Of a DNA stretch of 64,000 nucleotides, positions 1 to 64,000 are shown one piece after another. The stretch's first letter is position 1; every line of letters begins with the position of its first letter. The notes under the pieces were generated by a model. That model made no database searches. It was not told where the DNA came from and saw only the letters and a list, made by a program, of their open reading frames with translations. Made by a program: the position numbers and the translations under genes. This DNA is from Acetobacteraceae bacterium (GTDB lineage Bacteria > Pseudomonadota > Alphaproteobacteria > Acetobacterales > Acetobacteraceae), in assembly GCA_027482245.1 (NCBI GenBank), contig JAIXWG010000058.1, forward strand, positions 124,001-188,000, read 5' to 3'.

Positions 1-65
1 TGGGCGGCGGGAGACGTGCCGCCGCCGGCCGGCTTGTTCGCGGATCTTCAGCAGGAAACGACCGC

Positions 66-1697
66 ATGACGCTGCACTCCGCTGCCGATGACCTGATCAT
101 GGGCCTGACGCAGGTGGTGGACCTGCCCGGCCTGACCACGGCCGCCGGCGCGCCGCTGGCGGGCGAGGACATCGCCGCGCTGATCGAGGAAGCCGCCCGC
201 TTCACGCGGGAGCAGATGGCCCCGGGCTGGCAGGAGGCCGACCGCCACGGCGCCACCTACGCCAACGGCACCGTCACCACGCCGCCGCACTACAAGGCGC
301 TGATGCGGGCCTGGATCGACAGCGGCTGGCAGGGCGTCGCTGCCCCCGAATCCCATGGCGGGCAGGGGCTGCCGCATGCCGTCTGGATCGCGGTGACGGA
401 ACTGGCTTCCGCCGCCGACATGGCCTTCTTCCTCGGCCCCGTGCTGACCGCCGGCGCCATCGACCTGCTGCTGGGCCATGGCACGCCGGACCAGCAGGAA
501 CGCTTCCTGCCGAAGCTCGTCACCGGCGAATGGAACGGCACCATGTGCCTGACGGAGCCGCAGGCGGGCAGCGACCTGGCCGCGCTCCGCACCCGTGCCG
601 AACCCCTCGGGGACGGCCGCTACGCCCTGCACGGCCAGAAGATCTACATCACTTGGGGCGAGCACGACACGACGGAGAACATCCTCCACCTCGTCCTTGC
701 CCGCCTACCCGGTGCCGCCGAAGGCAGCCGGGGCATCTCCCTCTTCGCCGCGCCGAAGGTCCTGCCGGACGGCACGCGCAACGCGCTCCGCTGCGGCGGC
801 ATCGAGCGGAAGATGGGCATCCACGCCTCCCCCACCTGCATCATGCTGTTCGAGGGCGCGGAGGCGGAGCTGGTCGGCGAACCCGGCCGCGGGCTCAACG
901 CCATGTTCGCCATGATGAACGCGGCGCGGCTGGCCGTGGGCGTCCAGGGCGTGGCCGCCGGCGCGCGGGCGCTGGAACTGGCGGAGAAATACGCCGCCGA
1001 CCGCACCCAGTCCGGCCGCCCCATCGCCCGCCACGCCGATGTCGCCCGCATGCTGGCGGAGATGCGCGCCACGACCCTCGCCTCCCGCCTGCTGGCCTTG
1101 GAGGCCGCGGCCGCGCTGGACCGCCACCACCTGCTGGGGGATGAGGCCGGGCAGGTGCGCCTCGCGTTGCTGACGCCCATCGTGAAGGCCTGGTGCACCG
1201 ATCGGGGCGTGGAGAATGCCAGTCTCGGCATCCAGGTGCATGGCGGCATGGGCTTCGTGGAGGATACCGGCGCCGCCCAGGTGCTGCGCGACGTCCGCAT
1301 CACGCCCATCTACGAAGGCACCAACGGCATCCAGGCGATCGACCTGCTGGTGCGGAAGGTCGCCAAGGATGGCGGGGCCGCGATGCGCGCCCTGCTGGCG
1401 GAGGTCTCGGCCGCCGATCCGCGCCTGGCGGACGCCGCACGCCGGCTGGATGCAGCGACGGGGCTGATGCTGGATCTGCAGGGCAGGGACCCCGATGCCG
1501 CCCAGGGCCTGGCCACCGCCTATCTGGACGCCTGCGGCTGGGTGCTGGGGGGCTGGATGCTGGCCCGCGCCGCCGCCGCGGCGCCGGACCGGGCCGCGCT
1601 GGCCGGTTTCTACCTGGCCCGGCTGCTGCCGCGGGCGGAGGCCAGGTGCCTCGAAATCGAACAGGGGGCGCTGGTCCCCATCCCTTCGGTGATGTAA
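66..1697 (+). CDS. Acyl-CoA dehydrogenase (FadE/DmdC-like)
   Basis: FAD enzyme that introduces the alpha,beta double bond in an acyl-CoA thioester and passes electrons to ETF. The 543 residues show the family order: helical N domain, a middle beta domain with MCLTEPQAGSDL starting at residue 160, and a C-terminal helical domain. Y416-E417 in YEGTNGIQAIDL matches the catalytic glutamate of medium-chain enzymes. About 110 further residues follow, as in longer FadE and DmdC types. The stretch WGEHDTTENILHLVLAR is typical of the methylthiopropanoyl-CoA dehydrogenase-like clade (recalled, not aligned), so the substrate could be a short or branched acyl-CoA rather than a fatty acid. A CAGGAAA sequence lies just upstream of the ATG. 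Nothing ties it to the carotenoid genes that follow. Confidence 0.93.
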   Translation: MTLHSAADDLIMGLTQVVDLPGLTTAAGAPLAGEDIAALIEEAARFTREQMAPGWQEADRHGATYANGTVTTPPHYKALMRAWIDSGWQGVAAPESHGGQGLPHAVWIAVTELASAADMAFFLGPVLTAGAIDLLLGHGTPDQQERFLPKLVTGEWNGTMCLTEPQAGSDLAALRTRAEPLGDGRYALHGQKIYITWGEHDTTENILHLVLARLPGAAEGSRGISLFAAPKVLPDGTRNALRCGGIERKMGIHASPTCIMLFEGAEAELVGEPGRGLNAMFAMMNAARLAVGVQGVAAGARALELAEKYAADRTQSGRPIARHADVARMLAEMRATTLASRLLALEAAAALDRHHLLGDEAGQVRLALLTPIVKAWCTDRGVENASLGIQVHGGMGFVEDTGAAQVLRDVRITPIYEGTNGIQAIDLLVRKVAKDGGAAMRALLAEVSAADPRLADAARRLDAATGLMLDLQGRDPDAAQGLATAYLDACGWVLGGWMLARAAAAAPDRAALAGFYLARLLPRAEARCLEIEQGALVPIPSVM

Positions 1698-1754
1698 CCG
1701 GTCATTCATGCCTCTTGCAGCCCCAGACGTCGCACGCATCTGCTGCCATCGATC

Positions 1755-3359
1755 ATGACCGCGCCCCTGTCCTCCCCCGCCCTTCATCGACCCCGGCCCA
1801 AGGTGGCCATCATCGGCGCGGGGCCTGGGGGCCTCGCCGCCGCCATGATGCTCGCCGCATCCGGCGCCCGGGTCACCGTGTTCGAGAAGGATGACGTGGT
1901 CGGGGGGCGCACGCGCACCCTGACCACCGACCAGGGCTACAAGTTCGACCTGGGACCGACCTTCTTCCTCTATCCCCGCATCCTGAAGGAGATCTTCCAG
2001 CGCTGCGGCGCCGATCTCGAGCAGGAAGTGGATATGCGGCGGCTGGAGCCGCAGTACCGCCTGACCTTCGAAAAGGGCGGCAGCGCCACCCATATCGAGG
2101 CCAGCGCCGACATGGCGCGGATGGAAGCGGCGATCGCGCAGATCTCACCGAAGGACGCCAAGGGCCTGCGCCCCTTCATGGAGGAGAACCGGGCCAAGCT
2201 CGCGGCCTTCCGCCCCGTGCTGGAACGCGCCTTCTCCACCGCCGCCGACATGATCCGCCCGGACATGATCAAGGCGCTGCCGCTGATGAAGCCCTGGTCC
2301 ACGGTGGACAAGGACCTGGCGCGCCACTTCAGCGACCCCCGCGTCCGCCTCGCCTTCTCCTTCCAGACCAAGTACCTGGGCATGAGCCCGTTCAAGTGCC
2401 CGGCGCTCTTCACCATCCTGTCCTTCCTGGAATACGAGCACGGCATCTTCCACCCCATTGGCGGCTGCGGCGCGGTTTCCGTCGCCATGGCGAAGGTGGC
2501 GGAACGCCTCGGCGCCGAGATCCGCCTGAACTCCCCGGTGGACCGCATCGGCTTCGAAGGCCGCCGCGCCAAGGGCGTCGAGATCGGCGGCGTGCGGCAT
2601 GATGCCGACGCCGTCGTCGTCAACGCCGACTTCGCCCATGCCATCCCGAAGCTGATCCCGGACCACCTCCGCAAGGGCTGGAAGGACAAGAAGATCGGGG
2701 AGGCGAAGTACTCCTGCTCGACCTTCATGCTCTATCTCGGGCTCGACCGGGAACTGCCCGAACTCGCCCACCACAACGTCCTGCTCTCCGAGGGCTACCA
2801 GGAGAACATCGCCCAGATCGAACGGGGCGAGATTCCCGAGGTGCCGTCGCTCTATGTGCAGCACGCCGGGGCGACGGACCCGACCATGGCGCCGAAGGGC
2901 CACTCCGCCCTCTACGTCCTCGTCCCCGTGCCGAACCTCATCAAGCAGCCGGACTGGCCGGCCCAGGCCGCACGATACCGGGAGATCGCGCTGGACCGCC
3001 TGAAGGCCCTCGGCCTGCCGGACCTGCGCCCCCACATCAAGTACGAGCGGATCGTCGCTCCCCAGGACTGGGAGAGCGACTTCGCGGTCGGCTTCGGTGC
3101 CACCTTCAACCTGTCCCACGAACTGCCGCAGATGCTGCTGTTCCGGCCGGGCAACCGGTTCCGGGACGTGGAGGGTGTCTACCTTGTCGGCGGCGGCACC
3201 CACCCCGGCAGCGGCCTGCCTGTCATCTACGAAGGCGCCAGGATCACGACGGGGCTGATGGCACAGGACCTCGGCCTGGCCAGCGCGCCCAGCCGCCCCA
3301 CGGCCGGCGGCGACTTCGCGGCCGCCACGCCGGCCGCGGCCTACGGGCCGGATCGGTAG
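1755..3359 (+). CDS. CrtI/CrtN-family carotenoid desaturase (first of two)
   Basis: FAD-dependent desaturase or oxygenase of the phytoene/diapophytoene dehydrogenase family, expected at the membrane on a polyene substrate. The dinucleotide-binding GAGPGG is at residues 21-26, followed by the family's E-K-x-x-x-V-G-G-R and the D-x-G-P-T element (FDLGPTF). The C-terminal FAD signature GVYLVGGGTHPGSGLP is near residue 473. At 534 residues it has the usual family length. Downstream squalene-forming genes suggest the substrate is squalene or a C30 polyene, so this is either the CrtN-like dehydrogenase or the CrtP-like terminal-methyl oxygenase. The sequence alone does not say which of the two paralogues does which step. 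A 250-bp hairpin-rich gap separates it from the second paralogue. Confidence 0.9.
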   Translation: MTAPLSSPALHRPRPKVAIIGAGPGGLAAAMMLAASGARVTVFEKDDVVGGRTRTLTTDQGYKFDLGPTFFLYPRILKEIFQRCGADLEQEVDMRRLEPQYRLTFEKGGSATHIEASADMARMEAAIAQISPKDAKGLRPFMEENRAKLAAFRPVLERAFSTAADMIRPDMIKALPLMKPWSTVDKDLARHFSDPRVRLAFSFQTKYLGMSPFKCPALFTILSFLEYEHGIFHPIGGCGAVSVAMAKVAERLGAEIRLNSPVDRIGFEGRRAKGVEIGGVRHDADAVVVNADFAHAIPKLIPDHLRKGWKDKKIGEAKYSCSTFMLYLGLDRELPELAHHNVLLSEGYQENIAQIERGEIPEVPSLYVQHAGATDPTMAPKGHSALYVLVPVPNLIKQPDWPAQAARYREIALDRLKALGLPDLRPHIKYERIVAPQDWESDFAVGFGATFNLSHELPQMLLFRPGNRFRDVEGVYLVGGGTHPGSGLPVIYEGARITTGLMAQDLGLASAPSRPTAGGDFAAATPAAAYGPDR

Positions 3360-3380
3360 GCGGGTTTCGCGGGTGGCTTC

Positions 3381-3560
3381 GCGGGGGCGCTGCCCCCGCA
3401 CCCCCGCCGGGGGGCGTGGCGCCCCCCGGACCCCGCCAGCACTGAACGCTGGGGAGGGAGGGGGGGCGAAGTGCCCCCCTCCCTCCCCAGCGTTCACTAC
3501 CTGAGGTCCAGGAGGCCGCTGCCTCCTGGCAGGGGGTGCAGGGGGACAGCGTCCCCCTGC
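3381..3560. repeat. Array of five GC-rich perfect or near-perfect hairpins
   Basis: Five inverted repeats follow each other in the gap between the two desaturase genes: arms 3381-3388/3392-3399 (loop GCT), 3407-3416/3420-3429 (loop TGG), 3444-3467/3473-3495 (23 to 24 bp, one bulged G, loop GAAGT), 3508-3516/3521-3529 (loop CGCT) and 3538-3547/3551-3560 (loop AGC). The last two form the same two-hairpin module seen again at 26425-26475. Such elements behave as REP-like sequences, transcript stabilisers or attenuators. Here they would sit inside the carotenoid transcript. No coding capacity is apparent. Confidence 0.85.
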
Positions 3561-3609
3561 AATGCCCCCGGGAAACACGCTACGAATACAGGCACGGAGG
3601 TGCGTTCGC

Positions 3610-5196
3610 ATGGCTGATCGGGTGGTGGTGGTCGGGGGTGGCCTGGGTGGGCTGGCGGCCGCGGCGGTGGCGGCGGCGCGGGGGCACAAGGTCACGCTGC
3701 TCGACAAGAACCCTTGGCTGGGTGGCAAGGCGGCGGTGTTGAACCTGCCGGCGCCGGATGGCAGCGGCGAGTTCCGCTTCGACATGGGGCCGACCATCCT
3801 GACCGTGCCGCGCGTGCTGCGCCGGATCTATGCGGAGGCCGGGCTGGACCAGGCGCGCGAGTTGCCGCTGATCCGCCTCGACCCGCAGTGGCGCTGCTTC
3901 TTCGAGGACGGGACACAGATCGACCTGATGGCCGATGTCGCGACCATGCAGGCGCAGATCGAGAAGTTCGCACCCGGTCGTGGCCTGGGCGAGGGCTACC
4001 GCAAGTTCCAGGAAGAGAGCCGCCACCTGCATGGCGTCTCCGAAAAATTCTTCTTCTGGCGGCCGGTGGAGGGTGTCACCGACACCATCGACATGAAGGC
4101 CAACCTGAACCCGAACACCATCCGGGACGTGCTGAGCCTGAAGATGGGCCAGACGGCGGCCAAGGTGATCCGCGGCCATGTGCCGGATGAGCGCCTGGCC
4201 CAGATGCTGGACCATTACTGCCAGTATATCGGCTCCTCCCCCTACCTGGCGCCGGCGGTGGTGTGCTCGATCGGCGACATGCAGGCGAGCGAGGGCGTCT
4301 GGTACCCCGTCGGCGGCACCCGCGCGGTGGCGGAGGGGCTGGCGAAGCTGGCCGCGAGCCTTGGGGCGGACCTGCGCCCCAATTCCGAGGTCACGGGCTT
4401 CGACATCGAGAATGGCGCCATCAAGGGCGTGCGGGTGGGGTCGGAGCGCATCGCTTGCGATGCCGTCATCTCCAACATGGACGCCATCCGTACGTACAAG
4501 GAGCTGGTCGGCGGCGATGTCGGCCGGAAGTATGAGAAGAAGGGCTTCGAGCCCGCGTGCAGCGGCGTCGTCCTCTATCTCGGCCTGAAGAAGCGCTACG
4601 ACCACCTGGCGCATCACTGCTTCGTCTTCTCCCGGGATGCGGAGGAGGAGTTCGACGCGATCTACAAAAAGGGCGAGCCCGCGCCGGATCCCACAGCGTA
4701 TCTGGCCGCGACGTCGTGCAGCGACGACACCACGGCGCCGGCGGGCGGGGAGGCGCTGTATGTGCTGGTCCACACGCCGCATCTTCGCCCGCACCATGAC
4801 TGGTCGACGATGTTCCCGAAGTACCGGCAGACCATCCTCGACAAGCTGAAGCGCACGGCGGGGATGGAGGATATCGAGGAGCGGATCGTGGTGGAGAGCC
4901 AGCTGACGCCGGTCGACATCCACAACCGCTACAAGGTGCTGGACGGCGCGATCTACGGGCTGGCGAGCCATGGCAGCTTCACCGGCGCCTTCAAGCCGGG
5001 CAACCGCAGCAAGGCGGTGAAGGGCCTCTATCTCTGCGGCGGCGCGGCCCATCCGGGCCCCGGCATGCCGATGGTGATGATGTCCGGCTGGATCGCCGCC
5101 GATGCGCTGGACCGCGACCGCGGCGGCAGGGGCATGAGTGATGCGGCGCGGGAAGCCGGGCGGCGCGAATCCGAAATCGCCGCGGCGGCCGAGTAG
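3610..5196 (+). CDS. CrtN/CrtP-family carotenoid desaturase or oxygenase (second of two)
   Basis: Second FAD amine-oxidase-fold carotenoid enzyme, 528 residues from this start. GGGLGG is at residues 9-14, the FDMGPTI element lies near residue 58, and the C-terminal FAD signature GLYLCGGAAHPGPGMP near residue 473. The start is chosen because CGGAGG sits 9 nt before this ATG and the FAD motif then falls at the usual distance from the N-terminus; an in-frame ATG 16 codons upstream would lie in the hairpin-rich gap without a good ribosome site. By analogy with staphyloxanthin genes, one paralogue desaturates the C30 chain and the other oxidises a terminal methyl to an aldehyde. The next gene starts 8 bp after the stop. 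Confidence 0.9.
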   Translation: MADRVVVVGGGLGGLAAAAVAAARGHKVTLLDKNPWLGGKAAVLNLPAPDGSGEFRFDMGPTILTVPRVLRRIYAEAGLDQARELPLIRLDPQWRCFFEDGTQIDLMADVATMQAQIEKFAPGRGLGEGYRKFQEESRHLHGVSEKFFFWRPVEGVTDTIDMKANLNPNTIRDVLSLKMGQTAAKVIRGHVPDERLAQMLDHYCQYIGSSPYLAPAVVCSIGDMQASEGVWYPVGGTRAVAEGLAKLAASLGADLRPNSEVTGFDIENGAIKGVRVGSERIACDAVISNMDAIRTYKELVGGDVGRKYEKKGFEPACSGVVLYLGLKKRYDHLAHHCFVFSRDAEEEFDAIYKKGEPAPDPTAYLAATSCSDDTTAPAGGEALYVLVHTPHLRPHHDWSTMFPKYRQTILDKLKRTAGMEDIEERIVVESQLTPVDIHNRYKVLDGAIYGLASHGSFTGAFKPGNRSKAVKGLYLCGGAAHPGPGMPMVMMSGWIAADALDRDRGGRGMSDAAREAGRRESEIAAAAE

Positions 5197-5204
5197 CCAC
5201 CGCC

Positions 5205-6020
5205 ATGGCTACCGCCCCGAAGCCGGAGGGGGACAATCCCGTCCCCCTCTTCGACCCGCGGCGGATGGCCTTCTACCACTTCATGTTCCGCCGCTTCTTC
5301 GCCAAGCACATGCGCGCGGCGCGGGTGGCGCGGTGGGGCATGCCGCGGGACTATGGCAACCGCCCGCTGGTGGTCTTCGCCAACCATCCGGGCTGGTGGG
5401 ACGGCGTCGCCTTCATGCTGCTGTCGCAGCGGCTGTTCCGCGGCCGGACGATGTTCATCCCGATGGATGCGCAGGCGCTGTCCCGCTACGCCTTCATGCG
5501 CCGCATCGGCGTCTTCGGGATCGAGGGCGGCACCGCGCGCGGCGCCGTCGCCTTCCTGCGCACGGCGAAGACGGTGCTGGCGGCGCCGGACCGGATGCTC
5601 TGGATGAATGCGCCCGGCCGGTTCAGCGACGTGCGGGAACGCCCCGTGCCGATCGCGCCCGGCATGACCCGGCTGCCGGAGATGGCGGCGGATGCCCTCT
5701 TCGTGCCCCTGGCGCTCGACTACCCCTTCTGGACGGAGCGCAAGGCGGAGATGCTCTGCGCCTTCGGCGATCCGATCGAGGCAGCCACCCTGCTGGCCCT
5801 GCCGCGGGACGACCGCGCGCCCGCGCTGTCGCAGGCGCTGGCGGAGACGATGGACCGCCTGGCGCTGGACGCCATCGCCCGTGATCCGGCAAGGTTCGAG
5901 ACGCTGCTGCGCGGGCCGGAAGGCATGGGGGGCGTGTGGCAGCTGTGGCGCCGCCTGCGCAGCACGCTCCGCGGCGAACGCTTCGATCCAAGACACGATC
6001 CTCGCCAGGAGGCCGGCTAG
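5205..6020 (+). CDS. PlsC-like acyltransferase, probable carotenoid-glycoside acyltransferase
   Basis: Lysophospholipid-acyltransferase fold protein of 271 residues. The catalytic H-x4-D motif is visible as NHPGWWDG (H61, D66), followed by a hydrophobic substrate-binding region and an EGG-like turn (FGIEGGTARG). In a housekeeping setting this family acylates glycerol-3-phosphate derivatives. Here it lies between carotenoid oxidases and a glycosyltransferase with only 3 to 8 bp gaps, so a role like CrtO of staphyloxanthin synthesis, esterifying a fatty acid to the carotenoid sugar, is the better inference. No signal peptide is seen; membrane association would be peripheral. Confidence 0.82.
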   Translation: MATAPKPEGDNPVPLFDPRRMAFYHFMFRRFFAKHMRAARVARWGMPRDYGNRPLVVFANHPGWWDGVAFMLLSQRLFRGRTMFIPMDAQALSRYAFMRRIGVFGIEGGTARGAVAFLRTAKTVLAAPDRMLWMNAPGRFSDVRERPVPIAPGMTRLPEMAADALFVPLALDYPFWTERKAEMLCAFGDPIEAATLLALPRDDRAPALSQALAETMDRLALDAIARDPARFETLLRGPEGMGGVWQLWRRLRSTLRGERFDPRHDPRQEAG

Positions 6021-6023
6021 ACC

Positions 6024-7127
6024 ATGGTTGCGGATTTCACCTGGGCCTGGATCGCCCTGGCGCTGGCGACCTTCCCGGCCACGATGGGGGTGGTGAACCT
6101 GTTCCTCGTGCGCCCGCCGGAAGGCCGGCCCGGCGATGGCGCGCTGGTCTCCGTCCTGATCCCCGCGCGGAACGAGGAGGCGAACATCGCCGCCTGCCTC
6201 GATGCCGTCCTCGCTTCCCGCGGCGTCGCGATCGAGGTCGTCGTGATGGATGACGGATCGACGGACCGGACCGCGGCGATCGTGCAGGGCTACGCGGCGC
6301 GCGATGGGCGCGTCCGCCTGGAACAGGCCCCGCCGCTGCCTTCGGGCTGGACCGGCAAGGTGCATGCCTGCCAGCGCCTGGCGGATGCCGCGCGGGGCAC
6401 GCATCTGCTGTTCATCGATGCCGATGTGCGCCTCGCCCCCGATGCCGCGGCCAGCATGACGGGCCATGCGGCGCGGACGGGCGCGGGGATGGTGACGGGC
6501 GTGCCGCGCCAAATCATCCGCTCGCTCGGCGAAGCGGCCACCGTGCCGATGATCAACTTCCTCCTGATGTGCTACCTGCCCGGCGGCGGGCGGGCCTTCA
6601 CCAAGCGGTCCGGCATGGCCGCGGCCTGCGGGCAGCTGCTGCTGGTGGAACGCCGCGCCTATGATCACACCGGCGGGCATGAGGCGGTGAAGGGCGTGCT
6701 GCATGACGGGCTCGCGCTCGCCCGCCTGATGCGGGACGCCGGGCATGCGACGGAGATCGTGGAGGGCGCGGGAATCGCGACCTGCCGCATGTACACGAAC
6801 TTCGCGGATTGCTGGTCCGGCTTCAGCAAGAATGCGCGGGAGGGCATGGCGACCCCGGTCGGCCTGCCGGTCTGGACCGTGATGCTGGCGGGCGCGCATC
6901 TCTGGCCCTTCGTCTTCCTGCCGGGCACCGCGGCGATCATCGCGCTGGCGCTGGGCTTCGCGCTGCGCGCCGCCGTCACGCTGCGGGTGCGGGAGCCCTG
7001 GTGGACCATCCCGCTGCATCCCGTGACCGTCGCGGTCGCGCTCGCCATCCAGTGGACGGCGCTGGTGCGCGGGCTGATGGGCAAGCCGGCGGGGTGGAAG
7101 GGCCGCGCCTACCAGGGCATCGGCTGA
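6024..7127 (+). CDS. Family 2 glycosyltransferase, CrtQ-like
   Basis: Membrane-anchored GT2 enzyme of 367 residues. An N-terminal hydrophobic segment is followed by the GT-A domain: LIPARNEEANI, the nucleotide-binding DDGS (residues 76-79) and the metal-binding D-A-D (132-134). Two or three hydrophobic segments close the protein (about 290-350). This layout matches carotenoid glucosyltransferases such as CrtQ and HpnB-type hopanoid-associated transferases. Position in the cluster favours transfer of a sugar to the carboxyl group of an oxidised C30 carotenoid. It begins 3 bp after the acyltransferase stop and its own stop is 2 bp before the next start, so translation is probably coupled. Confidence 0.85.
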   Translation: MVADFTWAWIALALATFPATMGVVNLFLVRPPEGRPGDGALVSVLIPARNEEANIAACLDAVLASRGVAIEVVVMDDGSTDRTAAIVQGYAARDGRVRLEQAPPLPSGWTGKVHACQRLADAARGTHLLFIDADVRLAPDAAASMTGHAARTGAGMVTGVPRQIIRSLGEAATVPMINFLLMCYLPGGGRAFTKRSGMAAACGQLLLVERRAYDHTGGHEAVKGVLHDGLALARLMRDAGHATEIVEGAGIATCRMYTNFADCWSGFSKNAREGMATPVGLPVWTVMLAGAHLWPFVFLPGTAAIIALALGFALRAAVTLRVREPWWTIPLHPVTVAVALAIQWTALVRGLMGKPAGWKGRAYQGIG

Positions 7128-7129
7128 GC

Positions 7130-8731
7130 GTGGATTCCGTCACGGTTGCCGCCGGCCCGCCGACCCGGGACGAGAATTCGGAGAATTTCCCCGTCGCCTC
7201 GCGGCTGATCCCGGCCGCGCTGCGCCCCAAGGTCCTGGCCTTCTACCGCTTCGTCCGCACCGCCGACGACATCGCCGACCACGCCACGCTCAACAGCACG
7301 GAGAAGCTGGCGCGGCTGGAGGCGATGGAGATCCTGCTGGACGATCCCGCCGGGCCGCTGGCCGACGTCGGCACCGACGAAGCCCGCCTGCTGCTCTCCG
7401 CCTTCCGCCAGGATGCCATCCGAGGCCGCTACCCCGACTGGGCGGCGCTGGAGGATTACTGCGCCCGCTCAGCCGAACCCGTGGGCCGCATGCTGCTGCG
7501 CCTGCATGGCGAGGATGACGCGGCCGCGCGCCATGCCTCCGACGGGCTCTGCACCGCGCTGCAGATCCTGAACCACCTGCAGGACCTGGTGCCGGACCGG
7601 GACGCGATGGACCGCATCTACCTGCCCGTGCCCTGGATGGCGCTGGCGGGCGGGGAGGCCACCTTCTTCGCCGCCGCGAACCCCGCCCGCCGTGCCGTGC
7701 TGGATGCGGCGCTCGATCGGGTGGAGGCGCTGCTGGAACAGGCGGCGCCGCTGCCGCGCCTGCTGCGGTCCCGCCTGCGCTTCCAGGCTGCCGTGACGCT
7801 GGATCTGGGATGGCGCCTGCTGGCGAAGCTGCGCGCCGATGATCCCGTGCAGGGCCGCGTCGCGCTGGGCAAGACGGACTTCGCCCGCGCCTTCGCGCGG
7901 CTGGCACTGCCGCCGCCTTCCGACGCCGCCGTCGTGCGCGCGCGGGTGGCGCGGGCCAAATCCTCCTTCGCGCGGGGCATGGCGGTGCTGAAGGGGGAGC
8001 GGCGACGCGCGCTCTTCGCCGTCTATGGCTTCTGCCGGGCGGTGGACGACATCGCCGATGGCGCCATGCCGGAAGCCGAGAAGCGCCGCTTCCTCGCGCA
8101 ATGGCGCAGCAAGCTGGAGGCACCAGATTGCGCGCTTTCCGCCGAACTCGCCTGGGCCCGGCGCGCATACGCGCTGCCGCTCTCGGAATGCGAGGTCATG
8201 ATCGCGGGCATGGAGACGGATGCGACGCCGGCGCTGCGCCTGCGGACGGAGGTGGCGCTGGACGAGTATTGCCGCCGCGTCGCCGGCAGCGTCGGCGCCA
8301 TGGCGGTGCGCATCTTCGGCGCGCCGGGGGCGGAGCGCTTCGGCCTCGCCCTCGGCCGGACCTTCCAACTCGTGAACATCCTGCGCGACGTGGATGAGGA
8401 TGCGGCGATCGACCGCGTCTATGTGCCGGCCGACCTGCTGGCGCGGCACGGCGTGACGGCGACGGCGGCGGCTGACATCGTCGCCGATCCCGGCTTCGCC
8501 CGCTGCTGCGAGGAACTGGCCCACCGCGCGGCCGCCGGCTTCGCGCGGGCGGAACGGGAGTTGCGCGAACACGACCCCGCGGCGCTGAAGCCGGCGCGGG
8601 TGATGATGTGGGGCTATCGCCGCCTGTTCGACCGCATGCAGGCGCAGGGCTTCGCCTTCCCGCGCGTCCGGCCCCGCCTGACGCGGGAGGAGAAGCTGCG
8701 CATGGCGCTGCTGGCGATGAAGCCAGGATGA
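7130..8731 (+). CDS. hpnC-hpnD: HpnC-HpnD fusion: squalene synthase pair in one polypeptide
   Basis: Two squalene/phytoene-synthase domains in one 533-residue chain. The first (about 1-265) resembles HpnC (hydroxysqualene synthase): ENSENFPVAS at the N-terminus, D46-D47-x-x-D50 and a second Asp motif D152-x3-D156. The second (about 270-533) resembles HpnD (presqualene diphosphate synthase): D306-D307-x-x-D310 and D420-x3-D424. HpnD condenses two farnesyl-PP to presqualene-PP, HpnC converts this to hydroxysqualene, and HpnE reduces it to squalene. These are normally separate genes of about 280 codons. The GTG start is preferred: it lies 2 bp after the previous stop and gives the HpnC N-terminus. 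The frame is open further upstream, but only inside the glycosyltransferase gene. The stop overlaps hpnE by ATGA. Confidence 0.9.
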   Translation: MDSVTVAAGPPTRDENSENFPVASRLIPAALRPKVLAFYRFVRTADDIADHATLNSTEKLARLEAMEILLDDPAGPLADVGTDEARLLLSAFRQDAIRGRYPDWAALEDYCARSAEPVGRMLLRLHGEDDAAARHASDGLCTALQILNHLQDLVPDRDAMDRIYLPVPWMALAGGEATFFAAANPARRAVLDAALDRVEALLEQAAPLPRLLRSRLRFQAAVTLDLGWRLLAKLRADDPVQGRVALGKTDFARAFARLALPPPSDAAVVRARVARAKSSFARGMAVLKGERRRALFAVYGFCRAVDDIADGAMPEAEKRRFLAQWRSKLEAPDCALSAELAWARRAYALPLSECEVMIAGMETDATPALRLRTEVALDEYCRRVAGSVGAMAVRIFGAPGAERFGLALGRTFQLVNILRDVDEDAAIDRVYVPADLLARHGVTATAAADIVADPGFARCCEELAHRAAAGFARAERELREHDPAALKPARVMMWGYRRLFDRMQAQGFAFPRVRPRLTREEKLRMALLAMKPG

Positions 8732-9957
8732 CCGTTCACGTCATCGGCGCGGGCGTGGCCGGGCTGGCCGCGGCGCTGGCGCTCGCCAAGGCCGGGCGGC
8801 GCGTGGTGGTGCACGAAGCCTCCCCCGGCGCCGGCGGCCGCGCGCGGACGCTGCCGGATGGCACCGACAACGGCACCCATGCGCTGCTCGGCGCCAACCA
8901 GGCCGCGCTCGGCTTCCTGCGGGAGGTCGGTGCGCTGGAGGGGTGGGTGGAGCCGGAGCCCGCGGGGCTGCCGGTGCTGGACCTGGCGGACCATGCGGCG
9001 CGACGCGTGGCGCTGGCGCCGGCAGGGTGGTGGCGCCCGGCGATGCGCCCGGCGGGGCTCGATGCCGGCGGGTTCCTGGCGCTGCTGCGCCTCGCCTTGC
9101 CCGGGCGGGACCGCAGCGTGGCCGCTTCCTTCGCGCGCCATCCCGTGCTGCTGCGCGCGCTGGTGGAGCCGCTGACCGTCGCGGCGCTGAACACGCCGGT
9201 TGGGGAAGCCTCCGCCAGCCTGCTGGGCCTGGTGTTGCGGCGGCTCGGCGCGCCCGGGGCGGCGCGGCTGCTGGTGGCGAACCGCGGCTTGGGGCCGGAC
9301 CTGGTGGCACCGGCGCTGGCGACGATCGGTGCGCATGGCGGCGCCGTGCGCTTCGGGTCCCGCCTGCGCGGCCTGGTGCGCGCGGAAGGCCGCGCCGCGG
9401 CGCTGGATTTCGGGGAGACGGCGCAGCGCCTGGCGCCCGATGACCAGGTGGTGCTGGCGCTGCCGCCGTGGGAGGCGCTGCGCCTTCTGCCGGACCTGCC
9501 CGCGCCGACGACCCACGCCCCCATCCTCAACGTCCATTTCGCGCGGGAAGGGGAGGGGCCGGTGCGCTTCATCGGGCTGCTCGGCGGGCTCGGCCAATGG
9601 GTGCTGGTGCGGCCCTCCGGCGTCTCCGTCACCGTCAGCGCGGCGGATGACAGCGTCGGGCTCTCGGATGCCGAGGCCGCGGACCGCATCTGGCCGGAGG
9701 TGCTGGCCGCCGCCATGGCCTTCCGCCTGCCGGGCGAATGGCCGATCCGCGCCCCCGCCGCCCGCGCCGTGCGGGAACGCCGCGCCACGCCCCGCCACGG
9801 CGTCGGCCCGCGCCCCGCGCCACCCCGCCGGCCCCTGGCCAACCTGGCCCTGGCCGGCGACTGGACATTCTCGAGTCTGCCCGCAACCATCGATGCGGCC
9901 GTGCAGTCCGGCAATGCCGCCGCCGCCGCCCTGCTGCATCCGGGCCCGCGCGCATGA
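8728..9957 (+). CDS. hpnE: Hydroxysqualene dehydroxylase HpnE
   Basis: FAD-dependent enzyme of 409 residues that reduces hydroxysqualene to squalene. The N-terminus shows VIGAGVAGLAAAL (G7-x-G9-x-x-G12) and the E-x-x-P-x-x-G-G-R-A-R motif. The region NTPVGEASASLLGLVLRR matches the HpnE pattern in which a short LN-x-P segment precedes the substrate domain, and a GDWTF motif near the C-terminus closes the FAD site. It overlaps the HpnC-HpnD stop by 4 bp and the aldehyde dehydrogenase start by 4 bp. Squalene-hopene cyclase and other hopanoid genes are absent nearby, so the squalene made here is probably meant for carotenoids. Confidence 0.9.
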   Translation: MTVHVIGAGVAGLAAALALAKAGRRVVVHEASPGAGGRARTLPDGTDNGTHALLGANQAALGFLREVGALEGWVEPEPAGLPVLDLADHAARRVALAPAGWWRPAMRPAGLDAGGFLALLRLALPGRDRSVAASFARHPVLLRALVEPLTVAALNTPVGEASASLLGLVLRRLGAPGAARLLVANRGLGPDLVAPALATIGAHGGAVRFGSRLRGLVRAEGRAAALDFGETAQRLAPDDQVVLALPPWEALRLLPDLPAPTTHAPILNVHFAREGEGPVRFIGLLGGLGQWVLVRPSGVSVTVSAADDSVGLSDAEAADRIWPEVLAAAMAFRLPGEWPIRAPAARAVRERRATPRHGVGPRPAPPRRPLANLALAGDWTFSSLPATIDAAVQSGNAAAAALLHPGPRA

Positions 9958-11300
9958 CGCCCGCTGAAGCGCTGGCGACGCTGCGCGCGGCGGAAGCCCG
10001 CGATGGCCGGATCGAGGTCGGGGCGCGCCGCGAGCTTCTGGCGCGGCTGGCCGATGCGCTGCTGACCCATGCGGAGGCGATCGCCGCGGCGCTCGACGCC
10101 GACTATGGCGGGCGATCGCGGCTGGAGACGCTGCTGGCCGACGTGCTCTGCGCCGTCGACGCCGCGCGCTACTCCCGCCGTCACCTCCGGTCCTGGGCGA
10201 AGCCCCGGCGCGTCGCCGTGCCCTATCCCTTCTGGCCGACGCGGGCGTGGGAGGAGCCGGTGCCCAAGGGCATCATCGGCATCATGGCGCCCTGGAACTA
10301 CCCGGTGCAGCTGGCCCTGGTGCCCGTCGTGGACGCCATCGCCGCCGGCAACCGCGTGGCGGTCAAGCCGAGCGAGGGCACTCCCCGCTGCGCCGCCCTG
10401 ATCGCCCAGGTACTGGAGGAGGCGCTGGGCCCCGCCATCGCCGCCACCGTCCAGGGCGGGCCGGATGTCGCCGCCGATTTCGCCGCCCAGCCCTGGGACC
10501 ATCTGGTCTTCACCGGCGGCACCATGACGGGGCGCAAGGTGGCGGAAGCCGCGGCGCGCAACCTGGTGCCCGTGACGCTGGAACTCGGCGGCAAATGCCC
10601 GGCCCTGGTGCTGCCGGGCGCCGACCTCGCCCAGGCCGCGCGGGACATCCTGGTGGGCAAGGCGGTGAATGCCGGCCAGACCTGCGTGGCGCCCGACACG
10701 GTGCTGCTGGTCGGCCACGCGGTGGAAGCCTTTGCCGAGGCCTGTCGCGCCAGCGGCATCGGCCTGCCGGAGACCGCGCTGGCGAATGACGCCCAGGCCG
10801 CGCGGCTGGACCGCCTGGTGGAAGGCACGCGGCTGGAGAAGCTGGCACCCGATGCCAGCCCCCGCCACCGCGCCCTGGCGCTGGCCTTTCCGGCACCCGG
10901 CCACCCGCTGCTGGAGGAGGAAGTCTTCGGGCCGATCCTGCCCGTGCTGGCCCTGCCGGACCTGCCTTCCGCCATCGCCTGGGTCACCGCCCGGCCATCC
11001 CCCCTGGCCGTCTACCTGTTCGGCGCGATAAGCGATGAAACAGCCCTGGTTGCACAATCGGTTCGTTGCGGTGCCCTCGTGCAGGACCGGGCGGTGGAAT
11101 ACGCGGCCTTCCCGGCGCTGGGCTTCGGGGGCACGGGTCATTCCGGAACTGGACGGTATAAAGGATTCGCGGGATTTGTCGCATTTTCAACAATTCGCGC
11201 GCGGGTTGTTCACGGGAAATGGAGTCTTTCCCGTATCTTCGATGTCCCGAGAAAAAAATTCGCTCCGGGGTTGATCGAGAGGCTGGTAAGGAAGCGTTAA
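9954..11300 (+). CDS. Aldehyde dehydrogenase, probable diapocarotenal dehydrogenase
   Basis: NAD(P)-dependent aldehyde dehydrogenase of 448 residues. The cofactor-site motif IMAPWNYP, the general base E210 in LELGGKCP and the nucleophile C244 in NAGQTCVAPD are all present, spaced 34 residues apart as in the family. The protein resembles the coniferyl-aldehyde and long-chain fatty-aldehyde branch, the same branch as AldH of staphyloxanthin synthesis. As the last gene of the cluster it likely oxidises a C30 carotenoid aldehyde to the acid that is then glycosylated. The last 270 bp are clearly less GC-rich than the rest of the gene. The start is the ATG that overlaps the HpnE stop as ATGA; an open frame further upstream lies inside hpnE. 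Confidence 0.88.
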   Translation: MTPAEALATLRAAEARDGRIEVGARRELLARLADALLTHAEAIAAALDADYGGRSRLETLLADVLCAVDAARYSRRHLRSWAKPRRVAVPYPFWPTRAWEEPVPKGIIGIMAPWNYPVQLALVPVVDAIAAGNRVAVKPSEGTPRCAALIAQVLEEALGPAIAATVQGGPDVAADFAAQPWDHLVFTGGTMTGRKVAEAAARNLVPVTLELGGKCPALVLPGADLAQAARDILVGKAVNAGQTCVAPDTVLLVGHAVEAFAEACRASGIGLPETALANDAQAARLDRLVEGTRLEKLAPDASPRHRALALAFPAPGHPLLEEEVFGPILPVLALPDLPSAIAWVTARPSPLAVYLFGAISDETALVAQSVRCGALVQDRAVEYAAFPALGFGGTGHSGTGRYKGFAGFVAFSTIRARVVHGKWSLSRIFDVPRKKFAPGLIERLVRKR

Positions 11301-11318
11301 CGCTGGCAGCTTCCCGCC

Positions 11319-11957
11319 ATGATCGTATCCGGCGAGCCTGACGCGCCCATCCACACGCAAAGGCTGCGTTTGCGTCTTCCCCAGCCCGATGATGCGCAGG
11401 AACTCGCCGCGCTGATGGCGCCGGAGGTCAGCGCGCGGCTCGCCTCCTGGCCCGCCAACCTGGCGCCGGACATCGCTGCGCAGCGGCTGACGGAGGCACG
11501 CGGCGCGGCCCTCGATGGCCGGGCCCTGCCGCTGGTGATCGAACGCCGCGACGACCGCGTGCTGGTCGGCTGGATCGGCGCGACGCGGGCGGAAGCCAAT
11601 CCCCGCTGCGCGATCCTGACCTACTGGCTGGGCTGCCAGCATCACGGCCAGGGCTACATGCGGGAAGCCGCGCCGGCGGCCCTGGCGGCGATCTTCACGC
11701 GCCTCGACGTGGCGGAGGTGCGCGCCGCGGTGCAGTGCGACAACGACGCCTCCCGCGCCGTGCTCCAGGGTCTCGGCCTGCACAAGATGGAGCTCGGCCG
11801 CATCTGGTGCAGCGCGCGCGGGCGGGAGGAGACCTGCGAGTGGTGGGCGGTCACGCGACCAGCGGAGGCACCCGCTTCTGCCGAGGTCGGCATCACCCTC
11901 GACGTCCCCGCCCTGCTGTCCCCGATGCCGGTGCCCCTGCAGGTCGCCGCGCCGTAG
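11319..11957 (+). CDS. GNAT-family N-acetyltransferase (RimJ/RimL type)
   Basis: Acetyl-CoA-dependent acetyltransferase of 212 residues. The RimJ/RimL-type opening HTQRLRLRLPQPDDAQELAAL is clear, followed by the central beta strands and the acetyl-CoA loop GCQHHGQGYMREA (Q-x-x-G-x-G/A region), then the usual NDASRAVLQGLGL motif. The acceptor, an N-terminal amine or a small molecule, cannot be read from sequence. A proline/alanine-rich tail of about 30 residues follows the domain. It starts 18 bp after the aldehyde dehydrogenase stop, so it may be read through from the carotenoid transcript, but no functional link is evident. Confidence 0.85.
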   Translation: MIVSGEPDAPIHTQRLRLRLPQPDDAQELAALMAPEVSARLASWPANLAPDIAAQRLTEARGAALDGRALPLVIERRDDRVLVGWIGATRAEANPRCAILTYWLGCQHHGQGYMREAAPAALAAIFTRLDVAEVRAAVQCDNDASRAVLQGLGLHKMELGRIWCSARGREETCEWWAVTRPAEAPASAEVGITLDVPALLSPMPVPLQVAAP

Positions 11958-12004
11958 CAGGCGCCCTGGCGGGCCGCGCACGGCGCCGCCATAATCGACC
12001 CCGC

Positions 12005-12086
12005 GCGGGCGTGCCGGAACGGTAGACGGAAGGGTCTTAAAAACCCTCGGCCCTTGGCCATGCGGGTTCGATCCCCGCCGCCCGCA
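12005..12086 (+). tRNA. tRNA-Leu (anticodon UAA)
   Basis: A complete cloverleaf can be folded. Acceptor arms GCGGGCG and CGCCCGC pair fully with discriminator A. The anticodon stem AGGGT/ACCCT encloses loop CTTAAAA with anticodon TAA at 12038-12040. A 14-nt variable region with a small stem marks a class II tRNA, and the T arm is GCGGG-TTCGATC-CCCGC. CCA is not encoded. UUA is a very rare codon at this GC content. No duplicated 3' end of this tRNA or integrase gene is seen in the window, so there is no sign of an integrated element here. Confidence 0.95.
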
Positions 12087-12420
12087 TAAATGCGGTGCCC
12101 TCAGGCGCCGGGCGGCCCCTTCGGGGCCTTGGCTCGCCGGACTGCCGGCGGGCCGCATTCGCGGCCTCGGCGCGCCAAATGCGCGCCGGCTTTTGCCCTC
12201 AGACGGCGGGCGCGACCTCCGGCCGCTTGCCTTCGCGCCCTGCACGGTCTGCGCGGACCGCAAGGTTGGCCCGGGCGCGGGCCGCGTTCGCGGCCTCGGC
12301 GCGCCGGGCGCGCCGCTGTTTCCGCTGGGGAGGACGCTCTCGTCCCCTGCAGCGTCAGGTGGAGCGTGACGCGCCGGGGTTTCCCGTGCCTGGGCCGTGC
12401 TCGTTCGGCGTCGCGCGGCC
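12087..12420. repeat. Noncoding region with a 25-bp direct repeat
   Basis: Gene-free stretch between the tRNA and the end of the leftward methyltransferase gene. Two 25-bp copies differing at one base lie at 12152-12176 and 12281-12305, each containing GCGGCCTCGGCGCGCC followed by a short GC palindrome. Open frames here are compositional and resemble no protein known to me. The region may be terminator or repeat debris at the end of the leftward operon. Confidence 0.55.
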
Positions 12421-13332
12421 CTACCCCAGCCTCGCGAAGGTCAGCTCGTGCTTGTTGTGGGCGCTGTGGAAGACGACCGCGCCGGGAATGGCGGCGAAGG
12501 CCTCGGCGGCGTCGTGGTCGGTCTCGCCCTGGAACTTGATGGTGCAGACCAGGTTGCGCGCCGCATCGGCCTCGATCCAGCGGCGCACCAGCGCCAGCAG
12601 CCGCGCGGGGTAGCAGATGACGTCGCTGAACAGCCAATCGACCTTCTGCTCCGTCCGCGGGTCGAGCCCGAAGGCGCTCTCGGCCCGCACCGTCACGCCG
12701 CGCATCCCGGCGACGCCCGGGTCCATCGCCGCCTTGTCCACGGCGGCCACCTGCGCGCCGAGCTTCGCCAGCACCCAGGTCCAGCCCCCCGGCGCGGCGC
12801 CGAGGTCGAGGCACCGGTCGCCCGGGCCCGGATACCGGCCGAGCCTGGTCAATGCCTCCCACAGCTTGAGGTAGGCGCGCGACGGCGGGCCCTCCTTGTC
12901 CTCGACGAAGGCGACCTCCCCATTCACGAAGGGGCTGGTCTTGGTGGGGGAGGCCAGCATCCGGTCCGGCGCCAGCAGCGTCCAGGCGCCGAGATGCCCG
13001 GTCGGCGCCGGATCGGGGAAGGCCAGCGGCCGCGCCTTCACCGGCGGCAGGCGTTCGGTGATCAGCGCGCTGCGGCGGTGATGCTCCGCCGCGTAGCAGG
13101 CCCAGTTGCGCTGGAGGGTCCGCAGCGCGTCGGCGCCCGCCTTGACGGAGGGCACGGCGATCTCCGCCGGCGCGGTCCAGCATTCCAGCGCCCAGGCGGC
13201 ATGCGCCGGCGGGTCGGGGGAGAGGGCGAGGCGGCCATGCCAGGCGGTCACGCGCCGGCGGGCGCGGCGCAACTCCTCGGCCAGCTCCGCCTCGAACCCC
13301 TCGGCGGCCAGGTAGGCGCTGCCAATGCTCAC
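12421..13332 (-). CDS. RlmM-like SAM-dependent 2'-O-methyltransferase (FtsJ fold)
   Basis: Rossmann-fold RNA methyltransferase of 303 residues. The SAM site is CLDLGAAPGGWTWVLAKLG, and D-K (AAVDKAAM), WLFSDV and CTIKFQ provide the other members of the K-D-K-E set of FtsJ enzymes. The overall pattern, including the CYAAEHHRR region and the NKHELTF ending, resembles RlmM, which methylates C2498 of 23S rRNA. It is about 60 residues shorter than E. coli RlmM and the N-terminal THUMP-like part seems reduced. The start is a GTG giving a short RlmM-like N-terminus. It lies 10 bp after the DUF423 gene and is the last gene of a leftward group. Confidence 0.8.
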   Translation of the reverse strand: MSIGSAYLAAEGFEAELAEELRRARRRVTAWHGRLALSPDPPAHAAWALECWTAPAEIAVPSVKAGADALRTLQRNWACYAAEHHRRSALITERLPPVKARPLAFPDPAPTGHLGAWTLLAPDRMLASPTKTSPFVNGEVAFVEDKEGPPSRAYLKLWEALTRLGRYPGPGDRCLDLGAAPGGWTWVLAKLGAQVAAVDKAAMDPGVAGMRGVTVRAESAFGLDPRTEQKVDWLFSDVICYPARLLALVRRWIEADAARNLVCTIKFQGETDHDAAEAFAAIPGAVVFHSAHNKHELTFARLG

Positions 13333-13342
13333 TGGAAAAGCG

Positions 13343-13705
13343 TCACTTCTGCGGCGCCAGCGCGGCCGCCGCGGCCAGGATGCCCCAGCCCACCAGCAGC
13401 ACCGTGCCGCCCAGCGGCGTGATGAGGCCGAGCGAGGTGTCCGTCAGCGCCCGCAGATAGACGCCCCCGCAGAAGGCGATGGTCCCTGCCGCGAAGCAGC
13501 CTGCCGCCACATGCACCAGCGGCCCGCGCCGCCGTTCCGCCAACAGCCCCGCGCCCAGCAGCGCCAGCGCGTGCCAAGCCTGGAGCGAGGCGCCCGTCGT
13601 CGCCAGCGCAGCCTTTTCCGGTGCCAGGCCATGCGACGCATAGGCCGCCATCGCCACCGCGATGAGGCCCGACAGCGCCCCGAATACCATCCAGATCCGT
13701 GCCAT
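13343..13705 (-). CDS. DUF423 small membrane protein
   Basis: Integral membrane protein of 120 residues with four hydrophobic helices. The family's MVFGALSGLIAVAMAAYASHGL opening is recognisable across residues 6-27, with GCFAAGTIAFCGGVYLRAL and ITPLGGTVLLVGWG in the second half. DUF423 proteins (YgdD-like) have no settled function. The ATG chosen gives the usual family N-terminus; the frame continues upstream only through the palindromic repeat. It is often found beside rRNA methyltransferase genes (RlmM next to YgdD in enterobacteria), and the same pairing is kept here, which supports both calls. Confidence 0.87.
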   Translation of the reverse strand: MARIWMVFGALSGLIAVAMAAYASHGLAPEKAALATTGASLQAWHALALLGAGLLAERRRGPLVHVAAGCFAAGTIAFCGGVYLRALTDTSLGLITPLGGTVLLVGWGILAAAAALAPQK

Positions 13706-13741
13706 GCCCTGGATCAACGCCTTCTGCCCGCGGTGGGATGA

Positions 13742-13829
13742 CCCCCACCCCGACCCTCCCCCGCAAGCGCGGGGGAGGGGGCGCCCCGGCTCCCTCCCCC
13801 GCGCTTGCGGGGGAGGGTCGGGGTGGGGG
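13742..13829. repeat. Paired 38-bp palindromic repeat (inverted pair)
   Basis: Two copies of a 38-bp unit face each other as a perfect inverted repeat (13742-13779 and 13792-13829) around a 12-nt spacer. Each copy has an internal 11-bp hairpin, CCCTCCCCCGC/GCGGGGGAGGG with a 4-nt loop, plus a tail of the type TCGGGGTGGGGG. The same unit occurs at 25535-25572 and 52593-52690. The arrangement is like a REP/BIME element. It lies between endonuclease V and DUF423 genes. Confidence 0.9.
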
Positions 13830-13853
13830 AAGGCGGCATCCGTGAACGGCCCT

Positions 13854-14471
13854 CTACAAGCTGGCCGCCGCCGCCGCCAGCCGCACCCGCGCGGCCTCCT
13901 CATGCGCCAGGCGCGTCGGCTCCGGCAGGCGCCGGCCGCGCAGCGTCCGCTCCACCCAGGCCAGCGCCGTGTCCAGCGACACGCGATGCCCGATCGAGAT
14001 GTAGAGCGGGTTGGCCCCCCGCCGCGTCCGCAGCGCCATGCCGAGCAGCCTTCCCTTCCAGACCAGCGGCGCCCGCGCGCCGGGCACATCGGGAAGGTCG
14101 CCCTCCACCGTGCCACGCAGCACGGATTTCGCGACGCCGATCGTCGGCACGTCCAGCACCACGCCGAGATGGCTGGCCACGCCGAGCCCCTTCGGGTGCG
14201 CGATCCCGTGCCCATCGACGAAGATCAGATCCGGCTTCACCGGCAGCTGCGCGAAGGCCCGCGCCAGCACCGGCACCTCCCGGAAGCCGAGCAGCCCCGG
14301 GATGTAGGGCAGGCCGCCCGACCGGCTGGCGCCACCGGCGCCGATCGGCGCCAGCGTTGCGACGTCGATCGCCACCATCGCCGCATGCACCGTCCGCGTC
14401 GGGTCGAAGCGCAGCGCGGAGGCATCGGCGCCGCCCAGCACGCGCACCTCGTCCAGCGCATCCTCGGTCAC
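13854..14471 (-). CDS. nfi: Endonuclease V (deoxyinosine repair)
   Basis: DNA-repair nuclease that cuts near deoxyinosine. The 205 residues carry the family's YIPGLLGFREVPV, the DGHGIAHPKGLGVASHLGV metal-site block, the IGVAKS element and the late ISIGHRVSLDTAL segment. The first catalytic Asp is in GGADAS, equivalent to G-V-D-V-S. The GTG given here is the first standard start, but the frame stays open about 28 codons upstream and encodes a family-like EAIRLQPELAARV helix that has no ATG, GTG or TTG ahead of it. The true start may therefore be non-standard, or this helix may be lost. It sits in a leftward group after the FAH-family gene. Confidence 0.85.
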   Translation of the reverse strand: MTEDALDEVRVLGGADASALRFDPTRTVHAAMVAIDVATLAPIGAGGASRSGGLPYIPGLLGFREVPVLARAFAQLPVKPDLIFVDGHGIAHPKGLGVASHLGVVLDVPTIGVAKSVLRGTVEGDLPDVPGARAPLVWKGRLLGMALRTRRGANPLYISIGHRVSLDTALAWVERTLRGRRLPEPTRLAHEEAARVRLAAAAASL

Positions 14472-14551
14472 GACGCGCGCGGCAAGCTCCGGCTGCAGCC
14501 GGATGGCCTCCGCGGCGGTCGCGACCTCAGGTGCTAGGATGGCGATCTCCC

Positions 14552-15445
14552 TCAGGCTTCTCCGGGCGCCACGATGTGGGTGGTGATCTCCATCACGCCC
14601 TCCAGCCCCGCGACGCAGACATCGCCGGGCCTCAGGTAGAGTTCCGCCGCGTTGGGCTGGCCGATCGCCGTGCCACGCGGCGCGCCGGTCGCGATCACGT
14701 CCCCGGCCTCGAAGGGCATGAAGCGGGAGAAATGGGCGATGATGCCCTCGATCCGGTAGATGTATTCGTCCGTGTTCACGCGCAGCCGCTGCTGGCCGTT
14801 GACGACGCAGGTCAGCCAGAGGTCGTAGGGATCCGCGATCTCCGCCAGCGGCACCGCATAGGGGCCGACCGGGGTGAAGCCCGGCATGTTCTTCGAGACC
14901 CAGAACTTGGTGCCGAGCTGCACTTCCTGCTTCTGGATCTCCCGCGCGGTCAGGTCGTTCAGCACGGTGACGGCGCCCACATACTCGCGCGCACGCTCAC
15001 GCGGCACCTGGAAAGCGCGCTTCGTGACGATGAAGGCGAGCTCCGGCTCATAGTCGAAGGTCGTGATGCCCTCCGGCCGCGCCACGCGCGCGCCGTCGCC
15101 GACCAGCGTCTCCGTCAGCTTCACGAAGCTCGTCGGCTCCTTCGGATCCTCCAGCAGCATGCCCTTCGCCGCGAGTTCCGCGCGGTGGACCTTGCTGTTC
15201 TTGCCGACGCAGAAGATCTTTCCTGGATTGGTGATGGGCGGCAGCACGTGGCAGGACGCCAGCGGCAGCGCGACCTTCGCGGAATCGATGATCGCGCGCA
15301 GCTCCGCCACCGGCAGCGCCAGCGCGCGCAGCATGTCCCAGTCGCCGCCGAGCGCCGCCGTCAGGTCCAGCATCGTCTCGCCGCGCACCGCGCCAAGGCG
15401 CGGCCGCACATCGCCGCGGGAGAGGAAAGTCGCCAGTCGGATCAT
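14552..15445 (-). CDS. Fumarylacetoacetate hydrolase-family enzyme
   Basis: FAH-fold metal-dependent enzyme of 297 residues, usually a hydrolase, hydratase or decarboxylase of 2-oxo acids from aromatic or sugar-acid catabolism. The metal ligands are visible in DYEPELAFIV (E-x-E) and NDLTAREIQ (Asp), with the active-site region FCVGKNSKVHRAEL before them and GDVIATGAPRGTAIGQ near the end. A specific substrate cannot be assigned. Its start is 10 bp after the stop of a Bug-type solute-binding protein gene, suggesting that the imported organic acid is processed here or that both belong to one degradative unit. Confidence 0.87.
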   Translation of the reverse strand: MIRLATFLSRGDVRPRLGAVRGETMLDLTAALGGDWDMLRALALPVAELRAIIDSAKVALPLASCHVLPPITNPGKIFCVGKNSKVHRAELAAKGMLLEDPKEPTSFVKLTETLVGDGARVARPEGITTFDYEPELAFIVTKRAFQVPRERAREYVGAVTVLNDLTAREIQKQEVQLGTKFWVSKNMPGFTPVGPYAVPLAEIADPYDLWLTCVVNGQQRLRVNTDEYIYRIEGIIAHFSRFMPFEAGDVIATGAPRGTAIGQPNAAELYLRPGDVCVAGLEGVMEITTHIVAPGEA

Positions 15446-15455
15446 GGAAGAAGGC

Positions 15456-16433
15456 CTATTCCAGGGTGATGTTGCGGTCGCGGACCACGCGCTGCCATTT
15501 CGCGATGTCCTGGTCGATGTAGGCGGCGAAGGCGTCGGGCGTCATCGGCTCCGGCTCCGCGCCCAGCGTCGCCATGCGCTCCTTCGTGGAGGTCAGCGAC
15601 AGCGCGCGCGAGGCTTCCTGCGCGATGCGCTGCGTGATGGTGGCGGGCACGCCCTTCGGCGCGAACAGCCCGAACCAGCCGACCGCCGCATAGCCCGGCA
15701 GCCCCGTCGCACTCGCCGCCGGCACGCCGGGCAGCAGCGCGGTCGGGCGTTCCGACGTCACGGCCAGGTTCACCACCTGGTTGGCGGCGACCGCGGCGGC
15801 GACGGTCTGGGGCGGCGCGAACATCAGGTGGATGCGCCCCGCGACGAGGTCCGTCAGCGCGGGTCCGGTGCCGCGATAGGGCACGTGCAGCATCTCGATC
15901 CCCGCCATGGAGGCGAAGAGTTCGGCGGCCAGGTGGCTCGCGGCGCCGGTGCCGCTGCTGCCGAAGGTGAAGTGGCCGGGCCGCGCCTTGGCGAGCGCGA
16001 TCAGCTCACCCACGTTGCGCGCGCCGACGCCGGGATGCATGGCGATGACATAGGCGGGTGCGGCGATCAGCGTGACGGGCGTCAACTCGTCCCGCACCGC
16101 GAAGGGCCTGTCTCCGCCCGGGCCCGCGAGCCCCATGATGCCGCCGGTCGAGGTCACCATCAGCGTGTGGCCATCGGGCTGCGCGCGCTGCACCAGCTGC
16201 AGCCCGATCCGCCCCGCGCCGCCGCCGCGATTCTCGACGACGACGCTCTGCCGCCAGCTCTCCTGGAAATGCTGGCCAAGGATGCGCGCCAGCACATCCG
16301 TGCCGCCGCCCGGCGGGAAGGGCACCACGATGGTGACGGTGCGGGTCGGGAAGGCCGCGTCCTGCGCGCGGGCGAGCCCCGGCAAGGCCAGGCCCGTGCC
16401 AAGCGTGGCCAGCAGCGTCCTGCGCGTCGTCAT
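15456..16433 (-). CDS. Bug/TctC-family tripartite tricarboxylate transporter binding protein (orphan)
   Basis: Periplasmic solute receptor of about 325 residues. An export signal with twin arginines (MTTRRTLLATLGTGLALPGLARA) lies at the N-terminus. The family motifs follow: TIVVPFPPGGGTDVLAR, VVENRGGGAGRIGLQ, then HVPYRGTGPALTDLVAGRIHLMF and a PGVPAASATGLPGY block. Proteins of this type bind carboxylates for TctAB permeases. No permease gene is adjacent, which is common for this expanded family. The start is placed at the ATG preceded by GAGGAAAG; a longer frame of 12 more codons would spoil the signal peptide. Confidence 0.9.
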   Translation of the reverse strand: MTTRRTLLATLGTGLALPGLARAQDAAFPTRTVTIVVPFPPGGGTDVLARILGQHFQESWRQSVVVENRGGGAGRIGLQLVQRAQPDGHTLMVTSTGGIMGLAGPGGDRPFAVRDELTPVTLIAAPAYVIAMHPGVGARNVGELIALAKARPGHFTFGSSGTGAASHLAAELFASMAGIEMLHVPYRGTGPALTDLVAGRIHLMFAPPQTVAAAVAANQVVNLAVTSERPTALLPGVPAASATGLPGYAAVGWFGLFAPKGVPATITQRIAQEASRALSLTSTKERMATLGAEPEPMTPDAFAAYIDQDIAKWQRVVRDRNITLE

Positions 16434-16563
16434 CAATCTTTCCTCCTCGGCGGGATAATCTCTTGGCATGGGCCAGGGGGACGGCCAAGGGGGGGCGGGC
16501 CAAGGGGGTGACGCCCCTCCGGGCCCGCCCTACAACTTCCAGGCCTCGGAGGAGAACCCCGCC

Positions 16564-17187
16564 ATGAAGCTCTACTACTCGCCCGGCGCCTGCTCGATGG
16601 GCATCCACATCATCCTCGAGGAGCTGGGCAAGCCCTATGAGCTGTCGCTGGTCGCGCTGAAGGACGGCGCGCAGCACAAGCCGGACTTCATGGCGGTGAA
16701 CCCGAAGTCGAAGGTGCCGGCGCTGGACCGTGGCGACGGCAAGGTGCTGACCGAATTCCCCGTCATCGCCTGGTGGCTGGCGAAGTCGAACCCCGCCGCC
16801 GCGCTGATCCCGGCCGATCTGGAGGGCGAGGCGCGGTGCCTGGAGCTGCTGGACTATGTCTGCGGCACCATCCACCCGCAGGCCTTCACGCGGCAGTTCC
16901 GCCCCGGCAACTACACGCTGCGGGAGGAGGATTTCCCGAAGTCGGTCGAACTCGGCAAGGCCAACGCCAACAAGTATTTCGACACGCTGGAGAAGGGCTG
17001 GGCCGGCGGCACCTACCTGCTGCCCTCGGGCTACTCCGTCGCCGATGCGGCGCTGTTCTTCGTGGAATACTGGGCGACGAAGCGTTCCGGCCTGACGCTG
17101 CCGCCGCACCTGGCCGCGCACCTCTCGGCCATGCTGGCGCGCCCCGCGGTGCAGCGGGCGCTGACGCAGGAAGGCCTGGCGCTGTAG
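16564..17187 (+). CDS. Glutathione S-transferase
   Basis: Glutathione transferase of 207 residues in the bacterial beta-like group. The thioredoxin-fold N domain starts MKLYYSPGACSMGIH, where Ser and Cys at residues 6 and 10 are the usual glutathione-contact positions. NPKSKVPAL carries the conserved cis-proline, and LTEFPVIAWWLA is the glutathione gamma-glutamyl contact. The alpha-helical C domain includes YSVADAALFFVEYWA. The start is set at the ATG 6 nt after GGAGGAG; the upstream part of the frame is a GC-rich leader containing a 9-bp hairpin (16493-16501/16522-16530). It forms a tight group with the next two genes. Confidence 0.9.
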   Translation: MKLYYSPGACSMGIHIILEELGKPYELSLVALKDGAQHKPDFMAVNPKSKVPALDRGDGKVLTEFPVIAWWLAKSNPAAALIPADLEGEARCLELLDYVCGTIHPQAFTRQFRPGNYTLREEDFPKSVELGKANANKYFDTLEKGWAGGTYLLPSGYSVADAALFFVEYWATKRSGLTLPPHLAAHLSAMLARPAVQRALTQEGLAL

Positions 17188-17197
17188 GGCGCGGGCC

Positions 17198-17839
17198 ATG
17201 GCGAATCCCGTCCTCTGGACCTCCACCAACACCTCCGGCTCCATCGCCCACCAGGCGGTGATGGTGTCGGGGCTGTCGGTCGATCTCCGCTTCATCTCGC
17301 TGCGGGGCGGCGACACGAAGAAGCCCGACTACCTCGCCATCAACCCGAAGGGGGAGGTGCCGGCGCTACAGCTGCCGGATGGCACCGTCATCACGGAGAT
17401 CCCGGCGGTGGTCTTCTGGCTGGCGGAAGCGGCGCCCGGCAGCGGGCTGCTGCCGCCGGGCCCGACCGGCCGCGCCAAGGGCATGGAATGGCTGGCCTGG
17501 TGCCACTGGACCATGGGGCGGCACTTCAACCCGGCCTTCGGCCCCCTGCGCTTCGCCGGCGGCAACGAGGCCGCGGGCCATGCCGTGCGCGCCGCGGCGC
17601 TGGTCCGCGCGAAGGAGGCGCTGGCCTTCGCCGATGCGGCGCTGGCCCGCAACGGCGGCACGCTCTGCGGCACCGAACAGCCGACGGGCGCCGACATCTT
17701 CCTGGCCGCGCTGACCACCTTCGCCGGCTTCCTCAAGATCGACATCACCGACCTTCCCGCCCTGCTGGCGCTGGCCGACCAGGTCGCTTCCATGCCGGGC
17801 GTGGCGGCGGCCAAGGCGCGCGAAGCGGCCCAAGGATAG
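17198..17839 (+). CDS. Glutathione S-transferase-like protein
   Basis: Second glutathione-transferase-fold protein, 213 residues. NPKGEVPALQLPDGTVITEIPAVVFWLAE is the N-domain signature, and the C domain has GTEQPTGADIFLAALTTFA. The N-terminus (WTSTNTSGSIAHQAVMVSG) lacks the usual Cys pair but keeps Ser and Thr residues that could serve. It starts 10 bp after the first transferase gene and its stop is 2 bp before the phosphatase start. Tandem transferase genes often diverge in electrophile preference; no specific substrate can be inferred. Confidence 0.85.
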   Translation: MANPVLWTSTNTSGSIAHQAVMVSGLSVDLRFISLRGGDTKKPDYLAINPKGEVPALQLPDGTVITEIPAVVFWLAEAAPGSGLLPPGPTGRAKGMEWLAWCHWTMGRHFNPAFGPLRFAGGNEAAGHAVRAAALVRAKEALAFADAALARNGGTLCGTEQPTGADIFLAALTTFAGFLKIDITDLPALLALADQVASMPGVAAAKAREAAQG

Positions 17840-17841
17840 CC

Positions 17842-18420
17842 ATGCCCGGATTGACGCCCACCACCTTCTGGTTCCTCCGCCACGGGGAGACCGACTGGAA
17901 CGCCCAGGGGCTGTCCCAGGGCCGCACCGACATCCCGCTGAACCAGGTGGGCCTGGCGCAGGCGCGGCGCGCGGCGCGCACCCTGGCGGCGCTGCCCATC
18001 AAGTCCATCGTCGCCTCCCCCCTGCTGCGCGCGCGCCGCACGGCGGAGATCGCGGCGGAGGCGCTGGGCCTGCCCGTCAGCCTCGACCCCGACCTGCAGG
18101 AGGTGAATTTCGGGGAGCAGGAAGGCCTGCCCATGGGCGATTGGTACGACGACTGGATCGCCGGCACCTACACGCCCGACCGCGCGGAAAGCTTCGCCGA
18201 ACTCCGCGCCCGCACCGTGCGCGGCATCAACGCCGCGCTGGCCCAGCCGGGCCCGGTCCTGGTGGTGGCGCATGGCGCGCTGTTCCGCGCGCTGCGGATG
18301 GAAGCGGGGCTGGAGGCGAATGTCCGCACCCCCAACGCCCTGCCGCTGCTGATGGACCCGCCGAAGCCCGGCGAGTCCGCCTGGACCATCACGCCGGCCG
18401 TGCTCGCGCCGGAGGAGTAG
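17842..18420 (+). CDS. Histidine phosphatase family protein
   Basis: Phosphoglycerate-mutase-fold phosphatase of 192 residues. The phosphohistidine motif LRHGETDWN is present with nucleophile H14, followed by SPLLRARRTAEIAAEALG (the arginine element) and the second histidine in VLVVAHGALFRAL. E near NFGEQEG is the likely acid. The protein is a small-branch phosphatase rather than a mutase, and its substrate is unknown. It is the last gene of a three-gene unit with two glutathione transferases and ends 3 bp before the stop of a convergent sensor kinase gene. Confidence 0.9.
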   Translation: MPGLTPTTFWFLRHGETDWNAQGLSQGRTDIPLNQVGLAQARRAARTLAALPIKSIVASPLLRARRTAEIAAEALGLPVSLDPDLQEVNFGEQEGLPMGDWYDDWIAGTYTPDRAESFAELRARTVRGINAALAQPGPVLVVAHGALFRALRMEAGLEANVRTPNALPLLMDPPKPGESAWTITPAVLAPEE

Positions 18421-18423
18421 CCG

Positions 18424-20349
18424 CTATTCGGGGATCGGCGGCTCCTCCGCCACCGGTCCCGACAGCGGCAGGGTCATGGTGCAGGCCAGGCCCGCCGGCG
18501 ACCAGTCGATGGCGATGGTCCCGCCGAGCTGGCCGCGGATGGTCGCTTCCAGCACGCGGCTGCCGAAGCCCTGGCGCTGCGGCGCCACGGCGGCGGGGCC
18601 GCCTTCCTCCTGCCAGTGCAGGCGTAGCGTCGCGCCGCCATCCTCCACCACCCAGCGCAGCACCACGCCGCCGCCGGCGACGGACAGCGCGCCATGCTTG
18701 GTGGCGTTGGTGGCCAGCTCATGCACCGCCATGGCCACGGGCTGCACCGCGCGGCCCTGCAGGCTGACGGGCGGGCCTTCCAGGGACAGGCGCTGGCCCT
18801 CGCCGACGAAGGGGCGCAGCTCCCCCTCCAGCAGCTGTGCCAGCGCGGCGCCGGACCAGTTCTCCCGCGCCAGCAGGGTCTGCGCCCGGGCCAGGGCGGC
18901 GACGCGGCCTTCCACCGCGGCACGATAGGCCGGCAGGGTTTCCGCCCGCGTCAGCCGCAGCGCCGCCATCACCACCGCCAGCGCGTTCTTGGCGCGGTGG
19001 TCCACCTCCCGCGCCAGCAGCGCCTGGCGTTCCTCCGAGGCCTTGCGCTCCGTCACGTTCAGGAACACCGCGGCAAAGCGGCCTGGCTCCGTGCGATAGG
19101 CGAAGACCTCGAACCACGCGCCGAGCGTGCCGACGTGGTACTCGACATGCGCGGGCTCCCCGGTCCGCACCACGCGGCCATAGGTCTCGATCCAGTAGGG
19201 CTCGACGCCGGGGATGAGGACGGAAACCAGCTCGCCCTCCGCCGCCTCCCGGCTGATGCCGGTCAGCCTCTCCCAGGCGTCGTTGACCTCGAGGTAGCGG
19301 AAATCGACGTCGCGGCCCTGCTCGTCCCGCACCATCTCGCACAGCGCGAAGCCTTCATGCATGGCGGCGAAGAGGCCGCGCCACCTTGCCTCGCTGGCGC
19401 GCAGCGCGGCTTCGGCGCGGGCGCGGGCCAGCGCGGCGGCGACGCGTTCCGCCATCTCCCGCAGCAGCGTCTCCTCCGCCGCCAGCCACCGCCGCGGCAC
19501 GGCCTGGTGGACGTAGAGCAGGGTATCGAGCCGCCCCGACCGGGCGAGCGGGACCAGCAGGGCGGAAGCCGCGTCGGCCGGCAGCGGCGGGCCGGGATCG
19601 ATCGTGGCATCGTCGATGCGCCAGCCCGGCCGCGCGGGCGCGGGCCCGGCCGGCATCAGCACGGTGCCAGGCGGGATCGGCGGCAGGCTGCCATCGCCCC
19701 ATTCGGCCGTCACGGCCAGGCCGTCCCGGCCTTCCTCCCACTCCGCCAGGCCGCAGCGCGCGGCGCGAAGCTGCGTGCCGATCAGGCGGAGCGCGGTGTT
19801 GGCCACCTCCGCCGGGTCCACCAGGCCCCGCAGCGCCTGGTCCAGCGCCAGCCCGAAGGCCTGCCGGCGTTCCGCCATGATGCGGGCCGTGATCTCCGCG
19901 CAGGCGCAGAACATGCCGGCGACCTGCCCATCCTCCCCCCGCACCGGCGTGTAGGAGAAGGAGAAATGCGCCTCCTCCGGATAGCCGTTCCGGGTCATGA
20001 CGAAGGCGATATCGTCCATATGCGTCGCCTCCCCCTGGAAGGCGCGCTCCAGGATCGGGCCGATGTCGTCCATGATGTCGAACCAGACATCGCGGAAGGG
20101 CTGGCCCAGCGCCGCGGGGTGGCGGCCGCCGCAGAGCACCGCATAGCTGTCGTTGTAGAGCATGGTGCGCGCCGGGCCCCAGGCCACGAACATGGGCTGG
20201 CGGGAGCCGAGCATGATGGCGACGGTGGTCTTCAGCGCCTCCGGCCACTCCTCCGGCGGGCCGAGCGGCGTCGCGCCCCAGTCATGCGCGCGCATGAGGG
20301 CGCCGAGCGTCCCGCCCTCGGCGAGGAACCGCAATCGCCTATCCGGCAT
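18424..20349 (-). CDS. HWE-family sensor histidine kinase (PAS-GAF-PAS)
   Basis: Soluble sensor kinase of 641 residues without membrane segments. An N-terminal PAS domain (about 30-160, with the WGPARTMLYNDSYA pattern) precedes a GAF-like region (about 180-320), a second PAS domain (about 330-440, EGFALCEMVRDEQGRDVDFRYLEVN is a typical block) and the HWE kinase domain. The phosphoacceptor is H451 in REVDHRAKNALAV. The ATPase part shows the HELATNATKHGAL N-box and GFGSRVLE. HWE kinases are abundant in alphaproteobacteria and often sense light or redox cues. No response regulator or flavin-binding LOV cysteine motif is seen nearby, so partner and signal are unknown. Confidence 0.9.
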   Translation of the reverse strand: MPDRRLRFLAEGGTLGALMRAHDWGATPLGPPEEWPEALKTTVAIMLGSRQPMFVAWGPARTMLYNDSYAVLCGGRHPAALGQPFRDVWFDIMDDIGPILERAFQGEATHMDDIAFVMTRNGYPEEAHFSFSYTPVRGEDGQVAGMFCACAEITARIMAERRQAFGLALDQALRGLVDPAEVANTALRLIGTQLRAARCGLAEWEEGRDGLAVTAEWGDGSLPPIPPGTVLMPAGPAPARPGWRIDDATIDPGPPLPADAASALLVPLARSGRLDTLLYVHQAVPRRWLAAEETLLREMAERVAAALARARAEAALRASEARWRGLFAAMHEGFALCEMVRDEQGRDVDFRYLEVNDAWERLTGISREAAEGELVSVLIPGVEPYWIETYGRVVRTGEPAHVEYHVGTLGAWFEVFAYRTEPGRFAAVFLNVTERKASEERQALLAREVDHRAKNALAVVMAALRLTRAETLPAYRAAVEGRVAALARAQTLLARENWSGAALAQLLEGELRPFVGEGQRLSLEGPPVSLQGRAVQPVAMAVHELATNATKHGALSVAGGGVVLRWVVEDGGATLRLHWQEEGGPAAVAPQRQGFGSRVLEATIRGQLGGTIAIDWSPAGLACTMTLPLSGPVAEEPPIPE

Positions 20350-20463
20350 CGGCGTGTGGGGTCCGGGAGGGTGGCGTGGGCATGGGCAGGCATCCAGGGT
20401 CCGGGGCGTGGCCCGGCCAGCCCAGCCATCGTCACCCTGGGATGCCGGTCAGTGACCCTGCCC

Positions 20464-20489
20464 CTGGCGGCGACGGCTGGCGCCGCCAG
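20464..20489. terminator. 9-bp GC hairpin downstream of tctA
   Basis: Perfect arms CTGGCGGCG and CGCCGCCAG enclose an 8-nt loop. It is located in the 227-bp gap after the tctA stop and before the kinase start. There is no clear U tract, so it may be a weak or factor-dependent terminator, or an unrelated structure. The rest of the gap shows nothing I can name and presumably carries the kinase promoter. Confidence 0.35.
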
Positions 20490-20576
20490 CGAAGCGATAC
20501 ACACCCAGAATGTCAAACCTGGGGTTGCGACGAGGTTCCCGGCGTGCCGGTGCCTCACGCATCCGTGTGCTGCCGG

Positions 20577-22064
20577 TCATGCCCGGGCGCCGCGCATCCC
20601 CCGGAAGGCGCGGGCGGCCAGCGGCCAGAACAGGCCGGCCAGTGTCACCACGATCAGCGTCATGGCGATGGGACGCGCGAGGAAGCCGGTCAGGTCATCG
20701 CCGAAGATGATGAGGGACTGCTTCAGCGTCTCCTCCACCATGCCGCCCAGCACCAGGCCCATGATGAGGGGCGCGGGGGAGAAGCCGGCGCGGCGGAACA
20801 GCAGGCCGACGAAGCCCGCCACCATCATCACCCAGACATCGCCCATGGACTGGTTCGGCCCATAGGCGCCGATGAGCGAGAGCGCGAAGACGGAGGGCCA
20901 GAGGAAGGCCGGCGGGATCAGGCTGATGCGGGCGAAGAACTTCGCCATGGTCAGCCCCATCACCAGGTAGAAGATGTTGGCCGCCAGCATGGAGGCGAAG
21001 ACGGCGTAGAGCAGCGTCGGCTGTTCCGTGAACAGATGCGGCCCCGGCCGCACGCCCTGCACGATGAGCCCCGCCAGGATGATGGCGGTGGTGGCGCTGC
21101 CGGGGATGCCGAGTGCGAGCGTCGGCACCATCGATCCACCGACCGCCGCGTTGTTCGCGGCCTCCGGCCCGGCCACGCCCTCGATGCTGCCATGGCCGAA
21201 TTCATGCTTGTACTTCGACCAGCGCCGCGTCTCGTTGTAGCCGATCAGGGCCGCGGTCGTCGCACCAAGGGCGGGCAGCGCGCCGATGAAGGTGCCGATG
21301 CCACTCCCGATCCAGATCGATCGCCAGCACTTGCGCATCTCGGCGAGGCCCGGCACGCGGGCGGCATCGAGCGCGATGATGGCGGGCTTGCCGAGGCGGC
21401 GCGTCGCCTGGTCCAGCATCTCGCCGACCGCGAAAAGCCCGATGAGCACGGGGACGAAGCCGATGCCGTCCGACAATTCCATGACGCCGAAGGCGTAGCG
21501 CTCCACGCCCGTCGTCAGGTCCATGCCAACGGTGGCGATCAGCAGGCCGAGCGCCGCGGCCATCAGGTTCTTCAGCGCGCTGTCGCCGCCGACCGCCGCG
21601 CACATGGACAGCCCGAACAGCGCGAGGGCGAAGTATTCCGGCGGGCCGAAGGAATAGGCCGCGCGCGCCAGCAGGGGGGCGGCGAAGATCAGCACGACGA
21701 CGCTCACGATGCCGCCGATGGCGCTGCTGATCGCGGACATGCCGAGTGCCAGGCCCGCCTGGCCCTTCTCCGCCATCTTGAAGCCTTCCAGCGCCGTCGC
21801 GCTGGCCGATGGGTCGCCCGGGGCATTGACCATGATGGCGGTGATCGACCCGCCGAAATTGGCCGCGCAGTAGATGGCGCCGAGGAAACAGATGGCGGGG
21901 ATCGGCCCCATCGCGATGGTCATCGGCAGCATCAGCGCGATGGTCGTGGACCCGCTGATGCCAGGCAGCGCGCCCACGAAAATGCCGAGCACGGTGCCGA
22001 GCAGCACCATCAGCATGACATAGGGGTCGACGAGGATGGCGAGCCCGCCGAGGAATGCGTCCAC
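20577..22064 (-). CDS. tctA: Tripartite tricarboxylate transporter large permease TctA
   Basis: Large membrane subunit of a TTT transporter, 495 residues and about 11 to 12 hydrophobic helices. The hallmark region GTVLGIFVGALPGISGSTTIALMLP lies within residues 20-50, followed by GAIYCAANFGGSITAIMVNAPGDPSA. A second related repeat, FIGALPALGATTAALIGYNETRRWSK and GIPGSATTAIILAG, occurs in the latter half, as expected for this internally duplicated family. It moves a carboxylate delivered by the TctC protein, driven by ion gradients. The start is a GTG 4 bp downstream of the tctB stop. It is the last gene of the tctCBA set. Confidence 0.93.
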   Translation of the reverse strand: MDAFLGGLAILVDPYVMLMVLLGTVLGIFVGALPGISGSTTIALMLPMTIAMGPIPAICFLGAIYCAANFGGSITAIMVNAPGDPSASATALEGFKMAEKGQAGLALGMSAISSAIGGIVSVVVLIFAAPLLARAAYSFGPPEYFALALFGLSMCAAVGGDSALKNLMAAALGLLIATVGMDLTTGVERYAFGVMELSDGIGFVPVLIGLFAVGEMLDQATRRLGKPAIIALDAARVPGLAEMRKCWRSIWIGSGIGTFIGALPALGATTAALIGYNETRRWSKYKHEFGHGSIEGVAGPEAANNAAVGGSMVPTLALGIPGSATTAIILAGLIVQGVRPGPHLFTEQPTLLYAVFASMLAANIFYLVMGLTMAKFFARISLIPPAFLWPSVFALSLIGAYGPNQSMGDVWVMMVAGFVGLLFRRAGFSPAPLIMGLVLGGMVEETLKQSLIIFGDDLTGFLARPIAMTLIVVTLAGLFWPLAARAFRGMRGARA

Positions 22065-22068
22065 GATC

Positions 22069-22527
22069 CTATCCCCCGAAGAACAGGCCGCCCGGCAGCG
22101 TCAGCCGGAAGATCTTCACGAAGACCAGCCAGATCGCCGCCGTCATGCCGAGGGAGACGACGGCGAGCAGGGGCCAGCGCGTCTCCCCCCACAGCCGGCC
22201 GACCACCAGCAGAAACAGCGCGATGGCGGCGATCATGCCGATCACCGCCATCAGCGGCACCGCGACCAGGCAGGCGGCGAAGATCACCCAGGCATCGCGG
22301 CCGATGGGCGGCGCCACCTCCGGGTCATGCGGCGGCGATTCCTGGAGGAACAGCAGCACCGCCATCCCCGCCATCACCAGGCAGATGAGGCGCGGGAACT
22401 CCACCGCGCCCAGCCCCGGCAGTCCCTCCGGCACCGCGTCGAAGCCCCAGGTCGCGCCGAAGGCCGCCACCGCGACCAGCCCGACGCCGAGCGCGGCAAG
22501 CTGGTTCGTCCCCAAGCGGCTGGTCAT
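22069..22527 (-). CDS. tctB: Tripartite tricarboxylate transporter small subunit TctB
   Basis: Small membrane subunit of the TTT transporter, 152 residues with four hydrophobic helices. The pattern FPRLICLVMAGMAVLLFLQES followed by a soluble loop and two to three further helices is typical of the TctB family, which is otherwise poorly conserved. The identification rests on the helix pattern and on its position between tctC, whose stop overlaps this start as ATGA, and tctA. Confidence 0.9.
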   Translation of the reverse strand: MTSRLGTNQLAALGVGLVAVAAFGATWGFDAVPEGLPGLGAVEFPRLICLVMAGMAVLLFLQESPPHDPEVAPPIGRDAWVIFAACLVAVPLMAVIGMIAAIALFLLVVGRLWGETRWPLLAVVSLGMTAAIWLVFVKIFRLTLPGGLFFGG

Positions 22528-23498
22528 CCCCGCAGCAGGCCGAGCGTGGTCAGGGCCTCCCGCCCGTCATTGTTGAAGGCGGTGAGCTGCGCGCCCCAGG
22601 CCTCCCGCCCCGTCACGCTGTCCGGCGCCTGGCCGGTGTTGTCGAGGTAGGTCTTGTAGATCGGCCCGGACATGGCGCGGATCAGGCCCTGTTCGAGGCG
22701 CGTGACGCGATCCTCCGGCGTGCCCTTCAGCACGCAGAAGCCGCGCAGCGTGTAGCCGGTGGCATCGATGCCGAGTTCCTTCGCCGTCGGCAATTCGCCG
22801 AAGGCCGCGATGCGCGTATCCGCCAGCGACATCAGCGGGCGGAGTTCGCCGGCACGGAGCTGCGCCTCGGCCTCTCCGGGATTCACGACGGCGGTGTCGA
22901 TGTTGCCGCCGACCAGGTTGATCACGATCTCGCCGCCGCCGCGGAAGGGCACCAGCGTCGGCCGCTGCAGGCCGGCGGCGCGGCCGAAGGCGTGGATGGT
23001 GACGTGATCGACGCCGCCGACATGCGTGCCGCCGAAGCGGAGGCTGCGCGCCTTGCCGGCGGCGATCAGGTCGGCGGGCGTGCGGAAGGGGCTGTCGCGC
23101 CGCACCAGCACCAGCTGCGGGTCCGCGGTGGCACGGGCCACGGGCACCAGGTCCCCGAATTGCGGCAGGTTCGGGTTGCGCAGCTGCGTCAGCAGGTGGG
23201 TCTGCGTCACCAGGATGATGGTGTGGCCATCGGCGGGCTTGCTGGCGAGGTATTGCAGCGCCTGCGCGCCGCTGCCCGCGGTGCGGTTCACCACGGTGAA
23301 TTCCTGCCCGAACTCCGCCGGCGCCTGCACCATCATCATCCGCGCCGTGATGTCCGTGCCGCCGCCGACGCCGGCATGGGTCACCACCTCGATCGTGCGG
23401 GAGGGGAAGCGTTCCTGGGCGCGGAGGCTAGCCGGGGCGGCGAGTCCTGCCGCCGCGCCGGCCAGCAGCAGGTGGCGGCGATGGATCATCCTGGTCAT
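22524..23498 (-). CDS. tctC: Tripartite tricarboxylate transporter substrate-binding protein TctC
   Basis: Periplasmic receptor of 324 residues that delivers a carboxylate to TctAB. The signal sequence MTRMIHRRHLLLAGAAAGLAAPASLRA is followed by the family's TIEVVTHAGVGGGTDITARM and the FVPFRGGGEIVINLVGGNIDTAVVNPGEAEAQ block, which differs from the common YRG-x-A motif and suggests a distinct ligand. The chosen ATG has GGGAGAG about 7 nt upstream; the frame is open for 38 codons further, but that part belongs to the end of the regulator gene. The regulator's coding sequence overlaps the first 71 bp out of frame. Confidence 0.9.
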   Translation of the reverse strand: MTRMIHRRHLLLAGAAAGLAAPASLRAQERFPSRTIEVVTHAGVGGGTDITARMMMVQAPAEFGQEFTVVNRTAGSGAQALQYLASKPADGHTIILVTQTHLLTQLRNPNLPQFGDLVPVARATADPQLVLVRRDSPFRTPADLIAAGKARSLRFGGTHVGGVDHVTIHAFGRAAGLQRPTLVPFRGGGEIVINLVGGNIDTAVVNPGEAEAQLRAGELRPLMSLADTRIAAFGELPTAKELGIDATGYTLRGFCVLKGTPEDRVTRLEQGLIRAMSGPIYKTYLDNTGQAPDSVTGREAWGAQLTAFNNDGREALTTLGLLRG

Positions 23499-24252
23499 CG
23501 TCGTTCTCTCCCTTGTGCCCTGTTCCGGGCTTCGTTGTCGCATCGGTCGCCTGGAAGCGGCGCTTGCCGCCGGCGATATGCGCTTCCCCCGCCGCGCGGG
23601 CGGCCGGCGCATCCCCGGCGGCGATCGCCTTCAGGATGGCGGCGTGTTCCGCATTGCTCTCCCGCATGTTCTCGGGCTGCACCAGCGCACGACGGCGGAA
23701 CAGGTGAAGCTCGTTGCCGAGATCCTCGTAGAGGCGCTGGGACCGCGGCCCACCGCCGAAGCTCAGCAGGGCCGCGTGGAATTCGAGGTTGGCGGCGTAG
23801 TAGCTGGGCGGATCGTCCGCGCGCCGCGCCGCATCCATGCGCTTCACCAGCGCGCGAAGCCGGGCCATCTGCGCGGGTGCCGCCCCTTCCGCCAGGCGCG
23901 CACAGGCGAGGCCCGTGATAGCGGCGCGCAGGTCGTAGATCTCCAGCGCCTCCCGCGCGCTGACGGTGCGGACATAGGATCCCTGGTTGCGCACCGCGAC
24001 GACGAGGCCGGAGCGTTCCAGCCCACGCACCGCTTCCCGCACCGGGCCGCGGGAGACACGGAGCTGGGCCGCCAGCTGCTGTTCGTTCAGCCGCTCCCCG
24101 GCCGGCAGGGTGCCGGAGAGGATCATGCGTTCGATTTCCTGGGCGACGAGGGAGGCGAGCGAGCGCGTGCGCACGATCTCGAGCGCGGTGGGCTCGGGCG
24201 CGGCGGGGCTCATTTCCTCCATGGCGCGGAGGCTGCCGGTGCGAACTGCCAT
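23428..24252 (-). CDS. GntR-family transcriptional regulator (FCD domain)
   Basis: DNA-binding repressor or activator of 274 residues. The winged helix is at about 25-95 (EIERMILSGTLPAGERLNEQQLAAQLRVSRGPVREAVRGLERSGLV), followed by an all-helical FCD effector domain (about 100-240) with the metal-ligand-like D in YDLRAAITGLA and histidines in NLEFHAALL and NAEHAAIL. FCD regulators usually respond to carboxylates, matching the tctCBA genes it precedes and the divergent CoA-transferase gene. The C-terminus is a low-complexity tail (about 250-274) that runs 71 bp into tctC, an unusually long same-strand overlap. It may regulate both directions from the 77-bp divergent gap. Confidence 0.88.
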   Translation of the reverse strand: MAVRTGSLRAMEEMSPAAPEPTALEIVRTRSLASLVAQEIERMILSGTLPAGERLNEQQLAAQLRVSRGPVREAVRGLERSGLVVAVRNQGSYVRTVSAREALEIYDLRAAITGLACARLAEGAAPAQMARLRALVKRMDAARRADDPPSYYAANLEFHAALLSFGGGPRSQRLYEDLGNELHLFRRRALVQPENMRESNAEHAAILKAIAAGDAPAARAAGEAHIAGGKRRFQATDATTKPGTGHKGENDDDQDDPSPPPAAGRRGGRTRRPG

Positions 24253-24329
24253 CTGTCAACAGTTTGCGCGGGCGCATTTGCGTGGGCGGGGGGCGGTGCT
24301 AGACAGAAGCGGTCCAGGAGAACCCGCCG
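24253..24329. promoter_or_regulatory. Divergent control region of GntR-tctCBA and CoA-transferase genes
   Basis: 77-bp gap between divergent starts. Directly before the regulator start codon is CTGTCAACAG, an inverted repeat (CTGT-CA-ACAG) that could be an autoregulatory operator. A CCAGGAG ribosome site precedes the CoA-transferase ATG. The promoter boxes are not clear to me. Confidence 0.35.
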
Positions 24330-25526
24330 ATGGCCCAGGCCCCGCAAGCTTCCACCGCCCTGTCGCGCTTCACGGTGCTCGACCTCACCCGCGTGCGGTC
24401 CGGCCCCACCTGCGTCCGCCAGCTGGCCGACTGGGGCGCCAACGTCATCAAGATCGAGCTGCCGCCCGCGCTGGACGAGGGCGACCCGATGGGCGGCCCG
24501 CGCGCCGGTTCGGATTTCCAGAACCTGCACCGCAACAAGCGGGCGATGACGCTGAACCTGAAGTCGCCGGACGGCGTCGCGCTGCTGAAGAAGCTGGTGG
24601 AGAAGGCGGACGTCGTCGTCGAGAACTTCCGGCCGGATGTGAAGAAGCGCCTCGGCATCGACTACGAGGCGCTGTCGGTCGTGAATCCGAAGCTCGTCTA
24701 TGCCTCGATCAGCGGCTTCGGGCAGGACGGGCCCTACGCCACGCGGCCGGGCTTCGACCAGATCGCGCAGGGCATGGGCGGCCTCATGTCCATCACCGGC
24801 CTGCCGGGCCAGGGTCCCGTGCGCGTCGGCATCCCGATCGCCGATCTCTGCGCCGGCCTTTTCGCCGCGCAGGGCATCATGATCGCGCTGCTGGAGCGAG
24901 AGGTCTCCGGCAAGGGGCAGTGGGTGCAGTCGTCGCTGCTGCAGGCGCAGATCTTCATGCTGGACTTCCAGGCCAGCCGCTGGCTGATGGAAGGCCAGGT
25001 GCCGAAGCAGGCGGGCAACAACCACCCGACCAGCATCCCGACCGGCGTCTTCACCACCAGCGACGGCTACATGAACATCGCCGCCAGCGGCAACAAGATC
25101 TGGGAACGCTGCGCCAAGGCGCTGGGCCGCGACGACCTGCTGGCCGATGACCGCTACAAGACCGCCGCCGGCCGCAGCCAGCATCGCGACGAGCTGAATG
25201 CCGAGATCGAGAAGACGACGCTGACCAACACCACCGCGCATTGGGTGGCGGCGATGAACGATGCCGGCGTGCCCTGCGGCCCGATCTACAAGGTGGACGA
25301 GATGTTCGCCGACCCGCAGGTCCAGCACCTCGGCATCGCGCAGAAGCTGAATGGCGGCAACAAGGGGGAGGTCGCCTATGTCGGCCAGCCCATCCACCTG
25401 TCCCGCACGCCGAGCCACATCGTGACGCATCCGCCGGAACTCGGCGAGCACACGGATGAGGTCCTGGCCGAACTCGGCCTCGACAAGGCCACCATCGACG
25501 ACCTGCGCGCGCGGCAGGTGATCTGA
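24330..25526 (+). CDS. CaiB/BaiF-type CoA transferase (family III)
   Basis: Family III CoA transferase of 398 residues that moves CoA between carboxylic acids, activating one for degradation. The N-terminal block VLDLTRVRSGPTCVRQLADWGANVIKIE has the family pattern (D-x-x-G-P-x-x-x-x-L-x-D-x-G-A-x-V-I-K-I-E). NLKSPDGVALLKKLVEKADVVVENFRP follows, and the catalytic aspartate is in IPIADLCAG. It is divergently placed from a GntR regulator and a carboxylate transporter and lies upstream of a crotonase gene. This suggests import of an organic acid, CoA activation, then crotonase chemistry. The particular acid is not identifiable. Confidence 0.92.
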   Translation: MAQAPQASTALSRFTVLDLTRVRSGPTCVRQLADWGANVIKIELPPALDEGDPMGGPRAGSDFQNLHRNKRAMTLNLKSPDGVALLKKLVEKADVVVENFRPDVKKRLGIDYEALSVVNPKLVYASISGFGQDGPYATRPGFDQIAQGMGGLMSITGLPGQGPVRVGIPIADLCAGLFAAQGIMIALLEREVSGKGQWVQSSLLQAQIFMLDFQASRWLMEGQVPKQAGNNHPTSIPTGVFTTSDGYMNIAASGNKIWERCAKALGRDDLLADDRYKTAAGRSQHRDELNAEIEKTTLTNTTAHWVAAMNDAGVPCGPIYKVDEMFADPQVQHLGIAQKLNGGNKGEVAYVGQPIHLSRTPSHIVTHPPELGEHTDEVLAELGLDKATIDDLRARQVI

Positions 25527-25534
25527 CGACATCT

Positions 25535-25572
25535 CCCTCCCCCGCACTTGCGGGGGAGGGTCGGGGTGGGGG
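25535..25572. repeat. Single copy of the 38-bp palindromic repeat
   Basis: One unit of the family found paired at 13742-13829 and 52593-52690, differing at one base in the hairpin loop (CACTTG in place of CGCTTG). It sits 8 bp after the CoA-transferase stop and 38 bp before the crotonase start, so the two genes may be separated by a transcript-level structure. Confidence 0.88.
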
Positions 25573-25610
25573 ACCCCACCCGTTCCCCACCTTAGGAAGG
25601 AACCACGTCC

Positions 25611-26417
25611 ATGGACGGAATGCTCGTGACGGGCAGCGAGAAGATGCTGGCCCGCAAGGCCGACGGCATCGGCTGGATGACCTTCAACAACCCGGAACGC
25701 CACAACGCCGTCTCCATGGAGATGTGGCAGGCGGCCGAGCGCATCCTGGCCGACTTCAAGGCGGATGATGCGGTGCGCGTCATCGTCGTGACCGGCGCGG
25801 GCGGCAAGGCCTTCGTCAGCGGCGCCGACATCTCCAAGTTCGAGAGCGAGCGCAGCGGCGAAGCCGCCGTCGCCGCCTATCAGGCGCAGACCGCCAAGGT
25901 CTATGACGCGCTGGCGGAAAGCCCGAAGCCCACCATCGCGATGATCCAGGGCCACTGCATCGGCGGCGGCACCGCGCTCGCGGTGTGCTGCGACATGCGC
26001 ATCTGCGGGGAGACGGCGAGCTTCGGCGTGCCGGCTGCCAAGCTCGGCCTCGGCTATCCGCTGGCCGGCATCCGCCGCCTGGTCGATCTCGTCGGCCCCT
26101 CCTTCGCCAAGGAGATCTTCTTCACCGCGAAGAAGTGGTCGTCGGAGGAAGCCCGCATCATGGGCCTGGTGAACCGCGTGGTGCCGAACGACAAGCTGGA
26201 GGAGTTCGTGCTGGACTACGCGAAGACCATCGCGGGCAATGCGCCGCTGACGGTCGGCAGCGTGAAGTTCATCGTGGGCGAGGCGCTGAAGGACCGCGGC
26301 GCCGCCAACGAGGCCGCCTGCGACGCCATGGTGAAGGCCTGCTTCGCGAGCGAGGACTACAATGAGGGCCGCAAGGCCTTCCTCGAGAAGCGCCCCCCCC
26401 AGTTCAAGGGCCGCTGA
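25611..26417 (+). CDS. Crotonase-family protein lacking both hydratase glutamates
   Basis: Crotonase-fold acyl-CoA enzyme of 268 residues. The oxyanion-hole segments GKAFVSGADISKFES and GHCIGGGTALAVCCD are intact. In alignment by eye with rat enoyl-CoA hydratase, Glu144 (GGGCEL) is replaced by Ala (GGGTAL) and Glu164 (FGQPEI) by Ala (FGVPAA), so ordinary enoyl-CoA hydration is unlikely. Other crotonase chemistries such as hydrolysis, decarboxylation, isomerisation or C-C cleavage are possible. The upstream CoA-transferase gene suggests they work in sequence on one organic acid. An AGGAAGG ribosome site precedes the ATG. Confidence 0.88.
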   Translation: MDGMLVTGSEKMLARKADGIGWMTFNNPERHNAVSMEMWQAAERILADFKADDAVRVIVVTGAGGKAFVSGADISKFESERSGEAAVAAYQAQTAKVYDALAESPKPTIAMIQGHCIGGGTALAVCCDMRICGETASFGVPAAKLGLGYPLAGIRRLVDLVGPSFAKEIFFTAKKWSSEEARIMGLVNRVVPNDKLEEFVLDYAKTIAGNAPLTVGSVKFIVGEALKDRGAANEAACDAMVKACFASEDYNEGRKAFLEKRPPQFKGR

Positions 26418-26424
26418 TCCCGGT

Positions 26425-26475
26425 CCAGGGTCCGGCTGGACCCTGGCGGGGGTTGCAGGGGGCAGCGCCCCCTGC
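26425..26475. repeat. Two-hairpin intergenic repeat module
   Basis: Two perfect 9-bp hairpins: CCAGGGTCC/GGACCCTGG (26425-26433/26438-26446, loop GGCT) and GCAGGGGGC/GCCCCCTGC (26455-26463/26467-26475, loop AGC). Spacing and the second hairpin match the module at 3508-3560. It begins 7 bp after the crotonase stop and could also end its transcript. Confidence 0.85.
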
Positions 26476-26551
26476 GGGTCGTCCGGTTTGCAGCGACGGG
26501 TAGGGCGCGGTAAAACCCCCGCCTCCCGCCCGTCCTCCGGAAGCCGAAGCA

Positions 26552-28231
26552 ATGCCCGCCTGGCAGTACGTCTACGTGATGAAAGACCTCACCAAGTCCT
26601 ATCCGGGCGGGCGAGAGGTCTTCAAGGGTATCACCCTCTCCTTCCTCCCCGACGTGAAGATCGGCGTGCTCGGCCCGAACGGCGCCGGCAAGTCCACGCT
26701 GATGCGCATCATGGCCGGCCAGGACAAGGAATATGGCGGAGAGGCCTGGGCGGCAGAGGGCGCGCGCGTCGGCTACCTGTCCCAGGAACCGCAGCTCGAC
26801 CCGACCAAGACGGTCGGCGAGAACGTGATGGAGGCCTTCGCGGAGCTGTCCGGGCAGCTGCGCCGCTTCAACGAGATCTCCGAGAAGTTCGCCGAGCCGA
26901 TGGAGGAGGAGGAGATGAACGCCCTCCTCGCCGAACAGGCGGAGCTGCAGGAGAAGATCGAGGCCGCGGAGGGCTGGGAGCTCGACCGGCGGATCGAGAT
27001 CGCGCTCGACGCGCTGCGCTGCCCGCCCTTCGACAGCCCCGTCGGCCACCTGTCCGGCGGCGAGAAGCGGCGTGTGGCGCTCTGCAAGCTGCTGCTGGAA
27101 AAGCCCGACCTGCTGCTGCTGGACGAGCCGACGAACCACCTGGACGCGGAATCCGTTTCCTGGCTGGAACAGACGCTGAAGGACTACAAGGGCGCCGTGC
27201 TGATCGTGACGCACGACCGCTACTTCCTCGACAACGTCACCAACTGGATCCTGGAAGTCGATCGCGGCCGGGGCTTCCCCTACCAGGGCAACTACTCCGC
27301 CTATCTCGACCAGAAGCGCAAGCGCCTGCAGCAGGAGGAGCGGGAGGAGAGCGCCCGCCAGCGCCAGCTCGCCAAGGAACAGGAATGGATGGGCCGCAGC
27401 CCCGCGGCGCGCCAGGCCAAGTCCAAGGCCCGCATCGCGGCCTATGAGGAGATGCTCGCCAAGCAGAACGAGCGTGCGGGCGGCGAGGCCGAGATCGTCA
27501 TCCCCCCCGCGCCTCGGCTGGGCAACACGGTCATCGTGGCCGACCAGCTGCGCAAGGGCTATGGCAACCGCCTGCTGATCGACAACCTCAACTTCAAGCT
27601 GCCGCCCGGTGGCATCGTCGGCATCATCGGCCCGAACGGCGCCGGCAAGTCCACGCTGTTCAAGATGATCACGGGCATAGAGACGCCGGATGGCGGCAGC
27701 CTGGTGGTCGGCGATACCGTGAAGCTTGGCTATGTGGACCAGTCCCGCGACAGCCTGGCGGACGACAAGACCGTCTGGCAGGAGATCTCGGACGGCATGG
27801 ACCAGATCACCATCGGCAAGCGGACCATCCCGTCCCGCGCGTATGTCGCCGCCTTCAACTTCAAGGGGGCCGACCAGCAGAAGCGGGTGGGAGTCCTTTC
27901 CGGCGGCGAGCGGAATCGCGTGCATCTGGCAAAAATGCTGAAGCGGGAACACAACGTCCTGCTGCTGGACGAGCCGACCAACGACCTCGACATCGACACG
28001 CTGCGCGCGCTGGAAGATGCGCTGGAGGAATTCGCGGGCTGCGCCGTGGTGATCAGCCACGACCGCTGGTTCCTCGACCGCCTGGCGACGCACATCCTGG
28101 CCTTCGAGGGCGACAGCCACGTCGAGTGGTTCGAGGGTAACTTCGAGGCCTACGAAGCGGACAAGCGACGTCGACTCGGTGCCGCGGCCGACCAGCCGCA
28201 CCGCATCAAGTACCGGCCGCTGGTCCGGTAG
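26552..28231 (+). CDS. ettA: Energy-dependent translational throttle protein EttA (ABC-F)
   Basis: Ribosome-associated ABC-F ATPase of 559 residues that gates the first elongation cycle according to ATP level. Two ABC domains are seen. The first has Walker A GPNGAGKST at 41-49, signature LSGGE and LLLDEPTNHLD; the second has Walker A near 360-368, LSGGERNRVHLAKM and LLLDEPTNDLD. The linker with the family's EWMGRSPAARQAKSKAR element and the arm insertion (EEEEMNALLAEQAELQEKIEAAEGWELDRRIE) identify EttA rather than Uup or YheS. No membrane segments, as expected. It follows a hairpin repeat and has its own leader of about 75 bp. Confidence 0.95.
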   Translation: MPAWQYVYVMKDLTKSYPGGREVFKGITLSFLPDVKIGVLGPNGAGKSTLMRIMAGQDKEYGGEAWAAEGARVGYLSQEPQLDPTKTVGENVMEAFAELSGQLRRFNEISEKFAEPMEEEEMNALLAEQAELQEKIEAAEGWELDRRIEIALDALRCPPFDSPVGHLSGGEKRRVALCKLLLEKPDLLLLDEPTNHLDAESVSWLEQTLKDYKGAVLIVTHDRYFLDNVTNWILEVDRGRGFPYQGNYSAYLDQKRKRLQQEEREESARQRQLAKEQEWMGRSPAARQAKSKARIAAYEEMLAKQNERAGGEAEIVIPPAPRLGNTVIVADQLRKGYGNRLLIDNLNFKLPPGGIVGIIGPNGAGKSTLFKMITGIETPDGGSLVVGDTVKLGYVDQSRDSLADDKTVWQEISDGMDQITIGKRTIPSRAYVAAFNFKGADQQKRVGVLSGGERNRVHLAKMLKREHNVLLLDEPTNDLDIDTLRALEDALEEFAGCAVVISHDRWFLDRLATHILAFEGDSHVEWFEGNFEAYEADKRRRLGAAADQPHRIKYRPLVR

Positions 28232-28235
28232 ATCC

Positions 28236-28763
28236 TTGGTCATTCCGCGTCTGGCGGAAGGCAACGGCATCACGACGGAGCGGCTCTCGCTCCGGCCCGT
28301 GGCGCCGGAAAACCTGCCGGACCTGATCCGCCTGAAGGCGGATGAGGCCGCCTTCGGCCTCATGCTCCATGGCACCCGCACGCCCGAGCGCGCGCGGGAG
28401 GAGCTTGAGGACGACATGGAGTTCTGGCTGGTCCGGGGCTACGGCACCTGGGCCGTCTTCGAACGCGGCACGGGCGAGTTCCTCGGCATCACCGGGCTGA
28501 TGGAACGCCCGGACGGCCGCGGGGTCGCGGTGCGCTTTGCGCTGTGGCCGTCCTGCCGGGGCAAGGGCTATGCGCGGGAAGCCGCGCGGGCTGCGCTGGC
28601 CTTCGGCTTCCGGCGCGGCCTGGCGCGCATCGTCGCCGTGGCCTGGGAAGGCAACCACGCCAGCCGCGCGGTGCTGACCGACCTCGGCATGGCGGAATGC
28701 GACCGCTTCCACTACCGGGGGCGGGAGATGCTGGTCTTCGAGGCGCTGGCCCCGGCGGGGTGA
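28236..28763 (+). CDS. GNAT-family N-acetyltransferase
   Basis: RimJ/RimL-type acetyltransferase of about 175 residues: ITTERLSLRPVAPENLPDLIRLKADEAAFGLM opens the domain, SCRGKGYAREAARAALAFGF is the acetyl-CoA loop and NHASRAVLTDLGM follows. The start is uncertain. No ATG lies between the ettA stop and the conserved region, and TTG at 4 bp after that stop fits best; an ATG further upstream would lie inside ettA. Target unknown. It converges on mlaC. Confidence 0.85.
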   Translation: MVIPRLAEGNGITTERLSLRPVAPENLPDLIRLKADEAAFGLMLHGTRTPERAREELEDDMEFWLVRGYGTWAVFERGTGEFLGITGLMERPDGRGVAVRFALWPSCRGKGYAREAARAALAFGFRRGLARIVAVAWEGNHASRAVLTDLGMAECDRFHYRGREMLVFEALAPAG

Positions 28764-28793
28764 GGGAAAGGGCGCGGCGACGCGCCCCGCTCC

Positions 28794-29438
28794 TCAGCCC
28801 CCTTCGCGGGCGGCCAGCTGCTGGATCTGCTGGCGCATCGCCGTCAGCAGGGCGCCGACATTGCCGCCGTTGCGGCTGATGACGCTGCTGTATTCGCTGC
28901 GGGTGGTCAGGCGCAGGCTGGTGCCTTCCGCGATCACGTCCACGACGCGCGGCGCGCCGCCCACTTCCGCCACGCGCCAGTCGAGCCCGAAGGCCGCGCT
29001 GCCGGGGCGCTCCACCACGGTGTTGACCAGCACGTCCTCCTCCGTCCGCGCCTGGCTGCGGCCCAAGGAGAAGCGCACGCCCTGGTATTCGCCGAAGCGG
29101 GCGGAGAGGTTGCGGATCAGGATCTCCTCGAACAGCCGCAGGTATTCGGCCTGCTGCTCGGCGGAGGCGCTGCGCCAGAAGCGGCCCAGGATGAAGCGGC
29201 CGACGCCCTCCACATCCACGGCGCGCCGCAGCACTGCTGCCACCCGTTCCCGGCGCTGCGCCACCGGGGACCCGGCGGCGTTGATGGCCGCGACCAGTTC
29301 CTCGCCGGTCTGCTGGATGAAGCTGGTGGCGCGGGCGGGGTCCACCTGCTGCGCGCGTGCGGGCATCGCCATGACGGCAAGGCCGGCGGCGGCGATCAGC
29401 AGGCTGCGGCGGTCAAGAGAATGCATCATCCGGTCCAT
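28794..29438 (-). CDS. mlaC: MlaC/Ttg2D-family periplasmic phospholipid-binding protein
   Basis: Periplasmic lipid carrier of 214 residues with a cleavable signal (RRSLLIAAAGLAVMAMPARAQ). The fold pattern is that of MlaC/HpnM: helical first half with ILGRFWRSASAEQQAEYLRLFEEILIRNLSARFGEY, then strands including VDWRV-like LDWRVAEVGGAPRVVDVIAEGTSLRLTTRSEYSSVI. It shuttles glycerophospholipids (or hopanoid-type lipids for HpnM) between membranes. It follows mlaA by 23 bp. The inner-membrane MlaFEDB complex is not encoded nearby. Confidence 0.88.
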   Translation of the reverse strand: MDRMMHSLDRRSLLIAAAGLAVMAMPARAQQVDPARATSFIQQTGEELVAAINAAGSPVAQRRERVAAVLRRAVDVEGVGRFILGRFWRSASAEQQAEYLRLFEEILIRNLSARFGEYQGVRFSLGRSQARTEEDVLVNTVVERPGSAAFGLDWRVAEVGGAPRVVDVIAEGTSLRLTTRSEYSSVISRNGGNVGALLTAMRQQIQQLAAREGG

Positions 29439-29461
29439 CTGTTCGGGCGTGCAGGGGATGC

Positions 29462-30286
29462 TCAGCGCTGCTGCTGCTGGGGCACGCCGGTGCCGACTCC
29501 GAAGCCGGTTCCGCGCGCCGCGGCAGGGGCACCACCCTGGTTGCGGATCTCGACAACGCGGCGCTGGCGATAAGCGCTGCGGATCGTCGCGTAAGGATCG
29601 AGTGAACTCGCCTTCACCTGGTCCACCGTCTCGATCAGGCTTTCGCGGGTGTCGAGGGCCGTCAGCGCCGTACGGGTGATGGTGATGGCTTCCAGCGTTT
29701 CCCCGCTGCCGCCGGTCCAGGTCAGGGGGTGGATGGCGGTATCGACGCCGGTGCCGACCAGGTCGCGCGGGTTGGACGGGCCGAGCACGGGGATGAAGAG
29801 GTAGGGCCCTTCCGGCGCGCCCCAGACGGCCAGCGTCTGGCCGAAATCCTCGGTATGGCCGAGCAGCCCGAAATCGGTCGCGCGGTCCAGGATGCCGCCG
29901 AGGCCGACCGTGGTGTTGACCAGGAAGCGCCCCATGGTGGTGGCGGCGCGCTGCGTGTCGCCCTGCAGCAGGTCGTTCACCAGGATGACGGGGGTGCGGA
30001 GGTTCGCCAGCACGTTGCGGATGGCGGTGCGCAGTTCCGGCGGCAGGAAGATGCGGTAGGCTTCCGCGGCCGGGCGCAGGACCAGCGTGTCCAGCCCGTC
30101 ATGCACGAAATAGGCGCCGCGGTTCAGCGGCTCCAGCGGGTCGTTGTTCGCGTTGTACTCAGCGACGGCTTCCGCATCCCTGGGGTCCGGGCGGGTGGCG
30201 CAGGCGGACAGGCCGAGGGCCAGTCCGAGCGCCAGGACGGGCACGGCAAGGCGCTTCGCCAGGGCGATGTGGCGGGGGGGCGTCAT
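29462..30286 (-). CDS. mlaA: MlaA/VacJ-family outer-membrane lipoprotein
   Basis: Outer-membrane lipoprotein of 274 residues that removes phospholipid from the outer leaflet and passes it to MlaC. A lipoprotein signal ends in L-S-A-C with lipidated C29. Family features follow: NDPLEPLNRGAYFVHDGLD, the amphipathic ring helices, FLVNTTVGLGGILDRATDFGL and the FGQTLAVWG block. The C-terminal tail is Gly/Gln-rich. The start is chosen 13 codons into the open frame so that the signal has a normal positively charged end. It heads a two-gene unit with mlaC, divergent from metF over 208 bp. Confidence 0.92.
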   Translation of the reverse strand: MTPPRHIALAKRLAVPVLALGLALGLSACATRPDPRDAEAVAEYNANNDPLEPLNRGAYFVHDGLDTLVLRPAAEAYRIFLPPELRTAIRNVLANLRTPVILVNDLLQGDTQRAATTMGRFLVNTTVGLGGILDRATDFGLLGHTEDFGQTLAVWGAPEGPYLFIPVLGPSNPRDLVGTGVDTAIHPLTWTGGSGETLEAITITRTALTALDTRESLIETVDQVKASSLDPYATIRSAYRQRRVVEIRNQGGAPAAARGTGFGVGTGVPQQQQR

Positions 30287-30494
30287 GCGGCTCAAAATGG
30301 ACCTCCGAAGGGCGGAAGGGGGCACAACCTCTCCGTGCGGGCCAACCCTTCCCGGCTCGCAGGGACTTCCTTATATGCGGCGCGGGCGGCCAACGGAACA
30401 ACGGTGCCGCCGAAGTTACGAACAGTCATATCAACCTCGGGTTCCCCGGCGCTGTGGCGGGGGGCCTCGGACAGCCAGGCGAGAGAACGGACCG

Positions 30495-31427
30495 ATGGAC
30501 CAGGCCTATCCCGGCACGCTGCAGCGCTGGCTGACCGGCCCCCGTGTCGCCGGCCTCCCGGTGCCGAGCGAGATGCCGGCACCGAAGCTGTCCTTCGAGT
30601 TCTTCCCACCCAAGAACGAGACCCTCGAGCAGTCCCTCTGGGCCGCGATCCGGCGGCTGGAGCCGCTGGGCCCGCGCTTCGTCTCCGTCACCTATGGCGC
30701 CGGCGGCACCACCCGGACCCGGACGCATGAGACGGTGGCCCGCCTGGCCCGCGAAACCAGCCTGACCCCCGCCGCCCACCTGACCTGCGTCGGCGCGACG
30801 ACGGATGAGGTGGATGAGGTGGCGCGCGGCTACCTGGAGGCCGGCGTCCGCCACATCGTGGCGCTGCGCGGCGACCCGCCCGCCGGCGCCAGCCAGTACA
30901 CGCCGCACCCCGGCGGCTATGCGCAGGCGGAGGATTTGGTGCGGGGCCTTCGCCGCATCGGCGATTTCGACATCAGCGTCGGCGCCTATCCCGAGACTCA
31001 TCCGGCCGCGGCCTCGGCCAATGCGGACCTGGACTTCCTGAAGCGGAAGATCGATGCGGGCGCGACCCGCGCGATCACCCAGTACTTCTTCGACACGGAC
31101 ATCTACCTCCGCTTCATCGATCGCTGCGCGGCGGCGGGCATCACCGTGCCCATCGTCCCGGGCATCCTGCCCGTGTCGAATTTCTCCCAGGTGAAGAAGT
31201 TCAGCGCGATGTGCGGCGCCTCCGTCCCCGACTGGATGGGCAAGCTGTTCGAGGGGCTGGACGAGGATGCGGAGACGCGGCGGATGGTCTCCGCCGCCAT
31301 CGCCGCCGAACAGGTGCGGCTGCTGCAGGCCAACGGGGTGGACGAGTTCCACTTCTACACGCTGAACCGCGCCGACCTGACCTACGCCATCGCGCATCTG
31401 CTGGGGGCGCGGCCGAAGGTGGCCTGA
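30495..31427 (+). CDS. metF: Methylenetetrahydrofolate reductase MetF
   Basis: Flavoenzyme that reduces 5,10-methylene-THF to 5-methyl-THF for methionine synthesis. The 310 residues form the TIM barrel: LSFEFFPPKNE at the N-terminus with the catalytic Glu, FVSVTYGAGGTTRTRTHE, HLTCVGAT, IVALRGDPP and GAYPETHP, then ITQYFFDTDIYLRF and PGILPVSNF. The start ATG follows GAGAGAACGG; the frame is open further upstream but that part is the divergent promoter region. I looked for a SAM or SAH riboswitch in the leader and did not find a recognisable one. Confidence 0.95.
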   Translation: MDQAYPGTLQRWLTGPRVAGLPVPSEMPAPKLSFEFFPPKNETLEQSLWAAIRRLEPLGPRFVSVTYGAGGTTRTRTHETVARLARETSLTPAAHLTCVGATTDEVDEVARGYLEAGVRHIVALRGDPPAGASQYTPHPGGYAQAEDLVRGLRRIGDFDISVGAYPETHPAAASANADLDFLKRKIDAGATRAITQYFFDTDIYLRFIDRCAAAGITVPIVPGILPVSNFSQVKKFSAMCGASVPDWMGKLFEGLDEDAETRRMVSAAIAAEQVRLLQANGVDEFHFYTLNRADLTYAIAHLLGARPKVA

Positions 31428-31515
31428 AGCCCGCCGGGGCCGAACGACCTTCCCCTCCCGCCACGCCCGGTCCAGCATCGCGGGACCGGCGTGAGACCGG
31501 AGGAGGAAGCGCCCG

Positions 31516-32487
31516 ATGACCATCACCCGCCGCGCGGCCCTGCTGGCCGCGCCCGCCCTGGCCCTTGGTGGGCGCCTGGCCCAGGCCCAGGCCTTCCCTT
31601 CCCGCCCGGTCCGCATCGTCGTGCCGTATACGCCGGGCGGCGTCTCCGACATCACCGCGCGGCTGATCGCCGACCCGATGTCCACGGCCATGGGCGTGCC
31701 CGTGCCGGTGGAGAACCGCGCCGGCGCCGATGGCGTGATCGGGACGGAGGCGGTGGCCCGATCCCCCGCCGATGGGCATACCCTGGCGCTGGTCTCCGTC
31801 GGCCATCCCGTGAACGCGGCCTTCTACCGGCTGCCCTACGACACGATGCGGGACTTCACCTTCATCACGCTGACGACGAAGACGCCGCTGGTGCTCTGCG
31901 CCGCGCGGAACTTCGCGGCCTCCACCCCCGCGGAGCTGGTGGCGCATGCCAAGGCCAACCCGGCCGGCCATGTGACCTTCGCCGGCACCGGCGGCGTGGT
32001 GCGGCTGGCCCCCGTGCTGTTCGGCCAGCGGACGGGGATCGAGATGACCTACGTCCCCTATCGCGGATCGACCCAGGCGCATCCCGACCTGATCGCGGGG
32101 CGCGTGGACATCATGTTCGACACCGTCCCGGCCGCCCTGCCGCACATCCAGGCCGGCACCTTGAAGGCGCTCGCCACCACCGGCGCCACCCGCGCCCCCC
32201 AGCTGCCAGACGTGCCGACGATCGGGGAGACGGTGGCGGGGTTCGAGGCCTCCACCTGGGGCATGGTGATGGGCCCGGCCAACCTGCCGGCCGCCGTGCT
32301 GGACCGCCTGCACCGGGAGATCACGACGGCCGTCCAGCGCCCCGATGTCGTGGCGCGGCACCGCGCGCTGGGGGCGGAGGTCGTCGTCTCCAACCCCGAC
32401 GACACGCGCAGCTTCGTGCAGGCGGAGCTGGAGAAATGGGGCAGCGCGGCGCGGGCGGCCGGCGTCCAGCCGCAGAATGCGGGGTAG
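31516..32487 (+). CDS. Bug/TctC-family tripartite tricarboxylate transporter binding protein (orphan)
   Basis: Periplasmic receptor of 323 residues. The signal MTITRRAALLAAPALALGGRLAQAQA carries twin arginines. IRIVVPYTPGGVSDITARL (with V in place of the first residue), VENRAGADGVIGTEAVARSPADGHTL, YVPYRGSTQAHPDLIAGRVDIMFDT and LPDVPTIGETVAGFEAS are classical Bug motifs. AGGAGGAAG lies 6 nt before the ATG. No permease gene is adjacent; it lies 88 bp after metF. Together with the tctC in the complete operon and the gene at 15456, three such receptors occur in this window. Confidence 0.92.
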   Translation: MTITRRAALLAAPALALGGRLAQAQAFPSRPVRIVVPYTPGGVSDITARLIADPMSTAMGVPVPVENRAGADGVIGTEAVARSPADGHTLALVSVGHPVNAAFYRLPYDTMRDFTFITLTTKTPLVLCAARNFAASTPAELVAHAKANPAGHVTFAGTGGVVRLAPVLFGQRTGIEMTYVPYRGSTQAHPDLIAGRVDIMFDTVPAALPHIQAGTLKALATTGATRAPQLPDVPTIGETVAGFEASTWGMVMGPANLPAAVLDRLHREITTAVQRPDVVARHRALGAEVVVSNPDDTRSFVQAELEKWGSAARAAGVQPQNAG

Positions 32488-32520
32488 GGGGCGCTACCAG
32501 CGCACCACCCCGGTAGTTCG

Positions 32521-32928
32521 CTACCAGCGAACCACCTTCTCGGCGAGGAAGAGCGTCGCGATCAGCGTGCCCGCGAAGATCAGCAGGTGCATGCGCACCG
32601 CGTCCTTCCGGTAGATCATCGCGGGCGGCGGCGGCGGCTCGGCGGAAGCCGCCAGCGCCGCCAGGCCACGCGGCTCCGACGCCGTCGCCTGCGCGGCCAT
32701 GGCGGCCCGCGTCTCCTCCGGCGTCAGGCAGGGGCCGAGATAGGTGAAGCGCTGCGCGGCCTCCCCGGCCGAGAGGTGGCTGCCATCCCACACCATCCAT
32801 TGGCGCAGCGCGCCGTTCCAGCCGATCGGCAGCGGCGCGGCGCCGGCATCATCCGCGCGGGCGACCCAGTGCCAGGGGCGGTTGGCGTCGGCGGGCTCGC
32901 CGGGGCGGGCGGGGTTGGGCCAGGTCAT
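32521..32928 (-). CDS. Hypothetical protein with C-terminal membrane anchor
   Basis: 135-residue protein I do not recognise. The first two-thirds are soluble and Trp-rich (WHWVARADD, IGWNGALRQWMVWDGSHLS), followed by a Pro/Ala linker and one C-terminal hydrophobic helix, MHLLIFAGTLIATLFLAEKVV, ending in RW. This suggests a tail-anchored inner-membrane protein. Just past the stop the ending is copied: GTGGTTCGCTGGTAG (Val-Val-Arg-Trp-stop) recurs 27 bp further as GTGGTGCGCTGGTAG in the same frame. It converges on the Bug gene. Confidence 0.7.
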   Translation of the reverse strand: MTWPNPARPGEPADANRPWHWVARADDAGAAPLPIGWNGALRQWMVWDGSHLSAGEAAQRFTYLGPCLTPEETRAAMAAQATASEPRGLAALAASAEPPPPPAMIYRKDAVRMHLLIFAGTLIATLFLAEKVVRW

Positions 32929-32993
32929 GGGCGCTGTGCTTCCTCAGGATTGGGGGAAGCCTAGACCCGCCCCGCGCCGCCTGTGAACGCCCC

Positions 32994-33941
32994 TCAGCGA
33001 ACGCCCCGGGCGCGCAACGCCTCATAGACCGGGCGCAGCAGGAAGGGGCTGAGGAAGAGCGGGAACTGGCAGAGCGCGAAGAACAGCAGGATGCGCGGGT
33101 CCGTCGCCGCCGGCAGCACCGCGATGTAGAGCGCCATGTTGCGGTTGCCCGACAGCAACCCGGCGGAGAGCGCGACGCGCGTGCCCGCCACCGGCCGCAT
33201 GGCCAGCGCCGTCAGCAGGTTCAGCCCGAAATTGCCCGCGAAGGCCAGCGCCAGCCCGCCCGCGACCCAGAGCGGCTCCGCCAGGATCTTCGCCTGCATC
33301 CCCTCCATCACGCCGAAGCCGTAGAGCACGACCAGCAGCACGACCGCGCCATCCACCGCGCGCCCTGTGCGCTCCAGCCGCGCCGGCCCGGCCAGCCGCC
33401 GGATCAGCAGCGACAGCACCAGCGGCAGCCCCACCACCAGCGCCAGCCTGGTCATCAGCGCCGACAGCGAGATGGCCAGGTCGATGCCCAGCAGGCCGAG
33501 CGCCAGCGGCGGCGCGATGAAGGGCACCAGCAGGGTCGACAGCACGGAGACGACCAGCGCGATCTCCCCGTCCAGCCCCACCAGCCGGGCGAAGGCCGGG
33601 GAGGAGGTGGCGGCGCAGCCCGTCGCCATGATCACGACCGCGGCACCCAGCGGCCCATCCAGCCCGAACAGGCGTGTCAGCGCGAAGACGATCAGCGGGC
33701 AGGCCAGCAGCAGCCATGCCAGCAGCCCCGCTACCATCAGCGGCCGCCGCAGATAGGCGATGACCTGGACGAAATCGACGCGCAGCAGCACCAGCGTCAT
33801 CAGGCAGAACACGCCGGGGGAGACGAGGTCCCGCGTGGCCGTCGCCAAGGGCGGGAAGATCACGCCCGCGAAGACGCCGAAGCCCAGCAGCGCGCCGCCA
33901 TGCCGGGCCGACCATTCGAAGGGGGCGAGGAGCGTGCGCAA
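32994..33941 (-). CDS. Bile acid:sodium symporter-family (SBF-like) transporter
   Basis: Integral membrane protein of 315 residues with about nine to ten hydrophobic helices. Motifs such as VVIMATGCAATSSPAFARLVGLDGEIALVVSVLSTLLVPFIAPPL recall the BASS/SBF fold, where the two crossover helices carry small and polar residues for Na+ and an organic anion; here the G-C-A-A-T-S-S-P element and the later SAGLLSGNRNMALYI are those segments. Substrate unknown. The start codon is TTG, and it faces the LexA-box promoter of the rightward unit, so this gene might share the regulatory region. Confidence 0.82.
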   Translation of the reverse strand: MRTLLAPFEWSARHGGALLGFGVFAGVIFPPLATATRDLVSPGVFCLMTLVLLRVDFVQVIAYLRRPLMVAGLLAWLLLACPLIVFALTRLFGLDGPLGAAVVIMATGCAATSSPAFARLVGLDGEIALVVSVLSTLLVPFIAPPLALGLLGIDLAISLSALMTRLALVVGLPLVLSLLIRRLAGPARLERTGRAVDGAVVLLVVLYGFGVMEGMQAKILAEPLWVAGGLALAFAGNFGLNLLTALAMRPVAGTRVALSAGLLSGNRNMALYIAVLPAATDPRILLFFALCQFPLFLSPFLLRPVYEALRARGVR

Positions 33942-33951
33942 GGCCTGGCGG

Positions 33952-33980
33952 TTGGAGTTGTTCGCTCCGTGTTCTATATC
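33952..33980 (+). promoter_or_regulatory. Promoter overlapped by an alphaproteobacterial LexA (SOS) box
   Basis: GTTCGCTCCGTGTTC at 33960-33974 is an exact GTTC-N7-GTTC, the known LexA target in alphaproteobacteria. It lies between a -35-like TTGGAG (33952-33957) and a -10-like TATATC (33975-33980), 17 bp apart, so bound LexA would block the promoter. The expected transcription start, 6 to 7 nt past the -10, falls on the GTG start of the pentapeptide gene, which suggests a leaderless mRNA. The operon goes on to uvrD. Confidence 0.75.
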
Positions 33981-33986
33981 CGGGGT

Positions 33987-34484
33987 GTGCGATCACGTCA
34001 TCTCCCCGTCCTCGTCACCACCGCGTTGCTGCTCGCGGTCCCGGCCTTCGCGGCCTGCACCTCCCCGGCCGCGCCGGAGGTGGTGTGGCGACGCTGCCTG
34101 CTGGATGGGCGGGACCTCTCGGGTGTCGATCTCAGCCGCGGGCATCTGCGCGATTCCTCCCTGCAGCGGGCCAAGCTGGCGCAGGCGAAGATGGTGGGGG
34201 TGGATGCGACCGATGGGCGCTTCCTCTCCGCCGACCTGACCGGCGCCGACCTGACCGAGGCGACGCTGCGGGAGGCCGACTTCACCCGCGCCGTGCTGCG
34301 CGGCGCCATCTTCGTGCGCGCCGACATGCGCCGCGCCCGGCTGTTCCGCGCGGACCTGACCGGCGCTGACCTGACGGGCGCGGACCTGACCGGCGCCGAT
34401 TTCTCCGGCGCCATCCTGGACGGCGCGCGATGGACGGATGGCCAGCGCCTCTGCGCGGCGGGGAGCGTCGGCACATGTCAATGA
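33987..34484 (+). CDS. Exported pentapeptide-repeat protein, SOS-box controlled
   Basis: 165 residues: an N-terminal signal sequence (HLPVLVTTALLLAVPAFA, then AC) followed by about 20 pentapeptide repeats of the A-D-L-x-x type (SADLTGADLTEATLREADF and others), which fold as a right-handed beta helix. The Cys after the hydrophobic core could be a lipobox, but F at -3 makes this uncertain. The predicted export sets it apart from cytosolic Qnr or MfpA gyrase-protecting proteins. The GTG is preferred because a longer frame would begin within the divergent transporter gene and cover the promoter. Near-identical GACCTGACCGGCGC-type units at 34350-34400 are repeat codons. Its stop overlaps the helicase start. 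Confidence 0.82.
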   Translation: MRSRHLPVLVTTALLLAVPAFAACTSPAAPEVVWRRCLLDGRDLSGVDLSRGHLRDSSLQRAKLAQAKMVGVDATDGRFLSADLTGADLTEATLREADFTRAVLRGAIFVRADMRRARLFRADLTGADLTGADLTGADFSGAILDGARWTDGQRLCAAGSVGTCQ

Positions 34485-36700
34485 CCACGCCCGACTACAT
34501 CACCCGCCTGAACCCTGAGCAGCGGGAGGCGGTCGAGGCCCTCGACGGCCCCCTGCTGGTGCTGGCCGGCGCCGGCACGGGCAAGACCCGCGTGCTGACG
34601 ACGCGCTTCGCCCATCTGCTGATGACCGGCAAGGCGCGGCCGTGGGAGGTGCTGTCCGTCACCTTCACCAACAAGGCGGCGCGGGAGATGCGGGAACGCG
34701 TCGCCGCCATCATCGGACGTCCGGTGGAGGGGCTCTGGCTCGGCACCTTCCACGCGCTCTGCGCGCGGATGCTGCGGCGGCACGCGGAGATCGTGGGGCT
34801 GCGCACCAACTTCACCATCCTCGATGCCGATGACCAGATGCGCCTGCTGAAGCAGGTGATGGCGGCGGCCAACATCGACAGCAAGCGCTGGCCCGCGCCG
34901 GGGATGATGGCGGTGATCCAGCGCTGGAAGGATCGCGGCCTGACGCCCGCGCGCATCACGGCGGCTGAGGACAGCGACTACGCCAACAACCGCGCCAGCG
35001 AGGTCTATGCGGGCTACCAGAAGCGGCTGATCGAGCTGAACGCCGCCGATTTCGGCGACCTGCTGCTGCACATGACGGAGATCCTGCGCACGCGGCCCGA
35101 CGTGCTGGCCGACTACCACCGCAGCTTCCGCTACATCCTGGTCGACGAATACCAGGACACGAACCTGGTGCAGTATCTCTGGCTGCGGCTGCTGGCCCAG
35201 CACGAGGATCCCAACCGCCGCAACATCTGCTGCGTCGGCGATGATGACCAGTCGATCTATTCCTGGCGCGGCGCCGAGATCGAGAACATTCTCCGGTTCG
35301 AGAAGGACTTTCCCGGCGCGCGCATCGTGCGGCTGGAGTCGAACTACCGCTCGACGAAGCCCATCCTTGCAGCCGCGGCAGGGCTCATCGCGCGCAACAC
35401 GGGCCGCCTCGGCAAGACGCTCCGCTCCGGCCGCAACGATGCCTCAGGCGAAAAGGTGCGCGTCGTCTCGCTGTGGGACAGCGAGGATGAGGCGCGGATG
35501 GTCGGCGACCGGATCGAGGCCGCGCGCCGTTCCGGCCACCCGCTGTCCGAGATCGCCATCCTGGTCCGCGCCGGCTTCCAGACCCGGAGCTTCGAGGAAC
35601 GCCTGATCACCCTCGGCCTGCCCTACCGCGTGGTTGGCGGGCTGAAATTCTACGAGCGCGCCGAAATCCGCGACGCCATGGCCTATCTCCGCGTGCTGCA
35701 GCAGCCCGCCGACGACCTGGCCTTCGAGCGCATCGTGAACACGCCGAAGCGCGGCCTCGGCGACAGCGGCATGCGCGCGATCCATGAGGCCGCGCGCGCG
35801 CAGGCCATCCCGCTGGCCATGGCCGCGGAACGCCTGGCGGAGACGGATGCGCTGAAGCCCAAGCCTCGCTCTGCGCTGCGCGAATTGATGCGCGGCTTCG
35901 CCCGCTGGCGCGTGGTGAACGAGAAGGAAGGCCATGTCGTCGCCGCCGCGACGGTGCTGGAGGAAAGCGGCTACACCGACATGTGGAAGCAGGACCGCAC
36001 GGCGGAAGCGCCCGGGCGGCTTGAGAACCTGAAGGAGCTGCTGCGCGCGATGGGCGACTACCCGTCGCTCGCCGGCTTCCTCGACCATGTCGCGCTGGTG
36101 ATGGAGACGGATGAGAACGCCGAGGCCGAGCGTATCCAGCTGATGACGCTGCACGCCGCCAAGGGCCTGGAATTCGACACCGTCTTCCTGCCGGGCTGGG
36201 AGGAAGGGCTCTTCCCCAGCCAGCGCAGCATGGACGAAGGCGGCGAGAAATCGCTCGAGGAGGAACGGCGCCTCGCTTACGTGGGCATCACCCGTGCGCG
36301 GAAGACCGCGGTGATTAGCCACGCCGCCAATCGCCGGATCTATGGCAACTGGACCTCCTCCCTCCCGTCCCGCTTCCTCGACGAATTGCCGGCGGAAGCG
36401 ATCGAGCGGGAAGGGGCCACCCAGATGCGCCAGCATCGGATGGCGGACACGCCCTCCGTCTTCATGGGCTCCCAGGGTCTGATGGCGCGCCGCCCCCGCG
36501 TGATCGAGGCCGGCGCCTGGGAGGTGAAGGAACGCCCCGCCCAGGCCAGCGGCATCGGCAAGGGGGAGCGGGTGTTCCACCAGAAATTCGGCTACGGCAC
36601 CGTCACCGCGGTGCAGGATGACCGCCTCGACATCGACTTCGACCATGCCGGGGAGAAGCGGGTGCTGGACCGGTTCGTGCAGAAGGCAAGCGACGTCTGA
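34475..36700 (+). CDS. uvrD: UvrD/PcrA-family 3'-5' DNA helicase
   Basis: Superfamily 1A helicase of 741 residues for nucleotide-excision and mismatch repair. Q motif LNPEQREAV, Walker A GAGTGKT (32-38), Walker B VDEYQDTN (223-230), DDDQSIYSWRGA, then VRLESNYRST, LMTLHAAKGLEFDTVFLPGWEEG and the VGITRARK motif VI are all present. The C-terminal GERVFHQKFGYGTVTAV segment is the Tudor-like RNA-polymerase-binding tail of UvrD/PcrA. The start follows GGGAG by 9 nt; ATG at 34481 is an alternative that would overlap the previous stop as ATGA. The LexA box upstream of the preceding gene probably controls it, as uvrD is SOS-induced in other bacteria. Confidence 0.95.
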   Translation: MSMTTPDYITRLNPEQREAVEALDGPLLVLAGAGTGKTRVLTTRFAHLLMTGKARPWEVLSVTFTNKAAREMRERVAAIIGRPVEGLWLGTFHALCARMLRRHAEIVGLRTNFTILDADDQMRLLKQVMAAANIDSKRWPAPGMMAVIQRWKDRGLTPARITAAEDSDYANNRASEVYAGYQKRLIELNAADFGDLLLHMTEILRTRPDVLADYHRSFRYILVDEYQDTNLVQYLWLRLLAQHEDPNRRNICCVGDDDQSIYSWRGAEIENILRFEKDFPGARIVRLESNYRSTKPILAAAAGLIARNTGRLGKTLRSGRNDASGEKVRVVSLWDSEDEARMVGDRIEAARRSGHPLSEIAILVRAGFQTRSFEERLITLGLPYRVVGGLKFYERAEIRDAMAYLRVLQQPADDLAFERIVNTPKRGLGDSGMRAIHEAARAQAIPLAMAAERLAETDALKPKPRSALRELMRGFARWRVVNEKEGHVVAAATVLEESGYTDMWKQDRTAEAPGRLENLKELLRAMGDYPSLAGFLDHVALVMETDENAEAERIQLMTLHAAKGLEFDTVFLPGWEEGLFPSQRSMDEGGEKSLEEERRLAYVGITRARKTAVISHAANRRIYGNWTSSLPSRFLDELPAEAIEREGATQMRQHRMADTPSVFMGSQGLMARRPRVIEAGAWEVKERPAQASGIGKGERVFHQKFGYGTVTAVQDDRLDIDFDHAGEKRVLDRFVQKASDV

Positions 36701-37620
36701 TGGCTCGGGATACCTATTCGATGCAGCGGGACCGGCGCGCCGATCCGCTGGAGACGATCTGGATGGAGGGCCTGCCGGAGGATGCCGTGCCGGCCTTCGA
36801 GGCCGCCTTCCTGACCCATTGCCGCTCCGTCGCCCTGTTCAAGGACGAGCCCAGCGACACCTGGCGGGTGGAGGGCGTGCGCCCCCAGGGCACACCCGAC
36901 GATGAATTCACCGGCGCGCTTGCACTCGCCTCCCTGATGGCGGGCGTCGAGCAGCCCGCGCTGCAGGTCGCCCCGGTCGAGGCCGAGGGCTGGCTCGCCC
37001 GCACGCTCTCCTCCTTCGAGGAAATGCCGATCGGCGGCGACGTGCTGGTGCGGCCGACCCATGTGGCGCCGCGGCGCCTCTATGGCCGCACGGTGCTGAC
37101 GCTCGATGCCGGCATCGCCTTCGGCTCCGGCGAGCACAACTCGACCCGCGGCTGCCTGATTGCCTTCGAGAAAGTGTCGCGCGACCGCCGGCCGAAGCGT
37201 CGGCTGCTCGACCTCGGCACGGGGTCGGGCATCCTTGCGATGGCCGCGGCGAAGCGGCTGAAGCGGCCGGTTCTGGCCACCGACATCGAGCCCTGGTCGG
37301 TCCGCGTCGCGCAGGACAACGCCCGGATGAATGGCGTGGGCCGCCTGGTGCGGGCCCGGCTGGCGGATGGCTGGCGGGACCGGCATGTGAAGGCCGGGCG
37401 GCGCTACGATGTGGTCTTCGCCAACATCCTGGCGCGGCCGCTCTGTTCCATGGCCTGTGCGATGTCGGTCGGCCTGGCGCCCGGCGGCACGGCCATCCTG
37501 GCGGGGCTGCTGGGGACGCAGGCGCGGATGGTGCTGGCGGCGCATCGCCGGCGCGGCATGGTGCTGGAACGCATGCTGCCGCAGGGCGCCTGGACGACCC
37601 TCGTTCTCAGAAAGCGCTGA
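36700..37620 (+). CDS. prmA: Ribosomal protein L11 methyltransferase PrmA
   Basis: SAM-dependent methyltransferase of 306 residues that trimethylates ribosomal protein L11. A substrate-recognition N domain (about 20-110) is followed by the Rossmann domain with IAFGSGEHNSTRGCL, LLDLGTGSGILAMAA (D171 in motif I), ATDIEPWSVRVAQDNARMNGV and the N-P-P-Y-like catalytic segment VVFANILARPL (N-I-L-A, the PrmA form). The start overlaps the helicase stop as TGATG, so translation is coupled and prmA would rise with SOS induction. The next feature is a strong hairpin terminator. Confidence 0.92.
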   Translation: MARDTYSMQRDRRADPLETIWMEGLPEDAVPAFEAAFLTHCRSVALFKDEPSDTWRVEGVRPQGTPDDEFTGALALASLMAGVEQPALQVAPVEAEGWLARTLSSFEEMPIGGDVLVRPTHVAPRRLYGRTVLTLDAGIAFGSGEHNSTRGCLIAFEKVSRDRRPKRRLLDLGTGSGILAMAAAKRLKRPVLATDIEPWSVRVAQDNARMNGVGRLVRARLADGWRDRHVKAGRRYDVVFANILARPLCSMACAMSVGLAPGGTAILAGLLGTQARMVLAAHRRRGMVLERMLPQGAWTTLVLRKR

Positions 37621-37629
37621 AACACGCAG

Positions 37630-37661
37630 CGGGGCCGGCTTCCTTCCGGAAACCGGCCCCG
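37630..37661. terminator. Bidirectional hairpin terminator after prmA
   Basis: A 14-bp stem with one mismatch (arms 37630-37643 and 37648-37661, loop TTCC) lies 9 bp past the prmA stop and 41 bp before the convergent DUF1127 stop. There is no long T tract on either side. Confidence 0.65.
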
Positions 37662-37702
37662 TGCTTCCGCCCGGGGACCCGCCGGGGCCCCCGGTGGGTA
37701 AC

Positions 37703-38101
37703 TCAGGCCGCCAGCGCCTTGCCGGCCACCGCGACGTTGCCGTTGGCGGGCTTCGCCGCAACGCTATTCGCCGGGCGAGGCTGGTTGGCGCTGAAGCCGG
37801 GCTCGAAGACGCGGGCGATGTCGGCGCGGCTCAGGCCTATATCGGCCAGCTCGCGATCGGACAGGGACCGCAGGTTCTCATAGGTCCGGCGGCGCTCCGG
37901 CCAGGCGCGGATCGCGCCGGCGGCAGAGGCGATGCCCTGGCCGATGAGGGTGAAGAGCTTCCGCACGCCGGCGGCAAGGGCCTCGTCCCGCGCGCGCATC
38001 GCGGCGAAGCGGATCGCTTCCAGCTCGGTCTCGCGCGTCATGCGGGTGGTGGCGGCGTGGGGGAACAGGCCAACCTGTTCCTCGGGGATGCGGGCGTTCA
38101 T
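37703..38101 (-). CDS. DUF1127 domain protein
   Basis: 132 residues. The DUF1127 motif, RRRTYENLRSLSDRELADIGLSRADIARVF, is present across two-thirds of the way (split here as RRRTYENLRSLSD and RELADIGLSRADIARVF). The N-terminal part carries an Arg/Glu-rich helix (TRETELEAIRFAAMRARDEALAAG) and a hydrophobic stretch. Small DUF1127 proteins in alphaproteobacteria have been linked to phosphate and carbon metabolism and RNA turnover. This one is longer than the usual 50 to 100 residues. The ATG follows AGAGG by 6 nt. It is divergent from aminopeptidase P, with palindromic sites between. Confidence 0.82.
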   Translation of the reverse strand: MNARIPEEQVGLFPHAATTRMTRETELEAIRFAAMRARDEALAAGVRKLFTLIGQGIASAAGAIRAWPERRRTYENLRSLSDRELADIGLSRADIARVFEPGFSANQPRPANSVAAKPANGNVAVAGKALAA

Positions 38102-38190
38102 GATGACCTCTGTTGTGGTGCGCGCCGGGGAATGTTCTGTCCCCGGCCGCGCTTCGCAGGTGCAACATAGGTGTTTCGCCGCCACAGGTG

Positions 38191-38253
38191 ATGCGTTGAG
38201 GCAACAGCCAAGCCATGCACTCAGCGCATGAAACACTGTGGACATATGTTTCA
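38191..38253. promoter_or_regulatory. Two nested inverted repeats in a divergent promoter region
   Basis: Arms ATGCGTTGAG/CTCAGCGCAT (38191-38200/38220-38229, one mismatch) and TGAAACA/TGTTTCA (38229-38235/38247-38253, perfect, 11-nt spacer) lie in the 178-bp gap between the DUF1127 and aminopeptidase genes. The gap is visibly richer in A and T than its surroundings. These look like binding sites for dimeric regulators, which I cannot name. Confidence 0.45.
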
Positions 38254-38279
38254 ACGTTAGAGCTTCGGTAAGACATCCC

Positions 38280-40058
38280 GTGACGCAATCACCTCAGAAC
38301 CGCCTGGCCGCCCTCCGGGCCCGCTTCGATGACCTCGGCGTCGATGGCGTCCTCGTCCCCCGCGCGGACGCCTTCCTCGGCGAATACGTCCCCGCCTCGG
38401 CCGAGCGCCTGGCCTGGCTGACGGGCTTCACCGGCTCCGCCGGCCTCGCCTTGGTGCTGCGGGACCGCGCCTTCCTCTTCATCGATGGCCGCTACACCAC
38501 CCAGGCGCGGCAGGAGGTCGATGGCGCGCTGTGGGAGTTCCGACACCTCATCGATCAGCCCCCGGCCGCTGTCCTGAAGGCCGAGGCCCCGGGTGCCCGC
38601 ATCGGCTACGACCCCTGGCTGCACCCGGAACCAGCGCTGGAGCGCCTCACGCAGGCCGGCGCCACGCTGGTGGCCCTGGCCGCGAACCCGGTGGACGCGA
38701 TCTGGACCGACCGCCCCGCACCCCCCGGCGCCCCGGCCGTGCCGCACCCCCTGGCCTTCGCCGGCGTCGAGGCCGCGGCCAAGCGGGCGGAGGCCGCGGC
38801 GGCCTTGCGCGCGGCGGGGCAGGGGGCGGCGGTGCTGGCGGATGCGCACTCCGTCGCCTGGCTGCTGAACATCCGGGGCAGCGACCTCGCCCACACGCCG
38901 CTGGCGCTGGCCGTCGCCATCCTGGATGCGGAGGGGGCGGTGGACCTCTTCCTCGACCCGGCCCGCGCCGATGCGGGGCTGCGCGCCCATCTCGGCAATG
39001 CCGTCGCGCTGCATCCGCCGGCCGCCCTGCCGGACCGGCTGCGGGCCCTGGTCGGCCGGCGGGTGCGCCTCGACCCCGATGTCACCCCCGCCTGGTTCGC
39101 CCAGGCGCTGCGCGCCGCCGGCGCGACGCCCGAGGCCGGAGACGATCCCTGCCGCCTGCCGCGCGCGCGCAAGAACCCGGTGGAACAGGATGGCGCACGG
39201 CGCGCGCATCGCCGGGACGCGGTGGCCCTGGCGCGCTTCCTCGCCTGGTTCGCGCAAGCCGCGCCGGCGGGCGGTCAGACGGAGATGTCGGCCGCCGCCC
39301 GCCTCCTCGCCTTCCGGGCGGAGGGCGAGCATTTCGTGGCGGAAAGCTTCCCCGCCATCAGCGGCGCCGGGGAGCACGGCGCCATCATCCACTACCGCGC
39401 GACGCCCGCGACCGACCGCCCGGTCAACGCCGACGAGGCCTATCTGATCGACAGCGGCGCGCAGTACCGGGACGGCACCACGGACGTCACGCGCACGCTC
39501 TGGACCGGCCCGGGCGATCCGCCGGCGGAGCTGCGGGACCGCTACACCCGCGTGCTGCAGGGTCACCTCGCGCTCTCCGCCCTGCGCTTCCCGGAGGGCA
39601 TCGCGGGCCCGCACCTGGATGCGCTGGCGCGCCGGCCGCTCTGGCTGGCCGGGCTCGACTACGACCACGGCACCGGCCATGGTGTCGGCAGCTTCCTGTC
39701 GGTGCATGAGGGTCCGGCGGGCATCAGCCGCGCGGCGAAGCCCGTGCCGCTGGCCCCCGGCATGGTGCTGTCCAACGAGCCCGGCTTCTACCGGCCCGGC
39801 CATTACGGCATCCGGATCGAGAACCTGCTCCTGGTCCAGCCCGCGCCCGCGCTGCCCGGCCAGGCGAAGCCCTTTCTCGGCTTCGAGACGCTGACCCTGG
39901 CGCCCTATGACCGGCGCCTCATCGACCTTGCTGTGCTGGCGCCCGCCGAATGCGCGCAGGTGGATGCTTACCACGCCCGCGTCCTGGCGGAGGTCGGGCC
40001 GCTGCTGCCGGCGGCGGATCGACGCTGGCTGGAAGCGGCCTGCGCGCCGCTGGTGTGA
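38280..40058 (+). CDS. pepP: Xaa-Pro aminopeptidase (M24B, AmpP2-like)
   Basis: Dinuclear-metal peptidase of 592 residues that removes an N-terminal residue before proline. Two creatinase-like N domains (about 1-140 and 145-300) precede the pita-bread catalytic domain. Its metal ligands are D391 (LIDSGAQY), D402 (TTDVTRT), H467 (GTGHGVG), E500 (SNEPGFY) and E514 (RIENLL). The three-domain length matches cytosolic aminopeptidase P2 types. The start is a GTG giving TQSPQNRLAALRARF, the usual family opening; the earlier in-frame ATG would lie across the palindromic sites. No signal peptide is seen. Confidence 0.92.
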   Translation: MTQSPQNRLAALRARFDDLGVDGVLVPRADAFLGEYVPASAERLAWLTGFTGSAGLALVLRDRAFLFIDGRYTTQARQEVDGALWEFRHLIDQPPAAVLKAEAPGARIGYDPWLHPEPALERLTQAGATLVALAANPVDAIWTDRPAPPGAPAVPHPLAFAGVEAAAKRAEAAAALRAAGQGAAVLADAHSVAWLLNIRGSDLAHTPLALAVAILDAEGAVDLFLDPARADAGLRAHLGNAVALHPPAALPDRLRALVGRRVRLDPDVTPAWFAQALRAAGATPEAGDDPCRLPRARKNPVEQDGARRAHRRDAVALARFLAWFAQAAPAGGQTEMSAAARLLAFRAEGEHFVAESFPAISGAGEHGAIIHYRATPATDRPVNADEAYLIDSGAQYRDGTTDVTRTLWTGPGDPPAELRDRYTRVLQGHLALSALRFPEGIAGPHLDALARRPLWLAGLDYDHGTGHGVGSFLSVHEGPAGISRAAKPVPLAPGMVLSNEPGFYRPGHYGIRIENLLLVQPAPALPGQAKPFLGFETLTLAPYDRRLIDLAVLAPAECAQVDAYHARVLAEVGPLLPAADRRWLEAACAPLV

Positions 40059-40187
40059 TGAATCCGGAACGTATCGATATCAATTGAATTGCAACCTATG
40101 CGGGTATTCCGCTGGCGTCATCCAGGAAAAAGTTGTTGGGTGGCACGATCAACGTGACCTTCACCCGCTGCTGCGACCCTGGAGCCC
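40059..40187. promoter_or_regulatory. Probable promoter region of the cellulose operon
   Basis: 129-bp gap with an AT-rich core containing the palindrome TCAATTGA (40080-40087) and possible boxes TTGAAT and TATTCC about 15 bp apart. GGAGCC precedes the bcsZ ATG. No terminator for the upstream gene is clear. Confidence 0.4.
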
Positions 40188-41240
40188 ATGCCGAGCCCCC
40201 GCCTGCGTCGTCGCGCCCTTGTCCTCTCCCTGGCGGCCCCCGCCCTGGGTGGTGCCGCGCCGGCGCTGCGGGCGCTGGAGGCAGCGGAATGGCAGGCCTT
40301 CTGCACGCGCTTCCTGGAACCCGATGGGCGGATCGTGGATGGCGGCAATGGCGGCGTCTCCCACAGCGAAGGCCAGGGCTGGGGCCTGCTCTGCGCCGAG
40401 CGGGCGCATGACCGGGACGCCTTCGACCGAATCTGGGGCTGGACGCGCCGGACCCTCGCGCGGCGCGGCGATGCGCTGTCGTCCTGGCGCTGGCGGCCGG
40501 ATGGCACCGGCGGCCTTGTGGATGACCCGAACAACGCCACCGATGGCGACCTGATGATCGCCTGGGCCCTGCTGCGCGCCGCGCAGCGCTGGCCCGATGG
40601 CGACTATGGCGGGCAGGGGGTCGCCATCGCGCGCGACATCCTCCGCCTGCTGGTCCGCCAGGTGGGGGAGGAGACGGTGCTGCTGCCCGGCGCCACGGGG
40701 TTCGAGCAGCGGGAGCATGTGGTGCTCAACCCCTCCTACTACGCCTTCCCCGCGCTGCGGGCGCTGGCGCAGGCGGTGCCCGATCCGCTCTGGTTGCGAC
40801 TCGCGGCTGATGGGCTGTCGCTGCTGCGCCGCGCGCGCTTTGGCCGCTGGGGCCTGCCGGCGGATTGGGTGGCGCTGCCGCGGACGGGCGGCCGGGCCTC
40901 CCCCGCCCCGGGTTGGCCGGCCCGTTTCTCCTATGACGCGGTGCGGGTGCCGCTCTACCTCGCCTGGGCGGGACTCGGGCGCGAACCGGCAGTGGCCAGT
41001 GCGGTGCGCTTCTGGCTGGACCCGCAGCACACGCGGCTGCCGGCCTGGACTGACCTGACCTCCGACAGCGTCTCCCCTTATGCGGCGTCTCCCGGCATCC
41101 GGGCGATTGTCCTCGTGGCGACGGCGCGCCAGGCGTCGATGGCGACATCTTTTCCGATCCTGCCCGCAGTCGATGAGACAAAGGACTATTATTCAGCCGT
41201 CCTGACCCTCCTCGCGCGTCTCGCTTGGCGAGATTCGTGA
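40188..41240 (+). CDS. bcsZ: Cellulose-operon endoglucanase BcsZ (GH8)
   Basis: Periplasmic family 8 endo-beta-1,4-glucanase of 350 residues. A signal sequence with an Arg-rich start (RLRRRALVLSLAAPALGGAAPA) is followed by the (alpha/alpha)6 barrel. The proton donor is E61 in SEGQGWG, and ATDGDLMIAWAL carries the second catalytic region with D119 and D121. NPSYYAFPALRAL and the late YYSAVLTLLA match the family end. It trims or releases glucan strands during secretion. It leads the bcs operon, as cmcAx does in Komagataeibacter. The last 150 bp and the following gap are less GC-rich than the operon body. Confidence 0.92.
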   Translation: MPSPRLRRRALVLSLAAPALGGAAPALRALEAAEWQAFCTRFLEPDGRIVDGGNGGVSHSEGQGWGLLCAERAHDRDAFDRIWGWTRRTLARRGDALSSWRWRPDGTGGLVDDPNNATDGDLMIAWALLRAAQRWPDGDYGGQGVAIARDILRLLVRQVGEETVLLPGATGFEQREHVVLNPSYYAFPALRALAQAVPDPLWLRLAADGLSLLRRARFGRWGLPADWVALPRTGGRASPAPGWPARFSYDAVRVPLYLAWAGLGREPAVASAVRFWLDPQHTRLPAWTDLTSDSVSPYAASPGIRAIVLVATARQASMATSFPILPAVDETKDYYSAVLTLLARLAWRDS

Positions 41241-41337
41241 TCCTCTAAAACTTCGCGATGATTTCGAGACAGGGATTCGCTATTCCCTTAACGCTCTGAG
41301 CACGGCATGTTGCGTTGCATTCGGGGGTCCATTGCAC

Positions 41338-42483
41338 ATGGCGCAGGATACGGATGTGGCACGGGTGGCCGCCGCGTTGCGGGCCCCGGCCATCCGCTAT
41401 CGCAGTTTCGGCAACGAACCGGTCAGGACGCCACTCCCGGCGCCTGAGGCCGATGGCTATGCGCTGCTCGGTGCCATGACGCAGGCGGCGGAAACGCCGC
41501 AGGACCAGGCCGCGACCGAGGCCTGGCAGCCTCCCGCCGCGGAACCTGCCCCCGAAGCCTGGGCCGAGCCCGCGCCGGCCCCGATCCCGTCGCCATCCTG
41601 GGCGGAGCCCGCCGCGCCATCCTGGCCGGCCCCGGCCGCCGAGCCCTGGCCGGCGCCCGCCGCGGAGCCCTGGCCCGCCGCCTCCGGCTGGGCCCAGGCA
41701 CCGGCGGAGCCCGTGACGCGATCCGAACCGCAGGCGCCGTCCTGGGCCAACCCCGCGCTGCCGCCCTTGCCGCCGCTGCCGCCCCTGCCCGCGGAACACG
41801 CCTGGACGCCCCCGCCCGCGCCGCCACCGCCGCCGGCCCCACCGCCCGCGCCCCGGGCCGAGTTGCCGCCGCTGCCCCCGCTGCGGGCCCTGCCGCCGCT
41901 CCCCGAACCGCCGCCCGCGCTGCCGTCCGCCACGGTCTGGACGCCCTCTGCCCCAGTGGCCGTTCCCGCCGCCGCCCCGGGCTGGACCCCGGCCGAGCCC
42001 GCGCCGGCGCCTGTCGCGGCAGCCCCGCCGCCACCCGCCCCGCCGCCGCCTGCGCCGGCAGCCTTGCCGCCCATCCCCGCGCCAGCCGCCCCGGTGCGGC
42101 CGGGCGTGGAGGCGATGACGCTGCTGCGCGCGGCCGACATGGTGGCGCCCCTGCCGCCGCCGCCGCGCACCGGCCTGACCACCCTCGCCGCGCTGTCCAC
42201 CGCCCAGGGCGCCACGCCCACGGAGGCACCGCGCAGCCTGTTCCCGCTGATCGAGGCGCTGGACCTGCCCGGTGGCATGTCCCCCCGCCGCGACGCCGCC
42301 GCGCCCCCGGCGCCCGCCCCCGCGATCCCCGCCCTCCGCGCCCGGCCCGTCCTGGTGCCGGCGGCGGAGGTGGCGATGCCGCTGCCCGACCTGCTCCGCC
42401 TGCTGGCGGCGGGGGCCGAAGGCGCGGCCGATGCCTACACCGCAATGCGCCGCCCCGTGCGCGCAGACCGGCCAACGACTTGA
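41338..42483 (+). CDS. Proline-rich cellulose biosynthesis accessory protein (CcpAx/BcsH- or BcsO/BcsP-like)
   Basis: About 381 residues with a long Pro/Ala/Trp-rich centre (about 60-260). Only the ends look folded: an N-terminal element DVARVAAALRAPAIRYRSFG, reminiscent of the short start of CcpAx and BcsO/P proteins, and a C-terminal helix MPLPDLLRLLAAGAEGAADAY like the end of CcpAx. Its place between bcsZ and bcsQ-bcsAB is that of ccpAx in Komagataeibacter, where the protein helps align synthase rows with BcsD. The assignment is by position and pattern only; the disordered centre defeats confident homology by eye. A 97-bp upstream gap may hold an internal promoter. No membrane segment is seen. 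Confidence 0.65.
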   Translation: MAQDTDVARVAAALRAPAIRYRSFGNEPVRTPLPAPEADGYALLGAMTQAAETPQDQAATEAWQPPAAEPAPEAWAEPAPAPIPSPSWAEPAAPSWPAPAAEPWPAPAAEPWPAASGWAQAPAEPVTRSEPQAPSWANPALPPLPPLPPLPAEHAWTPPPAPPPPPAPPPAPRAELPPLPPLRALPPLPEPPPALPSATVWTPSAPVAVPAAAPGWTPAEPAPAPVAAAPPPPAPPPPAPAALPPIPAPAAPVRPGVEAMTLLRAADMVAPLPPPPRTGLTTLAALSTAQGATPTEAPRSLFPLIEALDLPGGMSPRRDAAAPPAPAPAIPALRARPVLVPAAEVAMPLPDLLRLLAAGAEGAADAYTAMRRPVRADRPTT

Positions 42484-42502
42484 CCGGAGGCTACCCTCGC
42501 CC

Positions 42503-43303
42503 ATGCCCCTGATCTGCTTTGCCTCTCCCAAGGGCGGCGTCGGCAAGACGACCCTGGCTGCGAACCTGGCTGACGCGCTCCAGCGCGACGGGCGGCGCGT
42601 GCTGGTGATGGATTTCGACCCGCAGAACACGCTGCGGCTGCATTTCGGCGTGCCGCTGACCGACATGGGCGGCTTCACCGCGGACCTGCCGCGCCGGCCG
42701 GACTGGCGGTCCTGCGTGCGGGAGACGCCGTCGGGCGTGATGGTGCTGCCGCATGGCGCGATGGAGTTGCGCGGCGCGCTCGGCCTGGCCGCGGCGCTGG
42801 AACGGGACCCGGACCTGCTGGCCGCGCCGATGCGCGCCATCCTCTCCGACCCCACCCTGACCGTCATCGCCGATACCTCGCCCGGCCCGTCCCACGCGCT
42901 GGCGGTGCTGGTGCCCATGGCTTCCATGGTCGTCGCCGTGCTGCAGGCGGAAGCGATCAGCGCCGCGCTGATCCCGGACATCGACAGTGGCCGCTTCCTC
43001 GGCTCGGGCACCATGGCCGCGCTCTTCGCCGGGCGGCTGCGCGTGGTGCTGAACGAGGTGGATTTGAACTCCCGCCTCTCCCGCGCCGCGGCCGATGCCG
43101 TGGCCCGTCACCTCGGCCCGCGCCTGCTCGGCGCCGTCAGCCGGGACGAGACGCTGGCCGAGGCGCTGGCCATGCAGAAGCTGGTGCAGGAGATCGCGCC
43201 CGACAGCCGCGCCGCCGAGGACATCCGCGGCATCGCCCGCGCGATCGAGGCTGCGCTGCCGAATGCGCCGGAGAGCTTCGGCCTCGGCTGGGGCGCCCGA
43301 TGA
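42503..43303 (+). CDS. bcsQ: Cellulose biosynthesis ATPase BcsQ (ParA/MinD family)
   Basis: Deviant-Walker ATPase of 266 residues in the BcsQ/YhjQ family, needed for polar placement of the cellulose machinery in enterobacteria. The N-terminus is MPLICFASPKGGVGKTT with the signature Lys at residue 10 and K15, the switch is VMDFDPQNTLRLHFG, and a YhjQ-like DTSPGPSHALAVLVP follows. The ATG lies 8 nt after a weak GGAGG (ACCGGAGG at 42484-42490). Its end overlaps the bcsAB start as ATGA, so BcsQ and synthase are made together. Confidence 0.9.
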   Translation: MPLICFASPKGGVGKTTLAANLADALQRDGRRVLVMDFDPQNTLRLHFGVPLTDMGGFTADLPRRPDWRSCVRETPSGVMVLPHGAMELRGALGLAAALERDPDLLAAPMRAILSDPTLTVIADTSPGPSHALAVLVPMASMVVAVLQAEAISAALIPDIDSGRFLGSGTMAALFAGRLRVVLNEVDLNSRLSRAAADAVARHLGPRLLGAVSRDETLAEALAMQKLVQEIAPDSRAAEDIRGIARAIEAALPNAPESFGLGWGAR

Positions 43304-46300
43304 GCTTCGGCGACCAGCTTCGTCGCGGCCGTGCCTTCCGAGGCGGGATCTGGGGTCGCCCCTGGATCTCGCTGCCCATCATGGTGCTCGCCGCCCTGAT
43401 CGGCACCACCTTCATCGTGGCACCGCTGGATGCGGAACAGCAGGCCTGGCTCGCCGTCGCGGGCTTCCTTCTGTACCTGGTGGCGGACCGGATTCCCGGG
43501 CGGGGGATGACGATCTTCATCGTCCTCGTCTCCGTCCTCGTCTCGCTGCGCTACATCCATTGGCGGCTGGTCGATACGCTGGAATTCACCAGCTTCTCCC
43601 AGACCTTCCTCGGCACCGGGCTGCTGCTGGCCGAGGTCTACGCCATCTCCACCATGCTGCTCGCCTATCTCCAGGTCATCTGGCCGCTGGACCGCAAGCC
43701 GGTGCCGCTGCCCGAAGACCCGGAGGAATGGCCGACCATCGACGTCTTCATCCCGAGCTACAACGAGCCGCTGGAGGTGGTGAAGCCCGCCATCTACGGC
43801 GCGCTGGCCATGGACTGGCCGCGCCACAAGATGAACGTCTACCTGCTGGATGACGGGCGGCGCGACGAATTCCGCCGCTTCTGCGAACAGGTGGGCTGCA
43901 ACTACGTCATCCGCGCCGACAACAAGGGCGCCAAGGCCGGCAACATCAACGCCGCGCTGAAGAACACCACCGGCGAATACATCGCGATCTTCGATTGCGA
44001 CCACGTCGCCACGCGCGCCTTCCTGCAGCTGACGGTGGGCTGGCTGCTGCGCGACCGCGACCTCGCCATGGTGCAGACGCCGCACCATTTCTATTCGCCC
44101 GACCCGTTCGAGCGGAACCTGGCCTCCGGCCAGCGCGTGCCGAATGAGGGCCTGCTCTTCTACGGCCTGGTGCAGCAGGGCAATGATCTCTGGAACGCCG
44201 CCTTCTTCTGCGGCTCCTGCGCCGTCATCCGGCGCGAGGCGCTGGAGGAAGTGGGCGGCGTGCCGACCGTCACGGTGACGGAGGACTGCCACTGCTCGCT
44301 GAAGATGCAGCGGCGCGGCTGGCGCACGGCCTATCTCCGCATCCCGCTGGCCGCGGGGCTCGCGACGGAACGGCTCATGCTGCACATCGGCCAGCGCATG
44401 CGCTGGGGCCGGGGCATGATCCAGATCCTGCGGATCGAGAACCCGATGACGGCGGAAGGGCTCCGCTTCGCGCAGCGCTGCTGCTACTTCATGTCGCAGT
44501 TCCACTTCCTTTTCCCGCTGCCACGCTTCGTCTTCCTGACGGCGCCGCTGGCCTTCCTGCTGTTTGGCGAAAGCATCATCGCGGCAAGCCCGCTGGCCAT
44601 CCTGGCCTATGCCGGGCCGCACATCCTGCATTCCGTCGGCGCCACGAGCCGCCTGTCGGGCCACGTCCGCCACAGCTTCTGGTCCGAGATCTATGAGACG
44701 GTGCTGGCGCTCTACCTGATCCCCGTCATGCTCGCGACGCTGCTCGACCCGAAGAAGGGCAAGTTCAACGTCACCGACAAGGGCGGCACGCTGCAGGAAG
44801 GCTTCTTCGACCTGCGCGCGGTGGGCCCCAACATGGTGCTGACGCTGGCGCTGATCGCGGGCCTGCTGTCCGGCATCTACGGGCTGACGACGAACCCGGT
44901 GGAGAGCCTGGACTTCCAGGCCTTTGCGCTGAACTTCATCTGGGCGCTGCTGTCCTTCGTCGTCGTGCTCGCGGGCCTCGCCGTCGGGCGAGAGCGGCGA
45001 CAGGTGCGCGAACGCGCGCGCGTCGGCGCCGTGGTCGCGGCGAATGTCGTGCTGGCCGATGGGCGCGTGCTGGAGGGCGAGACGATGGACCTCTCCCTCG
45101 GCGGCGCCGCGGTGACGGTCGATCGGCCGGAAGGCGTCGCGGACGACGCGGCGGTGACGCTGGAACTGGATGTCGGGCCCGAATGGGTGGCGATCCCGGC
45201 GGAGATCCTCCGCTGGACGGAAGGACGGCTGCAGGTGCGCTTCGCGGCGCAGACGCTGCATGACGAAGGCAATATCGTCCGCGCCGTCCTGGGCCGCGCG
45301 GATGCCTGGGTGGATTGGGACGACGTGCGAGAAGACAAGCCTCTCCGCAGCCTGGCGGAGGTTGCCCGCTCGATCGGCGGCCTGTTCCGTGGCGACAGCC
45401 AGTTCTCCTTCTTCGTGCGCCGCGGCCGGCAGGCGAAGAAGCCCACGGTGCGCATCGTGCCGCCGCCGGGGGGCGAGGGTGCCGACAGCGTCGCGGCCGG
45501 GGAGGCCGCGGCCCCGCCCGCGCCCACGCGCCGCCCGCGCGGCGAAAGCAGCATCCGCCGCGCCGCCGCCATCGCGCTGATGCTGGCGCTCGGCGCGCCG
45601 GGGATCGCGGCCGCCCAGGTCAACCTGCGCGGCGCGCCCCCGCCGCCATCCCCGCTCCAGCCCGGCCCGCAAGGCCTGCCGCTGAACCTGCCGCCGCAAT
45701 CCCCGGGCGCCGGCACTTTCGGCGCTCCGGCGGGTGCGGGTACCTTTGGCGCGCCCGGCGCGGGCCAGCCGCTGGCGCCCGGCGCGGGTTCGCCCTTCGC
45801 GGCCCCGGCGCCGACCTCCGGCGGCTTCGCCGCGCCACCGCCTGCGCTTGGCGGTGGGCTGCTGACGACGCCCCAAGGGGCCGGCCAGGCCGCCGCGCCG
45901 ATGCCCGGCGGCCCGCTGCCGGCCGCGCAGCCCGCCTTCACCGGCGTGCCCATGGTGGGCAGCTTCGGCTCCCCGACCGGCGACGGCTCCTCCCGCACCG
46001 AGACGCGGACGCTCCGCCAGCTCGGCCTGCGCGCGCCGATGCAGATGCGCGGCACGTCGGACCTCCAGGGCGTGCTCTTCGGCGTCCGGGGCGATGAGGT
46101 CGTCACCGCCGCGCGCCTCGTGCTCCAGGGCGCGACCAGCCCGGCGCTGATCCCGGAATACAGCCAGATCGCGATGTCGCTGAACGAGCAGTTCGTCGGC
46201 GTCATCAACCCCGATCGCAACCGGCCCGCCTTCGGGCCGCTCGAATTCCCGATCAACCCGGTCTTCTTCGCCGACCTCAACCGGCTGAACTTCCGCTTCG

Positions 46301-48123
46301 CCGGCCGCTACACGGTGGAGTGCAACGACCCGCTCTCCGGTCTGCTTTGGGCCAACATCTCCGACCTCTCGACGCTGCAGGTCACGCTGGAACGCCTGCC
46401 GCTGCAGCGCGACCTGGCCCGCCTGCCGGAGCCCTTCTTCGACCCCCGCCTGCTGCGGGAACCGCTGACCCTGCCGGTGGTGGTGTCGGAAGGGGCTGGC
46501 AATGAGTCGCTGAAGGCCGCGGCTTCCGTCGCCTCCTGGTTCGCCGTGCAGGCGGACTACCGGGGTGCGAGCTTCCCCGTCTCCTTCCAGCTGCCGCCGC
46601 GCGGCAACACGGTGGTGATCGCGGCCGGCAACGAGCCGATCGCCGGCATCGCCCTGCCGCGCTTCGATGGCCCGACCCTGGCGCTGGTGCCGCATCCCTC
46701 CGATCCCTACAGCCTGCTGCTGATCGTCGGCGGCCGGACGGGGGCGGAGGCCGCGCAGGCCGCCACGGTGCTGGCCGGCAGCAAGGAAGCCCTGGCCGGT
46801 GAGATCGCGGTGGTGCAGCCCATCACGCTGCCCGCGCGCCAGCCCTATGATGCGCCGCGCTGGATCCGCAGCGACCGCCCCGTGCGCTTCGGCGAACTGG
46901 TCGATCCCAGCGAATTGCAGGCCTATGGCTATGCGCCCGGCCCCATCGCGCTGCCCTTCCGCACGGCGCCCGACCTCTACACCTGGCGCGGCCGCCCGCT
47001 GCCGGTGGAGCTGAACTACCGCGCCCCTCCCGGCCCGATCATGGATGTCGCGGTCTCGCGCCTCGATGTCGCGCTGAACGACATCTACCTGCGCAGCCTG
47101 CCGCTGAGCCCGCCGGAGGCGCCCTGGCCGATCAACCTGCTCAGCCGCCAGATCGGCCAGGCGGAACGGCAGAACTCCCGCTTCGGCCTGCCGGCCTACC
47201 TGATCTTCGGCATGAACGAGCTGCAGCTGCGCTTCGACATGCGGCCAATGCACCGCGGCGACTGCGTGGCGGTGCCGGCGGATGTCCGCGCCTCGATCGA
47301 CCCCGACAGCACGATCGACCTGACGGACGCCTACCGCTTCACCACCCTGCCGAACCTGGCCTTCTTCGCGGGCTCCGGCTTCCCCTACACGCGGATGGCC
47401 AATTTCAGCGAGACGGCGGCGGTGCTGCCGGAACGGCCGAACCCGGTGGAACTGTCCTCCTTCCTCACGCTGATCGGGCGGCTCGCCGCCCATGTCGGCC
47501 ACCCCGCCACGGGGATCGAGGTGGTGCGCCCCGGCGGCATGGAAGCCGTGGCGGCGCGGGACCTGCTGGTGATCGGCGCGCTCGGCCGCCAGCCCGCCCT
47601 GAACACGCTGCTGCGCGACGACGGGCCGGTGAAGCTGGACGGCAACCGCCTGTCCGTCGCCCTGCCCGACACGATGGAGAGCTTCCGCAACCTGTTCCTC
47701 GGCGATGAGCCGCGGATCGCGCGCGAACAGGCCTCCGCGCTGCTGACCTCGACGGGCGATGGCCTCGGCATCCTGATGGGCTTCGAAAGCCCGCTGCGCT
47801 CCGGCCGCTCGGTCGTCGCGCTGACCGGCACCACGCCGCAGGGGCTGGAGATGATGCTGGCCGCGCTGCGCGACCCGGAGCAGTCGCCCCGCATCCAGGG
47901 CGACCTCGCCATCCTCAGCGGCGGGCGCATCAGCAGCTTCTCGCTCGGCGGGCACTACACCGTGGGCAGCCTGCCGCCGCATGTCTGGCCGCAATACTTC
48001 ATGTCCACCCGGCCGGACCTGCTGCTGCTGCTGCTGGTCGCCTCCTGTGCCATCGTCGCCATCCCCGCCTATTGGGCGCTGCGCCGCCGCGCCGCGATCC
48101 GCCTCCGGACCCGCACCTCATGA
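43300..48123 (+). CDS. bcsAB: Fused cellulose synthase BcsA-BcsB
   Basis: 1607-residue fusion of the inner-membrane synthase and its periplasmic partner. The BcsA part (about 1-720) has flanking membrane helices and the GT2 motifs D184-D185, D232-x-D234, T-E-D (E328-D329) and Q365-x-x-R-W369 that bind UDP-glucose and the glucan. A PilZ domain for cyclic-di-GMP follows, with R566-R-Q-V-R570 and D597-x-S-x-x-G602. After a Gly/Ala/Pro linker with an internal hydrophobic segment near 750, the BcsB part (about 850-1607) shows the carbohydrate-binding and flavodoxin-like repeats and a C-terminal membrane helix. Fusion is as in Komagataeibacter AcsAB. It overlaps both neighbours by 4 bp. Confidence 0.95.
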   Translation: MSFGDQLRRGRAFRGGIWGRPWISLPIMVLAALIGTTFIVAPLDAEQQAWLAVAGFLLYLVADRIPGRGMTIFIVLVSVLVSLRYIHWRLVDTLEFTSFSQTFLGTGLLLAEVYAISTMLLAYLQVIWPLDRKPVPLPEDPEEWPTIDVFIPSYNEPLEVVKPAIYGALAMDWPRHKMNVYLLDDGRRDEFRRFCEQVGCNYVIRADNKGAKAGNINAALKNTTGEYIAIFDCDHVATRAFLQLTVGWLLRDRDLAMVQTPHHFYSPDPFERNLASGQRVPNEGLLFYGLVQQGNDLWNAAFFCGSCAVIRREALEEVGGVPTVTVTEDCHCSLKMQRRGWRTAYLRIPLAAGLATERLMLHIGQRMRWGRGMIQILRIENPMTAEGLRFAQRCCYFMSQFHFLFPLPRFVFLTAPLAFLLFGESIIAASPLAILAYAGPHILHSVGATSRLSGHVRHSFWSEIYETVLALYLIPVMLATLLDPKKGKFNVTDKGGTLQEGFFDLRAVGPNMVLTLALIAGLLSGIYGLTTNPVESLDFQAFALNFIWALLSFVVVLAGLAVGRERRQVRERARVGAVVAANVVLADGRVLEGETMDLSLGGAAVTVDRPEGVADDAAVTLELDVGPEWVAIPAEILRWTEGRLQVRFAAQTLHDEGNIVRAVLGRADAWVDWDDVREDKPLRSLAEVARSIGGLFRGDSQFSFFVRRGRQAKKPTVRIVPPPGGEGADSVAAGEAAAPPAPTRRPRGESSIRRAAAIALMLALGAPGIAAAQVNLRGAPPPPSPLQPGPQGLPLNLPPQSPGAGTFGAPAGAGTFGAPGAGQPLAPGAGSPFAAPAPTSGGFAAPPPALGGGLLTTPQGAGQAAAPMPGGPLPAAQPAFTGVPMVGSFGSPTGDGSSRTETRTLRQLGLRAPMQMRGTSDLQGVLFGVRGDEVVTAARLVLQGATSPALIPEYSQIAMSLNEQFVGVINPDRNRPAFGPLEFPINPVFFADLNRLNFRFAGRYTVECNDPLSGLLWANISDLSTLQVTLERLPLQRDLARLPEPFFDPRLLREPLTLPVVVSEGAGNESLKAAASVASWFAVQADYRGASFPVSFQLPPRGNTVVIAAGNEPIAGIALPRFDGPTLALVPHPSDPYSLLLIVGGRTGAEAAQAATVLAGSKEALAGEIAVVQPITLPARQPYDAPRWIRSDRPVRFGELVDPSELQAYGYAPGPIALPFRTAPDLYTWRGRPLPVELNYRAPPGPIMDVAVSRLDVALNDIYLRSLPLSPPEAPWPINLLSRQIGQAERQNSRFGLPAYLIFGMNELQLRFDMRPMHRGDCVAVPADVRASIDPDSTIDLTDAYRFTTLPNLAFFAGSGFPYTRMANFSETAAVLPERPNPVELSSFLTLIGRLAAHVGHPATGIEVVRPGGMEAVAARDLLVIGALGRQPALNTLLRDDGPVKLDGNRLSVALPDTMESFRNLFLGDEPRIAREQASALLTSTGDGLGILMGFESPLRSGRSVVALTGTTPQGLEMMLAALRDPEQSPRIQGDLAILSGGRISSFSLGGHYTVGSLPPHVWPQYFMSTRPDLLLLLLVASCAIVAIPAYWALRRRAAIRLRTRTS

Positions 48124-51100
48124 TGTCGCTTCGCCACCAGGCCCCCCCCAACCTGCGGCCCACCCTGCGCGCCGGCCTGCTCGGCACGGCGCTGGTCGCG
48201 GCCTCGCTCGTCATGCATCCGGCGCTGGCCCAGGAACGCGGCGTGGCCGCGCTGCTGGACCAGGCGAACTACTGGAAGCTGCAGAACCGCCCGGACCAGG
48301 TGATCCGCACCCTGGAACGCGTGCTGCAGGTGGATGCGCGCAACGCCGATGCCCTGTCCGGCATCGCGGAGGCGCAGGCCCAGCTCGGCAACACCGCCCA
48401 GGCGCAGGATGCGCTGGCGCGGCTGCGTGCCTCCGCACCCGCCGATCCGCGCACCATGCAGGCCGATGCCGCGGTGCGCACCTCCACCGTCGATGCCGCG
48501 GCGCTGGCCCAGGCGCGGCAGCTGGCGCAGGCCGGGCGGAATGCGGAAGCGGTGGAGCGCTATCGCCAGATCTTCGCCGGCGCCCCCATCCCGGACACCT
48601 TCGCCCTCGAATACTACCAGACCCTGGCGGGGACCGAGGCCGGGTGGCGTGAGGCGCGGGACGGCATCGGCGCACTCGCCCGCCGCGCGCCCAACAACAC
48701 CGCCATCCAGCTCGCCAACGCGCAGATCCTGACCTACCGGGAGGAGACGCGCGCCCAGGGCATCGACCAGCTGCGCCGCCTCTCCGGCCAGGGCGACAGC
48801 CAGCAGAGCGCGACCGCCGCCTGGCGCCAGGCGCTGACCTGGCTCGGCGACGGACCGGACGCGGTGCGGCCGCTGGAAGGCTACCTCCAGCAATTCCCGG
48901 ATGACGCGGAAATCCAGCGCCGCCTGGAGCTGGCCCGCAACCCGCCGGCGACGCCGGCCGACGACATCGGCCTGAACCGCGTGGCCGGCTGGCGCAACTT
49001 CAACGGCAACCGGCTGCGGGAGGCGGAGGAGAATTTCAACGCCGTCCTGGCGCTCGACCCGAACGACGCCGACGGCCTCGGTGGCCTCGGCCTGATCCGG
49101 CTGCGCCAGGGGCGCCAGGCGGATGCACGGCGGCTGCTGACCCAGGCGATCGAGGCCGATCCCTCGCGCCGTGCCTCCTGGGAACGGGCGCTGCAGGGTG
49201 CCTCCCAGCGCGGCGGCCCGGCCGGGCCGGGCGGTGGCGGCGGCGGCGCGCCGGGGCCTGACATCCAGGCCGCGCGCAACCTGGTGGATGCGGGCAACTT
49301 CTCCCAGGCCGAGGCCATGCTGGCGCGCATCACCGCGCGCAATGGCGGCGACCGGCCGGATGCGGAAGCGCTGCTGGGCGACATCGCGCTGCGCCAGGGC
49401 AATGCGGGGCTGGCGGAGCAGCGCTACCGTGCGGCGCTCGCCCGGCGCGGCAATTTCGGCGCCGCCATGTCCGGCTTGGCCAATGCCCTGCAGGCGCAGG
49501 GCAAGTTCAACGAGGCCGAGGAAGTCTACCGCCGCATCGGCGGCACGCAGGCGCCGCAGGTCCGCGCCGACGCGCTGCGAGCCGAGGCGCAGCGGACGGA
49601 CGACCCCGCCGCCGCCGCCGCCCTGCTGCGCGCCGCGGTGCAGAACGATCCCTCCAACCCCTGGCCGCGGCTCGACCTGGCGCGGCTGATGGCCCGCAGC
49701 GGGCAGGGCGCCGATGCCCGCGCGCTGATCGAGGGCAGCGTCGCCAGCCGCGCGACGCCGGACACGATCCACGCCGCCGCGATCTTCGCGATGGAGCAGT
49801 CCCGCCCGGCGGAAGCCGTGCGCCTGCTGGAACGCATCCCCGCCAATGTCCGCACCCCGGACCAGACGCGGATGCTCACCTCGACGCGCGTGCAGGCGCA
49901 GGTGGCCGCGGCCGCCGCGCTGGCGACGCAGGGCCGCCGCCAGGAAGCGCGCCAGCAGCTCCTCGCCATGGCGTCGCGCCCCGATCCGTCCGGGGAGGTT
50001 GGGCCCGCCGTGGTGCGCGCGCTGAACGCCATGAACGACCCGCGCGGCGCGCAGGAAGCGGCGCGGCACTACGCCATCAATGCCCGTGCGCAGCAGCCCT
50101 CCACTCAGCTCGCCGCCGCCGGCGCGCTGATGGAAGCGGGGCTCGACCAGGAAGCGGCGCAGCGCGCCACCCAGATCGACCCGAACCGCCTGACGGCGGA
50201 GCAGCGGCGCACGGCGAATGGCCTGGCTTCCGGCCTGTCCATTCGTGCGGCGGACCAGCTGAACGCCCGCGGCGACCGCGCCACGGCCTTCGACGTGCTG
50301 GTGCCGACCCTGCAGAACGACCCCGCCAACCCCGCCGCCAATTTGGCGCTGGCCAGGCTCTACCAGGGGGCGCGGGACCATGAGCAGGCCGGGCGCATCG
50401 CCGATGCCGTGCTGTCCCGCAACCCGCGCGACACGGATGCCCGCACCGCCTCCCTCGATGCGGCCATCGCGGCGCGGGACTGGGCGAAGGCGGAGGCGCT
50501 GATCAGCGAGGGTCGCGCGCTGATGCCGAATGACGCGCGCGTGCCCCTGATGGAAGCGCGCCTTGCCCGCGCCTGGGGCGACCAGCGCCGCGCGCAGACG
50601 GCGCTGCAGCAGGCGGCGCAGCTGCGCCGGCAGCAGATCGGCCTCGACAGCCAGCCGCCCAGCGTCATCAACGGCGGCATCCTGCCGCAGGCCACCGTGC
50701 CGCAGGCGCGCGCCACGCCGGGCTATGAGAACCCCTTCCGCCGCACGCCGCTCGCCGGGCAGGACCTGTCGCCGGCACAGCTGCAGATGATGCAGGCGAG
50801 CCAGGGCCTGGCGCCCGCCCCGCAGACATCGGGCATGCAGGGCATGCAGTTCGCGCAGCTGCAGCTGCCGAACCAGACCGCCCAGCCCAACGATCCGCTG
50901 CTTAGCGAGATCAACCGCCAGCTGGGCGAAGTGCGGGAGGAAGCGGCACCCCGCATCAACCCCGCCCTCGGCATGCGGGTGCGGTCCGGCGATTCGGGCA
51001 TCGACAAGCTGACGGAAAGCCATGCGGGCGCCGAGGGCAGCGTCGCCATGCCCGGCGTCGGCGGCCGCCTGACCGCCCGCGTCAGCGCCGTCAGCCTCGA

Positions 51101-52067
51101 TGCCGGGGACCTCTCGCCCCAGCTCGGCTCCATGCGCCGCTATGGCGGCTTCCCGGCCACGCTGCCCGGCAGCAACGGCACGCTGACCTCCCAGCAGGCC
51201 GCGCAAGCCGGCAATACGGGGTCGAGCCAGTCCGGCGTGGCGCTCGGCGCGGCCTATTCGCGGCCGGGCTTCACGGTCGATATCGGCACCACGCCGCTCG
51301 GCTTCCTGCAGGAGAACTATGTCGGCGGGATCGAGATCGCCCCCGAGATCGGGGACGGCGTCCGCCTGCGGCTGACGGCGGAACGCCGGGCGATGACGGA
51401 CACGCTGCTGTCCTGGGGCGGGCGGCGCGACCCCGTCACCAGCACCATCTGGGGCGGCGTCGTGCGCACCGGCGGCCGCGCGCAGATCGAGTTCAGCAGC
51501 GGCGAGACGAATTTCTACATCGCCGGCGGCTACTTCACCTTCGCCGGCGAGGGCGTGGCGGAGAACACCCGCATGGAGGCCGGCGCCGGCTTCCAGACGC
51601 CGATCTGGCGCACGGCGAACGAGGAACTCGTCACCGGCCTCGACCTTGTCTACTTCGCCTATGACAAGAACCTGCGCTTCTTCACGCTCGGCCATGGCGG
51701 CTATTTCAGCCCGCAGAGCTTCATCTCCGCCAACGTGCCGCTCGACTATCGCGGCCGGTCGGGCGACCTGTCCTACCGCGTCGGCGCGACGGTGGGGCTG
51801 ACCACCTTCACGGAGGACCGTACGCCGGTCTTCCCGAACGACGCCGCCCGCCAGGGTGCGCTGGCCTCGGCCGCCGCCTCCGACAGCTCGATCAACGCCT
51901 TCTACGCCGGACAGACCAAGACCGGCCTGACGGGCGGGCTGCGGGGCGACATCGAATACATGCTGACGCCGCAGCTCCGCATCGGCGGCGCGCTGCGCTT
52001 CGACCAGGCCGCGGATTGGAGCGAGACGCGCGGCCTGGTCTATGCCCGCTACCGCTTCGATCGCTGA
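48120..52067 (+). CDS. bcsC: Cellulose synthase outer-membrane subunit BcsC
   Basis: Outer-membrane exporter of 1315 residues. A signal sequence (LLGTALVAASLVMHPALA) is followed by about 17 to 20 TPR repeats (to about residue 880) such as ADALSGIAEAQAQLGNTAQAQDAL, a linker rich in Gln and Pro, and the BcsC beta-barrel domain (about 960-1315) ending in the typical aromatic finish YARYRFDR. The barrel passes the glucan chain and the TPRs bridge the periplasm and may bind peptidoglycan. The start ATG overlaps the bcsAB stop; a second ATG follows immediately. Confidence 0.94.
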   Translation: MMSLRHQAPPNLRPTLRAGLLGTALVAASLVMHPALAQERGVAALLDQANYWKLQNRPDQVIRTLERVLQVDARNADALSGIAEAQAQLGNTAQAQDALARLRASAPADPRTMQADAAVRTSTVDAAALAQARQLAQAGRNAEAVERYRQIFAGAPIPDTFALEYYQTLAGTEAGWREARDGIGALARRAPNNTAIQLANAQILTYREETRAQGIDQLRRLSGQGDSQQSATAAWRQALTWLGDGPDAVRPLEGYLQQFPDDAEIQRRLELARNPPATPADDIGLNRVAGWRNFNGNRLREAEENFNAVLALDPNDADGLGGLGLIRLRQGRQADARRLLTQAIEADPSRRASWERALQGASQRGGPAGPGGGGGGAPGPDIQAARNLVDAGNFSQAEAMLARITARNGGDRPDAEALLGDIALRQGNAGLAEQRYRAALARRGNFGAAMSGLANALQAQGKFNEAEEVYRRIGGTQAPQVRADALRAEAQRTDDPAAAAALLRAAVQNDPSNPWPRLDLARLMARSGQGADARALIEGSVASRATPDTIHAAAIFAMEQSRPAEAVRLLERIPANVRTPDQTRMLTSTRVQAQVAAAAALATQGRRQEARQQLLAMASRPDPSGEVGPAVVRALNAMNDPRGAQEAARHYAINARAQQPSTQLAAAGALMEAGLDQEAAQRATQIDPNRLTAEQRRTANGLASGLSIRAADQLNARGDRATAFDVLVPTLQNDPANPAANLALARLYQGARDHEQAGRIADAVLSRNPRDTDARTASLDAAIAARDWAKAEALISEGRALMPNDARVPLMEARLARAWGDQRRAQTALQQAAQLRRQQIGLDSQPPSVINGGILPQATVPQARATPGYENPFRRTPLAGQDLSPAQLQMMQASQGLAPAPQTSGMQGMQFAQLQLPNQTAQPNDPLLSEINRQLGEVREEAAPRINPALGMRVRSGDSGIDKLTESHAGAEGSVAMPGVGGRLTARVSAVSLDAGDLSPQLGSMRRYGGFPATLPGSNGTLTSQQAAQAGNTGSSQSGVALGAAYSRPGFTVDIGTTPLGFLQENYVGGIEIAPEIGDGVRLRLTAERRAMTDTLLSWGGRRDPVTSTIWGGVVRTGGRAQIEFSSGETNFYIAGGYFTFAGEGVAENTRMEAGAGFQTPIWRTANEELVTGLDLVYFAYDKNLRFFTLGHGGYFSPQSFISANVPLDYRGRSGDLSYRVGATVGLTTFTEDRTPVFPNDAARQGALASAAASDSSINAFYAGQTKTGLTGGLRGDIEYMLTPQLRIGGALRFDQAADWSETRGLVYARYRFDR

Positions 52068-52080
52068 CCGGGACGCGCGC

Positions 52081-52560
52081 ATGAACGAGAACACCCCGGC
52101 GGACGCCATGACGGCCGCCTACCTGGCTCGCCGCGGTGTCTCCGGCCAGTGGCGCGCCTTCCTGCGCGCGCTGGTGGAGACGCTGGACGCGCATCTGGAC
52201 GAGGCCGGGCGTGCGGCGCTGATGCGCATCATCGGTCGCCGCATGGCGGAGGCGATGAAGCTGCGGGAGGCCGATACGCTGCTGGCCTTCGAGGCCCAGG
52301 TGAATGAGGCGCTGGCCGGCGCCGAATGGGGCTTCTGCCGCCTGGCCGTGGATACGGAGGCGCGGCGCCTCGTCATCACCCACCAGGCCGCACCCGCCAT
52401 CGCGGCGGGCCAGGATGCCGAGGGCGCCTGGATCGGCGCGGTGCTGGAAGGGCTCTGGAGCGGCTGGCTGGCCGAACAGCCCGGCGCCGACCCGGCCATG
52501 GCCGCGACGGTCGCGACGACTGCGCCCGGCGAGGTCGTGCTGCACTACGCCAAGGGGTAG
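52081..52560 (+). CDS. bcsD: Cellulose synthase subunit BcsD
   Basis: 159-residue periplasmic protein that in Komagataeibacter forms an octamer with channels guiding four glucan chains into ordered crystalline fibrils. The pattern fits: YLARRGVSGQWRAFLRALVETLDAHLDEAGRAALMRIIGRRMAE, a helical segment, then WGFCRLAVDTEARRLVITHQAAP strands, ending VVLHYAKG. Length matches the usual 150 to 156 residues. The ATG 13 bp after bcsC is preferred over an earlier in-frame ATG inside bcsC. Presence of BcsD marks a type I operon. Confidence 0.9.
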   Translation: MNENTPADAMTAAYLARRGVSGQWRAFLRALVETLDAHLDEAGRAALMRIIGRRMAEAMKLREADTLLAFEAQVNEALAGAEWGFCRLAVDTEARRLVITHQAAPAIAAGQDAEGAWIGAVLEGLWSGWLAEQPGADPAMAATVATTAPGEVVLHYAKG

Positions 52561-52592
52561 GGGCGGGCGCTTCAGGCGCCACGCGGGCGATA

Positions 52593-52690
52593 CCCCCACC
52601 CCAACCCTCCCCCGCAAGCGCGGGGGAGGGGGCGGGTTGCGCCAAGGGCACTCCCTCCCCCGCGCTTGCGGGGGAGGGTCGGGGTGGGGG
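52593..52690. repeat. Paired 38-bp palindromic repeat (inverted pair)
   Basis: Two units of the family seen at 13742 and 25535, here as inverted copies (52593-52630 and 52653-52690) around a 22-nt spacer; one base differs between the arms. It fills the space between convergent bcsD and hyuA and would act as a bidirectional stop or mRNA end protector. Confidence 0.9.
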
Positions 52691-52717
52691 TGATCCCGTC
52701 CCTGACGGGGAATGCGC

Positions 52718-54766
52718 CTACCCTACCATCACCTCCAGCCACCCCCGCGCATCCAGCCGCGCGACATCGCCCGGCAGCAGCAGCACGGTCGTCGTGTCGC
52801 TCTCGACGATCGCCGGTCCCGGCACGGGCTGGCCCGGGGCGAGGTCCGCGAAGCTCCAGACCGGCAACTCCGCCATCGCGCCGGCTACGAAGGCGCGGCG
52901 CGTCGCGACCGGGGTCGCGGGCGGTGCATCCGGCAGCAGGGGCGCGGGCAGGGGGGGCAGGCGGCCCACCGCGGCGACGCGCGCCGTCACCAGCACCACC
53001 TCCTCGCCCCGTAGCGCATAGGTGAACAGCGCCTCGTGCCGCGCATGGAAAGCCTCCGCCAGCGCAGCCGGCAGGCCTTCCGCCGGCCAATCGACCGCGT
53101 CCAGCGGCACACCGACCTCGAAAACCTGTTCCCCGTATCGCATGTCGGCACTGCGGCGGATGGCCGGGTCGCCGGCCATCCATTGCGCCATGCGGTCCCG
53201 CGCCGCCGCTTCCAGTTCCGCGAACAATCCGCGGATCGCGGGTTCGTCGGGCAGCCCCGCCGCGCCCACCAAGCTCCGGGCAACCTCGTAGCGGAGGTCC
53301 GTCTGCAGCATCCCCCAGGCGGAAAGCCCCGCCGCCAGCAGCGGCACCGCGACCCTTCCCATGCCGAGGTCCCGCGCCACCGCGCTGGCATGCAGCCCGG
53401 CCGCGCCGCCGAAGCTCAGCAGCGTGAAGCCGCGCGGATCGACGCCGCGCCGCACGGTGGCGACCCGGATGCCATCCGCCATCGCCACATTGGCCAGCGC
53501 ATGGATGCCCGCCGCGCAGGCCATGCGGTCGAGGCCGAGCGTCCCCGCCAGCCGGTCCACCGCCGCCTCCGCCGCCGCGCGGTCCAGCCGCCGCGCGCCA
53601 CCCAGGAACCGGTCCGGGTCGAGATAGCCGAGCACGAGGTTCGCATCCGTCACCGCCGGCTCCACACCCCCGCCGCCATAGCAGGCCGGCCCCGGCACCG
53701 CGCCGGCGCTGCGCGGCCCGACGCGCATCATGCCGCCCGCGCCGACATGGGCGATGGACCCGCCGCCCGCGCCGAGGGTCACGATGTCGAGGCTCTCCAG
53801 CGCGATGCGCTCGCCGCCCACCACGCGGCCGCGGCCGAGCGCCGCCTCCGCGCCCTCGATCAGCGCCACATCCGTGGAGGTGCCGCCGACATCGAAGGTG
53901 ACGAGGTTGTCGCCGAGCCCGGCGCGCGCCAGCGCGAGCCCCGCCGCGACGCCACCCGCGGGCCCGGACAGCGCCGTGCCGGCCGCGAGCCGCGCCGCTT
54001 CCGCCACCGGCGCGACGCCGCCATGGGAGAGGATGACGAAGAGCGGGCCGTGGAAGCCGGCCTCGGTCAGCCGCGTCTCCAGCCGCGCGAGATACCCCGC
54101 GACGATGGGCCCGACCGCGGCGTTGACCACGGTGGTCGAGAAGCGCTCGAACTCCTTGATCTGCGGCAGCACGTCGCTCGACAGCGTCACATAGGCGCCG
54201 GGCATGGCGGCGCCCACCGCCGCGCCCACGGCCTGTTCATGCGCGGGGTCGCGCCATGAATGCAGCAGGCAGACGGCGACGCCCGCGACGCCCTCCTGCT
54301 TCAGCGTCGCGATGGCCGCGTCCAGCGAGGCCCGGTCCAGCGCCGTCTCCACCGCCCCATCGGGGCGGATGCGCTCCCGCAGCGGCAGGCGCAGGCGGCG
54401 CGGCACCAGCGGCGCGGGGATGGGGAGGCGGAGGTCGTAGCGTTCGGGCTTCAGCCCCTCCCGCATCTCGATGACGTCGCGATGGCCCTCGGTCGTGATC
54501 ATGCCGATGCGGGCGGTGCGGCGTTCCAGCAGGGCGTTGGTGGCGACGGTGGTGCCGTGCACCAGGCGCTCCGTCACCTCCAGCATCTCCGCCACCGTGA
54601 TGTGCAGCATGGCGGCCAGCACGCCGAGCCCATCCAGCACCCCGCGGGACTGGTCGTCCGGCGTCGTCGCGGCCTTGGCCAGCAGCGTCGCGCCATCGGC
54701 GCCGACGCAGACCACGTCGGTGAAGGTGCCGCCGACATCGACGCCGATGCGATAGGGACCCATCAT
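52718..54766 (-). CDS. hyuA: Hydantoinase/oxoprolinase subunit A (HyuA)
   Basis: 682-residue ATP-dependent subunit of the hydantoinase A/5-oxoprolinase family. The N-terminus YRIGVDVGGTFTDVV is the ATPase phosphate-binding element, followed by HGTTVATNALLERR, DVGGTSTDVAL and GAGGGSIAHVGAGG. These enzymes open cyclic amides such as hydantoins or 5-oxoproline, or carboxylate ketones. The start is the first of two adjacent ATGs. It begins 3 bp after hyuB and completes a two-subunit enzyme. Confidence 0.9.
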   Translation of the reverse strand: MMGPYRIGVDVGGTFTDVVCVGADGATLLAKAATTPDDQSRGVLDGLGVLAAMLHITVAEMLEVTERLVHGTTVATNALLERRTARIGMITTEGHRDVIEMREGLKPERYDLRLPIPAPLVPRRLRLPLRERIRPDGAVETALDRASLDAAIATLKQEGVAGVAVCLLHSWRDPAHEQAVGAAVGAAMPGAYVTLSSDVLPQIKEFERFSTTVVNAAVGPIVAGYLARLETRLTEAGFHGPLFVILSHGGVAPVAEAARLAAGTALSGPAGGVAAGLALARAGLGDNLVTFDVGGTSTDVALIEGAEAALGRGRVVGGERIALESLDIVTLGAGGGSIAHVGAGGMMRVGPRSAGAVPGPACYGGGGVEPAVTDANLVLGYLDPDRFLGGARRLDRAAAEAAVDRLAGTLGLDRMACAAGIHALANVAMADGIRVATVRRGVDPRGFTLLSFGGAAGLHASAVARDLGMGRVAVPLLAAGLSAWGMLQTDLRYEVARSLVGAAGLPDEPAIRGLFAELEAAARDRMAQWMAGDPAIRRSADMRYGEQVFEVGVPLDAVDWPAEGLPAALAEAFHARHEALFTYALRGEEVVLVTARVAAVGRLPPLPAPLLPDAPPATPVATRRAFVAGAMAELPVWSFADLAPGQPVPGPAIVESDTTTVLLLPGDVARLDARGWLEVMVG

Positions 54767-54769
54767 GGC

Positions 54770-56416
54770 TCAGACCAGCCCTTCGCGCTTGTCGGCCTCG
54801 ATCGCCGCGGGATCGCGGCGTGCCTTGTCGCCCCAGCCGCCGCCGCCGCCGGACCTGACGATCAGCCGGTCCCCGGGCTGCAGCACCACGCCGGCCTCCT
54901 TCGTCCTGAGGTCGCGCTCCGTGCCATCGGCGTGGCGCAGCGTGTAGTGGTGGGGCGCGCCATCCTGGCCGCCCAGCATCCCGGCCGCGCCATGGCGCAC
55001 GCCGTCACCGGCGGTATTGGCGCGGGCCTCGCCTTCCGTCTCGATGCGCAGGTCGAGTTCCGCGCCGAGGCCGCCGCGATGCTGGCCCTCGCCCCCCGAT
55101 CCCGGGCGCAACTCGTGATGCGCGAAGAAGAGGGGAAAGCGCGCCTCCGCCATCTCGACGCTGCCGAATTTCAGCCCGCCGGCGGAATGCCATTCGCCGA
55201 CGGAGGACCAGCCATCCCCCTTCGCATGCCCGCCGCCGCCGGGCCGCGCATGGAACAGGTGCCAGACGAAGCGCCGCCCGGCACGGCGCGGGTCGGTGCC
55301 CTGGATCGCGACGCGGAAGCGCCGCCCCCAGCCGCCCATGGCGCGATCCGGGCAGGCCGGCGCCAGCGCCTTCACGATCGCCTCGACGATCTCGTTGGAG
55401 CAGTGGCTGGTGCAGAGCGTGACGGCCGCGCCGGGCCGGGCATTCACCACCGACCCCTCCCGCGCCGTCAGGTCCAGCGCGCGGAAGGCGCCGTCATTCT
55501 TCGCGACCTCGGGGTCGAGCAGATAGGCCAGCGCCATCCGCGCGGCCGACAGCGTGTTGGGCCAGGACGAATTGACGAAGCCCCGCACTTGGTCGTCGGA
55601 GCCCGAGAGATCGACGGAAACCTGCCCGCCGCGCTTCCTGACCTTCGCGCGGATGGTGATGTCGGTCGCGCCATGCCCGTCATCGTCCAGCACGGCCTCG
55701 CCTTCATAGTCGCCGTCGGCCCATTCGCCGATGATCCGCCGCGCATGGGCTTCCGACAGGTCGAGGATGGCGTCCACCGCGGAGGCCAGCTTCGCGCCGC
55801 CGTGTTGCGCCAGCAGCGCATCCATCCGCTTCGCCCCCAGCCGCGCCGCGCCCCACATCGCCATCAGGTCGCCGGTGAAGTCGCGCGGGATGCGGGTGTT
55901 CAGCGCCAGCATGCGCACCAGGTCGTCGCGCAGCGCGTCACCCTCGCCGAGGCGGATCGGCGGGATGCGGATACCCTCCTGCCAGATCTCATGCGCCGCC
56001 GGGTTGTAGCCGCCATGCGTTGCGCCGCCGATGTCGGACTGGTGCGCGCGCACGACGGTCAGGAAGCGGAGGGTCGTGCCCTCGAAGACGGGTTGGATGA
56101 TCGTCAGGTCCGGCAGGTGCGAACCGCCATGCCAGGGGTCGTTCAGCAGGTAGCATTCGCCAGGCGCGATCCGCCCCCCGAACGCCTCCAGCACCGCCTT
56201 CGCCGCCAGCGGCATGGCGCCGACATGGACGGGGATGTGGTCCGCCTGCGCCACCAGCCGCGCCTGGTCGTCACACAGCGCGATGGAGAAGTCGCGCGAC
56301 GAGTTGAGGATCTGGGAGGTGGCGGTGCGCAGCAGCGCCTCCCCCATCTCCTCCACCACCGCGCGGAAGCGGTTCTCCAGCACCGCGAGTGTCACGGGGT
56401 CGGGTGTGTCTGTCAT
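54770..56416 (-). CDS. hyuB: Hydantoinase/oxoprolinase subunit B (HyuB)
   Basis: 548-residue partner of the HyuA subunit. Motifs include ENRFRAVVEEMGEALLRTATSQILNSSRDFS, LLNDPWHGGSHLPDLTIIQPVF with the metal-binding N-D-P-x-x-G-G-x-H, VVRAHQSDIGG and a C-terminal GGGGGWGD. The order hyuB then hyuA in the transcript is unusual relative to hyuA-hyuB, but the pair is tight. Substrate unknown; a linked permease is absent. Confidence 0.9.
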   Translation of the reverse strand: MTDTPDPVTLAVLENRFRAVVEEMGEALLRTATSQILNSSRDFSIALCDDQARLVAQADHIPVHVGAMPLAAKAVLEAFGGRIAPGECYLLNDPWHGGSHLPDLTIIQPVFEGTTLRFLTVVRAHQSDIGGATHGGYNPAAHEIWQEGIRIPPIRLGEGDALRDDLVRMLALNTRIPRDFTGDLMAMWGAARLGAKRMDALLAQHGGAKLASAVDAILDLSEAHARRIIGEWADGDYEGEAVLDDDGHGATDITIRAKVRKRGGQVSVDLSGSDDQVRGFVNSSWPNTLSAARMALAYLLDPEVAKNDGAFRALDLTAREGSVVNARPGAAVTLCTSHCSNEIVEAIVKALAPACPDRAMGGWGRRFRVAIQGTDPRRAGRRFVWHLFHARPGGGGHAKGDGWSSVGEWHSAGGLKFGSVEMAEARFPLFFAHHELRPGSGGEGQHRGGLGAELDLRIETEGEARANTAGDGVRHGAAGMLGGQDGAPHHYTLRHADGTERDLRTKEAGVVLQPGDRLIVRSGGGGGWGDKARRDPAAIEADKREGLV

Positions 56417-56541
56417 GGCGCGACGGTCCCGCCGCGCCCCCGGGGCGTCAAGGGAGGGATGCCGCGCGCGATGTCGTGATCGTGTCGCCAGCGAACCCTT
56501 GGGGCTGCGATGCGCTGCGCGGCGGGAAGGATGGGGACCCG

Positions 56542-58068
56542 ATGTTCGTATCGAAGACGGCGGACCACGCCCGTACGCGCCTGCCCCGCCGCCGGGCGCG
56601 GTGGCGATGGATCATCGCGCCCGCCGTCCTCCTCCTCCTGCCCTTCCTGCTGCGGTCGGTGGCGCTGCGTGCCAGCGTGGTGGACCCGGATGAGGGTCTC
56701 TACCTCGTCCAGGCCGTCGCCTGGCTGAAGGGGGGCTGGCCCTACCTGGCGGTGTGGGACATGCACCCCGTGGGCGCGCCGGCGCTGCTGACCGTGGCGC
56801 TGGCCCTGGTGCCGGACCCGCTGCTGGCGCTGCGCCTGGCGGGCATGGTGGCCGTGGCGGCGACATCGCTGCTGCTGATGCGCCTGGTGGTGCGGCTCGG
56901 CGCCAGCCGGGCGGCGGGCTTCGCGGCGGGGGTGCTCTATGCCGCGCACACGCTGGTGCTGGGCGGCCTGGCGACCAACACGGAAATCCTCTTCGCACCC
57001 TTCATGGTGGCCGGCGCCACGCTGCTGATGACGGAAACCCTGGCGGACCGAGCGCCGCGCCCGGCGGTGGTGTTCCTGGCCGGCCTCTGGTTCGGCCTGG
57101 CGCTCTGGGTGAAGCAGGTGGTGGGGCTCGAAGCCTCCGCGCTGTGGCTGACCATGGCGGGGGTGGTGCTGGCGCAGCGCCGCGCCGGCATCGGGGGCGT
57201 GCTGGTCCTGGCGCTGGCCTTCGCGCTGGGCTGCGCGCTGCCCACCGCGATGACGGCCGGCCTCTATGCCGCGCAGGGCGAATTCGCGACCTGGTGGCAC
57301 AGCAACGTCACGGTGCTGCTGAACTATTCGGCGGTGGAGGACGGATCCCCCGGCCTGCGGCGCGGCACGGCGGCGGTGGCGGGCTTCCTGCTGTGGCTGA
57401 TGGCGGCGGCGGGGCTGCTGGTGCTGGCCCGGCCGGCTTCGCGCCGCCGGGCGCTGCTGCTGCTGCCCTGGCTGGGCGCGGCCGCGGTGCAGGCCGTGGC
57501 GCCCGGCAAGTATTTCGACCACTACTTCCTGATGCTGCTGCCCCCGCTCTGCGCGCTCGCGGCACTGGGGCTGGAAGCGGGCGCGATCCGCGCCGGCCGC
57601 CGGGGCGCCCGCGCCGGGGCGGTGGTGGTGCTGGCCGCCGCCATCGCGGCCCTGCCCATCGCCACCATCCTGGTGCCGCGCCTGGCCAACGGCTTCGGCT
57701 GGCGCCTGGCCGACCCGCCCGCCCAGGTCGCCGCCCTCGCGCGGGCGGAACTCGCGCCCGGGGAGGTGCTGTTCCTCGCGAACTGGCATCCCGTGGTCTA
57801 TGCGCTGGCCGGGATCGATCCCCCCTCCCGCCTCGCCTTCCCGACGCATCTCGCCGGGCTGCACGCGCCGCTGACGGGCATGGATTACGAGGCGGAGCTC
57901 GACCGCGTGCTGGCGATCCCGCCGCGCCTGATCGTGATCGCCCCGTCGCGCTGGTGGCTGGTGCGGCCGGAAGCGAAGGCGCGCATCGAGGCCGCGCTGG
58001 TCGGCTATGACCGCATCGCGGCCATCCCGGACGGCGAAGGTCCCGTGGAGGTCTGGCGGCGCCGCTGA
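56542..58068 (+). CDS. GT39/ArnT-like membrane glycosyltransferase
   Basis: 508 residues with about ten hydrophobic helices. The first periplasmic loop has VVDPDEGLYL, the D-E motif of polyprenyl-phosphate-sugar transferases (GT39/GT83 type), and HPVGAPALLTVAL follows. A conserved helix pattern and a soluble C-terminal region (about 420-508) complete it. These enzymes transfer a sugar from a lipid carrier to protein or lipid A on the periplasmic side. Its acceptor is unknown. The start is the ATG of MFVSKTADHAR; the frame is open upstream through the divergent gap. It is followed 12 bp later by an acyl-CoA ligase. Confidence 0.82.
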   Translation: MFVSKTADHARTRLPRRRARWRWIIAPAVLLLLPFLLRSVALRASVVDPDEGLYLVQAVAWLKGGWPYLAVWDMHPVGAPALLTVALALVPDPLLALRLAGMVAVAATSLLLMRLVVRLGASRAAGFAAGVLYAAHTLVLGGLATNTEILFAPFMVAGATLLMTETLADRAPRPAVVFLAGLWFGLALWVKQVVGLEASALWLTMAGVVLAQRRAGIGGVLVLALAFALGCALPTAMTAGLYAAQGEFATWWHSNVTVLLNYSAVEDGSPGLRRGTAAVAGFLLWLMAAAGLLVLARPASRRRALLLLPWLGAAAVQAVAPGKYFDHYFLMLLPPLCALAALGLEAGAIRAGRRGARAGAVVVLAAAIAALPIATILVPRLANGFGWRLADPPAQVAALARAELAPGEVLFLANWHPVVYALAGIDPPSRLAFPTHLAGLHAPLTGMDYEAELDRVLAIPPRLIVIAPSRWWLVRPEAKARIEAALVGYDRIAAIPDGEGPVEVWRRR

Positions 58069-58080
58069 GGCCGCCGCATC

Positions 58081-59586
58081 ATGGGGCCGATGTCCCGCCC
58101 CGCCACCCTGACCCAGCTGATCGAGACCACGGCGCGCCGCGTGCCCGATGCCGTGGCCTTCGGCGGCCTGACCTGGGCGGAGGCCGCGGCCGCGGTGCGG
58201 CGGCTGGCGGGTGGCCTTGCCGAAGCCGGCATCGGGCCCGGCGACCGCGTCGCCCTCTTCCTGCCGAACCGCCCCGATTTCCTGTTGCTGCTGCTGGCGC
58301 TCGCGCGGCGGGGGGCGACGGCGATCCTGCTGAACACCCGCTTCCGCGCGGCCGAGATCGGCAACCTGCTGGAACGCGCCGCCCCCAAGGCCATCGCCAT
58401 CGCCCGCGACTTCCCGGCCGTGAACGCCGAGGCGGTGCTGGAGGCGGTGCCGCCCGCGCAGCGCGCCTCGCTCCGCCTGGTGCTGGTGATGGATGCGCGG
58501 GGGATGGACCGCATCCTCGACCTGCCGGTGAAGCGGCGCGCCACGCTGGTCTCGGCCGCGGAGGCGCCGGACCTCGCGACGCCCGGGGCCGAATGCCTCA
58601 CCTTCACCACCTCCGGCACCACGGCCGGGCCGAAGCTGGTGCTGCACCGCCAGGCCTCCATCGCGGGGCATGCGGCGGAGGTCGCGGCGCGGATCGGCAT
58701 GGATGCGCCCGGCGCGGGGCTGCTGGCGGCCGTGCCGCTCTGCGGGACCTTCGGCCTGGCCTCCGCGCTCGCGGCCGTCGCGGGCGGCGCCGCCATCGTC
58801 TGCATGGAACGCTTCGACGCGCAGGAAGCGGATGCACTGATCCGCCAGCACTGGATCACCCACATGGTCGGCGGCGACGAATTGCTGCTGAAGCTGGCGG
58901 AGGCCGCGAATGGCCGCCCCTACGCCCCCTTCGCCTTCACCGGCTTCGCCAATTTCCACGGCCAGGCGGAGCGCGTGATGGAGGCCTCCGCCGCCCTCAA
59001 TTTGGCCGTCCGCGGCGTCTATGGCAGTTCGGAGGCGCAGGCCCTCTTCGCCCTCCAGGACGCCGAAGGCCCCCACGCCGCCATCGGCGGCGGCCTCCCT
59101 GCCAGTCCTGAAGGAAGCTTCGCCATCGCCGAGGATGGGGAACTGCTGCTGCGCGGCCCCTCGCTGTTCGACCGCTACCTCGGTGACGAGGCCGCGACGG
59201 CGAAAGCCCGCGACCCCGAAGGCTGGTTCCGCACCGGCGACCTCGCCACCGCCCAGCCCGAAGGCGGCTTCGCCTTCGTCACGCGCCGCGGCGACGCGCT
59301 CCGCCTCGGCGGCTTCCTCGTCTCCCCGGAGGAGATCGAGGCTTTTCTTCAGGCACAGCCCGGTGTCCAGGCGGCCCAGGTGGTCGAGCATGAGGGAAAG
59401 CCCGTCGCCTTCGTCATCCCCGGCGATGGCTATGAGGAGGCCGCGCTGATGGCCGCCTGCCAGGCCAGCCTGGCGCGCTTCAAGCAGCCGGGGCGGATCA
59501 TCCCGCTCGACGCCTTCCCGGTCACCGATGGGCCGAACGGGCCGAAGATCCAGCGCGCCGAGCTGCGCCGCATGGCCGCCGGGTGA
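58081..59586 (+). CDS. AMP-dependent acyl-CoA synthetase/ligase
   Basis: ANL-family adenylating enzyme of 501 residues that activates a carboxylic acid as acyl-AMP then acyl-CoA. The phosphate loop TTSGTTAGPK is at 176-185, RGVYGSSEAQALFAL is the A5-like segment, WFRTGDLA the hinge aspartate motif and GPNGPKIQRAEL the late lysine loop (K in PKIQ). The acid specificity cannot be read. It may start at ATG 58090 instead. The stop overlaps the MFS gene start as GTGA, so the two are coupled; no evident pathway link is seen. Confidence 0.88.
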   Translation: MGPMSRPATLTQLIETTARRVPDAVAFGGLTWAEAAAAVRRLAGGLAEAGIGPGDRVALFLPNRPDFLLLLLALARRGATAILLNTRFRAAEIGNLLERAAPKAIAIARDFPAVNAEAVLEAVPPAQRASLRLVLVMDARGMDRILDLPVKRRATLVSAAEAPDLATPGAECLTFTTSGTTAGPKLVLHRQASIAGHAAEVAARIGMDAPGAGLLAAVPLCGTFGLASALAAVAGGAAIVCMERFDAQEADALIRQHWITHMVGGDELLLKLAEAANGRPYAPFAFTGFANFHGQAERVMEASAALNLAVRGVYGSSEAQALFALQDAEGPHAAIGGGLPASPEGSFAIAEDGELLLRGPSLFDRYLGDEAATAKARDPEGWFRTGDLATAQPEGGFAFVTRRGDALRLGGFLVSPEEIEAFLQAQPGVQAAQVVEHEGKPVAFVIPGDGYEEAALMAACQASLARFKQPGRIIPLDAFPVTDGPNGPKIQRAELRRMAAG

Positions 59587-61001
59587 GCGGCACGGCCAAG
59601 GCCCGCGACCCGCGCACGGTCGCCGCCATCGTCGCCTCCGCGCTGTTCATGCAGAACCTCGACAGCTCGGTGGTCGCCACCGCGCTGCCGGCCATGGCGC
59701 GGGACCTCGGCGTGGATGCCGTGCATCTCTCCGTCGCCATCACCTCCTACCTCGTGGCGCTCTGCGTCTTCATCCCTGTCTCCGGCTGGGTGGCGGACCG
59801 CTTCGGGCCGCGGCGCGTCTTCATGGCGGCGATCATCGTCTTCACCATCGCCTCCGCCCTCGTCGGCCTGTCCCAGGGCATGGGGTCGCTGGTGGCCGCG
59901 CGCATCCTGCAAGGCATCGGCGGCGCGATGATGGTGCCGGTCGGCCGCCTGCTGCTCCTCCGCCGCGTGCGGAAGGAGGAACTGCTGACGGCGATGACCT
60001 GGCTGACCATGCCGGCGCTCCTCGGCCCCGTCTGCGGCCCGCCGCTGGGTGGCCTGCTGACCGATGCCGTCTCCTGGCGCGCGGTCTTCTGGATCAACCT
60101 GCCGGTCGGCGCGCTCGGCCTGCTGCTGGTCTGGCGCTTCATCCCGGAGGTGGAGCGCCAGGACCCCGGGCCGCTGGACGCCAAGGGCCTGACGCTCTGG
60201 GGGCTGGCGCTCGCGCTGCTGGTCTCGGGGCTGGAGACGATCGGCCGCGGCGTGGTGCCGGGCTGGGCGACGGGGGCGATGATCGTGGCGGGGCTCGCGG
60301 CCAGCATCGCCGCGGTGCTGCATTCCCGCGCCTCCGTCCGGCCGGCCGTCGATCTCTCGCTGCTCTCGGTCCGCAGCTTCGGCGTGCCGATGGTCAGCGG
60401 CACGCTGTTCCGCGCCGGGGCGGGTGCCGTGCCCTTCCTGCTGCCGCTCTCGCTCCAGCTCGTCTTCGGGCTCTCGGCCGGGGGCAGCGGGCTGGTCACC
60501 TTCGCCACCGCTCTCGGCGCCATCCTGATGAAGCCGATGATCCGCCCGCTGCTGCGCCGCTTCGGCTTCCGGCGCATCCTGATGGTCAATGTCGTCCTCG
60601 CCGCGGCCGGGGTCGCGGTCTGCGCCGCCTTCACCCCCGCCTGGCCGATGATCGCGATCTTCGCGGTGCTGGCACTCGGCGGCCTGTCCCGGTCCCTGCA
60701 ATTCACCTCCATGGCCACGCTCTCCTTCGCCGATGTGCCGCAGGAGAAGCTGGCCGCGGCCACCGCCATGTCCGGCACCATCCAGCAATTCTCGGTGGCG
60801 CTCGGCGTGGTGCTGGGCTCGCTGTCGCTGGAGGCCGGCATGTGGATCAGCGGGGAGGCCCGGCCGCAGCTCTGGGAATTCCAGCTCGGCTTCCTCATCG
60901 CCGGCGCGGTGATGCTGGTCTCCTTCCTCGGCGTGGCGCGGCTGCCGCCGGATGCCGGGGCGCGCGTCTCCGGCCACCAGGACAGCGCGAAACGCGCGTA
61001 A
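59583..61001 (+). CDS. DHA2-family MFS exporter (EmrB/QacA type)
   Basis: Drug:proton antiporter of 472 residues and about 14 hydrophobic helices. The N-terminus shows FMQNLDSSVVATALPAMARDL, the D-S-S-x-V-x-x-A-L-P motif of EmrB/QacA types, followed by motif A as GWVADRFGPRRVF and motif C-like LGPVCGPPLGGLLTDAVSWRAVFWINLPVG. It could export an acylated or lipophilic product linked to the ligase gene, though any drug-like substrate is possible. Start is GTG overlapping the ligase stop. No EmrA-like adaptor is adjacent. Confidence 0.9.
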   Translation: MSGTAKARDPRTVAAIVASALFMQNLDSSVVATALPAMARDLGVDAVHLSVAITSYLVALCVFIPVSGWVADRFGPRRVFMAAIIVFTIASALVGLSQGMGSLVAARILQGIGGAMMVPVGRLLLLRRVRKEELLTAMTWLTMPALLGPVCGPPLGGLLTDAVSWRAVFWINLPVGALGLLLVWRFIPEVERQDPGPLDAKGLTLWGLALALLVSGLETIGRGVVPGWATGAMIVAGLAASIAAVLHSRASVRPAVDLSLLSVRSFGVPMVSGTLFRAGAGAVPFLLPLSLQLVFGLSAGGSGLVTFATALGAILMKPMIRPLLRRFGFRRILMVNVVLAAAGVAVCAAFTPAWPMIAIFAVLALGGLSRSLQFTSMATLSFADVPQEKLAAATAMSGTIQQFSVALGVVLGSLSLEAGMWISGEARPQLWEFQLGFLIAGAVMLVSFLGVARLPPDAGARVSGHQDSAKRA

Positions 61002-61072
61002 CCCTTTCGTCGCTGCCGCGCCCCGCGGCGCCGTGCCATGCTGGCTGAAACGCCGCCCGCACGGAGCCACGA

Positions 61073-64000
61073 ATGTCCTTCCGCCGCCTGCTGCCCCTGC
61101 TGCTGCTGCTGGGCTGGCTGCTGCCCTCCGGCGTCCTGGCCTTCGAGCTTCCGGGCCTGTCCGGCGATGCGCAGCGCTACGAGGCCGGGCTGACCCGCCG
61201 CTTCCCCGCCGGCGCCACCACCCCCCAGCGCAACCAGGCCGAAAGCCGCGCCCGCGCCGCCGAACAGCGCAACGACTGGGCCGCGGCCGCCACGGCGTGG
61301 GAGGAGCGGATCGGCGGCGGCCAGGCGACGGCCGACCACTGGATGGCGCTGGCCAATGCCCAGCTTCGCCGCAATCCGCCGGAGGCGCTGCGCGCGCTGC
61401 AGGCCGGCTGGCAGGCCTTCATGCTGGTGCCCGGCGGCGCGCCGGAAATCCCCTCCCTCGTGATGATGGCGGAGGCGCTGCGTCGCCTCGACCGCCCGGC
61501 CGAGCAGTTGCAGGCGCTGGAAGCCGTGGTGGAACGGGCGCCGGAGGATGCCAAGCACCGCGACGCCCTGGCCGCCGCCCGCCGCGCCGCCGGCCTGTTG
61601 GTCCGCCGCTTCCGCACGGAACCCGATGCCGAGCCCGCCCGCGCCTGCCTCGACTTCACCGTGGCGCCCGCCCGCCGCAATGACTGGCAGCCGCAGGACT
61701 GGGTGCGGGCCGAACCCGCCATCCCCGGCCTGGCGGTGGTGCGGGAAGGCGATGCCCTCTGCGTCGCCGGCCTGCCGTGGGGCGCCACCACCCGCCTGAC
61801 GCTCCGCGCCGGCCTGCCCGGGGAGGATGGGCTGCGCCTGCTGCGGGATACGCCGCTCAACGTGGCGATGCCCAATCGCACGCCCCGCATCGCCTTCGAC
61901 AGCCGCGCCTTCCTGCTGCCGCGCGGGCAGGAGCCCCGCGTGACGGTCGCGACCGTCAACGTCACCGCCCTCTCGCTCCGCCTCGTCCGCGTCACCGAAC
62001 GCAACCTGGTGCCGCTGACGCGGGACTGGCGCCCGGGCGAACAGATGGAGGAATGGACGGCGGAGAATCTCTCGGAGGATATGGGCCGCGTGGTCTGGGA
62101 AGGCCGGGCCGACCTGCCCGCAACCCAGCCCAACCGCACCAGCCGCAATGCCCTGCCGCTGCCAGATGCCATCCGCAGCGCGGGCCCCGGCCTTTACGTG
62201 CTGGTGGCGCGGCCCGGCGATGGCCAGCCCCGCGCCTCGGCCTCCGCCCTGCCGGTGCTGGCGACGGATCTCGGCCTGACCGCCTGGCGCGGGCCGCAGG
62301 GCATCGCCGTGCAGGTGCGCGGCTTCACGGATGCAGCGCCGCGGAATGGCGTGAAGCTGTCGCTGCTCGCCCGCAACAACGACATCCTGGCGGAGGCCGT
62401 GACCGGCGCCGACGGCATCGCCCGCTTCAACGCGGCGGCGCTGCGCGGCCTGGGGAACCTGGCGCCCATCGCCATCCATGCCTTCGCCGGCGATGACTTC
62501 GCTGCGCTGGACCTGGAGACGGCGGCTTTCGACCTCTCCGACCGCGGCGCCGATGGCGCGCCGCATCCCGGGCCGCTCGACGCCTTTGTCTGGCTGGACC
62601 GCGGCATCTACCGGCCGGGCGAGGTCGTGAACATCGGCGCCCTGCTGCGCGATGGCGGCGGCGCGCCCGTGGACCTGCCCGCGCGGCTCCGCATCAAGCG
62701 CCCGAACGGCCAGGTGTTTTTCGAGAGCGTGCCCCAGCGTGTCGCCGGCGCGGCCTTCGTCGCCCCCGTGACGCTCTCCGCCACCGCCCCCGTCGGCGCC
62801 TGGACGGTGGAGGTGCTGGCCGACCCGGATGCGCCCCCCATCGGCACCGCCAGCTTCCGCGTCGATGCCTTCGTGCCTGAGCGGCTGGAGGTCACGGCCG
62901 GCCCCGTCACCGGCCAGATCGTGCCCGGCCGGGCGCTGGAACTCCCGGTCCTCGCCCGCTTCCTCTACGGCGCCCCGGGATCGGGCCTGACCGGCAGCGC
63001 GGAACTCCGCCTGTCCACGGACCCGCAGCCCTTCGAGGCCTGGCGCGGCTGGCGCTTCGGGCTGATGGACGAGACCTTCGCCCCCGACCTGATCACCGCC
63101 GACGTGCCGGAGACGGACGGGGAGGGCCGCGCCCGCGCCACCCTGCTGCTGCCCGCCGCCCCCGACACGACCCGGCCCGTGAAGGCCGACATCACCGTCC
63201 TGATGGCCGACCCCGGCGGCCGCACCAGCGGCACGCGCCTGTCGCTGCCCGTCCGCGCCGCCGGCACCCTGCTGGCCATCCGCCCGGCCTTCGAGGGTGG
63301 CGCGGTGAATGACGGCGCGGAAGCCGCCTTCGACATCGCCGCGGTGAACCCCGATGGCGCCGCCATCCCCGCCACGCTCCACGTGCGCCTGGTGCGCGAA
63401 CGGCCGGACTGGCGGATCGTCGTCCGCGAACGGCTCGCGCGCTACGAGACGGTGTGGCGGGACGAGCCGGTGGACAGCACCGAACTCCGCGTCGCCCCCG
63501 GCCAGCCCGGCCGCTTCGCCCGCACCCTCGGCTTCGGCCGCTACCGGATCGAGGTCACCGATCCCTCGGGGCTCGCCATCGCCAGCTACCGCTTCCGCGC
63601 GGGCTGGGCGCAGGCGGAGGCCGCGGAGGTGCCGGACCGCGTCGACGTCGCCGCCGACCGCCGCGCCTACAATGCCGGGGAGACGGCGCGGCTTCGCATC
63701 ACGCCCCCCTTCGCCGGCCGCGCCAGCGTCGCCGTGCTGACGGACCAGCTGGTCTCGATGCAGGAGATCGAGGTGCCTGAAGCCGGGGCCGAGGTCTCGA
63801 TCCCCGTCGATGCCGCCTGGGGCCCGGGCGCGCATGTCGCAGTCACGGTCTTCCGCCCCGGCACCGCCCCCGCCGGCCGGCCGGGCCGGGCGCTGGGTCT
63901 CGCCTGGATCGGGTTGGACCCCGCTGCGCGTCGGATGGAGGTGGCGATCGAATCGCCACCGCTCGCCCGTCCCCGCACGCGGATCGCGGTGCCGCTGCGC
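61073..64000 (+). CDS. Bacterial alpha-2-macroglobulin family protein (partial, runs off the window)
   Basis: 976 codons without a stop to the window edge. A signal sequence (RRLLPLLLLLGWLLPSGVLA) is followed by TPR-like repeats (about 60-175), then macroglobulin-like beta domains. The hallmark WLDRGIYRPGEVVNIGALLRD of MG2/MG3 is near residue 505-525, and VRAAGTLLAIRPAFEGGAVNDG belongs to a later domain. These periplasmic proteins trap invading or released proteases. The thioester and bait regions would lie beyond the edge. Its clade resembles YfhM types that often precede pbpC. The start has no strong ribosome site, but earlier ATG is absent in this frame close by. Confidence 0.88.
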   Translation, partial: MSFRRLLPLLLLLGWLLPSGVLAFELPGLSGDAQRYEAGLTRRFPAGATTPQRNQAESRARAAEQRNDWAAAATAWEERIGGGQATADHWMALANAQLRRNPPEALRALQAGWQAFMLVPGGAPEIPSLVMMAEALRRLDRPAEQLQALEAVVERAPEDAKHRDALAAARRAAGLLVRRFRTEPDAEPARACLDFTVAPARRNDWQPQDWVRAEPAIPGLAVVREGDALCVAGLPWGATTRLTLRAGLPGEDGLRLLRDTPLNVAMPNRTPRIAFDSRAFLLPRGQEPRVTVATVNVTALSLRLVRVTERNLVPLTRDWRPGEQMEEWTAENLSEDMGRVVWEGRADLPATQPNRTSRNALPLPDAIRSAGPGLYVLVARPGDGQPRASASALPVLATDLGLTAWRGPQGIAVQVRGFTDAAPRNGVKLSLLARNNDILAEAVTGADGIARFNAAALRGLGNLAPIAIHAFAGDDFAALDLETAAFDLSDRGADGAPHPGPLDAFVWLDRGIYRPGEVVNIGALLRDGGGAPVDLPARLRIKRPNGQVFFESVPQRVAGAAFVAPVTLSATAPVGAWTVEVLADPDAPPIGTASFRVDAFVPERLEVTAGPVTGQIVPGRALELPVLARFLYGAPGSGLTGSAELRLSTDPQPFEAWRGWRFGLMDETFAPDLITADVPETDGEGRARATLLLPAAPDTTRPVKADITVLMADPGGRTSGTRLSLPVRAAGTLLAIRPAFEGGAVNDGAEAAFDIAAVNPDGAAIPATLHVRLVRERPDWRIVVRERLARYETVWRDEPVDSTELRVAPGQPGRFARTLGFGRYRIEVTDPSGLAIASYRFRAGWAQAEAAEVPDRVDVAADRRAYNAGETARLRITPPFAGRASVAVLTDQLVSMQEIEVPEAGAEVSIPVDAAWGPGAHVAVTVFRPGTAPAGRPGRALGLAWIGLDPAARRMEVAIESPPLARPRTRIAVPLR

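Follow-up and report, generated by a model that had tools for sequence, protein, structure and literature searches.

Staphyloxanthin is a glucosylated and acylated C30 mono-acid. The S. xylosus and S. pasteuri plasmid operons of the staphyloxanthin type have CrtN-, CrtP- and CrtQ-type relatives in common with the locus described here, whereas they carry CrtM in place of HpnCD and HpnE, and an acyltransferase without detectable similarity to ours. A route to C30 carotenoids from squalene is already published, with mutants of Methylobacterium and Azospirillum. In M. extorquens AM1, according to passages of PMC10448405, HpnCDE supply squalene, and CrtN, CrtP, a glycosyltransferase and an acyltransferase of the lysophospholipid type (META1p3664, shown by deletion; there is no CrtO homologue) lead to an acylated glucosyl ester of diapolycopenedioic acid; when the glycosyltransferase and acyltransferase genes were deleted, the diacid and a compound whose mass is that of the glucosyl diacid were obtained. 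The same passages place hpnCDE beside the hopene cyclase gene, describe the genes as not lying in one cluster and identify no aldehyde dehydrogenase, two candidates having been negative. In A. brasilense Sp7 (passages of PMC13274349), deletion of either hpnCDE or crtNPOQ abolishes the carotenoid and the crtNPOQ mutant accumulates squalene; squalene genes and crtNPOQ-aldH occupy two loci, and the passages mention no hpnC-hpnD fusion. From Roseococcus thiosulfatophilus, of the same bacterial family as our host, a C30 carotenedioate is known together with the diglucosyl ester of it (review PMC12654162, which cites papers titled with RB3), and the review passages link no genes to the ester. In-frame HpnC-HpnD fusions have been reported from Acidobacteria subdivision 2 and others, in the parts of PMC5462960 consulted, where they are described for hopanoid synthesis.

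The window, that is, the whole 64,000-nucleotide stretch of DNA analysed, comes from a Roseomonas-type bacterium and carries a cluster of the red-pigment type. Its enzyme set is that of A. brasilense, except that all genes lie at one locus and hpnC and hpnD are fused; compared with M. extorquens, the genes form one operon, which includes an aldH, and no cyclase was detected in the genome. We read it, with a probability of about 0.86, as an operon that encodes the whole squalene route to a C30 carotenoid at one locus, as predicted from its genes. What it adds is that the squalene genes, with hpnC and hpnD fused, are part of the pigment cluster, even in species without a detectable hopene cyclase gene for the hopanoids, the lipids for which squalene is normally made. 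A single small operon holds candidates for all the steps expected on the way to a C30 diapocarotenoid ester; among them is an aldehyde dehydrogenase, the enzyme that the Methylobacterium work could not find. In the open-access literature, a scope outside which Santana-Molina 2022 falls, we found no C30 carotenoid reported with Acetobacteraceae or Roseomonas, no Roseomonas together with carotenoid, squalene and crtN, and no fused hpnCD within a carotenoid cluster; the part of PMC9598406 consulted contains none of Roseomonas, Roseococcus, Rubritepida or squalene.

Layout and conservation of the cluster

An open reading frame check of positions 1755-11300 bore out the first-pass annotation of seven adjacent pathway genes, all co-directional on the + strand and with the boundaries first claimed, in the order crtN-crtP-acyltransferase-glycosyltransferase-hpnCD-hpnE-aldH (Table 1). 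From 5196 to 9957 the gene spacing is only -7 to +8 bases (hpnE and hpnCD share 4 bases), a tight packing that points to a single transcription unit, while crtN and crtP are set apart by a gap of 202 bases. The true start of crtP is probably 3610, and that of aldH probably 9951.

Table 1. Genes of the cluster, with the evidence for each assignment
Feature	Position	Strand	Evidence
Acyl-CoA dehydrogenase, conserved first cluster gene	66..1697	+	PF00441, PF02771, PF02770, PF12806
CrtN-type C30 desaturase (squalene the putative substrate)	1755..3359	+	TIGR02734, 514 bits; tree
CrtP-type putative terminal oxidase of the C30 chain	3562..5196	+	TIGR02734, 381 bits; tree
PlsC-type acyltransferase (predicted sugar acylation)	5205..6020	+	PF01553, 20.6 bits; HX4D
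Family-2 glycosyltransferase, CrtQ-like (predicted glucosyl ester formation)	6024..7127	+	PF00535, 85 bits; DxD
HpnC-HpnD fusion (HpnC half N-terminal, HpnD half C-terminal)	7130..8731	+	Profile scores; Asp motifs
Diverged HpnE, putative hydroxysqualene dehydroxylase	8728..9957	+	TIGR03467, 242 bits
Aldehyde dehydrogenase (predicted C30 aldehyde to acid)	9951..11300	+	PF00171, 209 bits; Glu211, Cys245

Of the named loci of the Roseomonas clade, 61 had room on both sides and could be assessed; 51 of them show the same gene order, and aldH lies directly 3' of hpnE in 48 of 61. R. thiosulfatophilus RB-3 (L102) has the orthologous cluster with all eight genes, which makes these the candidate genes for the polar C30 pigment reported from that species. 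The contamination estimate for the present genome is 5.4%; the same locus is found in a genome of the same genus (G095) and in named relatives. The acyl-CoA dehydrogenase gene, a conserved neighbour missing from the first-pass annotation, directly precedes crtN in 47 of the 61 loci, and in Azospirillum oryzae a relative with 44% identity lies upstream of crtN.

Desaturases, tailoring enzymes and the expected product

The CrtN-type and CrtP-type proteins both exceed the 238-bit cut-off of the crtI_fam model (TIGR02734). Comparison of the two with CrtN and CrtP, as had been proposed, separated them into distinct clades: the first sits on the side of staphylococcal CrtN and CrtI (support 99/99) and the second groups with staphylococcal CrtP (91/87), in a tree whose staphylococcal rows fail the composition check. 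The glycosyltransferase belongs clearly to family 2 and matches that of the S. pasteuri pigment locus at 28%, and the aldehyde dehydrogenase is likewise clear by family. The acyltransferase matches PF01553 only weakly, below the cut-off of 23 bits; it resembles META1p3664 in kind and neighbourhood, and at E 1e-4 it matched nothing in the two staphylococcal loci, so that a CrtO-family enzyme was not found here. Catalytic residues were examined in rows matching more than 80% of the query at more than 45% identity, the window being counted in each total. The DxD motif of the glycosyltransferase was invariant in 73 of 73 rows, Glu211 and Cys245 of the aldehyde dehydrogenase in 58 of 58, and HX4D of the acyltransferase in 71 of 71.

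What we observed is gene content, family membership, residues and conservation; the reactions are taken over from studied relatives. On this basis, the C-terminal HpnD half would condense two molecules of farnesyl-PP into presqualene-PP, the N-terminal HpnC half would turn this into hydroxysqualene, and HpnE would make squalene from it. CrtN would desaturate squalene, CrtP would oxidize terminal methyl groups to aldehydes and AldH would turn these into the acid or acids, after which the GT2 enzyme would attach glucose as an ester and the PlsC-type enzyme would acylate the sugar. The product is most likely an acylated glucosyl ester of 4,4'-diapolycopene-4,4'-dioic acid. Acylation and the mono-ester form are uncertain, because the R. 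thiosulfatophilus passage gives a diglucosyl ester and is silent on acylation. A C30 route from HpnC, HpnD and HpnE squalene to an acylated glucosyl diapocarotenoic ester, as first proposed, is supported by homology, and the same route is published, with mutants, for M. extorquens and A. brasilense. The diapocarotenoic acid itself stands, whereas a staphyloxanthin-like mono-acid does not, a dicarboxylic acid being expected as in Methylobacterium and Roseococcus.

The fused hpnCD gene

The hpnCD gene starts with GTG at 7130 and encodes 533 amino acids in one open frame with both synthase domains and both pairs of Asp motifs. The whole protein scores 322 bits with HpnC (cut-off 250) and 303 with HpnD (cut-off 279), values that are sums over both halves. 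Taken alone, the N-terminal half has HpnC as its best family (220 bits, next HpnD with 87) and the C-terminal half has HpnD (230 bits, next HpnC with 114), each below the respective cut-off. We take the HpnC half to carry out the hydroxysqualene step and the HpnD half the presqualene diphosphate step. By their profiles all three squalene enzymes, HpnE included, are diverged members of clearly recognizable families. The two Asp-rich motifs of each half are invariant in 80 of 80 rows. An assembly artefact joining two genes can be dismissed, as one open frame was present in 25 of 25 relatives examined.

No CrtM was found: the best family is HpnC for one half and HpnD for the other, and similarity to the staphylococcal genes in the crtM position is confined to the HpnD half (23-26%). 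The first-pass description as a staphyloxanthin pathway rebuilt by replacing CrtM does not hold, this being the established alphaproteobacterial squalene route. The term hopanoid-type for these enzymes was right as to the families HpnC, HpnD and HpnE and loose as a label, since in trees fused HpnCD forms a single clade apart from the hopanoid-cluster HpnC and HpnD of the same bacterial family (the cross-matching HpnD row of L172 was left out of the HpnD tree). The label 'fused' for L171 is based on the length of its open frame, the DNA there being GC-rich, and two separate genes may be present instead.

Fusion is not a novelty in itself, since fused hpnCD is already published and further fusions lie outside the clade. 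Within the bacterial family they occur in G001 and G116; among 385 genomes of the class, candidates were found in 16 genomes of other families (E 1e-62), 11 of which span both halves without an internal stop, and in two of these 11 loci (L218, L220) a CrtP-like gene (44-49%) adjoins the fusion. In contrast to the acidobacterial fusion with its hopanoid context, the fused clade here is tied mostly to carotenoid clusters.

Hopene cyclase, HpnE and C40 carotenoid genes

Fused HpnCD and HpnE might serve hopanoid synthesis, with the carotenoid genes as mere neighbours. A hopene cyclase is indeed present in 21 of the 28 fused-type genomes, where hopanoids probably draw on HpnCD, because in the 26 genomes with a complete fused gene it is the only HpnC match above 200 bits. 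HpnCD occurs with both CrtN and the cyclase in 19 of the 28 genomes, with CrtN alone in 7, with the cyclase alone in 2 and with neither in 0. A perfect link between HpnCD and CrtN is ruled out by the 2 of 28 genomes in which CrtN is missing; in G047 and G127 (Caldovatus sediminis contig) HpnCD and HpnE occur but CrtN does not, and the enzyme set is therefore not exclusive to the pigment. Against the hopanoid explanation, the cyclase lies on another contig in 18 genomes, and in the 3 with it on the same contig it is about 298 kb to 2.3 Mb from the fused gene; it went undetected in 7 of the 28 fused-type genomes and in 14 of 34 named genomes. For the present genome the claim that no squalene-hopene cyclase is nearby was correct and can be widened, as none was detected in a search of the whole genome. 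Pigment is thus the only evident use of squalene here, and hopanoid supply as the sole role is rejected for this genome. We consider that explanation very unlikely; supplying hopanoids can at most be an additional role, confined to some members of the group. Genomes that keep the squalene genes, and in which the cyclase was not found, are natural experiments separating the pigment role of squalene from its hopanoid role.

Going beyond the C30 operon itself, we lean slightly towards the view that in the Roseomonas clade the pigment operon holds the cell's only squalene synthase, its carotenoid-clade HpnCD having replaced the hpnC and hpnD of a hopanoid operon. It would serve hopanoids where the cyclase is kept, whereas Falsiroseomonas- and Neoroseomonas-type lineages would have dropped the cyclase and would use squalene solely for pigment; its aldH would be of the kind missing in Methylobacterium, and its genes those behind the Roseococcus dioate ester. 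In some lineages HpnE is still beside the cyclase, and each locus would therefore need the other.

A second alternative is that the diverged HpnE stops short of squalene and that CrtN takes hydroxysqualene, or dehydrosqualene made from it. HpnE (TIGR03467) is the best family of the 8728-9957 product by 199 bits, and the score falls below the cut-off of 283, as do those of the HpnE next to hpnCD in 6 genomes having the diverged type (228-264 bits); we regard the product as a probable diverged HpnE, not a proven one. Five genomes, however, have fused HpnCD and CrtN in the usual order but no hpnE in the cluster; their only strong HpnE is a canonical one (384-405 bits) adjoining the hopene cyclase. 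The build-up of squalene in the A. brasilense crtNPOQ mutant (passages of PMC13274349) also speaks against this alternative, which we hold to be highly improbable, squalene remaining the predicted substrate of CrtN.

A C40 pigment, with phytoene from elsewhere as the substrate of the two CrtI-family enzymes of the cluster, is very unlikely: contig C62 of this genome does encode a CrtB-type protein as well as CrtI- and CrtD-like ones, but this set shares its contig with the pufLM reaction-centre genes and includes a separate CrtI with 37% identity to the first gene of the cluster, and CrtN is kept in 11 of the 13 fused-type genomes that have neither a CrtB-type protein nor pufLM. In those 11, C30 is therefore the only carotenoid backbone route seen. 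The genomes with complete CrtB-type matches, assigned by score and not by tree, are precisely the 14 of 28 that have pufLM, and G120 adds one fragment; the C40 genes track the photosynthesis genes, and on this co-occurrence together with the C62 location we reject C40 as the product of the cluster. A C40 pigment mass, which had been put forward as a refutation of the C30 reading, would not refute it, because the genome also has crtB- and crtI-type and pufLM genes. Besides HpnCD and the CrtB-type protein of C62, the only other squalene/phytoene-synthase protein of the genome is a weaker one on contig C59, presumably NDUFAF6-like.

Gene families and order of the cluster

Curated models confirmed the seven adjacent genes claimed by the first-pass annotation, including an HpnC–HpnD fusion, HpnE and two CrtN/CrtP-type enzymes. 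They assigned two CrtI-family flavoproteins, a GT2 glycosyltransferase, an aldehyde dehydrogenase (AldH), a diverged HpnE and one protein whose two halves match HpnC and HpnD; the assignment of the PlsC-type acyltransferase was weak. From gene 2 to the end of the cluster, the genes are spaced by 8 bases or fewer, or overlap.

Features of the cluster and its surroundings (positions in the window)
Feature	Position	Remark
acyl-CoA dehydrogenase gene	66-1697	ahead of the seven-gene cluster
seven-gene cluster	1755-11300	genes co-directional
gene 1, predicted CrtN-type desaturase	1755-3359	
gene 2, probable CrtP-type oxidase	3562-5196	
acyltransferase	5205-6020	
glycosyltransferase	6024-7127	
hpnCD	7130-8731	GTG start at 7130
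hpnE	8728-9957	
aldH	9951-11300	
putative GNAT-type acetyltransferase	11319-11957	after aldH; read from sequence
tRNA-Leu (taa)	12005-12086	shortly downstream of the cluster region

HpnC and HpnD form a single frame of 533 residues, and one open frame spans both halves in all 25 relatives read. In squalene synthesis by these enzyme families, HpnD acts first, followed by HpnC and HpnE. Taken whole, the fused protein passes the cut-offs of both families, HpnC and HpnD, only because the scores of its two related domains add up; scanned apart, the halves scored 220 (HpnC, cut-off 250) and 230 (HpnD, cut-off 279), the correct family being far ahead of the runner-up in each. Of the 562 relatives that the fused protein has in the named genomes scanned, the best 80 were retained; the nearest of these come from Roseomonas ponticola (94%) and Falsiroseomonas algicola (92%), of the family Acetobacteraceae. 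For residue counts, only rows from these 80 loci with more than 80% query coverage and more than 45% identity were used, the window being counted in. The catalytic aspartates of both halves were invariant (80/80 rows), as were the key residues of the acyltransferase (71/71), the glycosyltransferase (73/73) and the aldehyde dehydrogenase (58/58).

The two flavoproteins were placed in a maximum-likelihood tree of 30 proteins, in which the CrtN- and CrtP-position proteins of two Staphylococcus plasmids served as yardsticks. The comparison with CrtN and CrtP that had been proposed at first reading bore out the two types: gene 1 clustered with CrtN and CrtI (99/99), and gene 2 joined CrtP (91/87), the staphylococcal rows having long branches and failing the composition check. 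Among the alphaproteobacterial clusters, ten gene-1 rows formed one group (100/100) and ten gene-2 rows another (99/98). On these groupings gene 1 is CrtN-type and gene 2 is CrtP-type, with modest support for the latter. The glycosyltransferase has a match in the staphylococcal loci; the acyltransferase has none there.

Room on both sides of hpnCD was available in 61 of the 80 loci. The order crtN-crtP-acyltransferase-glycosyltransferase-hpnCD-hpnE was kept in 51 of these and not in 10; aldH follows the ordered cluster in 48, the acyl-CoA dehydrogenase gene precedes in 47, and both hold in 44. All eight genes are present in Roseococcus thiosulfatophilus RB-3 and Rubritepida flocculans. In Azospirillum oryzae, a 44% relative of the acyl-CoA dehydrogenase is encoded upstream of crtN. 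The putative acetyltransferase has a match in 22 of the 80 named loci.

Squalene use and the hopanoid locus

The genome that holds the window is 6.39 Mb in 71 contigs (estimated 99.6% complete, 5.4% contaminated). Among 150 sampled family genomes, some of which are also in the named set, 26, this genome included, encode the fused protein at full length (identity at least 61%), and two more carry one cut by a contig end, giving 28 fused-type genomes. Two other genomes have distant fusions with a hopene cyclase nearby on the same contig.

Seven of the 28 fused-type genomes, our own among them, gave no hopene cyclase match. In the other 21 the cyclase lies on another contig (18) or shares a contig with hpnCD at a distance of about 298 kb to 2.3 Mb (3); several contigs are short, so a cyclase on another contig is no proof of distance. 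CrtN (E below 1e-120) was found in 26 of the 28: 19 genomes combine HpnCD with both CrtN and cyclase, 7 have CrtN only, 2 have cyclase only, and none lacks both. Counting HpnC matches over 200 bits, the fused gene is the only one in the 26 complete-copy genomes. No cyclase was found in 14 of 34 named genomes searched (picked from the 80, mostly named isolates), namely six of Falsiroseomonas type, five of Neoroseomonas type, Humitalea rosea, Pseudoroseomonas rhizosphaerae and Roseomonas sp. GC11; the genus-type grouping of loci L082, L085, L086 and L134 is our own. None of the Falsiroseomonas-type and Neoroseomonas-type members searched had a cyclase. Draft genomes can miss genes, yet the same result recurs genus by genus. 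One further genome (G077, locus L178) has hpnC, hpnD and hpnE, with neither a hopene cyclase nor a CrtN-type match detected.

In five named genomes (loci L138, L142, L147, L154 and L158) the crt cluster with fused HpnCD lacks an hpnE match; all five encode a canonical HpnE (384-405 bits) beside the hopene cyclase, the two matches lying 86-101 bases apart. The remaining six genomes of the HpnE search have a single HpnE apiece, adjoining hpnCD and below the cut-off (228-264 bits).

Mobility of the squalene module; C40 genes

Trees of the HpnC and HpnD halves were built by a quick method with SH-aLRT support and without bootstrap. Twenty-six fused proteins formed one clade (support 97 in the HpnC tree and 96 in the HpnD tree), separate from the family's hopanoid-cluster proteins; the Microvirga fused protein was sister to it in the HpnD tree (93) and had an unresolved position in the HpnC tree. 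None of the 12 crt clusters read in family genomes without this fused gene (L182-L193) contains hpnCD. One of them (L183, genome G016) has hpnE at 62% without hpnCD, whereas its near kin have the fused gene; another (L185, G102) has neither, whereas both are present in the cluster of G003, a genome of the same genus. Thus, the squalene module can move into or out of the crt cluster.

Half of the fused-type genomes (14/28), our own included, have pufLM, and these same 14, with no others, encode a complete CrtB-type protein (223-256 bits, judged by score); G120 has a fragment. CrtN is kept in 11 of the 13 fused-type genomes that have neither pufLM nor a CrtB-type protein. The C40 genes therefore track photosynthesis, and the C30 cluster does not. 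Contig C62 of our genome carries putative CrtI-, CrtD- and CrtB-like genes together with pufLM (loci L072 and L073), so the organism is probably an aerobic anoxygenic phototroph.

Known biochemistry and related clusters

The cluster finding is sound, and its biochemistry is already known in relatives. The product in M. extorquens AM1 is 4-[2-O-octadecenoyl-glucosyl]-diapolycopenedioic acid; mutants that lack the glycosyltransferase or the acyltransferase gave the expected intermediates, and an aldehyde dehydrogenase was not found for that pathway (PMC10448405). In A. brasilense Sp7, carotenoid is lost on deletion of hpnCDE or crtNPOQ and squalene builds up in the crtNPOQ mutant (PMC13274349). 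A 2025 review lists a C30 carotenedioate and its diglucosyl ester for R. thiosulfatophilus (PMC12654162), and another paper describes hpnCD fusions from Acidobacteria subdivision 2 as well as from some Actinobacteria and Alphaproteobacteria (PMC5462960). The main text of a paper on photosynthesis traits in Acetobacteraceae does not contain squalene, crtN or C30 (PMC10715153). As far as literature searches reach, the following are new: the compact cluster with a carotenoid-clade HpnCD fusion throughout the Roseomonas clade, its persistence in genomes that gave no hopene cyclase match, the pathway arrangement shared with the hopanoid locus, aldH inside the cluster, and the link of the cluster to the R. 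thiosulfatophilus pigment.

A plasmid of Microvirga ossetica has a similar cluster, in which HpnCD is also fused. Plasmids of Azospirillum oryzae and Palleronia carry crtN, crtP, acyltransferase, glycosyltransferase and aldehyde dehydrogenase genes, and in Palleronia hpnC and hpnD are separate, whereas they are fused here. In the crt clusters of these last two (loci L079 and L081) an annotated sulfotransferase follows the glycosyltransferase, and they might yield sulfated C30 carotenoids.
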